Positions 1-64,000 of a stretch of 64,000 nt of DNA are shown here, piece by piece (the stretch's first letter is position 1; each line of letters opens with the position of its first letter). Position numbers and translations under genes: made by a program. The stretch lies in the NCBI GenBank assembly GCA_900635465.1, contig LR134135.1:3658001-3722000 (forward strand). The letters run 5' to 3'. The stretch is from Lelliottia amnigena. GTDB lineage: Bacteria > Pseudomonadota > Gammaproteobacteria > Enterobacterales > Enterobacteriaceae. The notes below the pieces were generated by a model. That model was not told where the DNA came from and searched no databases. It worked only from the letters and a program-made list of their open reading frames with translations.

Positions 1-295
1 GCTTGATGAAAACTACCAGCAAAAATTCAGTCTGGACGCACTGGCAAGCGAGCTGGGGAAATCCCGCAGTTACGTATCACGAAAATTTCATGCCGAAACG
101 GGCGAGAAAATTCATGATTACCTCAATACGCTGCGGCTGCGAAAAGCCTGTGAATGCCTGCTTCACAGCCATGAGAGCGTGCGGGATATCGCCACGCGCG
201 TGGGATTTTCAGACGTGACGTATTTTATTAGCGCATTCAAAAAGGGCATCGGTGAGACGCCCTTGCAGTACCGGAAGAATCACCCTGGCGCGTGA
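1..295 (+). CDS. AraC-family regulator, C-terminal fragment (5' end outside window)
   Basis: The reading frame with codons beginning at base 2 is open from the window edge to a TGA at 293-295 and gives about 97 residues. They match the double helix-turn-helix DNA-binding domain of AraC/XylS regulators. The first helix pair lies around SLDALASELGKSRSYVSRKF. The second carries the family hallmark VRDIATRVGFSDVTYFISAFKK followed by G.TP.QYR. The ligand-binding N-terminus is cut off, so the effector is unknown. Its stop abuts the stop of the convergent RpiR-type gene with no gap. A role in controlling the neighbouring iron locus is possible but nothing in the sequence shows it. Confidence 0.9.
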   Translation, partial: LDENYQQKFSLDALASELGKSRSYVSRKFHAETGEKIHDYLNTLRLRKACECLLHSHESVRDIATRVGFSDVTYFISAFKKGIGETPLQYRKNHPGA

Positions 296-1183
296 TCAAC
301 CACTCTTTTTACCTGGCTTCAATCCGCGGTGTAATTCATTGATGCGCTTTATCGATTTAATGCTGCGCTGCGGTGTGGTAGAGGCGACCGAGAGGATGAT
401 CATCTCCAGACACAGCAGTACCGTGCCGTGCAGGGGAATTTTGCCTCTCTCGCCACCGCGCGGAACGTGGATCACGACGTTTGCCTCTTTGCTGAAGCGC
501 GAGTCCAGGGCGTTAGTGAGCAGGATGGCGGGAATGCCCAGCCGTTTCGCCTCGCGCAGGGTGGTTTGTCCTTCCCTGTGAGCGGATTTTTGCGCCATCA
601 TCACCAGCACATCGCCACGCTGGAGCTCGATAAGTTGTTCAGCCAGCCCGATTCCCGTACGGTTGAGCGCCGTCGCAGGCAACCCCATTCGGCTAAACAT
701 GCGGGCGGTGTACTCCGCCAGAACGCCCGATGCGCCAATGCCAAAAATGGCCACCTGCCGCGCCTCGCTCAGCAGCGCCACCGCCTGCGCCATGGCGTAA
801 CGATTGTTCGGTTCTGACAACACCTCACAGGTATGTTGATGCCCTTCCAGCACAAAATCGATGCTGGAATTAACGTCGCTGGTCAGGATATTGACCGTGG
901 TTGAGATCTTTTCACTGGCGCTGATTGCCGGTCCAAACCAGTGCTCAAGCGTACTTTTCAGATCCCGCAGACCCGCAAAGCCGAGCGCCTGGATCGCCCG
1001 CACCACGGTGGCATCAGACGTTTTCAACAGCGCTGCGATCTCCATCGCCGTTTGTTCCATCACCGCTTCACGGTTCTCGTTGATGTACGTGGCGACCTGA
1101 TGCAGGCGAGGCGTCAGCTGGTGCGCGCGGGCGCGAAAGCGATCGCCATAGAGATCCACACGCGATTTATCTTTGCGGATCAC
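296..1183 (-). CDS. RpiR/MurR-family transcriptional regulator (HTH + SIS)
   Basis: A 295-residue protein of normal length for the RpiR family. The N-terminal HTH_6 domain (about residues 15-90, including EIAALLKTSDATVVRAIQALGF) binds DNA. The C-terminal SIS domain (about 125-260, with AIFGIGASG near its start) normally senses a phosphosugar. The start is a GTG whose first four bases overlap the stop of the upstream substrate-binding protein gene (GTGA), and a strong GGAGG lies just before it. The regulator is therefore translationally coupled as last gene of the iron-siderophore ABC operon. That is an odd partner for a phosphosugar-type regulator. Its ligand and targets cannot be told from sequence. 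Confidence 0.88.
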   Translation of the reverse strand: MIRKDKSRVDLYGDRFRARAHQLTPRLHQVATYINENREAVMEQTAMEIAALLKTSDATVVRAIQALGFAGLRDLKSTLEHWFGPAISASEKISTTVNILTSDVNSSIDFVLEGHQHTCEVLSEPNNRYAMAQAVALLSEARQVAIFGIGASGVLAEYTARMFSRMGLPATALNRTGIGLAEQLIELQRGDVLVMMAQKSAHREGQTTLREAKRLGIPAILLTNALDSRFSKEANVVIHVPRGGERGKIPLHGTVLLCLEMIILSVASTTPQRSIKSIKRINELHRGLKPGKKSG

Positions 1184-2127
1184 TTCGCCTCCGGAAGCGG
1201 GCGACCCGCGATTTGTGACTGTACTTGCGCCACCATCAGGCCCAGCGAAGCGAAAGAGTTAGAGATCGCCTCTTCACGGGAAATCAGGATGTAATGCCCG
1301 GTACGACAGGCGGTAAGAAACTGACACCAGCCAGGCATCACGGCTTCCATGGCCGTCAGCTCGTCTTGCGGTTTGCCACCGGTATCGCCGCGCCAGGTCG
1401 CAAAGACAAAATCGGCGTCCAGCTCCGGCAAACGCTCGGCGCTCACGTCAATACGGCCACCGTCAGGGATGCTGTCGATAAGCGGCGGGAAGGTGAATCC
1501 GGCATCACGCAGCACGCGCCCCAGCGAATGATAGCTGTGCATGGCGGTGATTTTGCCCTGGTTGGCCTGAATGACCGAAACGGAGATCTTCTGGGTGTCT
1601 ATCGTCGCTTTCAGTGCGTTAAGTTGTTCCTGATAGCGACGTTCCAGAATGCTCAGTCGCGCCTGCGTGCCGGTCAATTGCGCCAGCTTGCGGTAGATTT
1701 CCGGCGCGCCGCCGTCGAGATGATCGATGCTCACCGTGGGAGCGATCCGCGCCAGCTGCTCAACCGGCGTGTTACGCGTCGGCTCGGTGATAATCAGATC
1801 CGGTTTTGCGGCGGCAATGGCTTCAATATCGATATCCGCTGTGCCGATAAATTTGATGTCGGAATTATCAAAATCAACGCCCGTTAAGATGCCGCTGGAC
1901 CGAAGAAAATGGCTACCGTCAGGACGCGTGCGTCCATGGCTGGCGATGGGCGGCACTCCGAGTTCGATTAGCGGGATCGTGATGTCGAGATCGTGTAACG
2001 ACACAATCCGTTTTGGGTGGACGGGTACCTGCACCGAACGCCCCAAATCATCCGTAAATGTCTGCTTGTCTTCAGCTGCGCTGACGGAAAACCCCACCAG
2101 CAGCAACAAGGATAAGAATAAACGCAT
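1180..2127 (-). CDS. Iron-siderophore ABC transporter, periplasmic substrate-binding protein (FecB/FhuD-like)
   Basis: A 315-residue protein with a cleavable signal peptide (MRLFLSLLLLVGFSVSA, cleavage likely before AEDK). A class III periplasmic binding fold (Peripla_BP_2) follows, beginning with TFTDDLGRSVQVPVHPKRIV, a typical entry motif of Fe3+-siderophore binding proteins. There is no lipobox cysteine, so it should be free in the periplasm. It would deliver the ferric siderophore to the two permeases encoded upstream in the operon. The next permease gene ends 12 bases before its start. Substrate type is inferred from the neighbouring TonB receptor and is not certain. Confidence 0.9.
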   Translation of the reverse strand: MRLFLSLLLLVGFSVSAAEDKQTFTDDLGRSVQVPVHPKRIVSLHDLDITIPLIELGVPPIASHGRTRPDGSHFLRSSGILTGVDFDNSDIKFIGTADIDIEAIAAAKPDLIITEPTRNTPVEQLARIAPTVSIDHLDGGAPEIYRKLAQLTGTQARLSILERRYQEQLNALKATIDTQKISVSVIQANQGKITAMHSYHSLGRVLRDAGFTFPPLIDSIPDGGRIDVSAERLPELDADFVFATWRGDTGGKPQDELTAMEAVMPGWCQFLTACRTGHYILISREEAISNSFASLGLMVAQVQSQIAGRPLPEAK

Positions 2128-2139
2128 AACGCTCCCCGT

Positions 2140-3192
2140 TTAAAACCTGTCCCGACGCTGCCAGAGCAGCATCAGGAAAAATGGCCCGCCGATCAGCGAG
2201 ACAATAATTCCTGCGGGCAATTGCAGCGGCAGAAAAGCCAGCCGCCCAACATTATCCGCCAGTAAAACCAGCAGCGCGCCTGACACCGCACTGCCCGCAA
2301 GCAGCGACGTCTGGCCGCCGCGCAGTAAAAATCGTGTCATGTGCGGAGCGATTAACCCCACAAAGCCAATACTCCCCACGCAAGAGACGCAGGCGGCCGT
2401 TAATAAAACGGGCGCGATGACTTGCAGCAACGCCAGTCTGGCGGGGCGCACGCCAAGCCCGGTGGCGGCCTGATGGCCCAGGAGCGAAACGTCGGTCGCA
2501 CGCGCGGTGAACAGCAGTAACGCAAATGCCGGTAGTGCCCAGCCGGCGGCAACGCTGACCAGCGTCCAGTTGGCCGCATGCAAGCTTCCGGCCAGCCACA
2601 GCAGCGCGGTCTGCACGTCGCGAACGTCAGCGGTGGTCATGAAAACGCCCATTCCAGCGGCAAATGCCCACGACACGCCAATGCCAATCAAAATAAAGCG
2701 CGGGCGCGAGATATCGCGGGCGAGCAGCACGACCAAAAGCGCTGTCAGCAGCCCGCCTGCCATGCCTATCGCCGGACGCCAGATAACGCCCAGCGCCGGG
2801 AACTGGAAAATCAGCAGTAATACCGCGACGCTACAGCCCTCTTTCACGCCAATCAGCCCGGGATCGGCGAGGCCGTTACGGGTTACCGACTGCATCGCCG
2901 CCCCCGCGACACCCAGCATGGCTCCGCACAGAAGCGCCATCAGCAGGCGCGGCAGACGAATATCCTGGACGATGTAACGCGCGTCGGCACTGAGCGCATC
3001 GGGGTAAAACAGCGCACGTCCTATTGCCGACGCGGGAATAGACAGCGAGCCGTGGGTAAGTCCAAACAGCATCATCCCCAGACAAAGCAGGACGAGCGCC
3101 CCCAGCAATAGGAGTGCTTTAGGACGAACGACGGCAGAAAACCCACCCAGACGAAGAGGCCTTAGGCCTGCGCGAAGAATCGCTGGCTTCAT
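2140..3192 (-). CDS. Iron-siderophore ABC transporter permease (FecD-like, FecCD family)
   Basis: A 350-residue polytopic membrane protein of the FecCD/BtuC family. It has about ten hydrophobic segments and the family motifs RLPRLLMALLCGAMLGVAGAAMQ near the N-terminus and GFVGLIAPHMTRFL near the C-terminus. The second lies beside the helix that contacts the ATPase. It forms the inner-membrane channel with the neighbouring permease. The ATG overlaps the stop of the preceding permease gene (ATGA), indicating translational coupling. A slightly long, basic N-terminus (about 30 residues before the first membrane segment) is the only unusual point. Confidence 0.92.
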   Translation of the reverse strand: MKPAILRAGLRPLRLGGFSAVVRPKALLLLGALVLLCLGMMLFGLTHGSLSIPASAIGRALFYPDALSADARYIVQDIRLPRLLMALLCGAMLGVAGAAMQSVTRNGLADPGLIGVKEGCSVAVLLLIFQFPALGVIWRPAIGMAGGLLTALLVVLLARDISRPRFILIGIGVSWAFAAGMGVFMTTADVRDVQTALLWLAGSLHAANWTLVSVAAGWALPAFALLLFTARATDVSLLGHQAATGLGVRPARLALLQVIAPVLLTAACVSCVGSIGFVGLIAPHMTRFLLRGGQTSLLAGSAVSGALLVLLADNVGRLAFLPLQLPAGIIVSLIGGPFFLMLLWQRRDRF

Positions 3193-4173
3193 TTGAACAT
3201 TCTCGTCGCCATGAGGATAAAGACCGGCGCCCCGACCAGAGCGGTGACCACGCCGGTCGCCAGTTCGTGGGGAGCAAATAGCGCACGGGCGGCGATATCT
3301 GCCAGCAGTAACGCCAGCGCGCCGCAGCAGGCCGACAGCGGCACCATGACGCGCAAATCAGTCGACACCAGACGACGGATAATTTGCGGCACCACCAGGC
3401 CAATAAACCCTATCGGCCCGGCAATCGACACCGCTGCACCACACAGCAATGCAATCGCCAGCAGGCAGAGGAGACGCGTGCGCAGCAGCGAAACGCCCAG
3501 GCCCTGCGCCATGCGATCGCCGAGCGCCAGCATGTTCACAGAAGGGGCAAGCGCAATCGCCAGCGTCAATCCCGCCGCGGCAACCCAGGCGGCGGTCTGA
3601 ATTGTCGCCCAGCTTACGCCAGCTACATCACCAGCAAGCCAGGTGCGCATAGAAAGCAACGTTTGCTCATCCAGAATTAAGACTGCAGCGGTGATTGACG
3701 AGGCAAATGCCGAAATCGCGACGCCGCAAAGCGTCACTTTCATGGGGGTTAATCCGGTTCGACCAGCGGACGACAGCGTTAAGACCAGCAAAAATAATGC
3801 CCCCCGCGCCCGCCGCCGCAATCAGCGGACGCCCAAAGGGAAATGTCAGCCCAAGCGCACTGGTCAGCACCACCGCCAGTGCCGCCCCGGCATTCAGCCC
3901 CAAAATATGTGGCTCGCCAAGAGGGTTGCGGATCACCGCTTGCAATAACACGCCCGCCACACCCAGCGCGGCGCCGGTCATCAGAGCCGCGAGCAGGCGC
4001 AACAGGCGCAGGTTGATAATCACGTTGTGATCGAAATTGCGCGGGTCGAACGCAAGAAAGGCCTGCGCTACGCTCTGCGGAGGAATAAAACGCGCGCCGA
4101 TACCAAGATGTAAAATAGCCCCTGCCAGCAGTAACGCGATGAAAACAACAGATGCAAGACGGGTGCGCATCAT
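3189..4173 (-). pseudogene. Iron-siderophore ABC transporter permease (FecC-like), frameshifted by one base
   Basis: Two overlapping frames together make one FecCD-family permease. The N-terminal part (from 4173) carries RLLRLLAALMTGAALGVAGV and NPLGEPHILGLNAGA. The C-terminal part (to 3189) carries GFIGLVVPQIIRRLV. The shift falls at the run of six C on the + strand, 3800-3805. With five bases instead of six the reading passes from IAAAGAG directly into ALFLLVLTLSSAGRTGL and gives one 327-residue protein, the usual family length. Gene ends overlap both neighbours by four bases as in an intact operon. This suggests a functional gene with a sequencing indel, but a true frameshift or slippage-controlled gene cannot be excluded. 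Confidence 0.85.
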
Positions 4174-4997
4174 GATTTTCCTGCGCGGCGAAACGGCATA
4201 AAGAAGGGTTTACCCGTCGCAGGATTGATCGACATTTGCACGTCTACATCGAAGACCGCTTTGATAAGCTCTGGCGTACACACATCACCTTCATGCAGCA
4301 CGCGCTGCACTTTCCCTTCGCGTAAAAAGACCAGCGTATCGCCGTAGTTCACCGCAAAGTTCAGATCGTGCAACACCACGATGACGGTGCGCCCGTGATG
4401 GCGGGTTAAGTCATGAAGCAGTTCCAGAATCTCGACCTGATAGCGCAAATCGAGGTAAGTGGTTGGCTCATCGAGAAGGATATACGGCGTTTGTTGCGCC
4501 AGGGCCATAGCAATCCAGCAGCGCTGACGCTGGCCACCAGAGAGGCTTTCAACAGGCAGATGCGCATAATCCTGGGTGCCGGTTAAACGTAGCGCCTCTT
4601 CAACGGCCTGTTCGTCGGCGTCGGTCCACTGGCGCATAAAATTTTGCCAGGGAAAACGCCCACGCGACACCAGCTCAAATACCGTTAGCCCTTCGGGTAA
4701 GAGCGGTGACTGCGGCAAAATGCCCAGCCTGCGCGAGACCCTTTTAGTGGGCTGTTCATGGATACTCTTGCCGTCGAGCAATACCGTGCCGCCCATGGGT
4801 TGCAGCAAACGCGCAATCGTACTGAGCAGGGTCGATTTACCGCATCCGTTCGCCCCAACCAGAACGGTCATTTTTTCAGGGGGAATGGTGAGAGAAATGT
4901 CATCAACGATGATTTTTTTCTGATAACCAGCAGAGAGATTATCGAGAACCAACCCCTGCTCTGTCGCGTTTTGAGCCACGTGTGCCAACTTAATCAA
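4170..4997 (-). CDS. Iron-siderophore ABC transporter ATP-binding protein (FecE/FhuC-like)
   Basis: About 275 residues with all ABC ATPase motifs: Walker A GANGCGKST, signature LSGGQRQRCW, Walker B YILLDEPTTYLDL and the switch histidine in VVLHDLN. It energises siderophore import through the two permeases. It is first gene of the operon and its stop overlaps the next ATG. The exact start is uncertain. The longest frame begins at a TTG (4997); in-frame TTG (4988) and GTG (4979) codons follow, none with a convincing ribosome-binding site. Family alignment only needs the protein from GLVLDNLSAG onward. Confidence 0.9.
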   Translation of the reverse strand: MIKLAHVAQNATEQGLVLDNLSAGYQKKIIVDDISLTIPPEKMTVLVGANGCGKSTLLSTIARLLQPMGGTVLLDGKSIHEQPTKRVSRRLGILPQSPLLPEGLTVFELVSRGRFPWQNFMRQWTDADEQAVEEALRLTGTQDYAHLPVESLSGGQRQRCWIAMALAQQTPYILLDEPTTYLDLRYQVEILELLHDLTRHHGRTVIVVLHDLNFAVNYGDTLVFLREGKVQRVLHEGDVCTPELIKAVFDVDVQMSINPATGKPFFMPFRRAGKS

Positions 4998-5355
4998 ATA
5001 ACAGACAAATAAAAATAAAACTCATTCTCTTTTGTGAGTTTGCCGTTGCGCCATGTAGTAGTCAAGAGGATAAACACCTTAAAAATAAAAGGGGTAATGT
5101 ACGGTAATTCGTCAAAGAGATAATGATTTAACCAGTTAATTTACAGGCACTTAACCTTATTTATTGCGATGATATTTCCGTATCAATTCTGTGTAGTTGT
5201 TTTTCTATTTTTTCCATTTACTACTACATCTCGCCATGATTGAATGATTCTCAATTACATACCCGATACCGCTCAGGCAAACGGGTAGCGCTTTACGGGC
5301 AATGAAACACAGCTTCACCCGCGAGCATTCGCTGGTATTTCGGGATAAATATTAA
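4998..5355. promoter_or_regulatory. Divergent control region of the siderophore locus with Fur-box-like sites
   Basis: This 358-base AT-rich stretch separates the leftward ABC operon from the rightward receptor gene. Two sequences resemble the Fur operator (GATAATGATAATCATTATC). GATAATGATTTA at 5119-5130 matches the left half. TTGAATGATTCTCAA at 5240-5254 is an imperfect 7-1-7 inverted repeat. They are spaced so that each could serve one of the two divergent promoters. Iron-dependent repression by Fur is the expected control. The matches are by eye and partial. Confidence 0.5.
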
Positions 5356-7497
5356 ATGGTTAAGTTCACACCTTCCTTCTCTGGGGTAAAAGGGCGCGCG
5401 CTCTTTTCACTGCTGTTTATTGTGCCCCTGGCACAGGCGGCAGAAAATAAAACAACGAAAGACGGCGAGACGTTAACCGTCATTGCCGATCCCAACGCTA
5501 AAACGGAAGCGACCAACGGCTATCAGCCGCTGAACACGTCTACCGCCACGCTCACCACCATGCCGATGCTGGATATCCCGCAGGTGGTGAATACCGTAAG
5601 CGACAAAGTACTGCAAGATCAGCACGCCACCACCCTCGACGAAGCGCTGTATAACGTCAGCAACGTGGTGCAAACCAACACGCTTGGCGGCACGCAGGAT
5701 GCGTTTGTTCGTCGTGGCTTTGGCGCTAATCGCGATGGTTCCGTGATGACCAACGGTTTACGCACCGTGCTACCCCGTAGTTTTAACGCCTCGACCGAGC
5801 GTGTCGAAGTGCTAAAAGGCCCGGCATCGACGCTTTACGGCATTCTGGATCCTGGCGGGTTGATCAATGTCGTGACTAAACGCCCGGAAAAAACCTTTGG
5901 CGGATCGATCTCGGCAACTTCCACCAGCTTTGGCGGTGGCACCGGACAGTTTGATGTGACGGGCCCGATCGACGGAACGCGTCTGGCGTATCGTCTGACG
6001 GGGGAATACCAGAATGAAGATTACTGGCGTAATTTTGGCAAAGAGCGCAGCACCTATATTGCGCCGTCGCTGACCTGGTTTGGTGATGACGCGACGGTCT
6101 CGGTGCTCTACTCCCATCGCGACTACAAAACGCCCTTCGATCGCGGGACTATTTTCGATCTCGAGACCAAAAAGCCTGTTAACGTGGATCGCAAAACACG
6201 TTTCGACGAGCCGTTTAACATTACAGATGGTGAGTCCGATCTGGCGCAGTTGAACGCCGAATATCGCCTTAACAGCGAGTGGACTGCGAAATTTGACTAC
6301 AGCTTTAGCCAGGATAAATACACGGATAATCAGGCTCGCGTGATGGCGTATGACGCGTCCACCGGGAATCTGACCCGGCGCGTCGATGCGACGCAAGGAT
6401 CGACCCAGCGCATGCACAGTACCCGCGCGGATCTCCAGGGTAACGTCGACATTGCGGGGTTTTATAACGAGATCCTGACCGGCGTATCGTATGAAAATTA
6501 CGATCTGCTGCGCACGGATATGATCCGCTGTAAGAACGTTAAAGGCTTCAATATCTATAACCCCACTTATGGCGATCTCAGTAAATGCACTTCCGTTTCA
6601 GCGTCCGACAGCGACCAGAGGATTAAGCAGGAGAGCTATTCTGCTTACGTTCAGGATGCGCTTTATCTGACGGATAAATGGATTGCGGTCACTGGGCTTC
6701 GCTATCAGTCCTACACGCAATATGCAGGCAAAGGTCGGCCGTTTAACGTCAATACCGACAGCCGCGACGACCAGTGGACGCCGAAAGCAGGTCTGGTTTA
6801 CAAGTTAACGCCTTCGGTCTCGTTGTTCGCGAACTATTCCCAGACGTTTATGCCGCAGTCTTCCATCGCCAGCTACATCGGAAATCTGCCGCCTGAAACG
6901 TCAAATGCCTACGAAGTCGGTGCCAAGTTTGACCTTTTCGATGGCATTACTGCCAACATCGCGCTGTTTGATATCCATAAACGCAATGTGCTTTACACCG
7001 AAAGCGTGGGAGATGAAACGATCGCCAAAACCGCCGGGCGCGTGCGCTCACAGGGTGTGGAAGTGGACGTGGCGGGGGCGTTGACCGAGAACACCAATAT
7101 TATCGCCAGCTATGGGTATACGGATGCGAAAGTGCTGGAAGATCCCGATTATGCTGGCAAGCCGCTGCCAAACGTTCCGCGACATACGGGTTCCCTGTTC
7201 CTGACGTACGACATTCATAATGTAATCGGCGGAAATACGCTGACGCTGGGCGGCGGCGGGCATGGCGTGAGCCGTCGTTCCGCAACCAATGGCGCGGACT
7301 ATTACCTGCCGGGTTACGTCGTCGCAGATGCGTTTGCCGCGTATAAGATGAAGTTGCAGTATCCGGTGACGCTGCAGCTGAACGTGAAGAATCTGTTTGA
7401 TAAGACCTACTACACGTCATCGATTGGCAGCAATAATCTGGGTAACCAGATTGGCGATCCGCGCGAAGTGCAGTTTACGGTGAAGATGGATTTTTGA
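5356..7497 (+). CDS. TonB-dependent siderophore receptor (FcuA/FhuA-like)
   Basis: A 713-residue outer-membrane receptor. It has a signal peptide ending LAQA-AEN, a TonB-box-like ETLTVIAD just after it, and a plug domain (about residues 55-165) with TERVEVLKGPASTLYGILDPGGLINVVTKRP. A 22-strand barrel follows and ends in the canonical terminal phenylalanine (VKMDF). A cysteine pair (RCKNVKG...LSKCTS) in a surface-loop region resembles the disulfide loop of ferrichrome/ferrioxamine receptors. That points to a hydroxamate siderophore, though specificity is inference. It is transcribed divergently from a matching ABC importer, and Fur control is likely from the shared intergenic region. Confidence 0.93.
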   Translation: MVKFTPSFSGVKGRALFSLLFIVPLAQAAENKTTKDGETLTVIADPNAKTEATNGYQPLNTSTATLTTMPMLDIPQVVNTVSDKVLQDQHATTLDEALYNVSNVVQTNTLGGTQDAFVRRGFGANRDGSVMTNGLRTVLPRSFNASTERVEVLKGPASTLYGILDPGGLINVVTKRPEKTFGGSISATSTSFGGGTGQFDVTGPIDGTRLAYRLTGEYQNEDYWRNFGKERSTYIAPSLTWFGDDATVSVLYSHRDYKTPFDRGTIFDLETKKPVNVDRKTRFDEPFNITDGESDLAQLNAEYRLNSEWTAKFDYSFSQDKYTDNQARVMAYDASTGNLTRRVDATQGSTQRMHSTRADLQGNVDIAGFYNEILTGVSYENYDLLRTDMIRCKNVKGFNIYNPTYGDLSKCTSVSASDSDQRIKQESYSAYVQDALYLTDKWIAVTGLRYQSYTQYAGKGRPFNVNTDSRDDQWTPKAGLVYKLTPSVSLFANYSQTFMPQSSIASYIGNLPPETSNAYEVGAKFDLFDGITANIALFDIHKRNVLYTESVGDETIAKTAGRVRSQGVEVDVAGALTENTNIIASYGYTDAKVLEDPDYAGKPLPNVPRHTGSLFLTYDIHNVIGGNTLTLGGGGHGVSRRSATNGADYYLPGYVVADAFAAYKMKLQYPVTLQLNVKNLFDKTYYTSSIGSNNLGNQIGDPREVQFTVKMDF

Positions 7498-7506
7498 TGT
7501 AAAAAA

Positions 7507-7532
7507 GCCCGGTGGCGCTACGCTTACCGGGC
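7507..7532. repeat. REP/PU-type palindrome
   Basis: GCCCGGTggcgctacgcttACCGGGC is a short imperfect palindrome typical of enterobacterial REP elements (GCC..GTGGCGCT.CGCTTACCGGGCCTAC). It lies between two genes that end towards each other (receptor and parE). A second hairpin, CCCTCTCcgtaaGAGAGGG, follows at about 7545-7563. Together they likely stabilise or terminate both transcripts. Confidence 0.75.
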
Positions 7533-7571
7533 CTACGATCGATCCCCTCTCCGTAAGAGAGGGTTAGGACA

Positions 7572-9467
<1,896 letters not shown>

Positions 9468-9491
9468 TTAGCTAGCAATTCGCAGTGATTG

Positions 9492-10073
9492 TCAGTGGCT
9501 GTGCAGTCCAAGAAAATCGACAATCTGGGTGAAATGATTCTCAAAGCCCGTGAAAGCATGGTTTCCGCCCTCTTCTACAGTCTGGCGGCAAGAGGCGTAA
9601 TACGCCACTGCCTGGCGGTAATCCAGCACTTCATCACCCGTCTGTTGCAGCAGCCAGATAAGATCGGGCGCGTCCAGCGGGTCTATCTGCATAACTTTGA
9701 GGTCGTAAATATGGCGTGACTCTAGCACATATTGTTGTCCGGTGTAGGGGTTCTCGTTTTGCCCGAGAAAGTCCCTCAGCAGCTCAAAGGGCCGTACTGC
9801 CGGGTTAACAACTACCGCAGGGAGCATAAAGCATTGCGAGAGCCAGGTGGCGTAATAACCGCCCAGCGAAGAGCCCACGACGCCGAACGATTCACCGCCA
9901 TGTTCCATCACGATGGACTCCAGCATCTCTGCGGCATCAGCCGGATACGGCGGGAGTTGCGGAACGATGATCTCAATGTGCGGATGATGCGCGCCGAGCC
10001 ACTGACCAAATTGCGTCGCCTTCGCGGAACGCGGGGAGCTGTTGAACCCGTGTAAATAAAGGAGCGTAGACAT
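9492..10073 (-). CDS. yqiA: Alpha/beta-hydrolase esterase YqiA
   Basis: 193 residues from [19 protein letters not shown], the conserved start. The open frame extends further upstream, but only inside cpdA. The fold is alpha/beta hydrolase, with the nucleophile elbow GSSLGG (Ser) and a C-terminal GGNHAF (His). YqiA is a small esterase active on short acyl chains in vitro; its physiological substrate is unknown. The ATG shares one base with the TGA of cpdA (TGATG), so translation is coupled. Confidence 0.93.
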
Positions 10074-10900
10074 CAGTATCCTTCTGACGCGGTATCTGGG
10101 CGGAACGTCGCACTTTGCAGACGGCAAACTTCCGTCGTCAGCGAGCCATCGGCATGCAGTTCCAGCCAGCGCCAGCCTGGCGCTATCGTGTCTAACGTAA
10201 AGTTGGCGCAGTGCGGTTTGAACTGGACACACGTCGACGGCGTCGCCAGTAAACGGCGGCCATTCCAGTCGAGATCCTGTTCCTGATGAATATGACCACA
10301 CAACAGATTGTTGACATGGGGATATTTGGACAATACGCGATCCAGCGCCGCTGAATTGCGCAGGCTATGTTGATCGAGCCAGCTGCATCCCGCAGGCAAA
10401 GGATGATGATGCAGTAACAGCAGGGTATGACGCTCAGGAGCGGCAGCGAGTTTTTGCTCCAGCCACTCCAGCTGAAAATCACTCAACTCACCGTGCGGGA
10501 CACCGAACACCTGCGTATCCAACAGCAAAATTTGCCAGTGTTCACCCACAAACACGCGCTTGGCGGGTGAAATGCCCGCATCGTGCAGCGTACTGTACAT
10601 CGCTGGCTGAAAATCATGATTGCCGGGTAACCAGACGCAGGGCACGCTAAAGCTCGCGATCCCTGTCGCAAAATGCTGATAGGCCGCAGCGCTTTGATCT
10701 TGTGCCAAATCGCCCGTAGCCGCTATCAAATCGCAGTGGCGATTCTCGGCGTGAATGGCATCCAGTACCGCCTGATAACTCTCCCAGGTGTTTACACCTA
10801 ACAGCGTTTCATGCTTTTCGGCAAACAGGTGGGTATCAGTGATTTGTAATATCCTGACTGGCGCCCCACCAGCAACAGTCAGGTTTAACAGGCTTTCCAA
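10073..10900 (-). CDS. cpdA: 3',5'-cyclic-AMP phosphodiesterase
   Basis: 275 residues of the class III cyclic nucleotide phosphodiesterase (calcineurin-like metallophosphoesterase) family. Metal-binding motifs appear in order: [28 protein letters not shown] and CGHIHQ. It hydrolyses cAMP and so tunes CRP-dependent catabolite control. It sits in the conserved nudF-yqiB-cpdA-yqiA-parE cluster, 27 bases after yqiB, and overlaps yqiA by one base. Confidence 0.96.
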
Positions 10901-10927
10901 ATGGTGTCCTTAGGTAGGTTTATGACG

Positions 10928-11350
10928 CTAACAAACCGGAATCGCCATTGCTCCATGTGCAAAACAATATCTTAGCCAGTCGGCTAAAAACTGGTTAATT
11001 TGATGCTTTTCGTCGCGTTGATGCAACTTTTTATTAGGATAATCATACCGCGCTTTAAAGCGGAAGATCTGCTGACTTGAACACACTTCGGCCACCATCG
11101 CATCATGATAAAGCCGTACCGTCATCGACGGCAGGCTCCAGTAGCTGATCGCGGGAGCCGTTTGCTTGATTTCTACCAGGGTCGTGTAACGAGTCGATTC
11201 AATAATCGTTAATCGATACTGCGCGTTGCTCACCTGATAGCTTACCATTTCGCCGGGCGCGTCATCACGCGGCAACAGGCGGCGTAATTGCGCGAAATTG
11301 GTTTCGCACAAACGCATCATTTCTGGGAAGTCAGGTGTATAACGCTTCAT
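10928..11350 (-). CDS. yqiB: DUF1249 family protein YqiB
   Basis: 140 residues starting [22 protein letters not shown]. An upstream extension in the same frame lies inside nudF and is not expected to be used. This is the DUF1249 family, conserved in gammaproteobacteria with no known biochemical activity. No signal peptide or membrane segment is seen. The ATG overlaps the nudF stop (ATGA), so it is translated from the nudF mRNA. The fixed linkage to nudF and cpdA is the only clue to its role. Confidence 0.92.
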
Positions 11351-11979
11351 TTTTTCCACTCGTTTCGTAAGTCTTGATAATGCAGCTGGAGCCATTGCAA
11401 AGCGATGACAGAGGCCGCGTTGTCGATTTTCCCCTCTTTTACCCACTGGTAAGCCTGTTCCCGACTCACCACATGAACACGAATATCTTCGTTTTCATCT
11501 GCCAGACCGTGAATACCTTCCGCGATCGTGGCGTCCACTTCCCCCACCAGAATAGAAGAGCGCTCGGTGGTTCCGCCAGGGCTTGCCAGATAGCTCAGAA
11601 CGGGTTTCGTCCGGCCCACTTTCAGCCCGGCTTCTTCCTCGGCCTCACGGCGGGCGACATCCTCCGGCGTTTCACCTTCTTCGATCATACCTGCGACCAT
11701 TTCCAGCAGCCATGGGGTTTCGCTGGTATCCAGCGCCGCAATCCGTATCTGTTCAATCAATACCACTTCATCGCGCACTGGGTCAAAGGGTAGCAAGACT
11801 GCGGCATGCCCGCGCTCAAAAATTTCACGTCGAACTTCTCCGCTCATTTCACCGTTAAACAAGCGATGCCTAAAACGGTAAAGTTCCAGTGAAAAAAATC
11901 CGCTATATAACTTTTCCCGTGCAATAATTTCTACATCGTTTTTGGTGAACGTCACTGGCAATTCATCTGGTTTTTGCAT
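11347..11979 (-). CDS. nudF: ADP-ribose pyrophosphatase (Nudix)
   Basis: 210 residues. It hydrolyses ADP-ribose to AMP and ribose 5-phosphate, limiting non-enzymatic ADP-ribosylation. The Nudix box G(x5)E(x7)REUxEExGU is complete as [22 protein letters not shown] at about residues 96-117. The start [18 protein letters not shown] matches the conserved one. It is first gene of the leftward cluster ending with parE and is divergent from tolC. The 200-base gap to tolC should hold both promoters. Confidence 0.96.
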
Positions 11980-12079
11980 AACGGTTTCCTGGTCATAATC
12001 ATGATGAAATTATGAATTTCAAGGCTGTTTGGCTGCCGTTTCAAAGGCTATATGATAGATTGATGCAAATTACAGCCGG

Positions 12080-12098
12080 ATGGCACGTAACGCCAACC
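12080..12098 (+). promoter_or_regulatory. Candidate marbox (MarA/SoxS/Rob site) upstream of tolC
   Basis: ATGGCACGTAACGCCAACC matches the marbox consensus AYnGCACnnWnnRYYAAAY at all but one specified position. It lies about 85-100 bases before the tolC start, where E. coli tolC is known to have a mar/sox/rob-responsive box. It predicts induction of the efflux channel by MarA-type activators. Confidence 0.75.
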
Positions 12099-12181
12099 TT
12101 TTGGTGTGGATGATTCTGTTAGAATCGGCAAATATTTTTAACGAGATCAGCGCTAATACTGCTTCACAACAAGGAATGCAA

Positions 12182-13666
12182 ATGAAGAAATTGCTCCCCA
12201 TCCTTATCGGCCTGAGCCTGACGGGCTTCAGCGCGATGAGCCAGGCAGAAAACCTGTTACAGGTTTATCAGCAAGCACGTCTGAGCAACCCTGAGCTGCG
12301 TAAGTCGGCTGCCGATCGTGATGCTGCGTTCGAAAAAATTAACGAAGCACGCAGCCCGTTGCTGCCGCAGTTGGGCTTAGGTGCAGATTATACCTACGGC
12401 AATGGCTTCCGTGATAGCAACGGTGTTAACTCCAACACCACCGGCGCATCTCTGCAATTAACGCAAACCTTGTTTGATATGTCCAAGTGGCGTGCGCTGA
12501 GTCTTCAAGAGAAAAGCGCGGGCATTCAGGACGTCACCTACCAGACGGATCAGCAATCACTGATCCTGAACACCGCGACGGCGTACTTCAACGTGTTGAG
12601 CGCGATCGATTCGCTCTCCTACACCGAAGCGCAGAAACAAGCAGTTTATCGTCAGCTGGATCAAACCACGCAGCGTTTTAACGTAGGCCTGGTCGCAATC
12701 ACTGACGTGCAGAACGCCCGCTCCCAATACGACACCGTACTGGCGAACGAAGTGACCGCGCGTAATAACCTTGATAACGCGCTGGAATCTCTGCGTCAGG
12801 TGACGGGCAATTACTATCCTGAACTGGCTTCGTTGAACGTCGACAACTTCAAAACGGATAAACCGCAGGCCGTTAACGCCCTGCTGAAAGAAGCAGAAAA
12901 CCGCAACCTGGCGCTGTTACAGGCACGTCTGAGCCAGGATCTGGCACGCGAACAAATCCGTCAGGCCCAGGATGGTCACCTGCCAACCCTGAGTCTTACG
13001 GCGTCCAGTGCCGTCACGGACACCTCTTATAGCGGTTCTAAAACGGGCGGCGCCAATGCTTCGCAGTTTGACGACAGCAATGTGGGCCAAAATAAAGTGG
13101 GCCTGAGCTTCTCCATGCCGCTGTATCAGGGCGGTATGGTTAACTCTCAGGTAAAACAAGCTCAGTACAACTTCGTTGGCGCAAGCGAACAGCTGGAAAG
13201 CGCGCACCGCAACGTGGTGCAGACCGTGCGCTCTTCGTTCAACAACGTGAATGCCTCTATCAGCAGCATCAACGCCTACAAACAGGCGGTAGTGTCGGCG
13301 CAGAGTTCATTGGACGCATCAGAAGCCGGTTATTCGGTCGGTACGCGTACCATTGTTGACGTGCTGGATGCGACCACCACGCTGTTTAACGCCAAACAAC
13401 AGCTCTCCAACGCACGTTACAACTACCTGATTAACCAGCTGAATATTAAATCAGCTCTGGGTACGCTGAACGAGCAGGATCTGCAGATGCTGAACAGTAC
13501 GCTGGGCAAGCCAATTCCGACAACGCCTGAAAACGTGGCGCCGGAAAACCCACAGCAGGACGCCAGCGCTGATGGCTATAACGCCAACGGTGCCGCCCCT
13601 GTTGCACAGCCCGCAGCGGCTCGCACGACCACCAAAAACTCAGCCGGTAACCCGTTCCGTAACTGA
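12182..13666 (+). CDS. tolC: Outer-membrane efflux channel TolC
   Basis: 494 residues from MKKLLPILIG; an in-frame ATG two codons earlier (12176) is possible. AAGGA at 12171-12175 is well spaced for the 12182 start. The signal peptide ends at FSAMSQA-ENL. Two tandem OEP repeats follow, with the characteristic TAYFNVL, RFNVGLVAITDVQNARSQYD, LSFSMPLYQGG and GYSVGTRTIVDVLDATTTL. The trimer spans the outer membrane and periplasm as common exit duct for AcrAB-type pumps and type I secretion. Upstream is a marbox; ygiB and ygiC follow on the same strand. Confidence 0.98.
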   Translation: MKKLLPILIGLSLTGFSAMSQAENLLQVYQQARLSNPELRKSAADRDAAFEKINEARSPLLPQLGLGADYTYGNGFRDSNGVNSNTTGASLQLTQTLFDMSKWRALSLQEKSAGIQDVTYQTDQQSLILNTATAYFNVLSAIDSLSYTEAQKQAVYRQLDQTTQRFNVGLVAITDVQNARSQYDTVLANEVTARNNLDNALESLRQVTGNYYPELASLNVDNFKTDKPQAVNALLKEAENRNLALLQARLSQDLAREQIRQAQDGHLPTLSLTASSAVTDTSYSGSKTGGANASQFDDSNVGQNKVGLSFSMPLYQGGMVNSQVKQAQYNFVGASEQLESAHRNVVQTVRSSFNNVNASISSINAYKQAVVSAQSSLDASEAGYSVGTRTIVDVLDATTTLFNAKQQLSNARYNYLINQLNIKSALGTLNEQDLQMLNSTLGKPIPTTPENVAPENPQQDASADGYNANGAAPVAQPAAARTTTKNSAGNPFRN

Positions 13667-13672
13667 TGTTAA

Positions 13673-13702
13673 AACCCGGTCTATGGCTCCATAGGCCGGG
13701 TT
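13673..13702 (+). terminator. Hairpin after tolC
   Basis: AACCCGGtCTATGG-ct-CCATAGgCCGGGTT forms a long near-perfect stem directly after the tolC stop. No long T tract follows, so it may be an attenuating or 3'-protective hairpin allowing some read-through into ygiB-ygiC. Confidence 0.6.
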
Positions 13703-13842
13703 AGCTCTGCTCCAGTCGACATATAAACGTAAGCCAACGTAAAGATCCCCCTGACGCTCCCTCTGCGCTTCATTTTCAACCACTCATCCTCTATCCTAAG
13801 CCTTATTTCCTATGTAATACCACTGGGTCCTGGAAGACAAAA

Positions 13843-14508
13843 ATGAAACGGACAAAAACGATTAATCACGCCTCGTTCCGCAAAAACTGGAACGCACGCC
13901 ATCTCACTCCGGTCGCTCTGGCGATCACCGCCGTATTTTTGCTGGCGGGATGTGAGCAAGCCGACGAAACGGTATCGATGTATCAGAATGCCGATGACTG
14001 CTCAAGCGCCACCGGCAAAAGCGCAGAATGTACCACTGCATACAACAATGCGCTGAAAGAAGCCGAACGCACTGCGCCGAAATATGCGACGCGTGAAGAC
14101 TGTATCGCCGAATTCGGTGAAGGTCAGTGTCAGCAAGCGCCTGCACAGGCAGGCATGGCGCCAGAAAACCAGGCGCAAGCACAATCCAGCGGCAGCTTCT
14201 GGATGCCGCTGATGGCGGGCTACATGATGGGCCGTATGATGGGCGGCGGCGCGGGCTTCCAGCAGCAGCCTCTGTTCAGCTCTAAAAATCCAAATAGCCC
14301 GGCTTACGGTAAATACACCGACGCCAGCGGCAAAGGCTACGGTGCTGCACAGCCAGGCCGCACTGCGACCGTTCCAAAAACCGCCATGGCACCAAAACCG
14401 GCAACCACCAGCACCGTGACGCGTGGCGGGTTTGGCGACTCCGTTGCAAAACAGTCCACCATGCAGCGTAGCGCGACGGGTTCTTCCACGCGCTCAATGG
14501 GCGGCTGA
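13843..14508 (+). CDS. ygiB: DUF1190 family protein YgiB
   Basis: 221 residues. The N-terminus has a positively charged leader, then a hydrophobic stretch ending in LLAGC with Cys at about 37, a lipobox-like site, so it may be an inner- or outer-membrane lipoprotein. The mature part is rich in Ala, Gly, Met and Gln, with four further cysteines (DDCSS, AECTT, EDCIA, GQCQQ) likely paired in the envelope. The C-terminal part is low complexity. The DUF1190 family has no assigned reaction. The gene ends two bases before ygiC, the usual pairing; both lie downstream of tolC. Confidence 0.92.
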
Positions 14509-14510
14509 TA

Positions 14511-15671
14511 ATGGAACGAGTCAGTATTGTTGAGCGCCCGGACTGGCGCGAAAAAGCGACCGAATACGGCTTTAATTTCCACACCATGTACGGCGAACCG
14601 TACTGGTGTGAGGATGCTTACTACAAATTGACGCTCGCTCAGGTTGAGAAACTCGAAGACGTCACCGCCGAACTGCATCAGATGTGCCTCAAGGTTGTGG
14701 AAAAAGTGATTGCCAGCGATGAGCTGATGACCAAATTCCGCATCCCTAAGCATACCTGGGGCTTTGTGCGTCATGCCTGGCAGACCAATCAGCCTTCTCT
14801 CTATTCCCGCCTCGACCTGGCGTGGGATGGCGTGGGCGATCCTAAAATGCTGGAAAATAACGCAGATACCCCGACCTCACTGTATGAAGCGGCGTTCTTT
14901 CAGTACATCTGGCTTGAAGATCAGATCGCCGCGGGCAACCTGCCGGAAGGCAGCGATCAGTTCAACAGTTTGCAGGAAAAGCTGATCGAACGCTTCGCCG
15001 AGCTGCGCGAGCAGCACGGGTTCAATCTGCTGCATCTTGCGTGCTGTCGTGACACGGTTGAAGATCGTGGAACAGTGCAGTATTTGCAGGATTGCGCGGC
15101 AGAAGCGGAAGTCGCCACTGAATTTTTGTACATCGAAGATATCGGTTTAGGCGAGCGCGGACAGTTCACGGATACGCAAGATCAGGTGATTAGCAACCTG
15201 TTCAAACTCTATCCGTGGGAATTCATGCTGCGCGAAGTGTTTTCCACCAAACTGGAAGACGCAGGCGTACGCTGGCTGGAGCCTGCCTGGAAAAGCATTA
15301 TCTCCAATAAAGCGCTGCTGCCGATGCTGTGGGAGATGTTCCCCAATCACCCCAATCTGCTGCAAGCGTACTTCGCTGAAGACGATCATCCGCCGATGGA
15401 CAAATACGTCATCAAGCCGATCTTCTCACGCGAAGGGGCCAACGTTTCGATTATCGAAAACGGCAAAACCCTGGAAGCTGCCGAAGGGCCGTATGGCGAA
15501 GAAGGCATGATCGTTCAGGAGTTTTACCCGCTGCCGAAATTTGGTGACAGCTACGTCCTGATTGGAAGCTGGCTCATCAACGATCAGCCAGCCGGGATTG
15601 GCATCCGTGAAGATCGCGCGCTGATCACACAGGATCTGTCGCGCTTCTATCCGCACATTTTTGTCGAGTAA
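14511..15671 (+). CDS. ygiC: ATP-grasp ligase, glutathionylspermidine synthase C-terminal-like (YgiC)
   Basis: 386 residues homologous to the C-terminal synthetase domain of Gsp (GSP_synth family), an ATP-grasp fold that joins a carboxylate to an amine. ATP/Mg-binding segments are seen as [13 protein letters not shown] and [13 protein letters not shown]. The amidase half of Gsp is absent. The natural substrates of YgiC-type enzymes are not known. The start two bases after ygiB implies co-expression with that envelope protein. Confidence 0.93.
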
Positions 15672-15676
15672 TATCT

Positions 15677-15706
15677 GATTCTCTCTCCCCTGTGGGAGAG
15701 AGAATC
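15677..15706. terminator. Bidirectional hairpin between ygiC and ygiD
   Basis: GATTCTCTCTCCC-ctgt-GGGAGAGAGAATC is a perfect 13-bp stem placed between two convergent genes, two bases from the ygiD stop. It lacks a clear T tract but likely ends or protects both mRNAs. Confidence 0.7.
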
Positions 15707-15707
15707 A

Positions 15708-16496
15708 TTACCCCACCTGCACTGACAACATACTGAGACTGCCCATCTCAATGCCGTCCACCGGTATGCTCACTGGCTCCTGACCATCCCACGCCCCCAG
15801 AACATACAGCAGCGGTAAAAAGTGTTCCGCCGTCGGGTTAGACAGTGAACCGCCTTCATGATCTAGGTAATTCACCAGCGGATGCTCTTCCACCGGGCCC
15901 TGCCAGGTTAAATTCGCTTTGACAAAATCATTGAACGATGTGGCCCATGGATACGGGGTATTTTCACCGTGCCAGCGCGCCGTGCGCAGGTTATGAACCA
16001 CGTTACCACTGGCGACCAGCATGATGCCTTCATCGCGCAGCTTCGCCAGTTTGCGCCCCATCTCTAAATGCCACGCTGCCGGTTTGGTGCTGTCGATACT
16101 CAACTGCACCATCGGGATATCAGCATCCGGATACATTTTGATCAGCACGCCCCACGAACCATGGTCAAAGCCCCAGGCTTCTTTATCCAACGTGACCGGT
16201 ACGGGAGCCAGAAGATCCACCAGCTGCTGCGCAAGCTCAGGCGATCCTGGCGCGGGATAATGCGTGTCATACAGCGCCTGAGGGAAACCGCCAAAATCAT
16301 GAATGGTTTTAGGCGCTTCCATTGCCGTCACGCCAGTGCCTCGCGTAAACCAGTGTGCAGACACCACCACGATCGCTTTTGGACGCGGCAACGTCTCACC
16401 CAGATCACGCCAGGCACGCGTATAAACGTTATCTTCCAGGACGTTCATCGGGCTACCGTGGCCCAAAAACAGTGCTGGCATACGAGAAGAAGTCAT
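15708..16496 (-). CDS. ygiD: 4,5-DOPA-extradiol-dioxygenase-type enzyme YgiD
   Basis: 262 residues of the LigB-type class III extradiol ring-cleavage dioxygenase family. Metal ligands lie in FLGHGSPMN near the start, VVSAHWFTRG at about 46-55, and SGNVVHNLR in the C-terminal half. The E. coli protein is a zinc-binding enzyme able to open the ring of L-DOPA; its natural substrate is unknown. It is monocistronic, convergent with ygiC and divergent from zupT. Confidence 0.93.
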   Translation of the reverse strand: MTSSRMPALFLGHGSPMNVLEDNVYTRAWRDLGETLPRPKAIVVVSAHWFTRGTGVTAMEAPKTIHDFGGFPQALYDTHYPAPGSPELAQQLVDLLAPVPVTLDKEAWGFDHGSWGVLIKMYPDADIPMVQLSIDSTKPAAWHLEMGRKLAKLRDEGIMLVASGNVVHNLRTARWHGENTPYPWATSFNDFVKANLTWQGPVEEHPLVNYLDHEGGSLSNPTAEHFLPLLYVLGAWDGQEPVSIPVDGIEMGSLSMLSVQVG

Positions 16497-16692
16497 GGTG
16501 ATATCCTTACATAAGGTGTCGATTTAATAACGCTACATTACGCGCTATCGTCTGAAGATGAACTCAGATAAGCATGATGATGATCTTCAGAAATTTTGAA
16601 TGTAAGGAGTCTGTAAAGCAGAGAATGCCCTCTCGCTTTGCTGCGGATTCATTATTAGCATGGGTAAGACGCATTTTCATAAGGAGACGTGA

Positions 16693-17466
16693 ATGTCAGT
16701 ACCGCTGATTCTGACCCTACTTGCGGGGGGCGCGACCTTTATTGGTGCGATTCTTGGCGTGATCGGTCAGAAACCGTCTAACCGCGTGCTGGCGTTTTCT
16801 CTGGGTTTCGCGGCGGGGATTATGCTGTTGATTTCCCTGATGGAAATGTTGCCTGCGGCGCTTCGGACCGACGGCATGTCGCCCGTCATGGATTACGGCA
16901 TGTTTGTCGTGGGGCTGCTGGGTTATTTTGCTCTCGACAAAATGGTCCCGCACGCGCATCCACAAGATTTGATGCAGAAAAATGCTAAGCCCGTTCGCGG
17001 TAATATCAAACGTACCGCCATTTTACTGACGCTGGGCATCAGCCTGCATAACTTCCCGGAAGGGGTTGCGACTTACGTGACGGCCAGCAATAACCTCGAA
17101 CTGGGCTTTGGTATCGCGCTGGCCGTTGCTTTACACAATATTCCTGAAGGACTGGCGGTTGCGGGGCCGGTTTATGCCGCGACAGGCTCAAAACGTACGG
17201 CGATTCTGTGGGCTGGAATTTCGGGTCTGGCAGAAATTTTAGGCGGCGTGCTGGCCTGGCTGATTCTGGGCAGCATGATCTCGCCGGTAGTGATGGCTGC
17301 GATTATGGCAGCTGTGGCAGGAATTATGGTCGCATTATCGGTGGATGAACTGATGCCGCTGGCAAAAGAGATCGATCCTAACAACAACCCGAGCTACGGC
17401 GTGCTGTGCGGAATGTCGGTGATGGGATTAAGTCTGGTGCTGTTGCAAACGGCAGGATTCGGATAA
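16693..17466 (+). CDS. zupT: Zinc/divalent metal importer ZupT (ZIP family)
   Basis: 257 residues with eight predicted membrane helices. Two metal-binding helices carry the ZIP signatures LHNFPEG (helix 4) and LHNIPEGLA (helix 5). Its pore takes up Zn2+ and other divalent cations, including iron, manganese and cobalt in E. coli. The AAGGAGACGTG before the ATG is a strong ribosome-binding site. It ends at a bidirectional terminator shared with ribB. Confidence 0.97.
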
Positions 17467-17470
17467 AAAA

Positions 17471-17495
17471 ACGCCGGGCAAACCCGGCGTTTTTC
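17471..17495. terminator. Bidirectional terminator zupT/ribB
   Basis: ACGCCGGGcaaaCCCGGCGT (17471-17490) is flanked by A6 on the left and TTTTTCTTT on the right, giving an intrinsic terminator for both convergent genes. Confidence 0.92.
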
Positions 17496-17496
17496 T

Positions 17497-18150
17497 TTAG
17501 CTGGCTTTACGCTCGTGCGCCTGGCGATACTCCACCAGATCTTCGATCGTCACCACCGGCATATTGTGCAGACGAGCAAAAGTGACACACTCCGGCGCGC
17601 GCGCCATCGTACCGTCATCATTGGTCAGTTCACACAAAACGCCTGCGGGCTTAAAGCCGGCCAGCGTCACCAGATCGATAGTCGCTTCAGTGTGACCACC
17701 GCGCGTCAACACGCCACCCGCCTGCGCGCGCAGCGGGAACACGTGGCCCGGGCGATGCAGGTCAGACGGTTTCGCGCCATCCGCAATAGCGGCGCGAACG
17801 GTCGTCAGACGGTCAGCAGCAGAAACACCGGTTGTCACGCCGTGCGCAGCTTCAATCGTCACGGTAAAACCGGTGCCAAAAGCGCTGGTGTTGTTCTCAA
17901 CCATCATTGGCAGGTCGAGTTGTTTGCGGCGTTCTTCGTTGATACACAGGCACACAATGCCGCTGCCGTGACGGATGGTCAGCGCCATCTGCTCAACGGT
18001 CATATTTTCTGCGGCGAAGATCATGTCACCTTCGTTTTCACGATGTTCATCGTCGAGCACCATCACACCGCGGCCTTCGCGCAGTGCATCAAGTGCGTGT
18101 TCAACACGTTCAATAGAAGTACCAAAAGAGGAAAGTAGCGTCTGATTCAT
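17497..18150 (-). CDS. ribB: 3,4-dihydroxy-2-butanone 4-phosphate synthase
   Basis: 217 residues. It converts ribulose 5-phosphate to L-3,4-dihydroxy-2-butanone 4-phosphate plus formate, the four-carbon arm of riboflavin synthesis. Active-site motifs are [10 protein letters not shown] (acidic loop, Mg2+), HRPGHVFPL and TRGGHTEA. This is the stand-alone enterobacterial form without a fused GTP cyclohydrolase II. It is controlled by the FMN riboswitch in its leader. Confidence 0.97.
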
Positions 18151-18256
18151 GGTAAAAAAACCTCATTAACTTTATGGTTACCAGAATCAGGGCAGTCTTA
18201 GGAGCGCCGTATAAGCGGCAAAAAGATAACGTGAGCGGGCCATGCCCGACTTGATC

Positions 18257-18405
18257 GTTACTCTCTCCCATCCGGACTTTAACCGTCGGCTCCGGAATTA
18301 CACCGGATCTGCTGACCTTTACGTTTTCACCTAAAGCGCTCGCGGGCTTTCAGCGCAAGGCTGATTTACCGCCGGTGGGGAATTTCGCCCCGCCCTGAGA
18401 ATAAG
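18257..18405 (-). promoter_or_regulatory. FMN riboswitch (RFN element) of ribB
   Basis: Read on the minus strand, the leader holds the conserved RFN boxes: CTCAGGGCGGGGCGAAATTC, then CCCCACCGGCGGTAAATC, then AGGTCAGCAGATCCGGTG, then CCGACGGTTAAAGTCCGGAT and GGGAGAGAG. The closing stem and multi-branch layout match the family. FMN binding should reduce ribB expression. It lies about 107-255 bases before the ribB start. Confidence 0.95.
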
Positions 18406-18585
18406 CGAGATAACTATAACGCTATTGATTAACCCGGGCAATGCATAAGCTTCAAACAATTCTGGTTTATATAATTCCTTCAGCACCCTGCGCTGAGTTA
18501 TCTGCGACCTGAATGATTTTGTGTATCTGAGAAGAAATTACACGCTACAATGGTCGCTAACACCTTCTGATCAAGGGAAACGACA

Positions 18586-18882
18586 ATGATTGACCCGAAA
18601 AAAATTGAACAAATTGCCCGTCAGGTTCATGAGTCCATGCCAAAAGGCATTCGTGAGTTTGGTGATGACGTCGAAAAGAAAATTCGCCAGGTGTTGCAGT
18701 CACAGCTGACGCGTCTTGATCTGGTGAGCCGCGAAGAGTTTGATGTGCAAACTCAAGTCCTGTTACGCACCCGCGAAAAAATCGCGCTGCTGGAACAGCG
18801 TCTGACCGAGCTTGAAAATCGCGGTACGACAGCTGAAGTGAAACCGGCTCCGGCGATCCCACCGGTAGACGAAGCGGAATAA
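18586..18882 (+). CDS. ubiK: Ubiquinone biosynthesis accessory factor UbiK
   Basis: 98 residues starting [19 protein letters not shown]. It is a small helical protein (formerly YqiC, BMFP family) with a C-terminal coiled coil (about 50-82, [18 protein letters not shown]) that trimerises. It assists the Ubi protein complex in aerobic ubiquinone synthesis together with UbiJ. The tail is Pro/Ala rich. It is monocistronic and divergent from ribB; the gene is usually named yqiC. Confidence 0.94.
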
Positions 18883-18961
18883 TCTGCGCACGTCTTGGGG
18901 ATGTGCGGCCTTATGCCCTCACCCCGCTCTCTCCCCACTGAGAGAGGGAGAAAGAAAAACG

Positions 18962-18984
18962 AACGGGCCGCGCGGCCCGTTTTT
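18962..18984. terminator. Bidirectional terminator ubiK/hldE
   Basis: AACGGGCCGCGCGGCCCGTT is a perfect GC-rich palindrome flanked by A's on the left and T's on the right. A second hairpin-forming repeat (CTCTCCCcactGAGAGAGGGAG) precedes it at about 18929-18952. Confidence 0.9.
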
Positions 18985-19007
18985 ATTATCCTGAATGCAT
19001 GCCCGAC

Positions 19008-20438
19008 TTACTGGCTGTCTTTCTGGATCTTCTTAATGATGTTAGTGGTTGAACACCCATCTTCAAAATTCAGCACCATCACTTCGCCGCCGTTTGCCCA
19101 AACCTCTTCGCTGCCCGCGATTTGCTCCGGCTTATAATCTCCACCCTTCACCAGCAGATCGGGCAGAATTCCGGCAATCAGGCGCTGCGGGGTGTCTTCT
19201 TCAAATGAGACCACCCAGTCTACGGCTTCCAGCGCGCCGAGGACGATCATGCGCTGCTCCAGCGGATTCACCGGACGCGTTTCACCTTTGAGACGTTTTG
19301 TGGATGCATCGCTATTCACCGCCACAATCAGACGATCGCCAAGCTTGCGCGCGTTCGCCAGGTAGGAAACATGGCCCGCGTGCAGAATGTCGAATACGCC
19401 GTTGGTCATGACGACTTTCTCGCCGCGCTTACGCGCCGCCGCGACGGCCACTTTCAGCTCGTCTTCACTCATCACGCCAAAGCCGGTATCAGCCCGACCG
19501 CGCACCGCGTTTTCCAGCTCAATCGGAGAAACGGTTGATGTACCGAGTTTACCCACGACCACACCGGCGGCCGCGTTAGCGAAATAGCACGCCTCTTCCA
19601 GAGAGTTGCCCGCCGCCAGCGTTGCCGCCAGGACGCCAATCACCGTATCGCCTGCACCGGTCACATCATAAACTTCCTGCGCCTGCGTTGGCATATGCAG
19701 CGGCGGTTTACCCGGCTGTAACAGCGTCATGCCTTGTTCGGAACGGGTGACCAACAGCGCGGAGAAGTCGAAATCAGCGATGATTTTCATCCCGCGCTCA
19801 ACGATCTCTTCTTCGTTTTTGCACTTGCCGGCAACCGCTTCAAATTCGGACAAGTTTGGCGTCAGGAGCGTCGCGCCGCGATAGCGCTCAAATTCCGTGC
19901 CTTTTGGGTCGATTAAGACCGGAACGCCCGCTTTTCGCGCCAGCTGGATCATCTGCTGCACGCTGGCCAACGCGCCCTTAGCGTAGTCAGACAGTACCAG
20001 CGCGCCAATGCTGCCCAATGCCTGCGCAATGCGCTCGTGCATCGGCTCAGGATCGACGCCTTCAAAACCTTCTTCAAAGTCGAGGCGGATCAGCTGCTGG
20101 TTACGCGAAAGCACGCGCAGCTTAGTGATTGTCGGATGCGTTGGCACAGAAACGAAATCACACTTCACGTTAACGTCGGCCAGCGTTTTGCTAAGCGCAC
20201 GCGCCGCGTCGTCAATGCCCGTCAAGCCAACCAGACGCGAATGCGCGCCCAGAGAGGCAATATTCATCGCCACGTTTGCCGCGCCGCCAGGACGCTCCTC
20301 AATGGTGTCCACTTTGACAACCGGGACCGGTGCCTCAGGGGAAATGCGGCTGGTCGGCCCGTACCAGTAGCGGTCCAGCATCACATCACCGACAACCATA
20401 ACTCCAGCACGTTCGAACTCTGGCAGTGTTACTTTCAT
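19008..20438 (-). CDS. hldE: Bifunctional heptose 7-phosphate kinase / heptose 1-phosphate adenylyltransferase
   Basis: 476 residues. It makes ADP-D-glycero-beta-D-manno-heptose for the LPS inner core. The N-terminal PfkB-type kinase (about 1-318) has [10 protein letters not shown] and the anion-hole motif DVTGAGDTV. The C-terminal nucleotidyltransferase (about 344-476) has [16 protein letters not shown] with the HxGH-type adenylyl site. It is upstream-linked to glnE on the same strand, as in E. coli (hldE-glnE-ygiF order), but an ERIC element separates the two here. Confidence 0.97.
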
Positions 20439-20495
20439 TCCTGACTCCAGAAAGATTCACAATTTGCGCGCGATAATATCACAATTATCCTCTAA

Positions 20496-20606
20496 ATCAT
20501 TCGAGCGACAGGCAGGCGGCAACGCTGCGAATCCCCAGGAGCTCACTCCAGTAAATGACTGGCGTAAGCGAGGAATGCCAACGCATCTGTCGCTCGAAGG
20601 ATGACG
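20496..20606. repeat. ERIC (IRU) element between hldE and glnE
   Basis: A full-length ERIC of about 110 bases. Terminal inverted repeats ATCATTCGAGCGACAG and CTGTCGCTCGAAGGAT flank the conserved core GAATCCCCAGGAGCTCAC and AGTAAATGACTGGCGTAAGC. It sits between the co-directional glnE and hldE genes, so it would be transcribed in the glnE-hldE mRNA and may affect message stability. Confidence 0.9.
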
Positions 20607-20614
20607 GGGAAACG

Positions 20615-23456
20615 TTAAGCACGGTCCACCAGCCACTTCTGCCAGCTTGCAGACACCTGAGCGCGCTCAGCGGTAAAACAGTCCAGCGCCACATGGCCCG
20701 GTTGTTCCTGTAACGCCAGATGATGCAGTTCGTCACGAAGCGTGGTGTACGCGTGGGTGAGCGCCTGCGCTTCCTGCTCATCCATAATGTCGTTTTGCGC
20801 CAGCAGCTCCAGAATGCGCACATTATCAGACCAGCGCGTCAGCTTCGGTTTGGCGTGCGCGTGGCGGAGCACCAGATATTGCGTAATAAACTCGATATCC
20901 GTAATTCCCCCTTCATCGGCTTTGATATCAAAGCGATCGCGATGTTTATTGCCGAGATGCGCACGCATTTTCTCGCGCATTTCGCGCACTTCTGTTTGTA
21001 GCGTTTCGCCTTCACGCGTCGCGATCAGTACATCGCGGCGAATGGCGTCAAACTGTGTTTTAAGCTGCGGATCGCCGTATACCACGCGCGCACGCACCAG
21101 CGCCTGATGCTCCCAGGTCCATGCCTCGTGTTGCTGATATTCCGCAAAAGATTCGGTAGAGGTAACCAGCATCCCCGCCGCACCGGACGGGCGCAGACGC
21201 GCGTCGACTTCGTACAAAATCCCGGACGACGTGCGAGTGCTGAACAGATGCATCACGCGCTGGGCAAGACGCAAATAGAACTGGCGTCCGTCGATTTCGC
21301 GCTCGCCATCGGTCATAACGTCAACCGGGCAATCGTGCAGGAAGATCAAATCCAGATCGGAGCTGTAACCCAGCTCCCAGCCGCCCAATTTGCCATAGCC
21401 CACCACGGCAAAACCACGCCCCTCGCGATCGGACAAGTGCGTTGGCTGACCGTAACGCGCCACCATCTGCCCCCCAGGCCTGCTGCACCACCGCGTCGAT
21501 CATCGCTTCGGCAAGCCAGGTTAAATGATCGCTGACTTTCATTACCGGCAGCGTACCAGCGATATCCGCGGCCGCCACGCGCAGCATTTGCGCCTGCTTG
21601 AACTGGCGCAACGCTTCGAGCTGCTGCTCTTCATCGTCTTCCGGAACGCGCAGCAGATATTGGCGCAGCTCATCGCGATAGGCATCCATCGCGGTCGGCT
21701 GGTACAGCGTATTGGGATCGAGCAGTTCATCGAGCAGCAGCGGATAACGCGCCAGCTTGCTCGCCACCATCGGCGATGCCGCGCAGAGGGAAATCAGATG
21801 TTTGAGCGCCCCGGGGAATTCGCTGAGCAGCTCAAGATAGGTTGTCCGCGTGATGATCCCCGTGAGGAGTGGCGTCACGCGAGACAGCGGGACAGGCGCG
21901 TCCGCGCGCGAGCAGACGTCGCTCAATAAATGCGGCATCAGGTGATCAAGCACCTGGCGTCCGCGCGGTCCAATGGCGCGCTTGTTCATCTCCATACGGA
22001 AATCGGCGATCAGCGCGACCACGCGATGGCGGTCGTCGTCACTGAGATGCGCCAGCACCGGCGTGGTGTCGTCTTCCTGCAGCGCATCCTGCCACAGCTC
22101 GCGCCAGTGTTCGGACAACGTATCATCCTGCGTGTCGCTCTCGTCATCACCAATCAAATCGTTAAAAATGCGCCGCACACCGGCCATATGCGCATCCAGT
22201 TTTTCGGTCAGCGCCTGCCAGTCATCGACGCGCATCCCCCAGGCCAGACGTGCGCGATTCAGGTCGTCGCCCGGCAGCGTTTGGGTTTGCTCATCGTTAA
22301 TGCTTTGCAGCAGGTTTTCCAGGCGGCGTAAATAAAGATACGCGTCGCGCAAGGTTTGCGCGTTGCCTTCCGGCAGCAGATGCAGCTGATCAATGGCCTC
22401 TAACGTCGGCAACAGCGAACGGGACTGCAGCGACGGCTCGCGTCCACCGCGAATCAGCTGGAACACCTGAACGATAAATTCGATTTCGCGAATCCCGCCC
22501 GCACCGAGTTTGATATTGTCCTTCAAACCCCGACGACGCACTTCTCGCGCAATCATCCCTTTCATGTTGCGTAGCGACTGAATCACGCTGAAGTCGATGT
22601 AACGGCGGAACACGAACGGGCGCAGCATGGCACGCAGCTCGCTGGCGTACACATCGCCGTTATCGCCCATGATGCGCGCTTTAACCATCGCATAGCGTTC
22701 CCAGTCGCGGCCCTGCTCCTGGTAATAATCTTCCAGCGCCGCAAAGCTCAACACCAGCGGACCGCTGTCACCAAACGGACGTAAACGCATATCCACGCGA
22801 TAGACAAAACCGTCCTGAGTGGGCTGGTCCAGCGCTTTGATTAAGCGCTGCCCCAGACGCGTAAAGAACTGGGCGTTATCCAGCTCGCGGCGACCACCGC
22901 GCGTTGCGCCCTTTTCCGGCCAGGCAAAAATCAAATCGATATCCGACGAAAAATTCAGCTCGCCACCGCCCAGCTTGCCCATGCCTAAAATCATCAGCGG
23001 CTGCGGCGTACCCTCTTCACTGCACGGCGAGCCCCACTCTTTACAGCAGGCGTCGTACAGCCAGTCGCGCGCCGTCACGATCAGCGTCTCCGCCAGACAG
23101 CTTAACTGCTGTAATGTGCTTTCTTCACTTATCAGCTCCAGCGATTGTGCCCAGGCGATGCGGACCATCACCCGACGACGGAACTGGCGCAGCACGCGCA
23201 TCAGCGTCGGTTCATCGGCCACATCGGCTAACGCCTCATGCAGCCACTGGGCATAATGCTGCCACTCATCCGCCTGCGGCGGCGCCGTCTCAAGTTCAGC
23301 CAGCCATTCAGGATTGGCGGTAATGCTCTCCTGAACAAAATCGCTAAAGGTAAGCACTTGCTGCGCCTGCTCGCTTAGGGAGGAAGCGGGTAACGATTCT
23401 GGCAGACGGTCGCAAACCGTCTGCCAGTGCTGCTGTAACAGTGAAGAAAGCGGCAT
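20615..23456 (-). pseudogene. glnE: Glutamine synthetase adenylyltransferase/deadenylase, frameshifted by one base
   Basis: GlnE adds and removes AMP on glutamine synthetase in response to PII. Two nucleotidyltransferase domains are clear, with [20 protein letters not shown] in the N-terminal half and [20 protein letters not shown] in the C-terminal half. The frame breaks at the C6 run 21470-21475 (+ strand). As written, the protein ends after [11 protein letters not shown]. With five bases it reads [15 protein letters not shown] and continues to the stop at 20615, giving 946 residues, the E. coli length. All conserved blocks are otherwise intact. A sequencing indel is the likely cause, because loss of glnE impairs nitrogen control. 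Confidence 0.93.
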
Positions 23457-23476
23457 GCTGGGGTTCCTTGCCTGAG

Positions 23477-24778
23477 TTAACGTTTTCCGCTGTGCAGCCA
23501 GAACGGCTCTTGCGAAATAGCCTCATTACGGAAATGTTCAATTTCAATACGCTGACGCGTTTCGATGGCGTGTCGCAGCCCCTGCCAGTTCTCCAGCCAC
23601 GCCTGCGCTTTCACGCCGTCGTAGGAGCCTGCCAGCAGCAGAATGCTGTCGATATCGCGCGTCAGACGAATCAGCTGATCGCGGTATTGATCGCCAAGCG
23701 GACGGTCAAAAATCGTTTTCAGCTCCGCGGCACTGCGGGACATATGCGTATCCGCGAAGCGTTTGAATGAATCCGCGATTTTTTTCTGCGCTTTATCATC
23801 GAGGAATGGCTGCCAGCCGCGTGTTACCAGAAATTCGGTTAACGCCAGTTTTGCCGCAGCGGTTTGCGGGCTGTAGACCGCCGTTTGCGCGGAGATGTCG
23901 GTCGCCATGAGCGCTTCCGTCTGCGTCAGGAAATCGCGTAAGTGAGCGCTCGCTTTACGCGGAACCACGCCGCCGAAAAGCGTCAGCGTGCTGCGCACCA
24001 GCCCCATGGCGGACAGCACGTTGGCTTTTGCCTCTTTCACGCCACGGACCCACAGCTCTTCATGGTACTGCCACTGGCTCAGCGCCAGTTCCAACGCGGC
24101 TTCAAGGCCTTGCTCGACGCTGACTTTTGCAGGAACGCGCAGAATAGTCGTCGGCTTGAGCTCGCGCGGTGCATTTCCGGCGGCAAGATGATAACCGCGC
24201 GCGGCTTTACTCAGGCTACCCTGACGCAGACCAGACAGGCCCACCAGCTTACGCGCCAGCTTCAGCACATCATCCGCATCGCCTTCCAGTAGCTCAAGTT
24301 CCAGTTCGCAAATCGGCTCCTGGAACTCACCGGCTTTCACTTCGCCTAAATCGAGGGCGATTTCAATACGGCTTTTGCCTTCATTGACCAGCCACTTTTC
24401 GCGTAAGAAATCGGTGCTAAACAGCGGTGCTGCCTGCGCCGCCAGGCTCTCTGGCAGCTCGCCGTTCGGCCAGACTTCTGCCGGGAAGCGATCCAGTTCA
24501 AGTTCTGGCTTTGCAATGTCGATATTGTATTCAGGACGCTGATGCAGGCCGCCGACTACGCGTCCGGCGATTTTCATCGTCATCTCGTAATGGCCGTTCG
24601 CACCGCGAATACGCAGCCCCATATCATGGCTGCGTAGCCAGTTGTCGGGCGTTTCGTAATAGATGTTGAGCAGCTGTACCGGGTCGTGATGTTCGCCGGA
24701 GAGCTGATGAAGGTGAGTGCGCAGCGCATCAACGCTGTCATTTTCGACGATAAATTTTAATTCAATTTCTTGAGCCAT
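23477..24778 (-). CDS. ygiF: Inorganic triphosphatase YgiF (CYTH-CHAD)
   Basis: 433 residues. The N-terminal CYTH domain starts with the signature EIELKF and forms a triphosphate tunnel that hydrolyses tripolyphosphate. The C-terminal CHAD domain (about 220-433) is helical with conserved histidines and binds polyphosphate. It lies 20 bases upstream of glnE on the same strand, the order known in E. coli, so both are probably on one mRNA. Confidence 0.95.
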
Positions 24779-25004
24779 AGATTTCTACTTTGGGTTGCGT
24801 CACAGCCGCATCAATGAAGGCGAACTTCCTCGCCATATATGTGTCAGTACATAGTATTTTGCGCCAAATTGCCACGCAATGAGCAATTTGACGGGCGTAA
24901 AAGTTTGCAGGAGCGACACAGATGATTCCGATTGCTGATGAATGCTTTGCGTGGAGACACTGTTGCCTCTACTATCGTTCCACTTTTTACGAAAATAACG
25001 ACTG

Positions 25005-25628
25005 ATGATGCTTAAATTTCGCCTGATTGGACTCACTTTACTGACATTGAGCGCCGCGACTGCGGTCCATGCAGAAGAGAAACGTTACGTTTCTGACGAA
25101 CTGAATACCTGGGTCCGTAGCGGTCCTGGAGACAATTATCGCCTCGTGGGCACGGTAAATGCCGGCGAGGAAGTGGTTTTGTTACAGACAAATCAAGACA
25201 CCAGCTACGGTCAGGTCCGCGACAGCACCGGCCGCACCTCCTGGATCCCACTGAAAGAACTCAGCAACGTGCCCAGCCTGCGCACCCGCGTGCCGGACCT
25301 GGAAAATCAGGTGAAAACCCTGACCGATAAGCTGAACAATATCGACACCACCTGGAACCAGCGCACCGCTGAAATGCAGCAGAAAGTGGCGCAAAGCGAC
25401 AGCGTGATCAACGGCCTGAAAGACGAGAACCAGAAGTTGAAAAACGAGCTGATCGTCGCCCAGAAAAAGGTGAGTGCAGCCAATCTGCAGCTCGATGACA
25501 AACAACGCACCATCATCATGCAGTGGTTTATGTATGGCGGCGGCGTGCTGGGCGTCGGTCTGGTGCTGGGTCTGGTTCTGCCACATCTGATCCCAAGCCG
25601 TAAACGCAAAGACCGCTGGATGAACTAA
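25005..25628 (+). CDS. ygiM: SH3-domain membrane protein YgiM
   Basis: 207 residues (or 206 if the second Met is used). It has a signal peptide ending AVHA-EEK and a bacterial SH3 domain (about 27-90, with LNTWVRSGPGDNYRLVGTV). A coiled coil (about 95-165) follows, then one membrane helix near the C-terminus (WFMYGGGVLGVGLVLGLVL) and a short basic tail (SRKRKDR). It is expected in the inner membrane with the SH3 domain in the periplasm. SH3b domains bind peptidoglycan or proteins; the exact role is unknown. It precedes cca by 61 bases on the same strand. Confidence 0.93.
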   Translation: MMLKFRLIGLTLLTLSAATAVHAEEKRYVSDELNTWVRSGPGDNYRLVGTVNAGEEVVLLQTNQDTSYGQVRDSTGRTSWIPLKELSNVPSLRTRVPDLENQVKTLTDKLNNIDTTWNQRTAEMQQKVAQSDSVINGLKDENQKLKNELIVAQKKVSAANLQLDDKQRTIIMQWFMYGGGVLGVGLVLGLVLPHLIPSRKRKDRWMN

Positions 25629-25689
25629 TTCGTCTTCTCTGCCAGACTTACGTATCATCGTGTGAAAAATGAATACGGGAGTTTGAGGC

Positions 25690-26931
25690 GTGAAGATTTA
25701 TCTGGTCGGTGGTGCGGTACGTGATGCGTTGTTGGGTCTGCCGGTCAAAGATAAAGACTGGGTTGTGGTTGGTGCCACACCAGAAGAGATGCTTAACGCG
25801 GGCTATCAGCAGGTAGGCCGCGATTTCCCCGTGTTTCTTCACCCAAAAACGCGCGAAGAATACGCCCTGGCGCGCACGGAACGCAAAGCCGGTTTGGGTT
25901 ATACTGGTTTCACATGCTACGCCGCGCCGGACGTCACGCTTGAGCAAGATCTGCTGCGCCGCGATCTCACGATCAACGCGCTGGCGCAAGATGATGACGG
26001 TCATATCATCGATGTGTTCGGCGGTAAGCGCGATCTGCAAAACCGCCTTCTGCGTCACGTCTCCCCGGCTTTTTCTGAAGATCCGCTACGCGTTCTGCGC
26101 GTCGCGCGATTTGCTGCGCGTTACGCCCATCTGAGCTTCCGCATTGCCGATGAAACCCTGGCGCTGATGACCGCGATGACCGCGGCGGGCGAGCTGGAAC
26201 ACCTCACGCCAGAACGCGTGTGGAAAGAGACGGAAAATGCCCTGACGACGCGTAATCCGCAGGTCTTTTTCCAGGTGCTTCGCGACTGTGGCGCGTTGAA
26301 AGTGCTGTTCCCGGAAATTGACGCGCTGTTTGGCGTGCCGGCTCCAGCGAAATGGCATCCGGAAATTGACACCGGCATTCATACGCTGATGACGCTGAGC
26401 ATGGCTGCGATGCTTAGCCCCGACGTGGACGTGCGCTTTGCGACGCTTTGTCACGATTTAGGGAAAGGCTTAACGCCAAAAGCGTTCTGGCCGCGCCACC
26501 ACGGACACGGTCCAGCGGGTGTAAAACTGGTTGAAGGGATTTGCCAGCGCCTGCGTGTGCCAAATGACATTCGCGATCTGGCTAAGCTGGTCGCTGAATT
26601 CCACGACTTAATTCATACCTTCCCGATTCTGAAACCCGCCACTATCGTGAAGCTGTTCGACAACATCGACGCCTGGCGCAAACCGCAGCGCGTGGAGCAA
26701 ATTGCACTGACCAGTGAAGCCGACGTGCGCGGACGCACCGGCTTTGAAGCCTGCGATTATTCACAAGGGCGTTTACTGCGTGAAGCGTGGGAAATCGCCA
26801 AAGCCGTGCCGACGAAAGACGTGGTTGAAGCCGGATTTAAAGGGCCAGAGATTCGGGAAGAGTTAACGAAAAGACGCGTTCAGGCCGTCGCAGACTGGAA
26901 GGAAAAGCGTTGCCCTCAGCCGAAAGACTGA
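25690..26931 (+). CDS. cca: Multifunctional CCA tRNA nucleotidyltransferase
   Basis: 413 residues with a GTG start at 25690, conserved in enterobacteria. It adds or repairs the 3'-CCA of tRNAs. The head domain has [10 protein letters not shown] and the catalytic [10 protein letters not shown] (DxD), then [10 protein letters not shown]. The C-terminal HD domain ([15 protein letters not shown]) provides the phosphatase and 2',3'-cyclic phosphodiesterase activities of the E. coli type. The downstream hairpin CCTCAGccgaaagaCTGAGG overlaps the end of the gene and may terminate it against uppP. Confidence 0.97.
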
Positions 26932-26941
26932 GGGCAGTGGG

Positions 26942-27763
26942 TCAGAAGAAGACCACGTACACGGCTGCCGCAACGATAAAGCGGTAGATAGCAAACGGAA
27001 TGAAAGAGATACGTTTGATGAGCTGCAGGAAGGTTTTGATCGCCACCAGCGCCACGAGGAACGCGGTCACAAAACCTACGGCAAACATAGGGAAATCCGC
27101 CGCCGTCAGGAAGTGATAGCTCTTATAGAGATCCAGCGCGGTGGCACCCATCATCATTGGCACCGCCAGCAGGAATGAGAATTCCGAGGCCGCATAGCGG
27201 CTCACGCCCATCAGCATACCGCCGGAAATGGTTGCACCTGAACGCGAAAAGCCCGGCCACAGCGCCAGACACTGGAAGCAGCCAATCATAAAGGCCTGAC
27301 GGTACGTCATATCGTCCAGCCCCGGCGCTTTTGGCTCTTTTGGTTTCAGCAGCTCTGCGGCAATCAGCAGCACACCGCCCACCACCAGCGCGTACATCAC
27401 GTTAATCGGGTTAAACAGCGATTTGATCGCGTCGTGGAAAATCAGCCCCAGCACAACGGCTGGCACCATACCCAGCAGGATATGAATGAGCGTCAGACGG
27501 CCTTTGCCTTCGCCTTCGTGCTGCGGCGGACGACCAAAATGAATGCCGATGAGCCCAAACAGGCGTCGCCAGAACATCACCACCACGGCCAGGATAGAAC
27601 CTAACTGAATGACCACTTCGAATGTCTTGGCCGTCTCTCCCTCAAAGCCCAGCAAATGACCGACGATGATCATGTGCCCGGTACTGGAAACCGGCAAAAA
27701 TTCCGTCAATCCTTCGACCACACCCAATATTGCCGCCACCAGCAGCGAGTGCATATCGCTCAT
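26942..27763 (-). CDS. uppP: Undecaprenyl-diphosphatase (bacitracin resistance)
   Basis: 273 residues, polytopic, also called BacA. It recycles the C55 lipid carrier by removing one phosphate from undecaprenyl diphosphate at the periplasmic face. The two family signatures are present, [15 protein letters not shown] near the N-terminus and [14 protein letters not shown] in the middle, with the catalytic Glu, His and Arg. It is convergent with cca and followed on the minus strand by nothing but the cca end. Confidence 0.97.
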
Positions 27764-27869
27764 CTCATCAACCCTTATTAAAAAGTAAAAAACGGCTCAC
27801 CAAAGGGGTAGCCGCGAAAGATACAGCTGTAAGACCGGTATAACTGAAAATGGTTTAGCAATGATGACG

Positions 27870-28238
27870 TTAATTATTGTCTTTAAGATTTTGGCTACGC
27901 TCGATGATCACGCCGACGTTTGTCGCGCGTGCCACTGCGCCAGGTTTGCTGAGTTTGATGCGCACCCAGGGTGAATTGAACCGGCTTAACAGCAGATCCG
28001 CCACCTCTTCGGCCACGCGCTCGACCAGCGCGAAACGCTGCCCTTCAACATGATTCACGACCGTTTCGCTGATATCCGCGTAGCTCAGGCAATCTTTCAC
28101 ATCGTCACTTTTGGCGGACAGGCGATTATCCCAGCCCATTTCGATATCGAACACCAGCTTCTGCTCGATGGTCTGTTCCCAGTCGTAAACACCAATTGTG
28201 GTGATTACCGAAAGTTGCTCTATAAATACAATATCCAT
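27870..28238 (-). CDS. folB: Dihydroneopterin aldolase
   Basis: 122 residues starting [22 protein letters not shown]; a second ATG one codon upstream (28241) is possible. It converts dihydroneopterin to 6-hydroxymethyl-dihydropterin and glycolaldehyde in folate synthesis. The conserved substrate-binding Glu (IGVYDWEQ) and catalytic Lys (IKLSKPGAV) are seen. It is divergent from plsY, the arrangement seen in E. coli. Confidence 0.96.
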
Positions 28239-28345
28239 CACGACCTGCCTGCTTTTTGGCTAAACCGGATACCACTCCCGGCGAATTATGCGTATTATCC
28301 ACAGATGCAGAGAATACAGATACATTTTCAAAACGGAACAGCGTT

Positions 28346-28957
28346 ATGAGTGCAATCGCGCCTGGAATGATCTTCCTCGCTTACCTTTGCGGCTCCATCT
28401 CCAGCGCCATTCTGGTCTGCCGCATCGCCGGATTACCTGACCCTCGCGTCAGTGGTTCCGGGAATCCGGGGGCGACCAATGTACTACGAATTGGCGGCAA
28501 GAGAGCAGCCGTAGCGGTTTTGGTTTTTGATGTTCTGAAAGGGATGCTTCCCGTCTGGGGCGCATACGCGCTGGGCGTCACGCCGTTCTGGCTGGGGCTT
28601 ATCGCCATCGCCGCCTGCGTCGGTCATATCTGGCCTATTTTCTTCCATTTTAAGGGTGGCAAAGGCGTCGCAACGGCCTTTGGTGCTATCGCGCCCATTG
28701 GCTGGGATTTAACCGGCGTGATGGCGGGCACCTGGCTTTTGAGCGTCTTACTGAGCGGCTATTCATCGCTCGGCGCGATCGTCAGCGCGCTTATCGCCCC
28801 GTTCTACGTCTGGTGGTTTAAACCCCAGTTCACTTTCCCCGTTTCGATGCTCTCGTGTCTTATTCTGCTGCGTCATCACGACAATATTCAGCGTCTGTGG
28901 CGTCGCCAGGAAACCAAAATCTGGACGAAGCTAAAAAAGAAAAAAGCACCGAAATAA
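28346..28957 (+). CDS. plsY: Glycerol-3-phosphate acyltransferase PlsY
   Basis: 203 residues from [17 protein letters not shown]; the frame is open upstream but this is the conserved start. It has five membrane helices. It uses acyl-phosphate to acylate glycerol 3-phosphate. The three conserved cytoplasmic motifs are [33 protein letters not shown] and the later [21 protein letters not shown]. In E. coli the next gene is tsaD; here the urease cluster is inserted between them. Confidence 0.96.
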
Positions 28958-29092
28958 AAATTATCTTAGCCCGGTACGTATAACGATATCGGGCGTTTCC
29001 TTCCTCGTATCATCATCTTTTCCTATGACAAAAAACGCCAACGGCTGATCCATACTCGAACCATTCGGGAATGCGTACACAGGGGCGAAATC

Positions 29093-29917
29093 TTGCAGGG
29101 CACACCAGCAAAAAAGCACACCCACGGCTGGCAGGCTTCGCTCGCGTTGCAGTTTTGTCACACCCCTGAAAAAACGGTTCTGCACTCGGCGCGACACGTC
29201 GGCCCGCTCACCGTTCAACGCCCATTTTATCCCGAAGAAGAGACCTGCCACTTGTACCTGTTGCATCCTCCGGGCGGCATTGTCGGTGGCGATGAACTCA
29301 ACATTTCCGTACAGCTTGAACCAAACAGCCATGCGCTTATCACCATGCCCGGTGCCAGCAAGTTCTATCGTAGCAGCGGTCCGCAGGCACGTCTGAATCA
29401 GCACTTCTTTATAGAAGAGAACGCCACGCTGGAATGGCTGCCGCAGGACACGATCTTTTTTCCCGGTGCCAACGCCGCTTTGCAATCTGTGTTTCACCTG
29501 CATCACTCCAGCACGCTGCTGGCCTGGGAGCTGTTCTGTCTGGGCCGCCCGGTGATTAATGAAACCTTTAGCCACGGCACCATTGAAAGCCGGCTGGAGG
29601 TATGGCTGGACGATGAACCACTGTTAATTGAGCGCCAGCATCTTGCCGATGGCGATCTCGCGCCCGTGTCCAGTCAGCCGTGGATCGGCACGCTACTGTG
29701 CTATCCGGCCAGCGAGGCATTGCTGGAAAGCGTGCGGGAAAAACTCGTCACGCTGGATAATTTTGCGGGCGCGACACTCACCGATGGCCTGCTGTCGGTG
29801 CGCTTTCTTTCGCACGACAACCTGATTTGCCAGCGGGCGATGCGCGAAATCTGGCAATGTCTTCGCCCGCACGTCATCGCCAAAGCGCCCCACTCGCCCC
29901 GAATCTGGCAGACCTGA
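29093..29917 (+). CDS. ureD: Urease accessory protein UreD
   Basis: 274 residues from a TTG at 29093; no ATG or GTG in this frame gives the conserved N-terminus, and AGGGG lies seven bases before the TTG. UreD (UreH) forms the UreDFG complex that channels nickel into the apo-urease. Conserved blocks include [39 protein letters not shown] and [13 protein letters not shown]. It is first gene of ureDABCEFG. A weak start codon may keep the accessory protein low compared with the structural subunits. Confidence 0.95.
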
Positions 29918-29927
29918 GAGAACCCTT

Positions 29928-30230
29928 ATGGAACTGACCCCAAGAGAAAAAGACAAGCTGTTGCTGTTTACCGCCGCGCTGGTCGCGGAACGTCGCCTGG
30001 CCCGAGGCGTCACGCTCAATTACCCGGAATCGGTCGCGCTGATCAGTGCCTTCATTATGGAAGGGGCCCGCGACGGACAAACCGTGGCGGAACTCATGGA
30101 AGCCGGTCGTCATGTGCTGACGCGCGCGCAGGTGATGGAAGGCGTGCCGGAAATGATCCCGGATATTCAGGTGGAAGCCACGTTTCCGGATGGATCAAAG
30201 CTCGTCACCGTTCACAATCCGATCGTATAG
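29928..30230 (+). CDS. ureA: Urease gamma subunit
   Basis: 100 residues, full length. Starts [17 protein letters not shown] and includes [11 protein letters not shown] and VTVHNPIV at the end, all invariant in UreA. One of three structural subunits of the (UreABC)3 urease, separate here as in Klebsiella-type enzymes rather than fused. It is 10 bases after ureD and 8 bases before ureB. Confidence 0.97.
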
Positions 30231-30238
30231 GGGGAGAC

Positions 30239-30559
30239 ATGATCCCAGGCGAATATCAGATCAAACCCGGGCAGATCGCCATCAACGCGGGGCGTGAAAC
30301 CCAAAGTACGATCGTCGAGAATCATGGCGACCGACCGATCCAGGTGGGGTCCCATTACCATTTTTACGAGGTCAATCCCGCGCTGAAATTTGATCGCGAA
30401 GCCACAAAAGGCTATCGCCTCAATATTCCTGCCGGTACCGCCGTGCGCTTTGAGCCGGGGCAAAAACGTGAAGTAACGCTGGTGTTGGTCGCTGGCGCAC
30501 AACGCATTTTCGGTTTTCGCGGCGACGTGATGGGCGGTCTGGAGATAAAAAATGGCTGA
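30239..30559 (+). CDS. ureB: Urease beta subunit
   Basis: 106 residues starting [20 protein letters not shown]. It carries [17 protein letters not shown] and [20 protein letters not shown], standard UreB blocks. It packs against UreC to form the ring and supports the mobile flap. It overlaps ureC by eight bases in another frame, which suggests translational coupling of structural subunits. Confidence 0.97.
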
Positions 30560-32255
30560 GATTTCACGCCAGGCGTATGCCGACATGTTCGGTCCAACGA
30601 CGGGCGACAAAGTACGCCTGGCCGATACAGACCTGTGGATTGAGGTCGAAAACGATCTCACGATCTACGGTGAAGAAGTGAAGTTCGGCGGCGGAAAAGT
30701 GATCCGTGACGGCATGGGCCAGGGGCAAATGACGGCGCAGGACTGTGTGGATCTGGTGCTGACCAACGCACTGATCGTCGATCACTGGGGGATCGTGAAG
30801 GCGGATATCGGCGTCAAAGACGGCAGGATCTTTGCCGTGGGCAAAGCCGGTAATCCCGATATTCAGCCCGGCGTGACAATCCCGATTGGTGCCGCGACCG
30901 AAGTGATCGCCGCCGAAGGCAAGATCGTCACCGCAGGCGGGATCGACACGCACATCCACTGGATCTGCCCGCAGCAGGCGGAAGAAGCGCTGGTTTCCGG
31001 TGTCACCACCATGATTGGCGGTGGAACAGGCCCGGCGGCCGGCACGAATGCCACCACCTGCACGCCAGGGCCGTGGTATATCGCGCGTATGCTCCAGGCG
31101 GCGGATACGCTGCCCGTCAATATAGGTCTGCTCGGCAAAGGCAACGGCTCGAATCCTGACGCGCTACGCGAGCAAATCGCAGCAGGAGCAATTGGCCTTA
31201 AAATTCACGAGGACTGGGGGTCCACGCCTGCGACGATCAACTGCTCGTTAAGCGTTGCCGAGGAGATGGACATTCAGGTGGCGCTGCACAGCGACACGCT
31301 GAACGAGGCGGGTTTTGTCGAGGACACGCTGGCCGCCATTGACGGTCGCACCATTCATACGTTTCATACCGAAGGCGCGGGCGGCGGTCATGCCCCCGAT
31401 ATTATCACTGCCTGCGCGCACCCCAATATTTTGCCCTCCTCCACCAATCCCACGCTGCCGTACACGGTAAATACCATCGACGAGCATCTGGACATGCTGA
31501 TGGTCTGCCATCACCTCGATCCCGATATCGCCGAAGACGTGGCATTCGCGGAATCACGCATTCGCCGAGAAACCATCGCCGCAGAAGATGTCCTGCACGA
31601 TATCGGCGCATTCTCGCTTACATCATCGGATTCACAAGCCATGGGGCGCGTCGGGGAAGTGATTATCCGCACCTGGCAGGTCGCGCATCGGATGAAGGTG
31701 CAACGCGGTGCGCTGGCCGAAGAATCCGGCGATAACGACAACTTCCGCGTGAAGCGTTACGTCGCGAAATACACCATCAATCCAGCGCTGACGCACGGCA
31801 TCGCCCATGAGGTCGGCTCCATTGAGGCGGGAAAACTGGCGGATCTGGTGGTCTGGTCACCCGCCTTCTTTGGCGTGAAGCCCGCTTCGATTGTGAAAGG
31901 CGGGATGATTGCCTGTGCGCCGATGGGCGATATCAACGCGTCCATACCTACGCCGCAGCCCGTGCATTATCGCCCGATGTTTGGCTCGCTGGGCGCGGCA
32001 CGTCATGCCACGCGCCTGACGTTTATTTCACAAGCCGCGGACGCCAACCGCATCCCGCAACAGCTCAATCTGCAAAGCGCGATTGCGGTCGTGAAAGGCT
32101 GCCGCACGGTGAAAAAAGCCGACATGATCCACAACGGTCTGCAACCGAATATCACCGTTGACGCGCAAACCTACGAGGTGCGTATCGACGGCGAACTCAT
32201 TACCAGCGAGCCGGCAGACGTTTTGCCGATGGCGCAACGTTATTTTCTGTTCTGA
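30552..32255 (+). CDS. ureC: Urease alpha (catalytic) subunit
   Basis: 567 residues, full length. It binds two Ni2+ ions and hydrolyses urea to ammonia and carbamate. Ligands are seen in [14 protein letters not shown] (two His), GLKIHEDWG (carbamylated Lys plus His region), [24 protein letters not shown] and the flap MVCHHLD with the catalytic-flap Cys and His. No active-site residue is missing. The C-terminus ends PMAQRYFLF as in Klebsiella-type enzymes. Confidence 0.98.
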
Positions 32256-32264
32256 GGAGCAACG

Positions 32265-32723
32265 ATGATCACCTTAACCCAACGCCTTGACCATGCGCAC
32301 ACTGTGACCGCCAGCGTCACGCTACCGATTGATATCCGGGTGAAAAGCCGCGCCAAAGTGGAACTGAATGATGGCCGCGAAGCGGGTCTGATGCTGCCGC
32401 GCGGTCTGCTGTTACGCGGGGGGGATTTACTCTCCACGGATGACGGTAGCGAGATTATCGAAGTGATCGCCGCACAAGAATCCGTGTCCGTCGTGCGCTG
32501 TGCCGATCCTTATCTCCTCGCCCGCGCCTGTTATCACCTCGGCAACCGTCACGTGCCGCTACAAATCCTGCCCGGCGAGCTGCGCTATCACCACGATCAC
32601 GTCCTTGACGATATGCTGCGTCAGTTTGATCTCGACGTCACTTTCGCGCATCTGCCGTTTGAACCGGAAGCCGGAGCCTATACCAGCGACGCCCACAGCC
32701 ATTCTCACGCGCATTCGCATTAG
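32265..32723 (+). CDS. ureE: Urease nickel metallochaperone UreE
   Basis: 152 residues. UreE stores Ni2+ and hands it to UreG. The N-terminal peptide-binding domain and C-terminal metal-binding domain ([17 protein letters not shown], with the conserved His) are present. The end is a short histidine-rich tail ([11 protein letters not shown]), five His in eleven residues, shorter than the Klebsiella tail but still a metal-binding feature. It is nine bases after ureC and seven before ureF. Confidence 0.96.
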
Positions 32724-32730
32724 GAACCAA

Positions 32731-33405
32731 ATGGAACACAACCGCCAGCAGTTGCGCCTGATGCAGCTTTCCAGCAGCAGTTTGCCGGTGGGGTCGTTCA
32801 CCTGGTCACAGGGGCTGGAATGGGCGGTAGAAGCGGGCTGGATTACGACCAATGCTGAGTTTAAGCGCTGGCAGATCCAGCAGATGGAACAGAGTTTTTT
32901 CTGCGTCGATTTGCCGCTGTTCATCCGCCTGTATCGCGCCTGTGAGCAGAACGACGCGGTGAGCGCCAAACGCTGGACTGCGTATCTGCTGGCCTGTCGC
33001 GAAACGCGCGAGCTGCGCGAAGAAGAACGCAACCGCGGTGCCGCGTTTACCCGACTGATTAAAAGCTGGGAACCCGACTGCCCGCAAGAATGGCTGCCGC
33101 TGTTTGCGCAAAGTCAGCTGTGTGGTTTGGCGTGGCTGGGCGTGCGCTGGGAAATAAACGCACACGAACTGGCGCTGAGCCTGGGCTATAGCTGGATCGA
33201 AAGCGCGGTGATGGCGGGCGTCAAACTGGTGCCATTCGGGCAACAGGCTGCGCAGCAGTTGATCATAGAGCTGAGCGACCATTTTGCCGCTGGGCTTGAA
33301 CACGCGTGGCGACGCGGCGATGAGGAGCTGGGCGCAGCAACGCCGCTTTCAGCCATTGCGTCGGCACGTCACGAAACACAATATTCACGGTTATTCCGAT
33401 CATGA
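32731..33405 (+). CDS. ureF: Urease accessory protein UreF
   Basis: 224 residues from [23 protein letters not shown]; the frame is open far upstream through ureE but this start follows GGAACC and fits the family. UreF is an all-helical protein that links UreD to UreG and acts as a checkpoint for GTP hydrolysis. Conserved blocks include [19 protein letters not shown] and [10 protein letters not shown]. The C-terminus ends with YSRLFRS, needed for UreD contact in known structures. Confidence 0.95.
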
Positions 33406-33414
33406 GGTTTCACA

Positions 33415-34032
33415 ATGGCTGAATATAAACATCCCCTGCGCGTTGGCGTGGGCGGCCCGGTGGGTTCGGGCAAAACCGCACTTCTGGAAGCGCTGTGCAA
33501 AGCAATGCGTGACCAATACCAGCTGGCGGTGGTGACCAACGATATTTACACCAAAGAGGATCAGCGCATCCTGACCGAAGCGGGCGCGCTGGAGCCGGAT
33601 CGGATCGTCGGAGTGGAAACGGGAGGCTGTCCGCATACCGCGATTCGCGAAGATGCGTCGATGAATCTCGCCGCCGTCGAAGCGCTCAGCGAAAAGTTCG
33701 GCAATTTGGATCTGATTTTTGTCGAAAGCGGCGGTGATAACTTAAGCGCAACGTTTAGCCCGGAGCTGGCGGATCTGACGATTTACGTCATCGACGTGGC
33801 GGAAGGCGAAAAGATCCCGCGTAAAGGCGGGCCGGGGATCACGAAATCCGATTTTCTGGTGATCAACAAAACCGATCTGGCACCTTACGTGGGCGCATCG
33901 CTGGAGGTCATGGAACGGGATACGAACCGGATGCGCGGCGAACGCCCGTGGACGTTTACCAATCTGAAAGTTGGCGACGGTCTGAGTAAGATTATTGGAT
34001 TTTTGGAAGACAAAGGAATGTTGAAGGTGTAA
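33415..34032 (+). CDS. ureG: Urease accessory GTPase UreG
   Basis: 205 residues of the SIMIBI GTPase class. The P-loop is [17 protein letters not shown]. The metal-binding CPH motif is in [18 protein letters not shown]. Switch and base-recognition motifs are [18 protein letters not shown] and [12 protein letters not shown]. It carries nickel as a GTP-bound dimer into the UreDF-apo-urease complex. Last gene of the cluster; no nickel transporter or urease regulator gene is linked in the window. Confidence 0.97.
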
Positions 34033-34038
34033 TGAATC

Positions 34039-34065
34039 GCCCGGCCAGCAGGATTGCCGCCGGGC
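34039..34065. terminator. Hairpin between ureG and tsaD
   Basis: GCCCGGC-cagcaggattgcc-GCCGGGC lies six bases after the ureG stop and just before the convergent tsaD stop. It is followed by AAAAC rather than T's on the plus strand, so it fits best as a weak bidirectional terminator or 3' stabiliser. Confidence 0.55.
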
Positions 34066-34072
34066 AAAACCG

Positions 34073-35086
34073 TTACGCTGCTGGCAGCTCCGCCAGCGGC
34101 CAGCGCGGACGCACTGACACGCTCAAATCGGCCGTCGCACCGCCTTTCACGCGCACCATACCCGCATAGGCGATCATGGCACCGTTATCGGTACAAAACT
34201 CCGGACGCGCGTAAAACACTTCACCGCGACGTTTTTGCATCATCTCCGCCAGCCGGGTCCGCAACGTGCGGTTAGCGCTGACGCCACCCGCCATCACCAG
34301 ACGCTTAAAGCCGGTCTGATCCAGCGCGCGTTTGCACTTGATCATCAACGTATCCACGACGGCATCTTCAAAAGCGCGAGCGATATCAGCGCGGGTCTGA
34401 TCGTCGTTTTCGTTATTGCGGATCGTGTTCGCAGCAAAGGTTTTCAGACCGGAGAAGCTGAAATCCAGCCCTGGACGATCGGTCATCGGACGCGGAAAGA
34501 CAAAGCGTTTTTCGACACCCTGCGACGCCAGTTTAGAGAGCATCGGGCCGCCAGGATAATCCAGGCCGAGCAGTTTGGCGGTTTTGTCGAATGCTTCACC
34601 GGCGGCATCATCGATGGACTCGCCCAGCAGTTCATACTCGCCAATACCCGTCACGCTGATAAGCTGGGTATGACCGCCAGACACCAGCAGCGCCACAAAC
34701 GGGAATTCCGGAGGATTGTCTTCGAGCATCGGTGCCAGAAGGTGCCCTTCCATGTGGTGAACCGGAATGGCAGGCACATCCCACGCAAACGCCAGCGAGC
34801 GTCCAATCGTCGCGCCCACCAAAAGTGCACCCACCAGGCCAGGGCCTGCGGTGTAGGCGACTGCATCGATATCTTTCGCGGTTAACCCCGACTCTTTTAA
34901 CGCCGCCTGAATCAGCGGAACCGTTTTACGCACATGGTCACGAGAAGCCAGTTCAGGCACCACTCCGCCGTAATCAGCGTGCAATTTCACCTGACTATAC
35001 AGTTGGTTGGCTAACAGGCCTTTTTCGTCGTCGTAAATGGCGATGCCGGTTTCATCGCAGGATGTTTCAATACCCAGTACACGCAT
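34073..35086 (-). CDS. tsaD: tRNA N6-adenosine threonylcarbamoyltransferase
   Basis: 337 residues. With TsaB, TsaC and TsaE it makes t6A at position 37 of ANN-decoding tRNAs. It is an ASKHA-fold protein with the start [19 protein letters not shown], the metal-binding [11 protein letters not shown] and the nucleotide-binding [11 protein letters not shown]. It is divergent from rpsU as in E. coli. Also known as ygjD or gcp. Confidence 0.97.
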
Positions 35087-35653
<567 letters not shown>

Positions 35654-35700
35654 TCTGTTGGGGGTTTGCGCCCTCAATTGACAGACCGAGTTGTAGTCGT

Positions 35701-35740
35701 AAGGCCGTGCTTCCGAAAGGAATGCGCGGCTTATTTTCGT
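35701..35740 (+). terminator. rpsU-dnaG internal terminator
   Basis: AAGGCCGTGCTTCC-gaaa-GGAATGCGCGGCTT followed by ATTTTCGTTTA. The tetraloop hairpin with a T-rich tail corresponds to the T1 attenuating terminator that lowers dnaG expression relative to rpsU in E. coli. Confidence 0.8.
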
Positions 35741-35762
35741 TTATGAATCTGCATTTACGCAA

Positions 35763-35873
35763 AATTATTCGCACTGTATCAAGGTGGCAAATGTGTAAAT
35801 CTCGGGCGCTTACACAAGTAAGTGACAGGGGTGAACGCACGTAGCCGACGCAGAGACAGTTTGAAGGATGACG
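35763..35873. repeat. ERIC-like element between rpsU and dnaG
   Basis: A diverged full-length ERIC. The left end is ATTATTCGCACTGTATC; the core is GGGCGCTTACACAAGTAAGTG then ACAGGGGTGAACGCA; the right end is GACAGTTTGAAGGATGACG. It occupies most of the rpsU-dnaG spacer just before the dnaG start. Confidence 0.8.
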
Positions 35874-35890
35874 TGTAAAAAACGGGGCTT

Positions 35891-37636
35891 ATGGCTGGAC
35901 GAATTCCACGCGTTTTCATCAATGACCTGTTGGCCAGAACCGACATCGTCGATCTCATCGACGCGCGGGTAAAGCTAAAAAAACAGGGCAAGAACTACCA
36001 CGCGTGCTGTCCGTTCCATAACGAAAAAACCCCCTCTTTCACCGTAAATGGTGAAAAACAGTTTTACCACTGCTTCGGCTGTGGCGCACACGGTAACGCC
36101 GTCGATTTTTTGATGAACTACGACAAACTTGAGTTCGTAGAAACCGTCGAAGAACTGGCCGCAATGCATAACCTTGAAGTGCCTTATGAAGCGGGCAGCG
36201 GTCCAACACAGATAGAGCGCCATCAACGGCAAACGCTGTATCAGTTGATGGAAGGCCTGAATTCTTTTTACCAACAGTCTTTGAAGCAATCTGCCGCTGA
36301 GCCTGCGCGTCAATATTTGAACCAGCGCGGATTAAGCGACGACGTTATTGCGCGTTTCGCTATTGGTTACGCCCCTCCCGGCTGGGACAACGTGTTAAAG
36401 CGTTTTGGCGGCAATAGCGAAGATCGTAAATCGTTGATCGATGCGGGCATGCTGGTCACCAACGACCAGGGACGAAGCTACGACCGCTTCCGCGAGCGGG
36501 TGATGTTCCCCATTCGCGATAAGCGAGGCCGGGTGATTGGGTTTGGTGGACGCGTGCTGGGCGATGCCCTGCCGAAATACCTCAACTCCCCGGAAACCGA
36601 TATTTTCCACAAAGGTCGCCAGCTTTATGGCCTTTATGAAGCCCAACAGGATAATGCTGAACCCCGGCGTTTACTGGTGGTCGAAGGCTATATGGACGTG
36701 GTTGCACTGGCACAGTTCGATATCAACTACGCGGTCGCGTCGTTGGGAACGTCCACCACTGCCGACCACATTCAGCTGCTGTTCAGAGCGACGAATAACG
36801 TTATCTGTTGTTACGACGGAGACCGTGCCGGACGCGAAGCCGCCTGGCGCGCCCTGGAAACGGCACTGCCTTATATGACCGATGGGCGTCAGTTACGCTT
36901 TATGTTCCTGCCCGACGGTGAAGATCCCGATACGCTGGTGCGTAAAGAAGGCAAAGAGGCGTTCGAAGCGCGGATGGAGCTGGCTCAGCCGCTCTCCACG
37001 TTTTTGTTTAACAGCCTGATGCCGCAGGTAGATTTGAGCACGCCAGATGGCCGTGCGCAGCTCAGTACGCTGGCGCTGCCGTTGATTACTCAGGTTCCAG
37101 GCGAAACGCTACGTATCTATTTGCGACAGGAACTCGGCAACAAGCTTGGCATTCTGGATGACAGCCAGCTTGAACGTTTAATGCCGAAACTGTCTGAAAA
37201 CGGCGCGGTTCGCCCCGCTCCACAGCTAAAACGCACAACCATGCGTATACTGATAGGGTTACTGGTTCAAAACCCGGAATTGGCACCGCAAGTGCCGTCG
37301 CTGGTCGGATTGAATCATGAGAAGTTGCCCGGGCTCGGTTTATTTTCAGAACTGGTTAACACCTGTTTGTCACAGCCAGGACTGACCACCGGACAGCTTT
37401 TAGAGCATTATCGCGGCACAAAAGAGTCCGCAACCCTTGAAAAACTGTCGATGTGGGACGATATAGCAGATAAGGATATTGCAGAAAAAACGTTCACCGA
37501 CTCGCTGAACCATATGTTTGATTCGATGCTTGAGCTGCGCCAGGAAGAGTTAATCGCTCGCGAGCGCACACACGGTTTAAGCAGCGAAGAACGCCGGGAA
37601 CTCTGGATGTTAAACCAGGAACTGGCCAAGAAATAA
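35891..37636 (+). CDS. dnaG: DNA primase
   Basis: 581 residues. It makes RNA primers at the replication fork. The N-terminal CHC2 zinc domain shows CCPFHNEKTPSF and FYHCFGCGAHGNAVDF. The central TOPRIM catalytic core has RLLVVEGYMDVVALAQ and CCYDGDRAGREAAW. The C-terminal helical domain that binds DnaB helicase follows (about 435-581). Only a weak ribosome-binding site precedes the ATG, in keeping with the low DnaG level. Confidence 0.98.
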   Translation: MAGRIPRVFINDLLARTDIVDLIDARVKLKKQGKNYHACCPFHNEKTPSFTVNGEKQFYHCFGCGAHGNAVDFLMNYDKLEFVETVEELAAMHNLEVPYEAGSGPTQIERHQRQTLYQLMEGLNSFYQQSLKQSAAEPARQYLNQRGLSDDVIARFAIGYAPPGWDNVLKRFGGNSEDRKSLIDAGMLVTNDQGRSYDRFRERVMFPIRDKRGRVIGFGGRVLGDALPKYLNSPETDIFHKGRQLYGLYEAQQDNAEPRRLLVVEGYMDVVALAQFDINYAVASLGTSTTADHIQLLFRATNNVICCYDGDRAGREAAWRALETALPYMTDGRQLRFMFLPDGEDPDTLVRKEGKEAFEARMELAQPLSTFLFNSLMPQVDLSTPDGRAQLSTLALPLITQVPGETLRIYLRQELGNKLGILDDSQLERLMPKLSENGAVRPAPQLKRTTMRILIGLLVQNPELAPQVPSLVGLNHEKLPGLGLFSELVNTCLSQPGLTTGQLLEHYRGTKESATLEKLSMWDDIADKDIAEKTFTDSLNHMFDSMLELRQEELIARERTHGLSSEERRELWMLNQELAKK

Positions 37637-37649
37637 ACTGAAAGACAAC

Positions 37650-37702
37650 ATCATTCGAGTTGCATTAAGTCAGCAAGCGAACGCAGAGACAACTTGAAAG
37701 AT
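37650..37702. repeat. Internally deleted ERIC remnant between dnaG and rpoD
   Basis: ATCATTCGAGTTGCA (ERIC left end) is joined after a short spacer to GCGAACGCAGAGACAACTTG and AAAGAT (ERIC right end), while the central core is missing. The termini still form an imperfect inverted repeat (GAGTTGC / CAACTTG). Confidence 0.7.
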
Positions 37703-37858
37703 AAAAGAATTTAACGGCTTAAATGCCGAATATCGATCGGGAAGCCCCCGGCAGCCGCACTGAGAGGCAGCGGCACAAATATAAGTACGCCCTCGCTTTA
37801 AATGTTGGTAGCAGCACCGCCGACACCAAATAAACGAAATAAGTGTGGATACCGTCTT

Positions 37859-39697
37859 ATGGAGCAAAACCCGCAGTCACAGCTGAAACTTCTTGTCCAA
37901 CGCGGTAAGGAGCAAGGCTATCTGACCTATGCCGAGGTCAATGACCATCTGCCGGAAGATATCGTCGATTCAGATCAAATCGAAGACATCATCCAAATGA
38001 TCAATGACATGGGTATTCAGGTGATGGAAGAAGCACCCGATGCCGATGATCTGTTGCTGGCTGAAAACTCCAACAACACCGATGAAGACGCTGAAGAAGC
38101 CGCTGCACAGGTTCTGTCCAGCGTTGAATCTGAAATCGGTCGTACCACTGACCCGGTGCGCATGTACATGCGCGAAATGGGTACCGTTGAGCTGCTGACC
38201 CGTGAAGGCGAAATCGACATCGCGAAACGCATCGAAGACGGGATCAATCAGGTTCAGTGTTCTGTTGCCGAGTACCCGGAAGCGATCACCTATCTGCTGG
38301 AACAGTACGATCGCGTAGAGGCTGAAGAGGCGCGTCTTTCCGACATCATCACCGGTTTCGTCGATCCTAACGCTGAAGAAGAAGTCGCTCCGACTGCTAC
38401 TCACGTTGGCTCTGAGCTCACTAAAGAAGAGCGCGAAGAGAACGAGGAAGAAGACGAAGAAGACGAAGAAGAAGAAGACGACAACAGCATCGATCCTGAG
38501 CTGGCTCGCGAGAAGTTTGGCGAACTGCGTACGCAGTACGAACTGGCCCGCGACACCATCAAAGCGAAAGGCCGTAGTCACGCCGCTGCGAAGGAAGAGA
38601 TCCAGAAGCTGTCTGACGTGTTCAAGCAGTTCCGCCTGGTGCCTAAGCAGTTTGATTACCTGGTCAACAGCATGCGCGTCATGATGGATCGCGTGCGTAC
38701 CCAGGAACGCATCATCATGAAACTGTGCGTTGAACAGTGCAAAATGCCGAAGAAAAACTTCATCACACTGTTCACCGGCAACGAAACCAGCGAAACCTGG
38801 TTCAACGCCGCTATCGCCATGAACAAACCGTGGTCTGAAAAGCTGCACGACGTCTCTGATGACGTTCAGCGCGGCTTGCAGAAACTGCGTCAGATTGAAG
38901 AAGAGACCGGCCTGACCATCGAGCAGGTGAAAGACATCAACCGTCGTATGTCTATCGGCGAAGCGAAAGCCCGTCGTGCGAAGAAAGAGATGGTTGAGGC
39001 AAACTTGCGTCTGGTTATTTCTATCGCCAAGAAATACACCAACCGCGGTCTGCAGTTCCTGGATCTGATTCAGGAAGGCAACATCGGTCTGATGAAAGCG
39101 GTAGATAAGTTTGAATACCGTCGTGGTTATAAGTTCTCCACCTACGCAACATGGTGGATTCGTCAGGCGATTACCCGCTCTATCGCGGATCAGGCGCGCA
39201 CCATCCGTATTCCGGTGCATATGATTGAGACAATTAACAAACTCAACCGTATTTCTCGCCAGATGTTGCAAGAGATGGGCCGCGAGCCAACGCCGGAAGA
39301 ACTGGCTGAACGCATGTTGATGCCGGAAGACAAGATCCGTAAAGTGCTGAAAATCGCGAAAGAGCCAATCTCCATGGAAACGCCAATCGGCGATGATGAA
39401 GATTCGCATCTGGGTGATTTCATTGAGGATACCACCCTCGAGCTGCCGCTGGACTCTGCCACCACCGAGAGCCTGCGTGCTGCCACTCACGACGTTCTGG
39501 CTGGCCTGACCGCACGTGAAGCGAAAGTCCTGCGTATGCGTTTCGGTATCGACATGAATACCGACCACACGCTGGAAGAAGTGGGTAAACAGTTCGACGT
39601 AACGCGCGAACGTATTCGTCAGATCGAAGCGAAGGCACTGCGCAAACTGCGCCACCCAAGCCGCTCTGAAGTTTTACGTAGCTTCCTGGACGATTAA
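37859..39697 (+). CDS. rpoD: RNA polymerase sigma factor RpoD (sigma-70)
   Basis: 612 residues from [22 protein letters not shown]. The frame is open upstream but this is the conserved start. Region 1.1 is at the N-terminus. A long acidic stretch of Glu/Asp is at about 200-217. Region 2 carries [13 protein letters not shown] for promoter melting and -10 binding. Region 4 ends with [24 protein letters not shown], the -35-binding HTH. Last gene of the operon, followed by a strong terminator. A heat-shock promoter is known inside E. coli dnaG but was not located here. Confidence 0.98.
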
Positions 39698-39717
39698 TCG
39701 CCCCGGAACTCAAAAAA

Positions 39718-39740
39718 GCTCCCTACGGGGAGCTTTTTTT
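39718..39740 (+). terminator. rpoD terminator
   Basis: GCTCCCtacgGGGAGC followed by TTTTTTT and preceded by AAAAAA. A textbook intrinsic terminator 20 bases after the rpoD stop, potentially active on both strands and facing the convergent mug gene. Confidence 0.95.
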
Positions 39741-39815
39741 ATGCCTGTACAGAGCCAAACCCGTGGATTTATTCTCTTAAAAGAACGTGAAGATGAGCGA
39801 ACGGCCAGAACTGCA

Positions 39816-40322
39816 TTATCTTCCCCGCACCACCAGTGCTTCATCCAGTTCCCGATAGGCTTCCACCAGTTTATCCAGCGTCGCTCTGTTGAGCCCGCTC
39901 GGATTGGGCAGCACCCACACCTGGGTCATGCCGATCGTGATACTCTGCTTGCCCCATTGCGCCCCGCGCTGACTAAACGCCTGCTCATACGCCTGCTTAC
40001 CGAGGATCGCCAGCGCTGCAGGCTGATAGTCCTCAATCTTTTTGACCAATTCCCTGCCGCCGCTGCGCAATTCGTGCAGATTCACCTCATTCGCCTGTAC
40101 CGTGGGTCGCTCGACCAGCATAGTAATACCGCAGCGGGTATCCAGCAGATGCTGCTCCTCTTCTGGCTTCAGAAGCCTGTCGGTAAATCCGGCCTGATGA
40201 ATCACCTTCCAGAAGCGATTCCCAGGATGGGCAAAGTGAAAACCCGTGTGCGCCGATGACTTACCCGGGTTGATCCCGCAGAACACCACCCGTAGCCCGG
40301 GCGCAAGAATATCGTTGATCAT
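39816..40322 (-). CDS. mug: G/U mismatch-specific DNA glycosylase
   Basis: 168 residues of the uracil-DNA glycosylase superfamily (Mug/TDG). It excises uracil and ethenocytosine opposite guanine. The catalytic motif is [25 protein letters not shown] with the Asn of GINPG. The second motif is PNPSGLN. It is monocistronic and convergent with rpoD. It marks the end of the conserved backbone before the tRNA and the island. Confidence 0.96.
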
Positions 40323-40447
40323 CCCATTCTCCGATCAATACATCAGGTAGTTAGTATAAAGGATTGATTATGCATTGTTTATAAAAACAGCAGGCAGGTG
40401 TGAATGGCTGGATTGCGCGGCTGAGTTACTTTATAATTCACCGCCAC

Positions 40448-40523
40448 GGCCCCTTAGCTCAGTGGTTAGAGCAGGCGACTCATAATCGCTTGGTCGCTGG
40501 TTCAAGTCCAGCAGGGGCCACCA
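40448..40523 (+). tRNA. ileX: tRNA-Ile2 (anticodon CAT, lysidine-modified)
   Basis: A 76-base cloverleaf. The acceptor stem is GGCCCCT / AGGGGCC with encoded ACCA. The D-arm contains AGCTCAGTGGTTAGAGC and the T-arm GCTGGTTCAAGTCCAGC. Anticodon CAT is at 40481-40483 (tRNA positions 34-36). The sequence matches the E. coli ileX minor isoleucine tRNA reading AUA after lysidine modification, not a methionine tRNA. It lies downstream of mug as in E. coli. The island begins right after its 3' end, so this tRNA is the probable integration site. Confidence 0.95.
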
Positions 40524-40532
40524 AATAAAACA

Positions 40533-40566
40533 AGGAGTTAGATGAGAAATCGTCTGACTCCTTTTT
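40533..40566 (+). terminator. tRNA-Ile terminator hairpin
   Basis: AGGAGTtAGAtgagaaatcgTCTgACTCCT followed by TTTT, ten bases after the tRNA CCA. It acts as an intrinsic terminator for ileX. Confidence 0.85.
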
Positions 40567-40581
40567 CATTTTATACGAATC

Positions 40582-40605
40582 GGGTCAGGTAATGGGTCAG
40601 GTAAG
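40582..40605. repeat. Tandem 12-base repeat at the island edge
   Basis: GGGTCAGGTAAT followed at once by GGGTCAGGTAAG. It lies between the tRNA terminator and the first island gene, where an integrase or its arm-binding sites would be expected. No integrase gene is present here. Confidence 0.6.
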
Positions 40606-40625
40606 GAATTACCTCCCTGCCCTCT

Positions 40626-41459
40626 TCATCTCGCTGCCAGCATCCCCGGGTAGTGCTTCGCCACAATATCATTCATCTTTTCTGTCAGATCGTACCGCTT
40701 AAAAGTGATGTGCGCGGTTCCTTTCTGAAAGTAACGGAAACTGAAGAAATCATCTTCGTAAACATCCTTCGAAGGGTTGTCCCGAATATGCTCCATCAAT
40801 CGAGTAGTAACATCGCCACGATTGTCGGGTATCGGTTTACCATCCAGCAGAAATAGCATTCGCTCCAGATCCGCTAGTTGATCCCGACGCCAACCCCAGT
40901 TCAGACTAAATCCCCAGCGGCTATGCGTCACCAGATTGTTGACGATGATCTTTTTACCAAAGCTGCAGGGACTATTGGTTTTGTAATCCCACGACAGCCC
41001 TTTGAAGACATTGATTACGCCACGTTCGAAGACGTCCATTTTGTTCAGATGTAGCTGCTCAAAAGTACTGAGGATATTGGCTTCGCTGATGGCTGGAATA
41101 TTATCGCCCTCAAGATTTCTGTCCCACTGCTCCCTGGCCTGGGCATCCATCAGGCTGAGCATTCCTGATTTTTTCATCAAATCTCGCCATATACTGCGAT
41201 CAAGATTGCGGGTAATGACGTCCATGGCCGTTGCCATTCTCTCCATTAACCAGCAACCCGATCGAAAGTCTTGTCGCATGCCCCAGTCTTTTGCCATCCC
41301 ACCACCAAGACTGCGGGTCAGTGTCGAGATGTCATCAAGTTGCCGGATGAGGGATTCAATCTGTACCAGCGCAGCATTGCGGCCTGTAACAATACGTTCA
41401 ATGCTGGTGGAACAGATAAGCTCATTGTGTTCCGTTAATACATCGGATTCTGTTTGCAT
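40626..41459 (-). CDS. DUF4942 domain protein of CP4-type islands
   Basis: 277 residues. It belongs to the DUF4942 family that commonly follows the CbtA-type toxin gene in CP4-like islands. The protein is soluble and helical in its first half, with a conserved-looking centre (NVFKGLSWDYKTNSPCSFGKKIIVNN). The C-terminal part has FFSFRYFQKGTAHITFKR. No enzymatic motif is evident. It is the last gene of the leftward RadC-antitoxin-toxin-DUF4942 run, 113 bases after the toxin gene. Function is unknown; a role linked to the toxin module is inference. Confidence 0.8.
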   Translation of the reverse strand: MQTESDVLTEHNELICSTSIERIVTGRNAALVQIESLIRQLDDISTLTRSLGGGMAKDWGMRQDFRSGCWLMERMATAMDVITRNLDRSIWRDLMKKSGMLSLMDAQAREQWDRNLEGDNIPAISEANILSTFEQLHLNKMDVFERGVINVFKGLSWDYKTNSPCSFGKKIIVNNLVTHSRWGFSLNWGWRRDQLADLERMLFLLDGKPIPDNRGDVTTRLMEHIRDNPSKDVYEDDFFSFRYFQKGTAHITFKRYDLTEKMNDIVAKHYPGMLAAR

Positions 41460-41572
41460 CGTTAATTGTCCGTAAAAGCAAACACGCCTGCCGGAATTGG
41501 CAGGCGCATTATGCGATGAATAAAAAGGGTGGAAAGTACAGAGGTAAAAATCAGGAATGAGGCTCGAAGAAT

Positions 41573-41893
41573 TTACGTGTTTATTAATCCGGTAGCTCGC
41601 CTTGCTCTGAGAATATCGGTAGCGGTCAGGAATGGCGTCTGCTCCTGCCAGGTAAATCCTTTGCGGTCGGTGCGCACCAGCTCATAACGTTCCACCAGGA
41701 AATTCACCGCATCAGCCAATGTTATTCCCGCTTCGATATGCTCCTGGATGGCCGCGTCATCATGGAATGGCGTGTCGTTAAGTGTCAGACCGTAATGGTG
41801 TTCTAACAGGTACGTTAACAGTTGCTGCCAGACCTGCACGGGCGACAGGCGTGACAAAACCGGCACCGTGACCGGTACAGTTGAGGTTTGCAT
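41573..41893 (-). CDS. CbtA/YpjF-family type IV toxin
   Basis: 106 residues with family features: [23 protein letters not shown], then [26 protein letters not shown]. CbtA-family toxins block cell division by binding FtsZ and MreB. The cognate antitoxin gene precedes it by 66 bases on the same strand, the standard cbeA-cbtA order. It resembles YpjF, YkfI and CbtA; which one is closest cannot be decided by eye. Confidence 0.92.
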
Positions 41894-41959
41894 GAGTTGA
41901 GTCTCTTAATAAAGGAGGAAAAGGTTTGAAGAATTACGATGCAGGGATAAAGCTAAAAA

Positions 41960-42295
41960 TCAGTCTTTAACCTGTTTTGAGGGATAAATTGCGATATATA
42001 CAAACCCATGACTACCCAGCGTATCGGCTTCACAGGTCAACCCGTTACGGTACAGCGTGACGCAGTGCGCGTACCGGGGATTCAGTTCACAGGAGAGCAG
42101 CATCAGCTCCAGATGTGCGACAAAATGAGGGAAGGCTTCATCCAGTTGTAGGGCCTGTACCTCACTGAACATACCGGTGAATCCTGCCCAGTCCGCCAGA
42201 AAATGCAGACGATGGCCTTCCTGCACCAGCCGTGCTCCAAAACACGGTGTGATCTCTCGTTTAAGACCCCAGGTTTGTGTAACGTCTTTATTCAT
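41960..42295 (-). CDS. CbeA/YfjZ-family type IV antitoxin
   Basis: 111 residues with the family opening TWGLKREITPCFGARLVQEG and the conserved HCVTLYRNGLTCEADTLGSHGFVYIAIYP at the end. This antitoxin class does not bind its toxin; it stabilises FtsZ and MreB polymers against it. It lies between the RadC-like gene (14 bases) and the toxin gene. An AT-rich spacer follows. Confidence 0.92.
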   Translation of the reverse strand: MNKDVTQTWGLKREITPCFGARLVQEGHRLHFLADWAGFTGMFSEVQALQLDEAFPHFVAHLELMLLSCELNPRYAHCVTLYRNGLTCEADTLGSHGFVYIAIYPSKQVKD

Positions 42296-42309
42296 AATTT
42301 TATTCCTGT

Positions 42310-42789
42310 TTAAAGAAGACCATGTTCGGCGAAAGAGAATATCTGCCTGCCGCCGACAATCAGATGGTCTGGCACCCGGATTTCCACCAGCATCAGCGCC
42401 TGTACCAGACGCTGGGTGATGGCTTTGTCTGCCTGGCTCGGCGCAACCTCCCCGGATGGGTGGTTATGGGCAAATATCACTGCTGCCGCGTTAAAGTACA
42501 GGGCGCGTTTCACCACCTCGCGGGGATGGACTTCAGTGTGACTGATAGTGCCGGTGAACAGTGTTTCATGGGCAAGCAGCTGGTTCTGGTTATTGAGGTA
42601 CAGCACGACAAATTCTTCCCGCTCAAGGGTGCCCATCTTCAGCCTGAGCCAGTCGCGTGCGGTCTGTGTGGAGGTGAATGCCACACCCGGTTCGCGCAGG
42701 TGCTGGTCAAGCAGACTCAGGGCGCGTTTGATGGTACGCAGTGAGGTCAACGGTAGTTCTGGCGTAAACAAGGTCAGTTGTTTCTCCAT
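42310..42789 (-). CDS. RadC-like JAB protein (YkfG/YfjY/YeeS family)
   Basis: 159 residues from MEKQLTLFTPELPLTSLRTI; an upstream extension is unlikely. It has the JAB/MPN fold with the metal-binding signature AHNHPSGEVAPSQAD (HxHx7Sx2D). It is paired with CbeA/CbtA in CP4-6, CP4-44 and CP4-57. Despite the RadC name its activity is unproven. It is the first gene of the leftward module. The KlcA-type antirestriction gene (yfjX) that usually sits upstream is missing, replaced by unrelated DNA. Confidence 0.92.
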   Translation of the reverse strand: MEKQLTLFTPELPLTSLRTIKRALSLLDQHLREPGVAFTSTQTARDWLRLKMGTLEREEFVVLYLNNQNQLLAHETLFTGTISHTEVHPREVVKRALYFNAAAVIFAHNHPSGEVAPSQADKAITQRLVQALMLVEIRVPDHLIVGGRQIFSFAEHGLL

Positions 42790-43446
42790 GGCAAAACTCC
42801 TAATCAATGGTTGTAAGGATGGCACTGGATTCGGTACGGAGACGTAATGGGTGTATTCGAGCAGGCAGATGGCAATACCTGTGCGAAATGTATGAGGATA
42901 CGAAGCCAGTAATGAACCAGTGGTTCATACCCAATCAGAGTGTTAAAAATAAAAAATCTCGCAATCCAGTGAGGATGCGGGAGAATGCATAGGGATAATA
43001 TCTATCTGTAATTATTTAGAAAAATGGATTTGTTCCGAGACCTATTATGAAATTTTTTCGTTCAAATACTTCTCGGATATGATCGTCTGCAGGGTGCCAG
43101 AAGCGGAAGTTAACGTATTTGCTTAGGCGGCCAAATAAAAAAAGTACCTCACCCGGTTGACCCAATCAGCCAAAAATTTATTAATTCAACAAAGCCCTGA
43201 ACAACCCGCAACGTGAGGTGAAACACGCTCTTAAGCGGCAGTATGGTGGTAATGGCCATATCGGAATAGTGTTGCGGGCGATCTTGTGAGGACTGCATGG
43301 TGGTGTCATACCGGACCTAAATAGCGGATCGTCAAGCAAGTATGTGAGTGAATCGCGATGGGGCTGTAACTATAGCGAAATCGGAAAGAAATATTTAGAA
43401 TGATGGGTAAGACCTCCGCTGAGGATTGACAGGAAAAAATATAAGA
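42790..43446. other. Junction region between the RadC module and the conjugation locus; no gene recognised
   Basis: About 650 bases with many stops in all frames. A 16-residue open run ending NGHIGIVLRAIL-stop (to about 43289) may be a decayed gene end, but I cannot name it. AT content rises from about 42930 onward. This is where the CP4-type module ends and the defence cargo begins. It should hold the promoter of the ATPase gene. Confidence 0.4.
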
Positions 43447-44574
43447 ATGTTCAGTGCAATCGATAAGCTACTCAAAACTATCCCAGGTCTGACAGGACGT
43501 GAAATTGCCAAGCATCTTGATATTGACAAAAAAAAGGTCAACTCCTTTCTGAGTCGAAATAAACATCTATTTCAACAAACCGACGACTTCAAGTGGTATC
43601 AGTCAAAAAACAGAGAATTTGAACTTTCTTTTGCTCCTGTATCTTGGATGACCCAAGATCACTTTGAAGACGCACTCAGCGAACGTGGCAATCCTTTTGA
43701 TGGTACCTATAAATCGGCGATCATTACTTTTCCCAAAGATTGCTCACTGATGATGGTGGCTATTGCCAGGATGCTATCTTTACTTAACCAGCTTTCGTCC
43801 AAAAACATCGCGGTCACCATAGATTTATCGAAAAGTAAAAAAACAAGCTCTTTTCTTAACCGTTCTGGTTTTTTTGATCTGCTACATCAGGACATAACAG
43901 TCCTTCCATCCAGGCCAGAGCCCGGTAGTTCTGCAGCGGTGAAATACCAAGATAACAGCCATAGCCTTGTTGAATTTGGTGCTATTGAGCTTAATTCAAC
44001 AGACGCTGAAATCGGCCAACTGATACAAAGATTGGGAAAACGATTCGTTACTGCAGCTTCGAAAGATTACTTTCAGATCATAATGACGGTCTTTAGCGAA
44101 TTCATTCACAATGTGAAAGAACATAGCGATAGTCGTATTCCCGGGTTTGCAGCTTTGCAGAGTTACAATGGCCAAAGAAAGCACATCCAAACCGTCATTT
44201 CAGATAGTGGGGTTGGACTTGTGGCAACGCTGCGCGCAACGCTCAAAGAAAATTATCCTGATTTAGATGCTCAGTTCCCTGTCGGATCACCACATTCGGA
44301 TGTAGAACTCGTTAAGCACGTTTTCTCTAACGGTAGAATCAGTCGCCATGGTCCTAAGGGTGGTAGAGGTTTAGGTTTTGAGAGTTCCCGAAAACAAGCA
44401 TCCAAAAACGAAGCGCTACTCATCATCAGACAAACAACTTTCAGCATTGAGCAAAGGTACAAAGATGGGAATCTCCTATCATCAGAGGTCAGGAATGATC
44501 TGAGTTTGATAAGCGGTACTCATATTTGTTTCGATTTCTTTATTGACACTTCAGAAGATATCGGATTAATTTAA
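43447..44574 (+). CDS. GHKL-type (histidine-kinase-like) ATPase with N-terminal HTH
   Basis: 375 residues from ATG 43447; the frame also opens at a TTG seven codons earlier. An N-terminal winged-helix-like segment (about 11-45, GLTGREIAKHLDIDKKKVNSFLSR) is followed by a middle domain that may be STAS-like (about 88-155). A C-terminal GHKL ATP-binding domain has the N box EFIHNVKEHS (E218, N222), the G1 box SDSGVGL (253-257), the G2 box GGRGLG (305-310) and a closing GTHI. There is no phospho-accepting His box or receiver. This resembles anti-sigma or partner-switch kinases rather than classic sensor kinases. Four bases separate it from the STAS-like gene. Its job is inference: a sensor, kinase or switch for the conjugation operon downstream, or an independent two-gene defence unit. 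Confidence 0.82.
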   Translation: MFSAIDKLLKTIPGLTGREIAKHLDIDKKKVNSFLSRNKHLFQQTDDFKWYQSKNREFELSFAPVSWMTQDHFEDALSERGNPFDGTYKSAIITFPKDCSLMMVAIARMLSLLNQLSSKNIAVTIDLSKSKKTSSFLNRSGFFDLLHQDITVLPSRPEPGSSAAVKYQDNSHSLVEFGAIELNSTDAEIGQLIQRLGKRFVTAASKDYFQIIMTVFSEFIHNVKEHSDSRIPGFAALQSYNGQRKHIQTVISDSGVGLVATLRATLKENYPDLDAQFPVGSPHSDVELVKHVFSNGRISRHGPKGGRGLGFESSRKQASKNEALLIIRQTTFSIEQRYKDGNLLSSEVRNDLSLISGTHICFDFFIDTSEDIGLI

Positions 44575-44578
44575 TCAG

Positions 44579-45127
44579 ATGAAACAGAAATCTCTCATCA
44601 TCAAGCTCATAGATCTTGTCGGGGATTCTTTTGCATTCGGTAACGAAATGGGAAGAAAGGTCTTCGGTAAGCTACAACAGATAGTGGACGATAATCCTCA
44701 GGAGAATGTCTTCGGCATATCACTTGAAGGAATTGAAGCCACAGATGCCTCCTTCCCAAGAGAAAGTGTCATTTCACTGGCAAAGTTACTAAGAGAAGAC
44801 AAAGGGTTTTATCTCACTCGGGTCATGTCTAAAGACCTGCTTGATAACTGGTCATATGCCGCTACAGCAAAGGACCAACCAATTTTTGTTTATGACAACA
44901 GTTATAAAATTATTGGCCCAGCCCTGACTGAGGGGACAATGCAGCTCATTGATTTCATCATGAAAAATGAATTCACGACTACAAGCATGGTGGCATCAGA
45001 ATTTGATATATCTACTCAAAATGCCAGCGGCAAGCTCAAAAAACTTTACCGTCAAGGGCTTATCCTTGGCAAGAAGGAAGTTGCAGAGTCCGGTGGACAT
45101 GAGTTTGTCTACGTTCCAATAAAATAA
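44579..45127 (+). CDS. STAS-like DUF4325 protein with C-terminal winged helix
   Basis: 182 residues. The N-terminal part (about 15-100) matches the STAS-like DUF4325 pattern, with GDSFAFGNEMGRKVFGKL, FGISLEGIEATDASFPRES and the following helix VISLAKLLRED. The C-terminal part (about 125-180) reads as a winged HTH, with TTSMVASEFDISTQNASGKLKKLYRQGLI. DUF4325 proteins usually sit next to a GHKL ATPase, as here (4-base gap). In partner-switch systems a STAS protein is the phosphorylated partner of a GHKL kinase. Here, DUF4325 joined to a DNA-binding-type domain suggests a regulator. Function is not proven. Confidence 0.8.
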   Translation: MKQKSLIIKLIDLVGDSFAFGNEMGRKVFGKLQQIVDDNPQENVFGISLEGIEATDASFPRESVISLAKLLREDKGFYLTRVMSKDLLDNWSYAATAKDQPIFVYDNSYKIIGPALTEGTMQLIDFIMKNEFTTTSMVASEFDISTQNASGKLKKLYRQGLILGKKEVAESGGHEFVYVPIK

Positions 45128-45263
45128 ATCTGATAAATCTGCTTGCGTTAATCAGAACCTAGAGTTATCTTCCTACTTGTTGGCTTGCCAACTTGCGCTA
45201 TCTGGTAAATCTAGTTAACTTCACCAGAAATGATATCAATGGATAACCTACGAGACTGAAATC

Positions 45264-46355
45264 ATGATTACCTCCAATACCCAAAGCAGTAAGGAATGTA
45301 AAACAATTGAAATTGCTGATAAAAACCTGCATTTCAAACAGTTCATCGTTGATGACAACACACTCACAGGCAACCAAATCTCAGCAGTAGCGGGTTTCAA
45401 ACCGGATCAACTTCCCGTGATCCTGCAGATCCTGGCAAATGGTGCGCTTGAAAGCATAAGTCCTGGCGAACTTGCCCGCTCTGGTGCTGAGAATAATAAA
45501 TTTATCGTTGTTGAATCGGACCGGGTCTACTTTTTCACCGTTGATGGCGAACGCCTGGAGTGGCCATGTAATCAGATCACAGGGCATACTATTCGTAAGC
45601 TTGGCGATGTGGCTGAAGGAAAAAGGCTTCTGCTTGAAAAAGAAGATGCTGCTGATGCAGAGATTCAGGACCACCAGTTTGTATCCCTTGAACAAGAAGG
45701 CATTGAGCGTTTTATTAGCCGAGATCCGATCTGGAAGCTCAATGTCCAAGGCAAGGAGTATGTTTTTAACACCCCAGTGATCAGTGTCAGGGATGCAGTT
45801 GTAAAAGCAGGTCTGAATCCTGATCAAGCCTGGTTTATTTTTTTCAAGGTTCAAGGACAGCCAAAGGTAGAGAAAACCATTGATGATCATCTTGACCTAA
45901 CCACCCCTGGCATTGAAAAACTGCGTTTGACTCCACGCAATGTTGAAAACGGAGAAGCTACAACCACTCTCCGTTACGATTTTGGCCTTCTGGAGACTGA
46001 TGAAAAATACCTTAATGATATGGAGTACCGCTGGGAAACATGTTTTAGCAATCAATCACGCTGGCTCGTTATTAATGATTACCTTTTGCCTGAAGGGTAC
46101 AACCAAAAGAGTATCCAGCTAGCCTTGCTCATCCCTGAAGGCTACCCAATTAGCATGCTGGATATGTTCTACGTTTTTCCACCGCTTAAGCTGACAAATG
46201 GTTTAGAGATTCCAGCAACACATATCACGGCGGTAGTTGATCAGAATACATTCCAGGGATGGTCCCGCCATCGCCCTTGGGATCCAGCAACTGATACAGT
46301 AATTTCTCAACTGGCAATGGCTAATGGTTGTTTGCTTCAGGAGGTAGACCAGTGA
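45264..46355 (+). CDS. Multi-ubiquitin-like / prokaryotic E2 fusion protein
   Basis: 363 residues. Three beta-grasp ubiquitin-like units are readable at about 12-85, 88-152 and 156-223. Each has the pattern strand-strand, (T/V)(x)(G/V), helix, long loop and a final strand with G(I/V)E: GIERF ends unit 2 and PGIEKLRL ends unit 3. The C-terminal domain (about 237-357) fits the E2-like Prok-E2_E family, with YLLPEGY, LLIPEGYPISMLDMF and GWSRHRPWDPATD. Cys residues are at 12, 102, 260 and 356; which, if any, is catalytic is unclear. No Gly-Gly tail is present. It is first gene of the conjugation operon, 136 bases after the STAS-like gene, so it may have its own promoter. Its stop overlaps the next start. 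Confidence 0.85.
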   Translation: MITSNTQSSKECKTIEIADKNLHFKQFIVDDNTLTGNQISAVAGFKPDQLPVILQILANGALESISPGELARSGAENNKFIVVESDRVYFFTVDGERLEWPCNQITGHTIRKLGDVAEGKRLLLEKEDAADAEIQDHQFVSLEQEGIERFISRDPIWKLNVQGKEYVFNTPVISVRDAVVKAGLNPDQAWFIFFKVQGQPKVEKTIDDHLDLTTPGIEKLRLTPRNVENGEATTTLRYDFGLLETDEKYLNDMEYRWETCFSNQSRWLVINDYLLPEGYNQKSIQLALLIPEGYPISMLDMFYVFPPLKLTNGLEIPATHITAVVDQNTFQGWSRHRPWDPATDTVISQLAMANGCLLQEVDQ

Positions 46356-47734
46356 ACAAATATACTAATCTAGTCTTACCAGAGCATCTTCATCAACAAC
46401 TTAAGAATCATCTCTTTCCGGGTGATGGTATGGAGGCTGCGGCAATTTTGCTCTGTAATCGTTATGAAGGAAATCGCCTGAAGCTGCTCGCTAAAGACGT
46501 CATTACGGTGCCCTATGATGAATGTAAATCACGCCAAAATGATTTTATATCCTGGCCAGGGCTGTACCTTGAAAGCGCGATTGATGCTGCAGAAGCAGCT
46601 TCAATGTCCATTCTACTTGTCCACTCACATCCGGGTGGACTCCTGGATTTTTCGCTGCAAGATGATGAAAGTGATGCTATGACAATTCCCTCTCTTTATC
46701 AGGGCGTCACAGCGATCCATGGCTCAGCTATCATGGTACCTGATGGTCGGCTACGGGCTCGCATCTATCCTGAAGGGATACACGCGCGAAACGTAGATCT
46801 TGTTAGTGTACCAGGCGATAACATTTGTCTCTGGCGAGCTGATGAAAAAGTTACGCAAAATAAAGTTATAGCGTTTACTTCAGGTATGACCGCCTGCTTT
46901 AACCATCTCACCGCAGCGATTATTGGGGTCTCCGGTACCGGTTCAATTGTCGCTGAACAGATAACACGGTTGGGATTTGGCAAAATTTTACTCGTCGATG
47001 ATGACCATATCGAAGAAAAGAACCTGAACAGGATCCTGAATTCAACTTTGGCAGATGCTTCGCTCAATAAATCAAAGGTTGATATGTTTGCCTGCGCAGT
47101 AGCCAAGATTCGTGGAGAAGATGTTGCTGTCCCAATCCATAAGTCTGTATTTTCCAGAGAGGCTGTATTGATGGTTGCTGACGCAGACGTTATTTTTTGC
47201 TGTGTGGACAGTTACCAAGGGCGAATGGTTGCAGATCTCATTTCCTCGGCATTCCTTATCCCACTTCTAGATGTCGGGGTCAAAATACCAACTCATATTG
47301 AACCGGAAGATGGCAGAAAGATCACTGATGTTAGCGGGAGAATTGACTATGTGAAGCCTGGAGGGACAACACTTTTCGATCGTGAAGTATACACATCAGC
47401 CCTGCTTCATCAGGAGATGCTCTCGAAAACACAACCAGCGCTTTATCAAGAGCAACAGGCTCAAGGTTACATAACAGGGATTCAGGAAGAAGCACCGTCA
47501 GTTATTACTCTCAACATGCGGGCTGCGTCAGCATGCGTTTCAGAGTTTATTGCCAGATGCTTCCCGTTTCGTGAAGACCCTAACGCTTACTTTGCCCGGA
47601 CTCGTTTCAGCCTTGCGGGAGCAGATGAGGACTATTATAAGGAGGATTCATTTGTTAAAAGAAGTAATGCCCATCTTGCAGAAGCATGCCGAGAACCTCT
47701 GCTTGGCTTTCCTGAACTGAGGGCCACAAAATGA
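46352..47734 (+). CDS. JAB protease / E1-like (ThiF-fold) fusion protein
   Basis: 460 residues from a GTG at 46352, with AGGAGG seven bases before it and a four-base overlap (GTGA) with the preceding gene. The N-terminal JAB/JAMM metalloprotease domain (about 1-155) has the catalytic Glu28 (GMEAA) and HSHPGGLLDFSLQDD (H91, H93, S101, D104). The ThiF/E1 adenylation domain (about 170-400) has IIGVSGTGSIVAEQ, VDDDHIEEKNLNR (Asp216, Arg227) and VIFCCVDSYQGR (Cys283-Cys284). It should adenylate a ubiquitin-like partner and also cleave conjugates or precursors. The PGG motif at 336-338 is not followed by the cysteines often seen there (it reads PGGTTLFD). Confidence 0.88.
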   Translation: MNKYTNLVLPEHLHQQLKNHLFPGDGMEAAAILLCNRYEGNRLKLLAKDVITVPYDECKSRQNDFISWPGLYLESAIDAAEAASMSILLVHSHPGGLLDFSLQDDESDAMTIPSLYQGVTAIHGSAIMVPDGRLRARIYPEGIHARNVDLVSVPGDNICLWRADEKVTQNKVIAFTSGMTACFNHLTAAIIGVSGTGSIVAEQITRLGFGKILLVDDDHIEEKNLNRILNSTLADASLNKSKVDMFACAVAKIRGEDVAVPIHKSVFSREAVLMVADADVIFCCVDSYQGRMVADLISSAFLIPLLDVGVKIPTHIEPEDGRKITDVSGRIDYVKPGGTTLFDREVYTSALLHQEMLSKTQPALYQEQQAQGYITGIQEEAPSVITLNMRAASACVSEFIARCFPFREDPNAYFARTRFSLAGADEDYYKEDSFVKRSNAHLAEACREPLLGFPELRATK

Positions 47735-48072
47735 GCTTTATGAAAACTCTCTTATCTGCACTAATACGTGGCGCAGAACCATGGCTTCCTGCAAGACAGC
47801 TACTCATTATAGAGGGCGATATGTTACCGGCAAAAATACCGCGGCGGACAGTCATTTTAACGAAAGATGGAGATGAGGATTGGAGTGTCGGTTTCAGATG
47901 CCCCTGTGGGTGTGGTTCTGTTATTGAACTATTACTTATTAAAGATGCCACACCACACTGGAGTTACATTGTTGATAAAAATAACAGGCCTTCCCTGTAT
48001 CCTTCGGTCTGGCTGAATACAGGATGTGAATCACATTTTTGGCTGAAAAATGGTCGCATATACTGGGCTTAA
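47731..48072 (+). CDS. DUF6527 zinc-binding protein of ubiquitin-like operons
   Basis: 113 residues. A CPCGCG knuckle (Cys57, 59, 61) and a C-terminal TGCESHFWLKNGRIYW (Cys99, His102) make a probable zinc site, the hallmark of the DUF6527 family that accompanies bacterial E1/E2/JAB operons. PSVWLN is also family-typical. The ATG overlaps the JAB-E1 stop (ATGA), so it belongs to the same translational unit. Its role is unknown; a RING-like or structural adaptor is a guess only. Confidence 0.82.
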   Translation: MSFMKTLLSALIRGAEPWLPARQLLIIEGDMLPAKIPRRTVILTKDGDEDWSVGFRCPCGCGSVIELLLIKDATPHWSYIVDKNNRPSLYPSVWLNTGCESHFWLKNGRIYWA

Positions 48073-48232
48073 TTTTGATAAATATTACATTGCCAACTAA
48101 TTGGCGTTATTAACCTAAAAACTTACATTTTTTAAATTTCATAAAACCCAATGAAGTGATATATTATTTTGTAGCTACCAGTGTTTCTAATTTTTATTTA
48201 CCTATCGCACACTATGACTGATTACTTTTTAA

Positions 48233-48343
48233 TTAAGTAATCAGTTCTGTTTGTTCTTCTTTTGTCATGTTTGCAATTAGCCGAACCAGCTCAGCGAGCT
48301 TTTCTCTTTGTAAAATAAATAGTAAGCGTGACCTGCACTCCAT
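48233..48343 (-). other. Short open frame resembling the tail of a phage/Xre-type regulator
   Basis: 36 codons from ATG to TAA. The residues LAELVRLIANMTKEEQTELIT look like the C-terminal helix pair found at the end of small phage-type regulators. No ribosome-binding site or upstream DNA-binding domain is seen, so this is more likely a leftover fragment than a gene. It lies in the 650-base AT-rich gap between the conjugation operon and the McrBC operon. Confidence 0.25.
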
Positions 48344-48511
48344 TGACTAATACACCACGATTTACGTAATGCATTCATCAGATGTGAAAACAACTGCGAA
48401 CTTCCGTTCATCGCTCATATCAGACCTGATGACCACCCAGCCTATCTGCTGCGTGCCAAAAACGGTCATGCACGACCTTTTTCGGGATTGGTGGTAGACA
48501 GCGTACCATTC

Positions 48512-48667
48512 ATGTTTTGCTTCTCTCCGACCGCTCTAAGCCCACCGCACATGACCGGGGATGGGTTTTATGAAGCGGTGATTGCAGATCCGGACGGGAA
48601 TCGGGTTGAGCTGGTGGACTATGACCTCTTGAAAACTGCATGTCGATCGCTGTATCAGGTAGTTTAA
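48512..48667 (+). pseudogene. Fragment of a glyoxalase/VOC-fold protein
   Basis: The frame through 48551-48625 reads HMTGDGFYEAVIADPDGNRVEL, the closing strand of VOC-superfamily (glyoxalase-like) enzymes with the usual DPDGN.(V/I)EL signature. The frame stays open further upstream to about 48350 but without a start or recognisable domain. The rest of the gene is gone. It is a passenger scar marking an old recombination point upstream of mcrB. Confidence 0.65.
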
Positions 48668-48745
48668 GTTTCCCGAGACTGATAATAATATATTAAAATT
48701 CACACAGATAAGTTATCAATGCCCAACAAGCATAAGGGAGTATCC

Positions 48746-50701
48746 GTGGACACAACAGAACATGACGTCAAATTTGCATGGGCTCGTTTTTATGAGGCTT
48801 TTGCCAGCGCGTTACTGACCTGGCGGAACCGGAGAGACGAATTAGCCAAAGGCATTCACCTGATTGCCGCAGATGTCGACGGAATGTCCCATCTGCAGGA
48901 CAAACCCACCAAGGGTGAGGCCTTTCCTTTAAAAGACATTTGTCCGTTTACTACCATGGGCTTGTTCAATCGCAACCTAACCGACACCAATCGCAAAATT
49001 ATTGCCGCCAGGCTGGCGAATTTGTTGGGCGTGAACGAACCGGTTCCTGACTCATTTGCCGGCATCCCGCTGCTGAATAACCAAAAATCCTGGTTCTTTG
49101 GTTATGAAAAATCGCGCGATCCTGATGACATTGAACGCTTGTGGGAGATGTTCTCACAGGCAATGACGTTTGCGGATAACGAGAATACCAACTCCGCAGA
49201 CTTCACTTCCGCATATGACATCGCTTCTGCAGTGAGGAATGTCGGCTGGAATCTGACCATGGGGCTGTACTGGGCCCGTCCCTGGTTCTACCCCACTTTA
49301 GATAGCCAGTCGCAGTATTACATCCAGAAAGTGTTAAACATTGAGATCCTTAAAAACGGAGTAAAAGGTCGCTGCAGTGGGCAAAGCTACCTGAGCATTA
49401 TGCAGGCGCTTAACAAGGCCTTTACCCAACCCAACTATCCGGTTCATTCCTTCCCGGAACTCTCCCTGTCAGCGTGGCATACCGATCTTAGCCAGTCTAA
49501 AGAAGAAGTGGAAAATCGAACGTGGAAAGCCTCTCTACTGAATAAAATTAAGGCGTTATGCCTGAAAAAAGAGAGCCCTTATTTCACTGCTTCGGAGTTG
49601 AAAGAAAACTACTTGGACGTATTCAAGGCAGAACGTCCTGAGAGCAAAACGGTTACAAGCTCAATCTCCTTTTATCTGCAGAAATTACGCGATGATGATG
49701 AGTTAAAATTCCTTGAGCGCGGAAATTATGAATACCTGAATTTTGAAAAAAACGAATCCCAGACGATAACAGAGGAAACAGTTGAAGAGAGTGCGCCGCC
49801 ACCAAAACTCACTCACGCGCCTTACGCCATCAGTCATCTGATTCAGGAGGGCTGTTTCCTGGAAAAAGCGAAGATCCAACTCATACTTCAGCGCCTGATC
49901 GACAAGAAAAACCTGATCCTACAAGGGCCACCAGGAACAGGGAAAACCTGGCTGGCGCGCCGCCTGGCGTACTGCTTAATGGGAGAACAAGCGCCTGAGC
50001 GTATTAGCGCGGTGCAATTTCACCCGAACCTCTCTTACGAAGACTTTATTCGTGGCTGGCGTCCAGGAAAAGAGGGGCGATTAACGCTAATCGATGGACC
50101 TTTTGTGAATGCAATCAAAACTGCGATCAATAATCCTGCCGCGAAATATGTGGTGATTATTGAAGAGATTAACCGTGGCAATCCTGCGCAAATATTCGGT
50201 GAAACACTCACGTTGATGGAAGCCGATAAACGCACACCGACCGAGGCGCTGGCGCTCTCCTACAGTGAAAATGCTGATGAAAAAATCTACATACCTGAGA
50301 ATCTGTATATCATCGGCACGATGAATATTGCAGACCGCTCCCTGGCACTACTCGACCTGGCACTGCGTCGCCGTTTTGCATTTATCGATTTAAAGCCAGC
50401 GTTTAATGACGCGTGGAAAAACTGGGTAAATCATAAGTTCGCAATTGATTTAGACCTGTTAGCCATCATCGAATCTCGACTGACGGCGCTAAACGAGATG
50501 CTGGCAAAAGATGTCACCTTAGGGCCGCAGTTTTGTATCGGTCACAGCTACGTCACCCCAGCCACCGGCCAGCAAATCAACGAAGCTCAGACCTGGTATG
50601 AACAGGTCGTCGATACAGAGATCTGCCCTTTGCTAGCCGAATACTGGTTTGATGCCCCGAACAAAGTCGACGAAGCTAGAAAAGTGTTATTAGCAGAATG
50701 A
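48746..50701 (+). CDS. mcrB: McrB-type GTP-dependent restriction AAA+ subunit
   Basis: About 651 residues from GTG 48746, preceded by AAGGGAG; an ATG nine codons earlier at 48719 is the alternative. The C-terminal half (from about residue 365) is a McrB AAA+ GTPase. It has RLIDKKNLILQGPPGTGKTW (P-loop about 392-399), VQFHPNLSYEDFIRGWRP, Walker B YVVIIEEINRGNPAQIFGE and the McrB-specific GTMNIADRS. The N-terminal half (about 1-330) is unlike the short McrB DNA-binding domain and is unrecognised; it should set target specificity. It overlaps mcrC by four bases. Confidence 0.9.
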   Translation: MDTTEHDVKFAWARFYEAFASALLTWRNRRDELAKGIHLIAADVDGMSHLQDKPTKGEAFPLKDICPFTTMGLFNRNLTDTNRKIIAARLANLLGVNEPVPDSFAGIPLLNNQKSWFFGYEKSRDPDDIERLWEMFSQAMTFADNENTNSADFTSAYDIASAVRNVGWNLTMGLYWARPWFYPTLDSQSQYYIQKVLNIEILKNGVKGRCSGQSYLSIMQALNKAFTQPNYPVHSFPELSLSAWHTDLSQSKEEVENRTWKASLLNKIKALCLKKESPYFTASELKENYLDVFKAERPESKTVTSSISFYLQKLRDDDELKFLERGNYEYLNFEKNESQTITEETVEESAPPPKLTHAPYAISHLIQEGCFLEKAKIQLILQRLIDKKNLILQGPPGTGKTWLARRLAYCLMGEQAPERISAVQFHPNLSYEDFIRGWRPGKEGRLTLIDGPFVNAIKTAINNPAAKYVVIIEEINRGNPAQIFGETLTLMEADKRTPTEALALSYSENADEKIYIPENLYIIGTMNIADRSLALLDLALRRRFAFIDLKPAFNDAWKNWVNHKFAIDLDLLAIIESRLTALNEMLAKDVTLGPQFCIGHSYVTPATGQQINEAQTWYEQVVDTEICPLLAEYWFDAPNKVDEARKVLLAE

Positions 50702-51849
50702 CGACAATCTCCGGGAGTGAGCAACATAAAGCGTCACGCATTCCCGTGCGAAATCTTTGGCTGCTGATGCTGTACGCTTCAGATCTGTTTCGCCAGTTGG
50801 GACGCAGTCATATTGAGGTTGAAGATAACCCGGCAGAAATACCCGACTTGGTGGCGACAATCTTGCTACATGAGATTGCGCTGCGCCGTCATCGCAATTT
50901 AAGCATGGGATACCAAACCCGTCATGCGGCCCTGAACCGGGTGAGAGGACGCATTGATGTGCTGTATACGGCCAGTCATCAGTTGATGGAGCGGGGTCGG
51001 GTCGCCTGCCATTTTCAGGACATGACCCTCGACAACCCACGAAACCGCTATGTTCGCTGCGCGTTAGAACGTCTGACTCCGATCATAGCGAAGCCGTCGC
51101 TGGCAGCAGATTGCCACGCTATGGCATTATCACTTCGCCGTGAGGGAATAAACGGAGGGTATCCTGACAACCGCGAACTGCCCTCGGTGCGGCGTTTTGG
51201 ACGCCATGATGCCGCTGATAAACCGATGGTCGATGCCGCACAATTAGCTTTTGAACTGCTGATGCCGACCGAAGATCAAGGGCAACATCTTTTGCCCGCG
51301 CCCTCAGATAATCTTTACTGGATGAGAAGGCTATTTGAAAAAGGTATTGCGGGCTTTTATCGTGTACACCTCACCAAAACAACCTGGCGGATCTTTGCCG
51401 GGAAAGAGCTGAAATGGGCATTGAGCGATCAAAGTGCGGGCAGCGCAGATATTTTTCCGACGATGAAGTCAGACATTATTCTTGAACACAAGATGGCCCA
51501 GCAACGCATTATTATCGATACCAAGTTTAATGCGATCCTGACAAAGGGCTGGCATCGAGAACAATCGCTACGCAATAGTTATATTTATCAGTTATATACT
51601 TATCTTAGAACACAGGAAAGCAAGGCAGACCCACTTTCGCTCAATGCCGCTGGCCTTCTGCTTCATCCCGCCGTTGGCTATATGCTCAATGAGTATGTTG
51701 TCACTCAGGGACATAAGATCCATTTTGCTACGGTAGATATGGCTGTAGATGCCAAAACTATTAAAAAACAATTACTGGAATTAGCCCATGATTGCGCGGG
51801 AGTCGCGGCTGAGGGCTTGCCACTTCATAAAGCAGTAGCTGCAATTTAA
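50698..51849 (+). CDS. mcrC: McrC-type nuclease subunit of the type IV restriction system
   Basis: 383 residues. The N-terminal IPVRNLWLLMLYA and the RVRGRIDV motif match McrC. The C-terminal PD-(D/E)xK nuclease core reads PTMKSDIIL then RIIIDTKFNA (catalytic Asp, Asp, Lys), followed by SYIYQLYTYLR. With McrB it cuts DNA with modified bases, driven by GTP. The ATG overlaps the mcrB stop (ATGA). The proteins differ much from K-12 McrBC, so the modification recognised may differ. Confidence 0.9.
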   Translation: MTTISGSEQHKASRIPVRNLWLLMLYASDLFRQLGRSHIEVEDNPAEIPDLVATILLHEIALRRHRNLSMGYQTRHAALNRVRGRIDVLYTASHQLMERGRVACHFQDMTLDNPRNRYVRCALERLTPIIAKPSLAADCHAMALSLRREGINGGYPDNRELPSVRRFGRHDAADKPMVDAAQLAFELLMPTEDQGQHLLPAPSDNLYWMRRLFEKGIAGFYRVHLTKTTWRIFAGKELKWALSDQSAGSADIFPTMKSDIILEHKMAQQRIIIDTKFNAILTKGWHREQSLRNSYIYQLYTYLRTQESKADPLSLNAAGLLLHPAVGYMLNEYVVTQGHKIHFATVDMAVDAKTIKKQLLELAHDCAGVAAEGLPLHKAVAAI

Positions 51850-51892
51850 TCTACTATTGCAGCCACGTAGCTGTTACCCGACGGAAGATTAA

Positions 51893-52290
51893 TCATCCGG
51901 GACTTCTCCCGATGAGTTCAAGTAGCAGAACAGCAAGTAGCTCTGTCAATGGGTTTTCCAGAGTGATTTTGCCGTGGCGGAACTCTACGCAATAGGAAGA
52001 GGCATTCAGCGAGCATGGGGCTGAGCTGATATCTGGTGATACAGATTCAGGCACGATCTCAAAAGGTAACAGTGCCGGGTGAACTATGGTTGCCGGAAGA
52101 CGCCGTGATATGCGGCCCTCGTTTTGCCACAGACGTAGCCACTTAAAGATGAAGTTGTGTGCAACCCCATTTTCGCGAGCAATCTATGCAACATTGTCGT
52201 CGGGCTGAGAGGCTAGTTCAACGATGCGAAGTTTAAAGTCGATGGAATAGACAATGCGGGATTCGGTTCGTCATCCGGCGTATCGTCCAT
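51893..52290 (-). pseudogene. IS66-family TnpA (OrfA) remnant
   Basis: Read on the minus strand, the frame gives VYSIDFKLRIVELASQP, an in-frame TAG, then IARENGVAHNFIFKWLRLWQ and NEGRISRRLPA, the helix-turn-helix of IS66 OrfA. The early part (MDDTPDDEP) is in another frame, so there is at least one frameshift and one stop. The tail ELLAVLLLELIGRSPG-stop is in frame. No IS66 TnpB or TnpC and no clear terminal repeats remain. It lies 43 bases after mcrC. Confidence 0.8.
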
Positions 52291-52692
52291 GAATAGATCC
52301 CCTTCTAAATTAGACTGAACTTTAAATTAAGGATCCCGGGATCTGAATAACAGGCGGCAGTGGCTCTACGCTTACGTTACTTCAACGGCTCAATACACTG
52401 TGATACCAATTTCGCTTCGCTCATTGCTGTCTGTTATACCCGTTTAATAAATGGGCTCAACGAAGATTATTTTGAAAAACCTGCTGAAGACCTTCTGGGT
52501 CATTTTCCTGCAGGAGAATTCGGCACTTGTTACGGATACTTTCGAAATTTTCTTGTGAAGTGGCCACACCTACATCCTTTTGTGCTGCGATGTTTGAATT
52601 GGGTATTTAGCAGTTCTCACAGCTGTAGCCGGTATAACGTCGGCAATCAAAGCTGCAGGCAGGAAGCACCTGCAGCTAGTATTGTTAACACA
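52291..52692. other. No recognisable gene
   Basis: A stretch between the IS66 remnant and the cysteine-rich gene. A plus-strand frame is open from a GTG at 52360 (ALRLRYFNGSIHCDTNFASL...) and gives plausible protein-like sequence up to about HLHPFVLRC. It then runs antisense through the cysteine-rich gene to 52923. I do not recognise a family. It may be a decayed gene end. Confidence 0.3.
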
Positions 52693-52881
52693 TCAACAGC
52701 AGCACTCTTCTTCTTTTTCAGCACATTCTTCACAAACTCTACAAGAGCAGAAGTCTTCAAGCTTGTTGCACTGGTTACATTTTTTGCAGGTACAGTCAGA
52801 CTCTTTCTCGTCACAATCCTCACAAATCCCACAGGTACATGCACTCATCATGTGTCCGCACTTTTCACAAATTTTATCCAT
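52693..52881 (-). CDS. Cysteine-rich mini-protein with three tandem CxCxxCxxC repeats
   Basis: 62 residues from MDKICEKCGHMMSA; nine further codons upstream (to 52908) are possible. It contains 17 cysteines. After the first CEKC pair come three consecutive 15-residue units, CTCGICEDCDEKESD, CTCKKCNQCNKLEDF and CSCRVCEECAEKEEE, then CCC and a stop. Acidic and lysine residues fill the spacers. The design resembles metallothioneins or a small zinc or copper store, but I know no named family. It is followed at 53225 by the yfjT-type gene on the same strand, separated by a terminator. GAG seven bases before the ATG is the only ribosome-binding hint. Confidence 0.6.
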   Translation of the reverse strand: MDKICEKCGHMMSACTCGICEDCDEKESDCTCKKCNQCNKLEDFCSCRVCEECAEKEEECCC

Positions 52882-53224
52882 AATTTTTCTCATCCGCTGA
52901 ATAAACAAACAATCTCAACATAATACGCGAATATTTTATCATTGCTTCTGCTTTAAAAAAGTGACGGATCAGAAACTTACATTAGTTTCAGTAGGTGGAG
53001 ATGAGTTATAGCTGTTTTTCTTGGCGTCGACCCAATTTCAAAGCGCTATTGGATTTCTGTAAGAGGACGTTCCAGGATGCCCCAAATTAATCCATCGTAG
53101 ATAAGTGCCGAACTTTAACATGAGTGAAAGTGAACGAAGAGCGATGGAGATTCAGCGACAAAAAAAAGAAAACCCCGGCAGCCTGGTGGCTGTCGGGGTT
53201 GGATTGCATATCGAAATGAACGTA
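52882..53224. other. Intergenic region without a confident gene
   Basis: About 340 bases between the cysteine-rich gene and yfjT. It includes the yfjT-side terminator (53163-53200) and the likely promoter of the cysteine-rich gene. Nothing else was recognised with confidence. Confidence 0.4.
53163..53200 (-). terminator. Terminator of the yfjP-yfjT operon
   Basis: On the minus strand AACCCCGaCAGC-caccag-GCTGcCGGGGTT is followed by TTCTTTTTTTT. This is a strong intrinsic terminator about 25 bases after the yfjT stop. Confidence 0.9.
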
Positions 53225-53692
53225 TCAGTCGTTAGTGCAGTCCGCTAACGTTGGCAGGACCTTTTGTGCATTCTGCACATCAGATTTAAACGTTCCAACT
53301 TTCCTGTCATTGACGTAGACCTCGAACTGCGAGGCCTTGCGAATATCCATGATGAAGCCGTACCAGGCGTTATCCCCGTTACGCCAGCCCAGGCTGGACG
53401 GAATGGGGTATTGCTGATGGTTCATCACCACCGTGATGTCGGTACCGTCATCATGCGAACTGACCGTTTTGTCTCCCGCGAGGGTAAGAAAAACCGAGTG
53501 CTGGTAGATACCGTTCTGGTCCGGATTTTCCGTACAGTTGATGGTAAACATCTTCCCACTGGCGTCCGTCACGCTGTATTCCGCATTGCCCTGGCCGTAA
53601 CCCTGCTGCCAGAGTCCGGGAACCGCAGAAGCATTAAAGCTCGCGAGCAGTACGCCTGCCAGCACAAACCGGCTGAGTGAATGTGTTTTCAT
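53225..53692 (-). CDS. yfjT: Predicted periplasmic protein YfjT (CP4-57 type)
   Basis: 155 residues, the length of E. coli CP4-57 YfjT, in the same position after yfjS. The signal peptide ends NASA-VPG. The mature part is a small beta-rich domain with two cysteines (INCTENPD and LADCTND) that could form a disulfide. No enzymatic motif is seen. Last gene before the operon terminator, 23 bases after yfjS. Function is unknown. Confidence 0.82.
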   Translation of the reverse strand: MKTHSLSRFVLAGVLLASFNASAVPGLWQQGYGQGNAEYSVTDASGKMFTINCTENPDQNGIYQHSVFLTLAGDKTVSSHDDGTDITVVMNHQQYPIPSSLGWRNGDNAWYGFIMDIRKASQFEVYVNDRKVGTFKSDVQNAQKVLPTLADCTND

Positions 53693-53715
53693 TCCTGTTT
53701 CCTTTATCTTTGTTT

Positions 53716-54159
53716 TTATTCCTGATTATCAGGATTTGACGGTATCAGCAGCCGCCCCATCAGTTTGCCGTCATGGGAGTATTCGAAGTATTTTTCCTTC
53801 GTATACGGGTCCGTGATCTCGTGGTATTCCAGTTTGATGTTGTCGGCAATACACAGCGCATTCATCAGCGGCTGCACGGTTTTTTCCTCCATATCCACCA
53901 GGTAGTAATAACTGCCGCCCTCGCAACCTTCCGGCGACTGACGGGTACGTAAGACCTGCAGGGTGAGACCTGTGGAGAAGCCAATCTGTGCCCATTCCTC
54001 ACTGACATCATCCTGGCGGCTGACCACGTCACTGAAGCGCGGAGGCGTGAGGTCCTTGAATTTGCTGATGGCTTTCAGGTCATCACTCCTGTCATCGCAG
54101 GCGCTCAGCAACAGGGTGGTGGCAACCAGTGTCAGCAGAGGGAGTGTTTTACGTTTCAT
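53716..54159 (-). CDS. yfjS: Predicted lipoprotein YfjS (CP4-57 type)
   Basis: 147 residues. It has a lipoprotein signal, MKRKTLPLLTLVATTLLLSAC, with lipobox LSAC and Asp at +2, which favours retention in the inner membrane. The rest, including DLKAISKFKDLTPPRFSDVV and GCEGGSYYYLVDMEEKTVQ, closely recalls YfjS of E. coli CP4-57. The start shares one base with the ypjK stop (TAATG). Function is unknown; the position in a four-gene envelope-type run suggests a shared task with YpjK and YfjT. Confidence 0.88.
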   Translation of the reverse strand: MKRKTLPLLTLVATTLLLSACDDRSDDLKAISKFKDLTPPRFSDVVSRQDDVSEEWAQIGFSTGLTLQVLRTRQSPEGCEGGSYYYLVDMEEKTVQPLMNALCIADNIKLEYHEITDPYTKEKYFEYSHDGKLMGRLLIPSNPDNQE

Positions 54160-54395
54160 TATTTTTTTCCTGAAATCAGACGAACGACTTTGGCAAAGAC
54201 ATAAATCCCCACGAAAATGCCTACCGGAACACCGACGAACGGCGTCAGCGCAACACTGGCAGCACCGGCTGCGCCACCGCCTGTCAGCAGTGCGGCAACG
54301 GTGCCAAGTGTCAGGGCCGTGAGGCTGTCAGACACCCCGGTTTTGTTCAGAATGATGACGATGACAACAATGGCGATAATGGCAATAACGGGCAT
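54159..54395 (-). CDS. ypjK: Small predicted membrane protein YpjK (CP4-57 type)
   Basis: 78 residues from MPVIAIIAIVVIVIILNKTG. Two hydrophobic segments (about 2-16 and 30-70, the second interrupted by Gly/Ala runs such as LLTGGGAAGAAS) suggest an inner-membrane miniprotein with a basic C-terminus (RLISGKK). It overlaps yfjS by one base. The length and place match ypjK in CP4-57. No function is known. Confidence 0.8.
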   Translation of the reverse strand: MPVIAIIAIVVIVIILNKTGVSDSLTALTLGTVAALLTGGGAAGAASVALTPFVGVPVGIFVGIYVFAKVVRLISGKK

Positions 54396-54435
54396 AGGGC
54401 TCCTCCCTGTTGCCGGGTTGATAACAAAGCCTGTG

Positions 54436-55136
54436 CTATTCCGGTGGGTTGTCAGCCGGAACAAACGCAAGCAGTGACTGCTGGATAAAGCGAAAATGGG
54501 GCAAGGCCTGAATGAACACCGGTTCTTCAGCCAGGCGGCACAGACTGTCATTACGGCGGAACGTCTCCTGCAGGGGCTGAACCAGATGGATTTCATCCAG
54601 GGTGAATACGGCGATATGTCCGCCGTGCTCACCCACCAGGTACCAGGCCTGCTGGTGGATGAGCAACCGACAGGGGGCCAGTCGCTCACAGCGCTGTCCA
54701 TCCGCAATCAGCATCACCCGCCTGCGCCCGGTAATAGCCTGAATCAACCGCCAGAAAGACAATGAGCCAGACGGTGAAGGGAGCGGACTGGCGGGCGATA
54801 TCACGCAAGGAGACTCGTCACACATCAGCAGTGCGTTCACCAGGCGTCGGTCAAGGCCAGGGAAAAGCCCGGCCAGCCCGCTCCGGTGGGCAAAGATAAG
54901 CACATCTGGCACCATCTGCATCTCACTGCCAGCAGTACGTAAGCGGCAGTAGCCGGACTGATATTCCAGGTCCAGATACATCAGCCGCTCACGAAAATCC
55001 CGCCGCAGTGTGCGCACTGACACGCCAAACTCAGCGGCCAGTTTGCGTATGCTCAGCGTTTCCCCGCCACCAGACGGCTGATTATCAGTGACAGCCTGAC
55101 AGCCAGCCGGTCATGGCGGCGTTCTGCCTGTATCAT
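54436..55136 (-). pseudogene. yfjR: Predicted transcriptional regulator YfjR, frameshifted by one base
   Basis: The gene begins [20 protein letters not shown] and would continue [22 protein letters not shown], a DeoR-type helix-turn-helix, then a WYL-like C-terminal part (WYLVGEHGG). The frame breaks in the C4 run 55062-55065 (+ strand). Adding one base there restores a 233-residue protein, exactly the length of E. coli YfjR. As written, only the second part (54436-55023) is open. Likely a sequencing indel. It should regulate the yfj operon; WYL domains sense ligands in defence-related regulators. Confidence 0.85.
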
Positions 55137-55354
55137 GAATGGTTCTCCGTGAAAGTTAACTGACTGAAAATGATGTGAATATTTTAAAGAGGGGTGTGGA
55201 CAGGGTATGGACACTGCAGAAACTATTTTTCATTTCTGCAAAAGTCAGATGTGGCGGGGGTTACAGGTCATCTTCGAGGGAGTGAGATCTGTCAGTACGT
55301 TGCAATGCGGACAGGTGGTGTCCGATATTAACAACATGGCAACAATGGGAATGA

Positions 55355-56176
55355 CTACTGCAGTTGTGTAAGCAATGTTTCCGCCATCACCCACAGTGCC
55401 CGGTTAAGCTTCACATCCCCGTCAATGCCACGTACCGCACGGGTGTGCGTCCGCCCGCCTTTAACATTACGGCCACTGAGTCCGCCCTTAATCAGGTTTT
55501 CCTGCACGCGCTGATAAGTGGTCCACAGGTCATTGCTCTCATCCTGCCAGCGGCGCGGGGAGAGTATCTGCGATTCGGTCACGGGCTGGTGGTCCTCGCC
55601 AAAGCGGTACGTGATAGCGGCTTTTGCCAGTGCCCGCTGCGCGGGAGGCGGCAACAGCAGTGACTGCATGGCATCGCGCTTTTCTTCCACCCGGTCAAAA
55701 ATCCCCAGCACCTCATATGCCCCTTCAATCACCTGACTCACCACGTCCCCTTTGTGTGGCACCCTTACTTCACCAAACGACTCGCCGCAGACAAGGCCGT
55801 TCTGACACACGGCACGAAATAACCCCGGAAGCATCTGATACGAACTGGTGCCATCGTGAGAGTTGAGCAGGATAATTTCCGGCACCTGCTTACCGGTAAT
55901 CTGTCCCTCCCGACGCAGGCGAAGCATATGCTTTGTATGCTCCCGACGACCTGGGTCACGCACCCGGGTCTGACAGGCAAAGAACGGCTGAAAACCTTCC
56001 CGCTGCAGACTGTCCAGCAGAGAGATGGTCGGTATGTACGTGTATCGCTCACTGCGGGATGCGTGTTTATCCTCGCTGAATACGCTGGGCACCACCCGAA
56101 ACAACTCTTCACGGGTTAACGGACGGTCACGACGGATAAGGTTTGCTGCGCCAAAGCGCGAAGCCAGACGGGTCAT
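55355..56176 (-). CDS. yfjQ: DUF932 family protein YfjQ (CP4-57 type)
   Basis: 273 residues from MTRLASRFGAANLIRRDRPL, the length of E. coli YfjQ; five extra codons upstream are possible. The DUF932 family is typical of plasmids and islands, related to phage/plasmid-like TIGR03299 proteins. Conserved blocks are YIPTISLLDSLQREGFQPFFACQTRVRD and PEIILLNSHDGTSSYQMLPG. Activity is unknown. It lies between the GTPase gene (92 bases) and yfjR (218-base gap). Confidence 0.9.
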   Translation of the reverse strand: MTRLASRFGAANLIRRDRPLTREELFRVVPSVFSEDKHASRSERYTYIPTISLLDSLQREGFQPFFACQTRVRDPGRREHTKHMLRLRREGQITGKQVPEIILLNSHDGTSSYQMLPGLFRAVCQNGLVCGESFGEVRVPHKGDVVSQVIEGAYEVLGIFDRVEEKRDAMQSLLLPPPAQRALAKAAITYRFGEDHQPVTESQILSPRRWQDESNDLWTTYQRVQENLIKGGLSGRNVKGGRTHTRAVRGIDGDVKLNRALWVMAETLLTQLQ

Positions 56177-56268
56177 AGCTAAACTCCTCATTACTGGAAA
56201 AATAGATACAGGAAAACCCTGTCGCTTAAGCGACAGGGCCTGGGGAATAACAGGAAAGGGTTAAATAC

Positions 56269-57132
56269 TCAGAAGAAGAAATCCCAGACGGCGCGGGCCA
56301 CGGACACCACTGTGGTGCGCACGGCCTGAATGATGGCCCGCACCGGGGCAGGTATCAGGGGAAAGGCGCTGACTGAATCAAGTACTGTACCTATGGTTTC
56401 ACCAAAATCATTCCGGGCCTGCTCCTGGACTACCGTTGTGCGAAAGGGGCGCTGCAGATGCACTACTACCGGGCTGCTGGCCTCGCGTGGCAGGCACTTA
56501 ATCATCTGCTCTGCCATCACCCGTACTCCCCACTGCAGACGGACCGATATGGCGCACACCGGATGCACGGGCTGGAACAGTTCGTGCAGCAGGCAGATTT
56601 TACGGCTGATATTTTGTTTCTGTTCAGTGGACAATTGACCGCTACTGCTGGTGGGCTCCGCTTTATCTGACTGGCTGATAACAAACAACACTTTATGCCG
56701 GTAAGCCTCACCTATCACCTGACGGTAAAAATGCTCATCGACTGCGAGTGCACGGTCATCGGCTTTAATCAGCCACAGTATCAGGTCAAGCTTTGGTAAC
56801 TGGTGAAGGTAGAGTGCAGCATATTCCACATCGCGTTTTTCGCTTTCACCGACGCCCGGTAAATCCACCAGCATCATGCACCGCTCGCCTACCTGCAGGC
56901 GAAAGCGCAAGGGTTCACGTGTGCAGGCTGCCACATCACTAACTGGCGACACATATCCAGCAAACAGGGCATTGCATAGCGATGATTTACCTGCTCCAGT
57001 TTTGCCCATGATGCCGATAACCGGCTCGTAGTTTGTGAGCTGACGAATTTGCTGCATGAGTCGCTCTGAAGCCCATTCCGGTAATCCCTTAAGTGAGTCC
57101 TGTAAGGGTTGCAGGCCTTCTTGGTTTCTCAT
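56269..57132 (-). CDS. yfjP: GTPase YfjP (CP4-57 type, YkfA/YeeP-like)
   Basis: 287 residues, as in E. coli YfjP. It is a Era/septin-like GTPase with G1 GKTGAGKSSLCNALF, G3 DLPGVGESEKRD and G4 SQSDKAEP. The C-terminal part has hydrophobic stretches (VSAFPLIPAPVRAIIQAVRTTVVSVARAVWDFFF) that could touch a membrane. The cellular role is unknown. In CP4-57 the upstream neighbours are rnlAB. Here they are replaced by an rmuC-like gene and Zorya genes. Confidence 0.92.
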   Translation of the reverse strand: MRNQEGLQPLQDSLKGLPEWASERLMQQIRQLTNYEPVIGIMGKTGAGKSSLCNALFAGYVSPVSDVAACTREPLRFRLQVGERCMMLVDLPGVGESEKRDVEYAALYLHQLPKLDLILWLIKADDRALAVDEHFYRQVIGEAYRHKVLFVISQSDKAEPTSSSGQLSTEQKQNISRKICLLHELFQPVHPVCAISVRLQWGVRVMAEQMIKCLPREASSPVVVHLQRPFRTTVVQEQARNDFGETIGTVLDSVSAFPLIPAPVRAIIQAVRTTVVSVARAVWDFFF

Positions 57133-57252
57133 GACATCTCCTGAGACAAAGAAAACAAAAATGGCGAATCCTATATGGATTCGCCGTTATGTTGGAACAT
57201 TCAAGGAGATGATATATATCTAAAATAGCTTTAAATGTTATTCAAGATAATA

Positions 57253-59074
57253 TTATGGTGATACAGATAATACTGCTTCCTTGTCATTATGATCATCAAA
57301 TTCCATGGGTATGAAATCGATTTCGAGGGATGCTTTATCTGCAAAATATGATGGGAGCTCCGCTTTAATAGCAGGAGCCAGATTTTTAAACTCACCAACT
57401 TGCTTTATAAGATTACCCTTACCACTAACCAGCTGACCTTCTGCTGCAATATATGCAGAATTTGCCGTATCAAGTCCTTTCTTGATTTTCTCGAAACTGC
57501 CCAAGAATGAATTTAACTTTTTAAACACTGTTTCAGCCTTGTTAGCCAAAGCTGCAGTATGTTTATTCTGGTCCTCGTAGCGCCATAACTGGCGAACGAT
57601 ATTTAAGCTGGTTAGCAATGTTGTCGGAGTGGCAACTAGGACATTCTTTTCAATTGCTTGCTGGAACAACGTCTCATCAGCTTTAAGCGCTTCAACAAAA
57701 GCAGACTCGATCGGAACAAACATAAAGACGATTTCAGGAGAGTTAAGACCTGGAAGTTTATAATAATCTCTATCAGCTAACTCTCTGATTCGTCCCCCGA
57801 TAGCACTCACATGCTCTTTCAGTGCAAGTGAGCGTTCAGCATCATCTTCCGCATTAATATAACGAGTATAGGCATTAAGAGAAACTTTAGCATCAATGAT
57901 TAAATGCTTACCCTGTGGTAAATAAATTATCGCATCAGGGCGTTGTCGCCCTTCTTCAGTATTGATACTAACTTCGCGTTTATAATCCTTATCCAACAGC
58001 AAACCTGAGCGTTCCAGAACATTTTCCAGAATCATTTCTCCCCAGTTACCCTGCAGCTTTTTCTGCCCGCGTAATGCGGTGGATAATTCATGTGCCTCAG
58101 TCGTGATTTTTGATTTAACTCTTTAAGAGACTCCAGCTCCTTACGTAGCTCACCTTGCTGAGTAGTTTCGCGATGATGTATTTCCTGTACTTCTTTTTTA
58201 AAGCTATCAATTGATTGCTGGAACGGATTCATCAGTGCGCTTAACGTTGATTTACTACTTTCCTGCAAAGACTTTGTTTTTGTCTCAAGAATCTCGCCGG
58301 ACAGCACTTTAAATTGCTCAACCAAGCTGGCCTTCTGAGTTTCGAAACTGGCAACTTCTCGGTTATGGCTAGCTTCGCGCTCTTGCTGCGCAGTTTCAAG
58401 TTTAGTGTATTGGCTCTGCAATTCCCCATAGTTTCCCTGCAGGGTATCGTATTTATTTGCTGCATTAGAAAGCTGTTCTTTCAATTCTCTTAATTGCTCA
58501 CGTGTCTCGTTATTGGTGGATTCTACTGCTTTTGTTTTTTCCCTTCTTCAGCCAGTAATTCTTTTAGGCCATTTGTAGTTGCTCGCTCCTGCTCTAAGCT
58601 TTTCTCCATATGGCTAAGGCGTTCACGTAATTCAGTTTCTTGGGATTTGAGCGAACGAATATCAGCTAAGCAAGTTTCACTCTGCATTTCTGCTTCATGT
58701 TGCTTCTGTCGATTATCAGTGAGTTGTTGCCCCAACGATATAAGATTACTTTTATACTCGGCTAACTCACTTAATAGACGTTTTTCAGTGCTCAGGGCGC
58801 CGTTTAATTTATCCTGAATTTTACTTTCAGAAAGTTCGTATTGATGCAGCGATTTCTGACGGTCATCCAGTAATGAAGTTTGTTCAGAAATTGTTGCATT
58901 TGAAACACTAAGAGCCTGTAGATTTTGCTCAATCTGAAGTGATAACTGTGCAACCTTACGCCCTTGTCTGGTAAGAGAAAACAGATAGCCTATTCCACAA
59001 CAAAGAAGAGCAAGAAAGATAAGAAAAATTAAAGTCCCGAGATTCCATTCAACTGAAAACATCATTACCCCCAT
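57253..59074 (-). pseudogene. RmuC-family protein, broken by two single-base shifts
   Basis: Three open pieces (58523-59074, 58032-58484, 57253-58035) read as one protein. The N-terminal membrane anchor is TLIFLIFLALLCCGIGYLF. A long coiled coil follows (about 40-310), then the RmuC nuclease-like domain with LQGNWGEMILENVLERSGL, DAIIYLPQGKHLIIDAKVSL and FMFVPIESAF. Restoring one base at each of two A-runs (T6 at 58535-58540 and T5 at 58107-58111 on the + strand) yields about 607 residues, longer than housekeeping RmuC (about 475) because of the coiled coil. RmuC proteins are linked to limiting DNA rearrangements. Its place beside defence genes suggests a defence role, not proven. Sequencing indels are likely. 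Confidence 0.8.
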
Positions 59075-59214
59075 ACTTTTAATAAATATTACTTATTCAT
59101 ATTGCACAAATATTGATAACTTTCAGGCTTGCGCATCATTGATGCTTGATGAAACATATCAAACAATAATTAATTCTAAATATATTTCAACTAGTTATAT
59201 TTAGAACAATGAAT

Positions 59215-59580
59215 TTAGTCACAACGTGTTGTACCAAACGAATCCCTCCGGCAGGTAGTCGTCTTCCCTTGAGCATCAGTAATGCGAGTATTCCCGAAAC
59301 TATCGGTACGAGATACGGAACCATCGCTGCCACGAGTCGTACCAAATGAATCAGTACGATAGCTGGAATTATTGCCGTTACCATCAGTGACTCTTGTCGT
59401 ACCAAAAGAATCAGTTCTGGACACACTCCCATCACTGCCACGCGTGTTACCGAAGCTGTCAGTACGCCAGGTATTACCATGATCGTCTCGTGTGGTACCA
59501 AAACTGTCGGTACGATATGTATTGGCCTGCACCGCAAAGCTAATAAAAAGTGAGAATATAGAAACACAAAGAACTTTCAT
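59215..59580 (-). CDS. Secreted protein with six RTDSFGxTR repeats
   Basis: 121 residues from MKVLCVSIFSLFISF; five more codons upstream are possible. The signal peptide ends FAVQA-NTY. The mature protein is made of six copies of (R/Y)RTDSFG(T/N)TR with spacers of 7-10 residues rich in Gly, Ser and Asp, such as GSDGSVS. The last copy is CRRDSFGTTRCD, where two cysteines could close a ring. I know no function. It is located between zorD and the rmuC-like gene. The DNA repeats also make a long open frame in another frame, which is a by-product. Confidence 0.7.
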   Translation of the reverse strand: MKVLCVSIFSLFISFAVQANTYRTDSFGTTRDDHGNTWRTDSFGNTRGSDGSVSRTDSFGTTRVTDGNGNNSSYRTDSFGTTRGSDGSVSRTDSFGNTRITDAQGKTTTCRRDSFGTTRCD

Positions 59581-59657
59581 AACAAGAATACTCATCTATT
59601 ATTAATTTCGTAAATATGTGGCGCTCATGCAAGTAACATAAATGCCACGGAGGATGT

Positions 59658-62600
59658 TTAACTAACCAGTACAGCCTCAAAATCGGCAACGGTTAATTCT
59701 GATGCTCCTTTTAACATGTCTCTTGCCAGAGCACGACGACGATTAAGCAACTCATCCAGTGTTTCTTCAAAAGTCATTAATTCACTATCACGGACCGTAG
59801 GGTAATAAACATAAACATCTTTTGTTTGGCCAATACGATAAGCGCGGTCTGTTGCCTGATCTTCTTTTGCTGGATTCCAACAACGCGTAAAGTGAATAAC
59901 ATGGTTGGCTTTCTGTACATTGACACCAAAACCGACAGCAACAGTTGAAAGTATAATGGCGTTAAATCCCTCGGCATCCTGAAATTGGTCTATCAGGCTT
60001 TGACGGTTTTGACTGCTTCCAGATTTAGTACTGGTATCTCCATTGATAATAAAAGGCTTAAAACCAAAGTTGTGTAATACCATCTGCTGTAATTCCCGCT
60101 GAATATCACGCAACTCAGTAAAAATAATTACCTTATCATCAGAAGATCGTTGTATGCGCCTTAGCGTTTCAAGCATCCACTTAACTTTCGGAGCATTGTC
60201 ACGCATACGTAAGTCAGCACTGACTGAATAAGGCAAGGCGCAAATCAACTTAAGACGATGTAATAAACCAAGCATACCGGCCCCACGCTGCTCAAGGCCC
60301 TCACTCATTTCCTGCTGGCTTCGCCACTTCGCTATCGAATGAGTATAGAGATCACGCTGCAGTGGCAACATGCTTAATTTTTTACAGATCTGGTCTTCAA
60401 TTTTTGCAGGGAGATCTCGTGCCACATCTTCTTTAATTCTACGAAGAGTCTGGGGTTCGATTAATTTACGGAGCTTTTCAAGAGCAACTTCATCGCCCTG
60501 TTGTTCGATAGGGCGTAAATAGTCCTTACCAAAATTATTTAATGCACCGAGAAGTCCAGGCTGGACAAAGTCAAACAGGCACCATAAATCAACCAATGTA
60601 TTTTCAACGGGTGTACCGGTGCATGCCACTTTAAATCGGGCTTGAATGGCCTTAGCTGAGTGGGTTATTAATGCCGCCGGGTTTTTAATCTTTTGGGCCT
60701 CATCACAAACCATGATAGACCATGATTGGCGTGCCAGAGAAAACTCTTGATCTCGCAATGTTTCATAGGTTGTAAGGACGATACGTGCATCGCCGACCCA
60801 GTCATTTTGCAATAAATTTTTAATACCTTTATTTCTTATCTCAGACGGGAGACTTTCCTTAGGACATTTTTTATCTCGTAACTCATTCCCATACAGTTTT
60901 AATATTGAAATTTGATCACGATAGAAAAAATTACCCACTTCACGTTCCCAGTTATCAAGTAATGATACAGGGGCTACGATCAAAGCTGGGTCGCCATTCG
61001 GAAATTGTTCAATATGCCAAACCAAAAATGTGAGGATCTGCAGCGTCTTCCCAAGTCCCATATCGTCTGCCAGTAAACAACCGGTAGTTTCAGTCGGTGA
61101 CTTGAGAAAGAGCTGTTGTAACCAGGCAACACCTTTACGCTGATGTTCCCGTAACACGATGTTTTCTCTTAGGGCTAAAGGTAGCTCTGGCTCAGCTTGA
61201 TGAGCTGATAACAATGATGCACGCCGCTGCTTGACGTAAAGAGCTTGTTCGATATTCTGCTCAATCAGTAACACGGCCCTACTCTGTGGATCAGCAGGTC
61301 CTGATGTGTCGCTATCATCAGCTATTTTTTTAGACCATTTATCATGGAAAATCTCAGCATCTTCTCGCGGCAGAAGATTATCATTCCAGGGCATAGCGAC
61401 TTCAGTTGCTTCAGTATCCTTGGCTTGTTGTATACGCTCTTCAAGTTCATGGAAATGCTGTTGATTGTCCAGATCCCAGCCCGAAAACATGGCTTCACAC
61501 ATCTCTTTTGCCACATCATCCGGAAGCCATTTCTCGCTTTCACTTTTAACCAGGTAAGGTGAACTGATTTTTTCAAATTCGCCAATACCAATGACCCTGT
61601 CACTGTATTTTTGCAGATCCAGTACGTGTGTAAAATCATGCCCTCCGCCTGCTTTTGCCAGGTTTCGACAAGGGATTGATAGCTTTCAAGATCTGCAGAA
61701 GTCAGCCTTCCTAACTCAATATCGTAACCTTGCCAAATACCGACCGGTAAGTCAGAAGCCAACTTCAGTTGCAGCTCTTTAATGAAGCTTTCAAGTTCAA
61801 ATGGGCGAGTGAAATTAAATGTTTCATCCGCTTGGGGGGTTTCTGTTCTGGGACTTAGAATAAGCGAAACTGCGGCTATTTCATTCTGTTCACTAAAATT
61901 CGGTTCCAGACGAAAGTCATAGAAATAGATCCCTGCTTCCTGCAGATCTTTCTCATATACGTCTGGATCTAAAACCTTGCTTGCATCCTCACCAACCCAA
62001 GAATAAGGGTTACGAATAAAAGATAACGCATCATCTCCAGCTACACGACGCCCGGTAATCGCATGAACGGAAGACAGAACTTCTTTAACCTCGGGTGATA
62101 AAATGACATGGTTTAGCTCACCATCTTCGCCCAGTACACGATACCGGTCCTGCACTTGCTGTGTACGGTCAAAGCTTTGTAACCAGTTGACGGGTTGATC
62201 TTCAAAGGTGGGTTCAATTTCATAAACCTTTGTATCCGCTATCCGAGCCTCACGTAATTTGAGCTGTAAAGATTCTGGCCGGACAACAATAGTTTTCGTC
62301 AAATAATCGTCCATTTTCGCGCAGGCTTTTTTCGCCTGGCGCCGAATCTTTGCCCACCCCATCTGGTTAACCGCTTCACCTGGCTGTTGGCTCTGCTGCT
62401 GGCGTAACTGCTTGAGGGAATCAATCAAATGCCAGTTTTCAGAATTCAAAATGAATGTGCCTTCAGACGTCGAAAAACTCGCACCAGTTCGCTTCATTTC
62501 AACAACGCGGTAATCTTCAGGATGGGTCCATTTATCTATAATGACGCGAAAATTATCATCGCTAATGCTGCCTGAAGAAGAAAGATGCGCCACCAGCTCA

Positions 62601-62884
62601 CGTTGCGGTGGAAAAGCAAAGATTCCTAAACTTGTCGCGTAATCTTCTACACCATTTAGACGATAAAAATCATCCCAGCTCAAGAACCAACAATCAGACC
62701 AGTGGGAGACATAGTCCTCTTCATGCAACTGCTCAAGGCAGGAAACAACGAGCCAATTATCTTTGTTATCTGCTAAATGAAACGCAAATGCCAACCCTTC
62801 AGGTTGGATGGTGTACAGCGGTTCAACGGGTAGCGACAGTGCTGTTTTATCTTTGATAAATTTACTTAGCAGACTTTTGAACAT
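59658..62884 (-). pseudogene. zorD: Zorya type I ZorD-like SNF2 helicase, frameshifted by one base
   Basis: Two overlapping frames make one protein of about 1075 residues, near the length of ZorD. The N-terminal half (from MFKSLLSKFIKDK) has no recognised motif. The C-terminal half is a SNF2/RapA-type helicase: LLADDMGLGKTLQIL (Walker A), VCDEAQKIKN (DEAQ), and QATDRAYRIGQTKDVY (motif VI). The break is at CCC 61641-61643 (+ strand). With one more base the reading passes AEGHDFTHVLDLQKYSDRV into the helicase part. ZorD acts in phage DNA degradation in type I Zorya. The gene start overlaps the ZorC stop by one base (TAATG). A sequencing indel is likely. Confidence 0.8.
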
Positions 62885-64000
62885 TACTTGCTCCAGTAAG
62901 TGAATTTGCCCAGGACCGGTTTAAATCCAAGGCTAAGCAACTTTCTCGCAGCCTCGTGATCGGGTTCATTAAACTGAATATGAATAGCGCCACCGAGGCC
63001 TCGTTTATCCATAACTTTGCAATCGACTGATTTAATTACATCCCGGATTTGCTGTTCTCGGATTGAAGGATCCTCACGTTCTTTTCGGGCTTTCAGTGAG
63101 TTAGAAATAATTCTGATCTGCTCTTCTCGATCCCGTTCTTCATCTTGCACTTGTTTGGCTTTGATTGAAAACTCTGAAATAGCTGTACTGGGCATAGACT
63201 GGGAGGCAGGTGACTTACGGACTACCGGATTAGAGTAACTAATTCCCTTGGCTTCAAACCTTGAGATATCCAGGGCAGCATTCATGTGAGCGCTAGATTC
63301 TTCACTAATATAATAAATACCCAGTCGTTTTAAATCTTCATCAAAATAACGCATCCAGCCCGGAATGTTTTTTAACGAATAATTAGTAGCTGGAGAATTA
63401 TGCGCAAGGCGTAGAACAACTTTGCGGCGGTTATTTCGCTTATCTTTTAAATCAAAATCAATATCTAAAATTCCCGTTTCAGGATTGAAGGGGGCATTTG
63501 TAAGATGGTAAGCATACATCGCTCCAACTTTAGAAAACTCAACGAATAAGTAATCACCAATTCGCATTATCATAGCATTGTTATCTTTAGAACCCGGCCC
63601 TGATAACTTGCTCAGACGGCCTGTGTTTTTGGTCCTAAACTCCACATAGTCCTGATCTTTTGAGAGCTGGGTATCCCCCCCGATCACAATGCGCGTGTAA
63701 CTCATCTGGTTTGCATAACGTAGCCAGTAGAACAGGCGGGCCTGGTCAACATCCCGGTTGCCTTTAAGCAATTCGAAGAACAATTTCAGATCGTCTTTTG
63801 CAAACCAACCCTGCACCATTAAAAGGACAGGCTTATCAACATGAATCTCCCAGCCTTTATTTCTGGAGGTTAGCTGAGGATTTCCCCAGTACTCTAGCGC
63901 CACCTGTTTTAATTCCAGATGCGTTTGATGTTTGAATGCTGAATTGCAGTAACGCGTCAAAGTGGCAGCAAGAATATTGTCTTTAAAGCGACCCAACTGG
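62884..64000 (-). CDS. zorC: Zorya type I ZorC-like protein (EH-signature), 5' end outside window
   Basis: 372 codons are open from the window edge; the apparent TTG start near 63996 is not believable, and ZorC is normally about 560 residues, so the front is missing. The EH-signature region reads KLFFELLKGNRD, ARLFYWLRYANQMSY, then GDYLFVEFS and AYHLTN (the conserved Glu and His). A charged linker follows (QVQDEERDREEQ), and the C-terminus ends LGFKPVLGKFTYWSK. It directly precedes the ZorD-like gene with a one-base overlap, the type I Zorya order. zorA and zorB should lie just beyond position 64000. Confidence 0.72.
   Translation of the reverse strand, partial: QLGRFKDNILAATLTRYCNSAFKHQTHLELKQVALEYWGNPQLTSRNKGWEIHVDKPVLLMVQGWFAKDDLKLFFELLKGNRDVDQARLFYWLRYANQMSYTRIVIGGDTQLSKDQDYVEFRTKNTGRLSKLSGPGSKDNNAMIMRIGDYLFVEFSKVGAMYAYHLTNAPFNPETGILDIDFDLKDKRNNRRKVVLRLAHNSPATNYSLKNIPGWMRYFDEDLKRLGIYYISEESSAHMNAALDISRFEAKGISYSNPVVRKSPASQSMPSTAISEFSIKAKQVQDEERDREEQIRIISNSLKARKEREDPSIREQQIRDVIKSVDCKVMDKRGLGGAIHIQFNEPDHEAARKLLSLGFKPVLGKFTYWSK

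Follow-up and report, generated by a model that had tools for sequence, protein, structure and literature searches.

A CapK-CapS-preceded Bub operon in a tRNA-integrated defence island of Lelliottia amnigena, with a proposed modification cycle

The window, a 64,000-nucleotide stretch of Lelliottia amnigena DNA, contains three forward-strand genes, bubAB, bubCD and a gene for a DUF6527 protein, in which neighbouring open reading frames share a 4 bp overlap (Table 1). The initial annotation had placed these three genes correctly, and the families it named are all matched in Pfam above curated cut-offs: Multi_ubiq in three stretches (2.1e-23) and Prok-E2_E (4.8e-29) in BubAB, ThiF (1.8e-18) and Prok-JAB (4.4e-7) in BubCD, and DUF6527 (PF20137, 9.5e-23) in the third protein. 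It began the unit too late, missing CapK and CapS, encoded upstream of bubAB at 43447-45127, and the operator-like sites that accompany them.

Table 1. Features of the locus, with positions counted from the first letter of the window
Feature	Position	Strand	Basis or remark
tRNA gene with anticodon CAT, whose final 47 bp (40477-40523) form the left attachment repeat	40448..40523	+	ARAGORN
capK, HTH-STAS-GHKL kinase by homology	43447..44574	+	375 aa from ATG; 382 aa from TTG at 43426
Narrow CapS-type palindrome GATTAATTTAATC (TTAA-N1-TTAA), across the capK end	44564..44576	.	pattern search
capS, STAS-winged HTH repressor; S58 aligns with the phosphoacceptor	44579..45127	+	182 aa; PDB
Wide CapS-type palindrome GATAAA-N10-TTAATC, ahead of the bub genes	45132..45153	.	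one mismatch in the TTAA cores
Second wide palindrome, degenerate, GGTAAA-N10-TTCACC, placed 72 bp after the first	45204..45225	.	locus comparison
bubAB, three Ubl units followed by a Prok-E2_E domain	45264..46355	+	363 aa; Pfam, PDB
Codons Asn229-Gly230-Glu231, maturation site predicted at the Ubl3/E2 joint	45948..45956	+	NGE conservation
Codon Ser334, candidate for the catalytic residue in the E2 domain	46263..46265	+	invariance
bubCD, JAMM/JAB protease followed by a ThiF/E1 adenylation domain	46352..47734	+	460 aa from GTG; Pfam, PDB
DUF6527 protein, CxCxC-x37-CxxH signature	47731..48072	+	113 aa; PF20137

Operons of this kind were first set out by Iyer et al. 2006 (PMC1779556) as polyUbl type 6e. 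Judged by its sequence, the locus is a further copy of the already published Bub (bacterial ubiquitination-like) operon, as the type is now called; the initial annotation was right that these families co-occur in bacterial operons and had left the published kind unnamed. Row 6e in Table 1 of that paper lists a polyUbl protein, a Cys-less and sometimes fused E2, a JAB-E1 protein and a metal-binding protein. Three of these are present here as a multi-Ubl modifier, a Prok-E2_E domain without a conserved cysteine and a JAB-E1 protein with its JAMM and ATP-site residues, and the fourth is matched by DUF6527 through its sequence signature only. The row's metal signature, C-x3-C-x(35-38), is printed with H-x2-C last, whereas C-x2-H is found here in 121/121 sequences, and the passages on 6e name no regulator, whereas CapK-CapS lie upstream here. 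Alignments of 121 sequences comprise the query and the 120 best homologs listed, while the set of 79 loci is more diverse. The Citrobacter Bub system (PDB 9ea4, 9ea5, 9ea8, 9eae and 9eav; also 9d59 and 9d5a) likewise has a three-Ubl BubA, an E2, BubB, and BubCD; PDB sequence searches aligned BubAB residues 12-230 with 9d59 (E 7.5e-93), BubAB residues 229-363 with BubB 9eav_D (E 2.8e-47) and BubCD residues 6-456 with 9ea4_A (E 2.4e-199), and the difference observed is sequence divergence only.

The Bil (bacterial ISG15-like) anti-phage system also combines a Ubl, an E1, an E2 and a JAB-type protease, and its E2 carries an active-site cysteine. Here, in contrast, there are two fused proteins plus DUF6527 and no conserved E2 cysteine, and the Ubl part matches M. 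brachiatum BilA (8u38) at E 1.1e-11, far more weakly than BubA. Membership of Bil was rejected, as no E2 cysteine column exceeds 81/121. Type II CBASS, with Cap2 (E1-E2) and Cap3 (JAB), shows a distant likeness in the E1 (best PADLOC E1-E2 model, 1.2e-9), whereas the present operon has a Ubl of its own. The type II CBASS operon includes a CD-NTase; scans of nine proteins from the locus against PADLOC, Pfam or NCBIfam matched no such nucleotide cyclase, and membership of this system was rejected as well.

CapK and CapS are a DNA-damage kinase/repressor pair described in E. roggenkampii and V. cholerae; of the 443 cases published, 348 have capKS ahead of an immune operon, known or predicted, and 231 of these operons are Bub (PMC13373217). 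Here capK directly precedes capS. CapK has no PDB sequence match and no Pfam match above cut-off, but its GHKL-type motif (E225, N229, H233, D260, G262 and G264, in the 382-aa numbering) and W74 are invariant in 14 aligned sequences; the N-box Asn N229 and the ssDNA-stacking Trp W74 were equated with the published N218 and W68 by motif, without alignment to the published protein. CapS matches PDB 9z72 (E 6.2e-60) and 9z71 (E 4.2e-43), and its S58, N148, K154, G172 and G173 are invariant in 14 aligned sequences. Gene order, domains, the CapS phosphoserine and TTAA palindromes whose half-sites stand 1 bp or 10 bp apart are shared with the published pairs.

These palindromes stand in the expected places, the narrow one, with the published spacing (PMC13373217), ahead of capS and the wide one ahead of the operon. 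With patterns picked after the sites had been seen, the narrow form gave one match and none in 100 shuffles, and the wide form one match against a shuffle mean of 0.02 (2/100 with one). The locus differs from the published pairs in its half-sites, GATTAA/TTAATC, and in having a further wide site some 72 bp beyond the first, a feature that recurs in several loci: paired wide sites 68-75 bp apart were found in 8/14 loci, compared with 0.16% of random 138-bp segments having two such sites 60-80 apart and 11% having at least one. Since CapK-CapS form part of the unit, the Bub operon would, by homology, be switched by DNA damage through the predicted sites.

The genomic island proposed by the initial annotation could be delimited. 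The 47-bp repeat at the tRNA end has an exact second copy beside an integrase 45.6 kb downstream, outside the window (G000:C1:3744048-3744094), and the island carries McrBC, Zorya and type I R-M genes along with the integrase. Its ZorD gene is split between frames. The operon is cargo of this tRNA-integrated mobile defence island, and we are fairly confident in reading the whole as CapKS-controlled Bub cargo that works through the cycle proposed below.

An anti-phage role is plausible and is the benefit we favour. The defensive character put forward in the initial annotation is circumstantial: a 2026 EMBO J paper (PMC13373217) reports Bub operons as so far without demonstrated phage protection, whereas a 2025 review considers that such systems appear mainly to serve phage defence and groups Bub there. 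A serious possibility, if not the one we expect, is that Bub performs general tagging in the response to DNA damage or stress instead of phage defence, its place in the island resulting from mobility. CapKS responds to DNA damage rather than to phage as such, the authors of PMC13373217 left this reading open, and relatives at E <= 1e-30 occur on 87 plasmid records, 49 of them typed conjugative. The defence genes that neighbour the operon in the island, the frequency with which capKS stands ahead of immune operons and the placement of Bub in the review argue against this reading.

The residues singled out in the initial annotation, H91 and H93 of the JAB domain and R227 of the E1, proved to be the right ones, being invariant in 121/121 sequences and 79/79 diverse loci. 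The JAMM residues E28, S101 and D104 are likewise present in 121/121 (E28 in 77/79 diverse loci, S101 and D104 in 78/79), as are glycines 192, 195 and 197 (GVSGTGS). In BubAB, the Ubl3/E2 joint reads NGE in 121/121 sequences; NG is kept in 78/78 diverse loci, followed by E in 72 and D in 6. The best-matching BubA chains, 9d59 and 9ea8_B, stop at the Gly230 position, and the BubB match starts at 229. One locus (L115) encodes a stand-alone Multi_ubiq protein with a C-terminal Gly beside a separate Prok-E2_E gene. Given the invariant joint and the solved Citrobacter chains that end and begin there, the JAB domain most likely cuts BubAB at Asn-Gly-Glu, and the fusion is probably a precursor processed after Gly230. 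Two polypeptides holding the whole cycle, as first described, would then be the translated form and not the working one.

In the proposed cycle, DNA damage would give rise to single-stranded DNA, upon which CapK would phosphorylate CapS at S58; the CapS dimer would leave the palindromes and bubAB-bubCD-DUF6527 would be transcribed, all these steps by homology with the published pairs. The JAB domain of BubCD would cut BubAB after Gly230, releasing the E2 from a triple-Ubl modifier that now ends in Gly. BubCD would then adenylate this Gly through its E1 domain, and the Gly would be passed to the E2, probably as a Ser334 ester because no cysteine is conserved there, and then to the target; the JAB domain may also strip the modifier off targets. 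The locus is a compact, selected enterobacterial example whose damage switch and palindromes are legible in the DNA, so that a single construct in laboratory E. coli could serve to test how it is regulated, whether the precursor is cleaved and what DUF6527 contributes. It also makes testable what Bub modifies and whether a serine stands in for the E2 cysteine.

The E2-like assignment stood, with the correction that no cysteine column of this domain is conserved among the 121 sequences, the best being C356 (81/121) and then C260 (35/121). Ser334, in contrast, is serine in 121/121 sequences and 78/78 diverse loci; W333 and R335 are also invariant in 121/121, and R335 in 78/78. A missing cysteine and an invariant serine make non-thioester chemistry likely, with Ser334 as the candidate. 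It is unlikely that the domain is a dead, RWD-like Ubl binder and that BubCD, with or without DUF6527, produces the conjugates. The inactive E2/RWD-like label was given in Iyer et al. 2006 (PMC1779556) because the cysteine is absent, yet the invariant W333/S334/R335 would exceed the needs of a simple binding fold, and the solved entries 9eae and 9eav contain both Citrobacter BubB and BubCD. Far less probable is a canonical thioester relay in which Cys284 of the E1 and a shifted E2 cysteine work as in eukaryotes: Cys284 is almost invariant, but it belongs to an FCCVD stretch within the nucleotide fold, cysteine reaches half of the sequences in no column from 320 to 390, and the E2 columns are as variable as stated.

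DUF6527 is a core component and near-constant companion in the relatives examined. Gene order across homologous loci is AB-CD-DUF6527, with DUF6527 after BubCD in 78/80 and the contig stopping beforehand in the other two, and its divergence is correlated with that of CD (Mantel r 0.787; top of 999 permutations 0.188). The protein is small, as the initial annotation had it, and Cys-rich, and its metal binding is predicted from the CxCxC-x37-CxxH signature only, whose spacing of 37 is kept in 121/121 sequences. Most likely it binds metal and either recognises the target or docks the E2 onto it, roles that Iyer et al. 2006 (PMC1779556) proposed for the zinc-finger component encoded in such operons. 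DUF6527 is also found elsewhere without Ubl genes, and it has prophage and orphan relatives. In one locus (L110) its operon encodes just one Ubl, an E1 of DUF6791-ThiF type and a TIR protein, and neither JAB nor Prok-E2_E was found there. Only tentatively, and with rather low confidence, might DUF6527 be an E3-like substrate-recognition subunit of bacterial Ubl pathways, acting with a serine-based E2, its prophage and orphan relatives being captured or counter-acting copies; if so, it would be a bacterial E3 whose fold has no clear match.

The bub genes are real, beyond chance, as the 219, 309 and 2629 homologs of the three proteins at E <= 1e-3 (2629 takes in other E1s) and their selection attest. 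All five genes, capK, capS, bubAB, bubCD and DUF6527, are under purifying selection, with dN/dS of 0.08-0.13 against a C. koseri plasmid copy. That the locus is decaying, functionless island cargo, as the broken ZorD gene might suggest, is scarcely credible, with all five genes open and so constrained and the palindromes retained in the plasmid copy.

The three open reading frames proposed by the initial annotation, neighbours among which share 4 bp overlaps, are present, and an HMM search placed their claimed families (Multi_ubiq and Prok-E2_E, Prok-JAB and ThiF, DUF6527) above the Pfam cut-offs. PDB sequence searches matched BubAB residues 12-230 to 9d59, a 'Multi-ubiquitin domain-containing protein' (E 7.5e-93), residues 229-363 to Citrobacter BubB (E 2.8e-47) and BubCD residues 6-456 to Citrobacter BubCD (E 2.4e-199). 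Row 6e of Iyer et al. 2006 (PMC1779556) lists a polyUbl protein of two to three Ubl domains, a Cys-less E2/RWD-like domain fused to it in some species, a JAB-E1 fusion and a metal-binding protein. As regards later literature, PMC13373217 (EMBO J 2026) counts 544 Bub operons and states phage protection by them as not demonstrated, and a 2025 review (PMC12687455) has bacterial Ubl operons, Bub among them, appearing primarily anti-phage. The row 6e type is now named Bub, and the operon studied here is a well-preserved further copy of this already described kind. The earlier interpretation is partly supported: a Ubl-conjugation operon in a mobile island holds, the CapK/CapS regulatory half upstream had been missed, and the kind is one already published.

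Coordinates of the features discussed (window positions unless a locus or contig is named)
Feature	Position	Strand	Length (aa)
tRNA 3'-end repeat	40477-40523		
capK	43447-44574	+	
Narrow palindrome	44564-44576		
capS	44579-45127	+	182
First wide palindrome	45132-45153		
Inverted repeat GTTGGC-TT-GCCAAC	45179-45192		
Second wide palindrome	45204-45225		
bubAB	45264-46355	+	363
bubCD	46352-47734	+	460
DUF6527 gene	47731-48072	+	113
Type I Zorya zorD	59658-62884		
Second copy of tRNA repeat	G000:C1:3744048-3744094 (same genome)		
Region 3' of C. koseri plasmid copy	L001:17952-26204		
TIR-containing DUF6527 operon	L110:3279-7950 (G370:C1)	-	
Tandem DUF6527 pair	L113:3327-4441		

Sequence searches matched CapS to PDB 9z72 (E 6.2e-60) and 9z71 (E 4.2e-43), which are V. 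cholerae and E. roggenkampii CapS according to PMC13373217. Its phosphoserine position (S58) and DNA contacts (N148, K154, G172, G173) are invariant among 14 aligned sequences, as are the GHKL-type motif residues and one tryptophan of CapK. The identity of CapK rests on these motifs and on position, since a PDB sequence search gave no match, a Pfam search none above cut-off, and the PHROG family matched (2.6e-15) is of unknown function. The narrow palindrome over the capK stop is perfect, and the wide one 5' of bubAB has a 10-bp spacer, as published, with a single mismatch in its core; the search patterns for these two were fixed only after the sites had been seen. A second, degenerate wide site lies 72 bp 3' of the first. 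With at most one mismatch allowed, a narrow site occurs near the capK end in 7/14 loci and a wide site 3' of capS in 13/14. By one fixed criterion, wide sites are paired 68-75 bp apart in 8 of the 14 loci and no wide site was found in two; 0.16% of random 138-bp window segments have two such sites 60-80 bp apart, and 11% at least one. A perfect inverted repeat lies between both wide sites, with a similar sequence in the C. koseri plasmid copy (L001) and a slightly altered one in L005. Single-sequence searches found CapK and CapS together in 13/80 Bub loci, fragmented in one (L004).

At the Ubl/E2 joint, Asn229-Gly230-Glu231 is identical in 121/121 aligned sequences (the query and the 120 best homologs listed); among 78 GTDB loci Asn-Gly is constant, followed by Glu in 72 and Asp in 6. 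PDB chains 9d59 and 9ea8_B stop at the Gly230 equivalent, and the BubB match starts at 229. Where the genes are separate (L115), the Multi_ubiq protein ends in Gly and adjoins a Prok-E2_E gene, and single-Ubl proteins end one (L113) or two (L110) residues past a Gly. BubAB is best read as a precursor that the JAB domain would cut. The E2 has no conserved cysteine in the same 121 sequences (best column Cys in 81), while Ser334, within a WSRxRxW motif, is invariant both there and in the 78 loci, 7 of which have Leu for the second Arg; an ester on serine is therefore the likely E2 intermediate, judging from conservation. Non-thioester chemistry has reportedly been described for Bub. In the E1, nearly invariant Cys284 belongs to an FCCVD stretch within the nucleotide fold, and across residues 320-390 no position has Cys in as many as half of the 121 sequences.

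DUF6527 is a core part of the Bub operon type. Among 80 genome loci collected with a BubCD profile, it lies directly 3' of BubCD in 78 (in pieces in L004 and L074), and in the other two the contig stops 90 (L013) and 2 (L057) bases past the BubCD frame. The BubCD gene is fragmented in L072 and also in L004; in the latter, from Enterobacter sp. EA-1, the Bub genes and those of CapKS are split into many frames across the locus, which looks more like low-quality assembly than decay. DUF6527 and BubCD divergence are correlated (Mantel r 0.787, n=77 including the window; the highest value among 999 permutations was 0.188), as are DUF6527-BubAB (r 0.780) and AB-CD (r 0.867), which indicates co-inheritance and not contact, because loci of the same lineage have a common history. 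The signature, C57-x-C59-x-C61-x37-C99-x2-H102, keeps its spacing of 37 in the query and all 120 best homologs listed (121/121). The text of PMC1779556 gives C-x3-C-x(35-38) for the metal-binding protein of row 6e, a suspected target recogniser; the fitting spacing identifies DUF6527 with it, although the last two residues stand in a different order in the printed signature. Neither sequence nor profile searches of the PDB gave a significant match for the protein, and its confident AlphaFold2 model (pLDDT 92) gave no clear match. An 81-residue DUF6527 protein of Cronobacter muytjensii is 98% identical over half of the query.

DUF6527 is also found outside the Bub operon type. It occurs in 9/321 sampled genomes of the class (8 above cut-off), Prok-E2_E in 6 and both together, about 3 kb apart at most, in 5; DUF6791 occurs in one. 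The remaining three genomes with DUF6527 above cut-off are G370, G158 and G179. In the 14 control genomes, Prok-E2_E was found in none, and DUF6527 in Caulobacter vibrioides. The G370 operon (L110), opened by a single Multi_ubiq Ubl, places DUF6527 between a DUF6791-ThiF E1 and a TIR-domain protein, and also has an HTH plus M78-like peptidase (CapH/CapP-like, the M78 match below cut-off) and a 129-aa unknown; JAB and Prok-E2_E were not found among the proteins scanned. By eye, the listed ORFs around DUF6527 in G158 include no recognisable Ubl gene. Conversely, DUF6527 is missing from G133, where a Ubl-E2 gene and a JAB-like/E1 gene are both present. An E3-like role for DUF6527, as the substrate-recognition subunit of bacterial Ubl pathways, seems unlikely to us, and slightly more so given this fuller count. 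A diverged DUF6527 gene (L099, G179:C164) stands amid short ORFs resembling a prophage lysis region, as judged by eye over 3.2 kb, a setting in keeping with the weak hits of the window's own DUF6527 protein to phage families (phrog_15183, 3e-5; phrog_3362, 0.003). A tandem pair of DUF6527 genes was seen near a single-Ubl, separate-E2 Bub-like operon (L113).

An exact repeat of the final 47 bp of the tRNA lies 45.6 kb further along, next to a phage-type integrase, and the island carries CbtA/CbeA, RadC, the Bub cassette, McrBC, Zorya genes, a type I R-M system and two PDC-M16 candidate defence genes. Zorya comprises ZorA, ZorB and a split ZorD, with a gene in between outside the scan; ZorD lies in two overlapping frames matching C-terminal and N-terminal profile parts, either a frame break or a sequencing error. 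This tRNA site close to rpoD is a hotspot for islands: an extra copy of its 3' end (at least 34 bp, at least 98% identical) lies downstream, at varying distances, in 11/30 genus genomes including the window's own. The nearest relative at this site (G004, 96%) has the repeat 32 kb downstream, and no strong BubCD match was found there. BubCD matches at E <=1e-3 occur in 60/60 genus genomes, but most are weak and cover the E1 part. Full-length matches were found in two genomes, that of the window and another at 67% identity; in a third genome, residues 42-412 are matched at 29%. A conjugative IncHI2A plasmid of C. koseri bears a five-gene copy that is 91.6% identical in DNA over the three bub genes. 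Relatives of BubCD at E <=1e-30 were found on 87 plasmid records, of which 49 are typed as conjugative. Downstream of the C. koseri copy come a regulator, a helicase-family gene, a site-specific integrase and further hypothetical genes, possibly another mobile setting.
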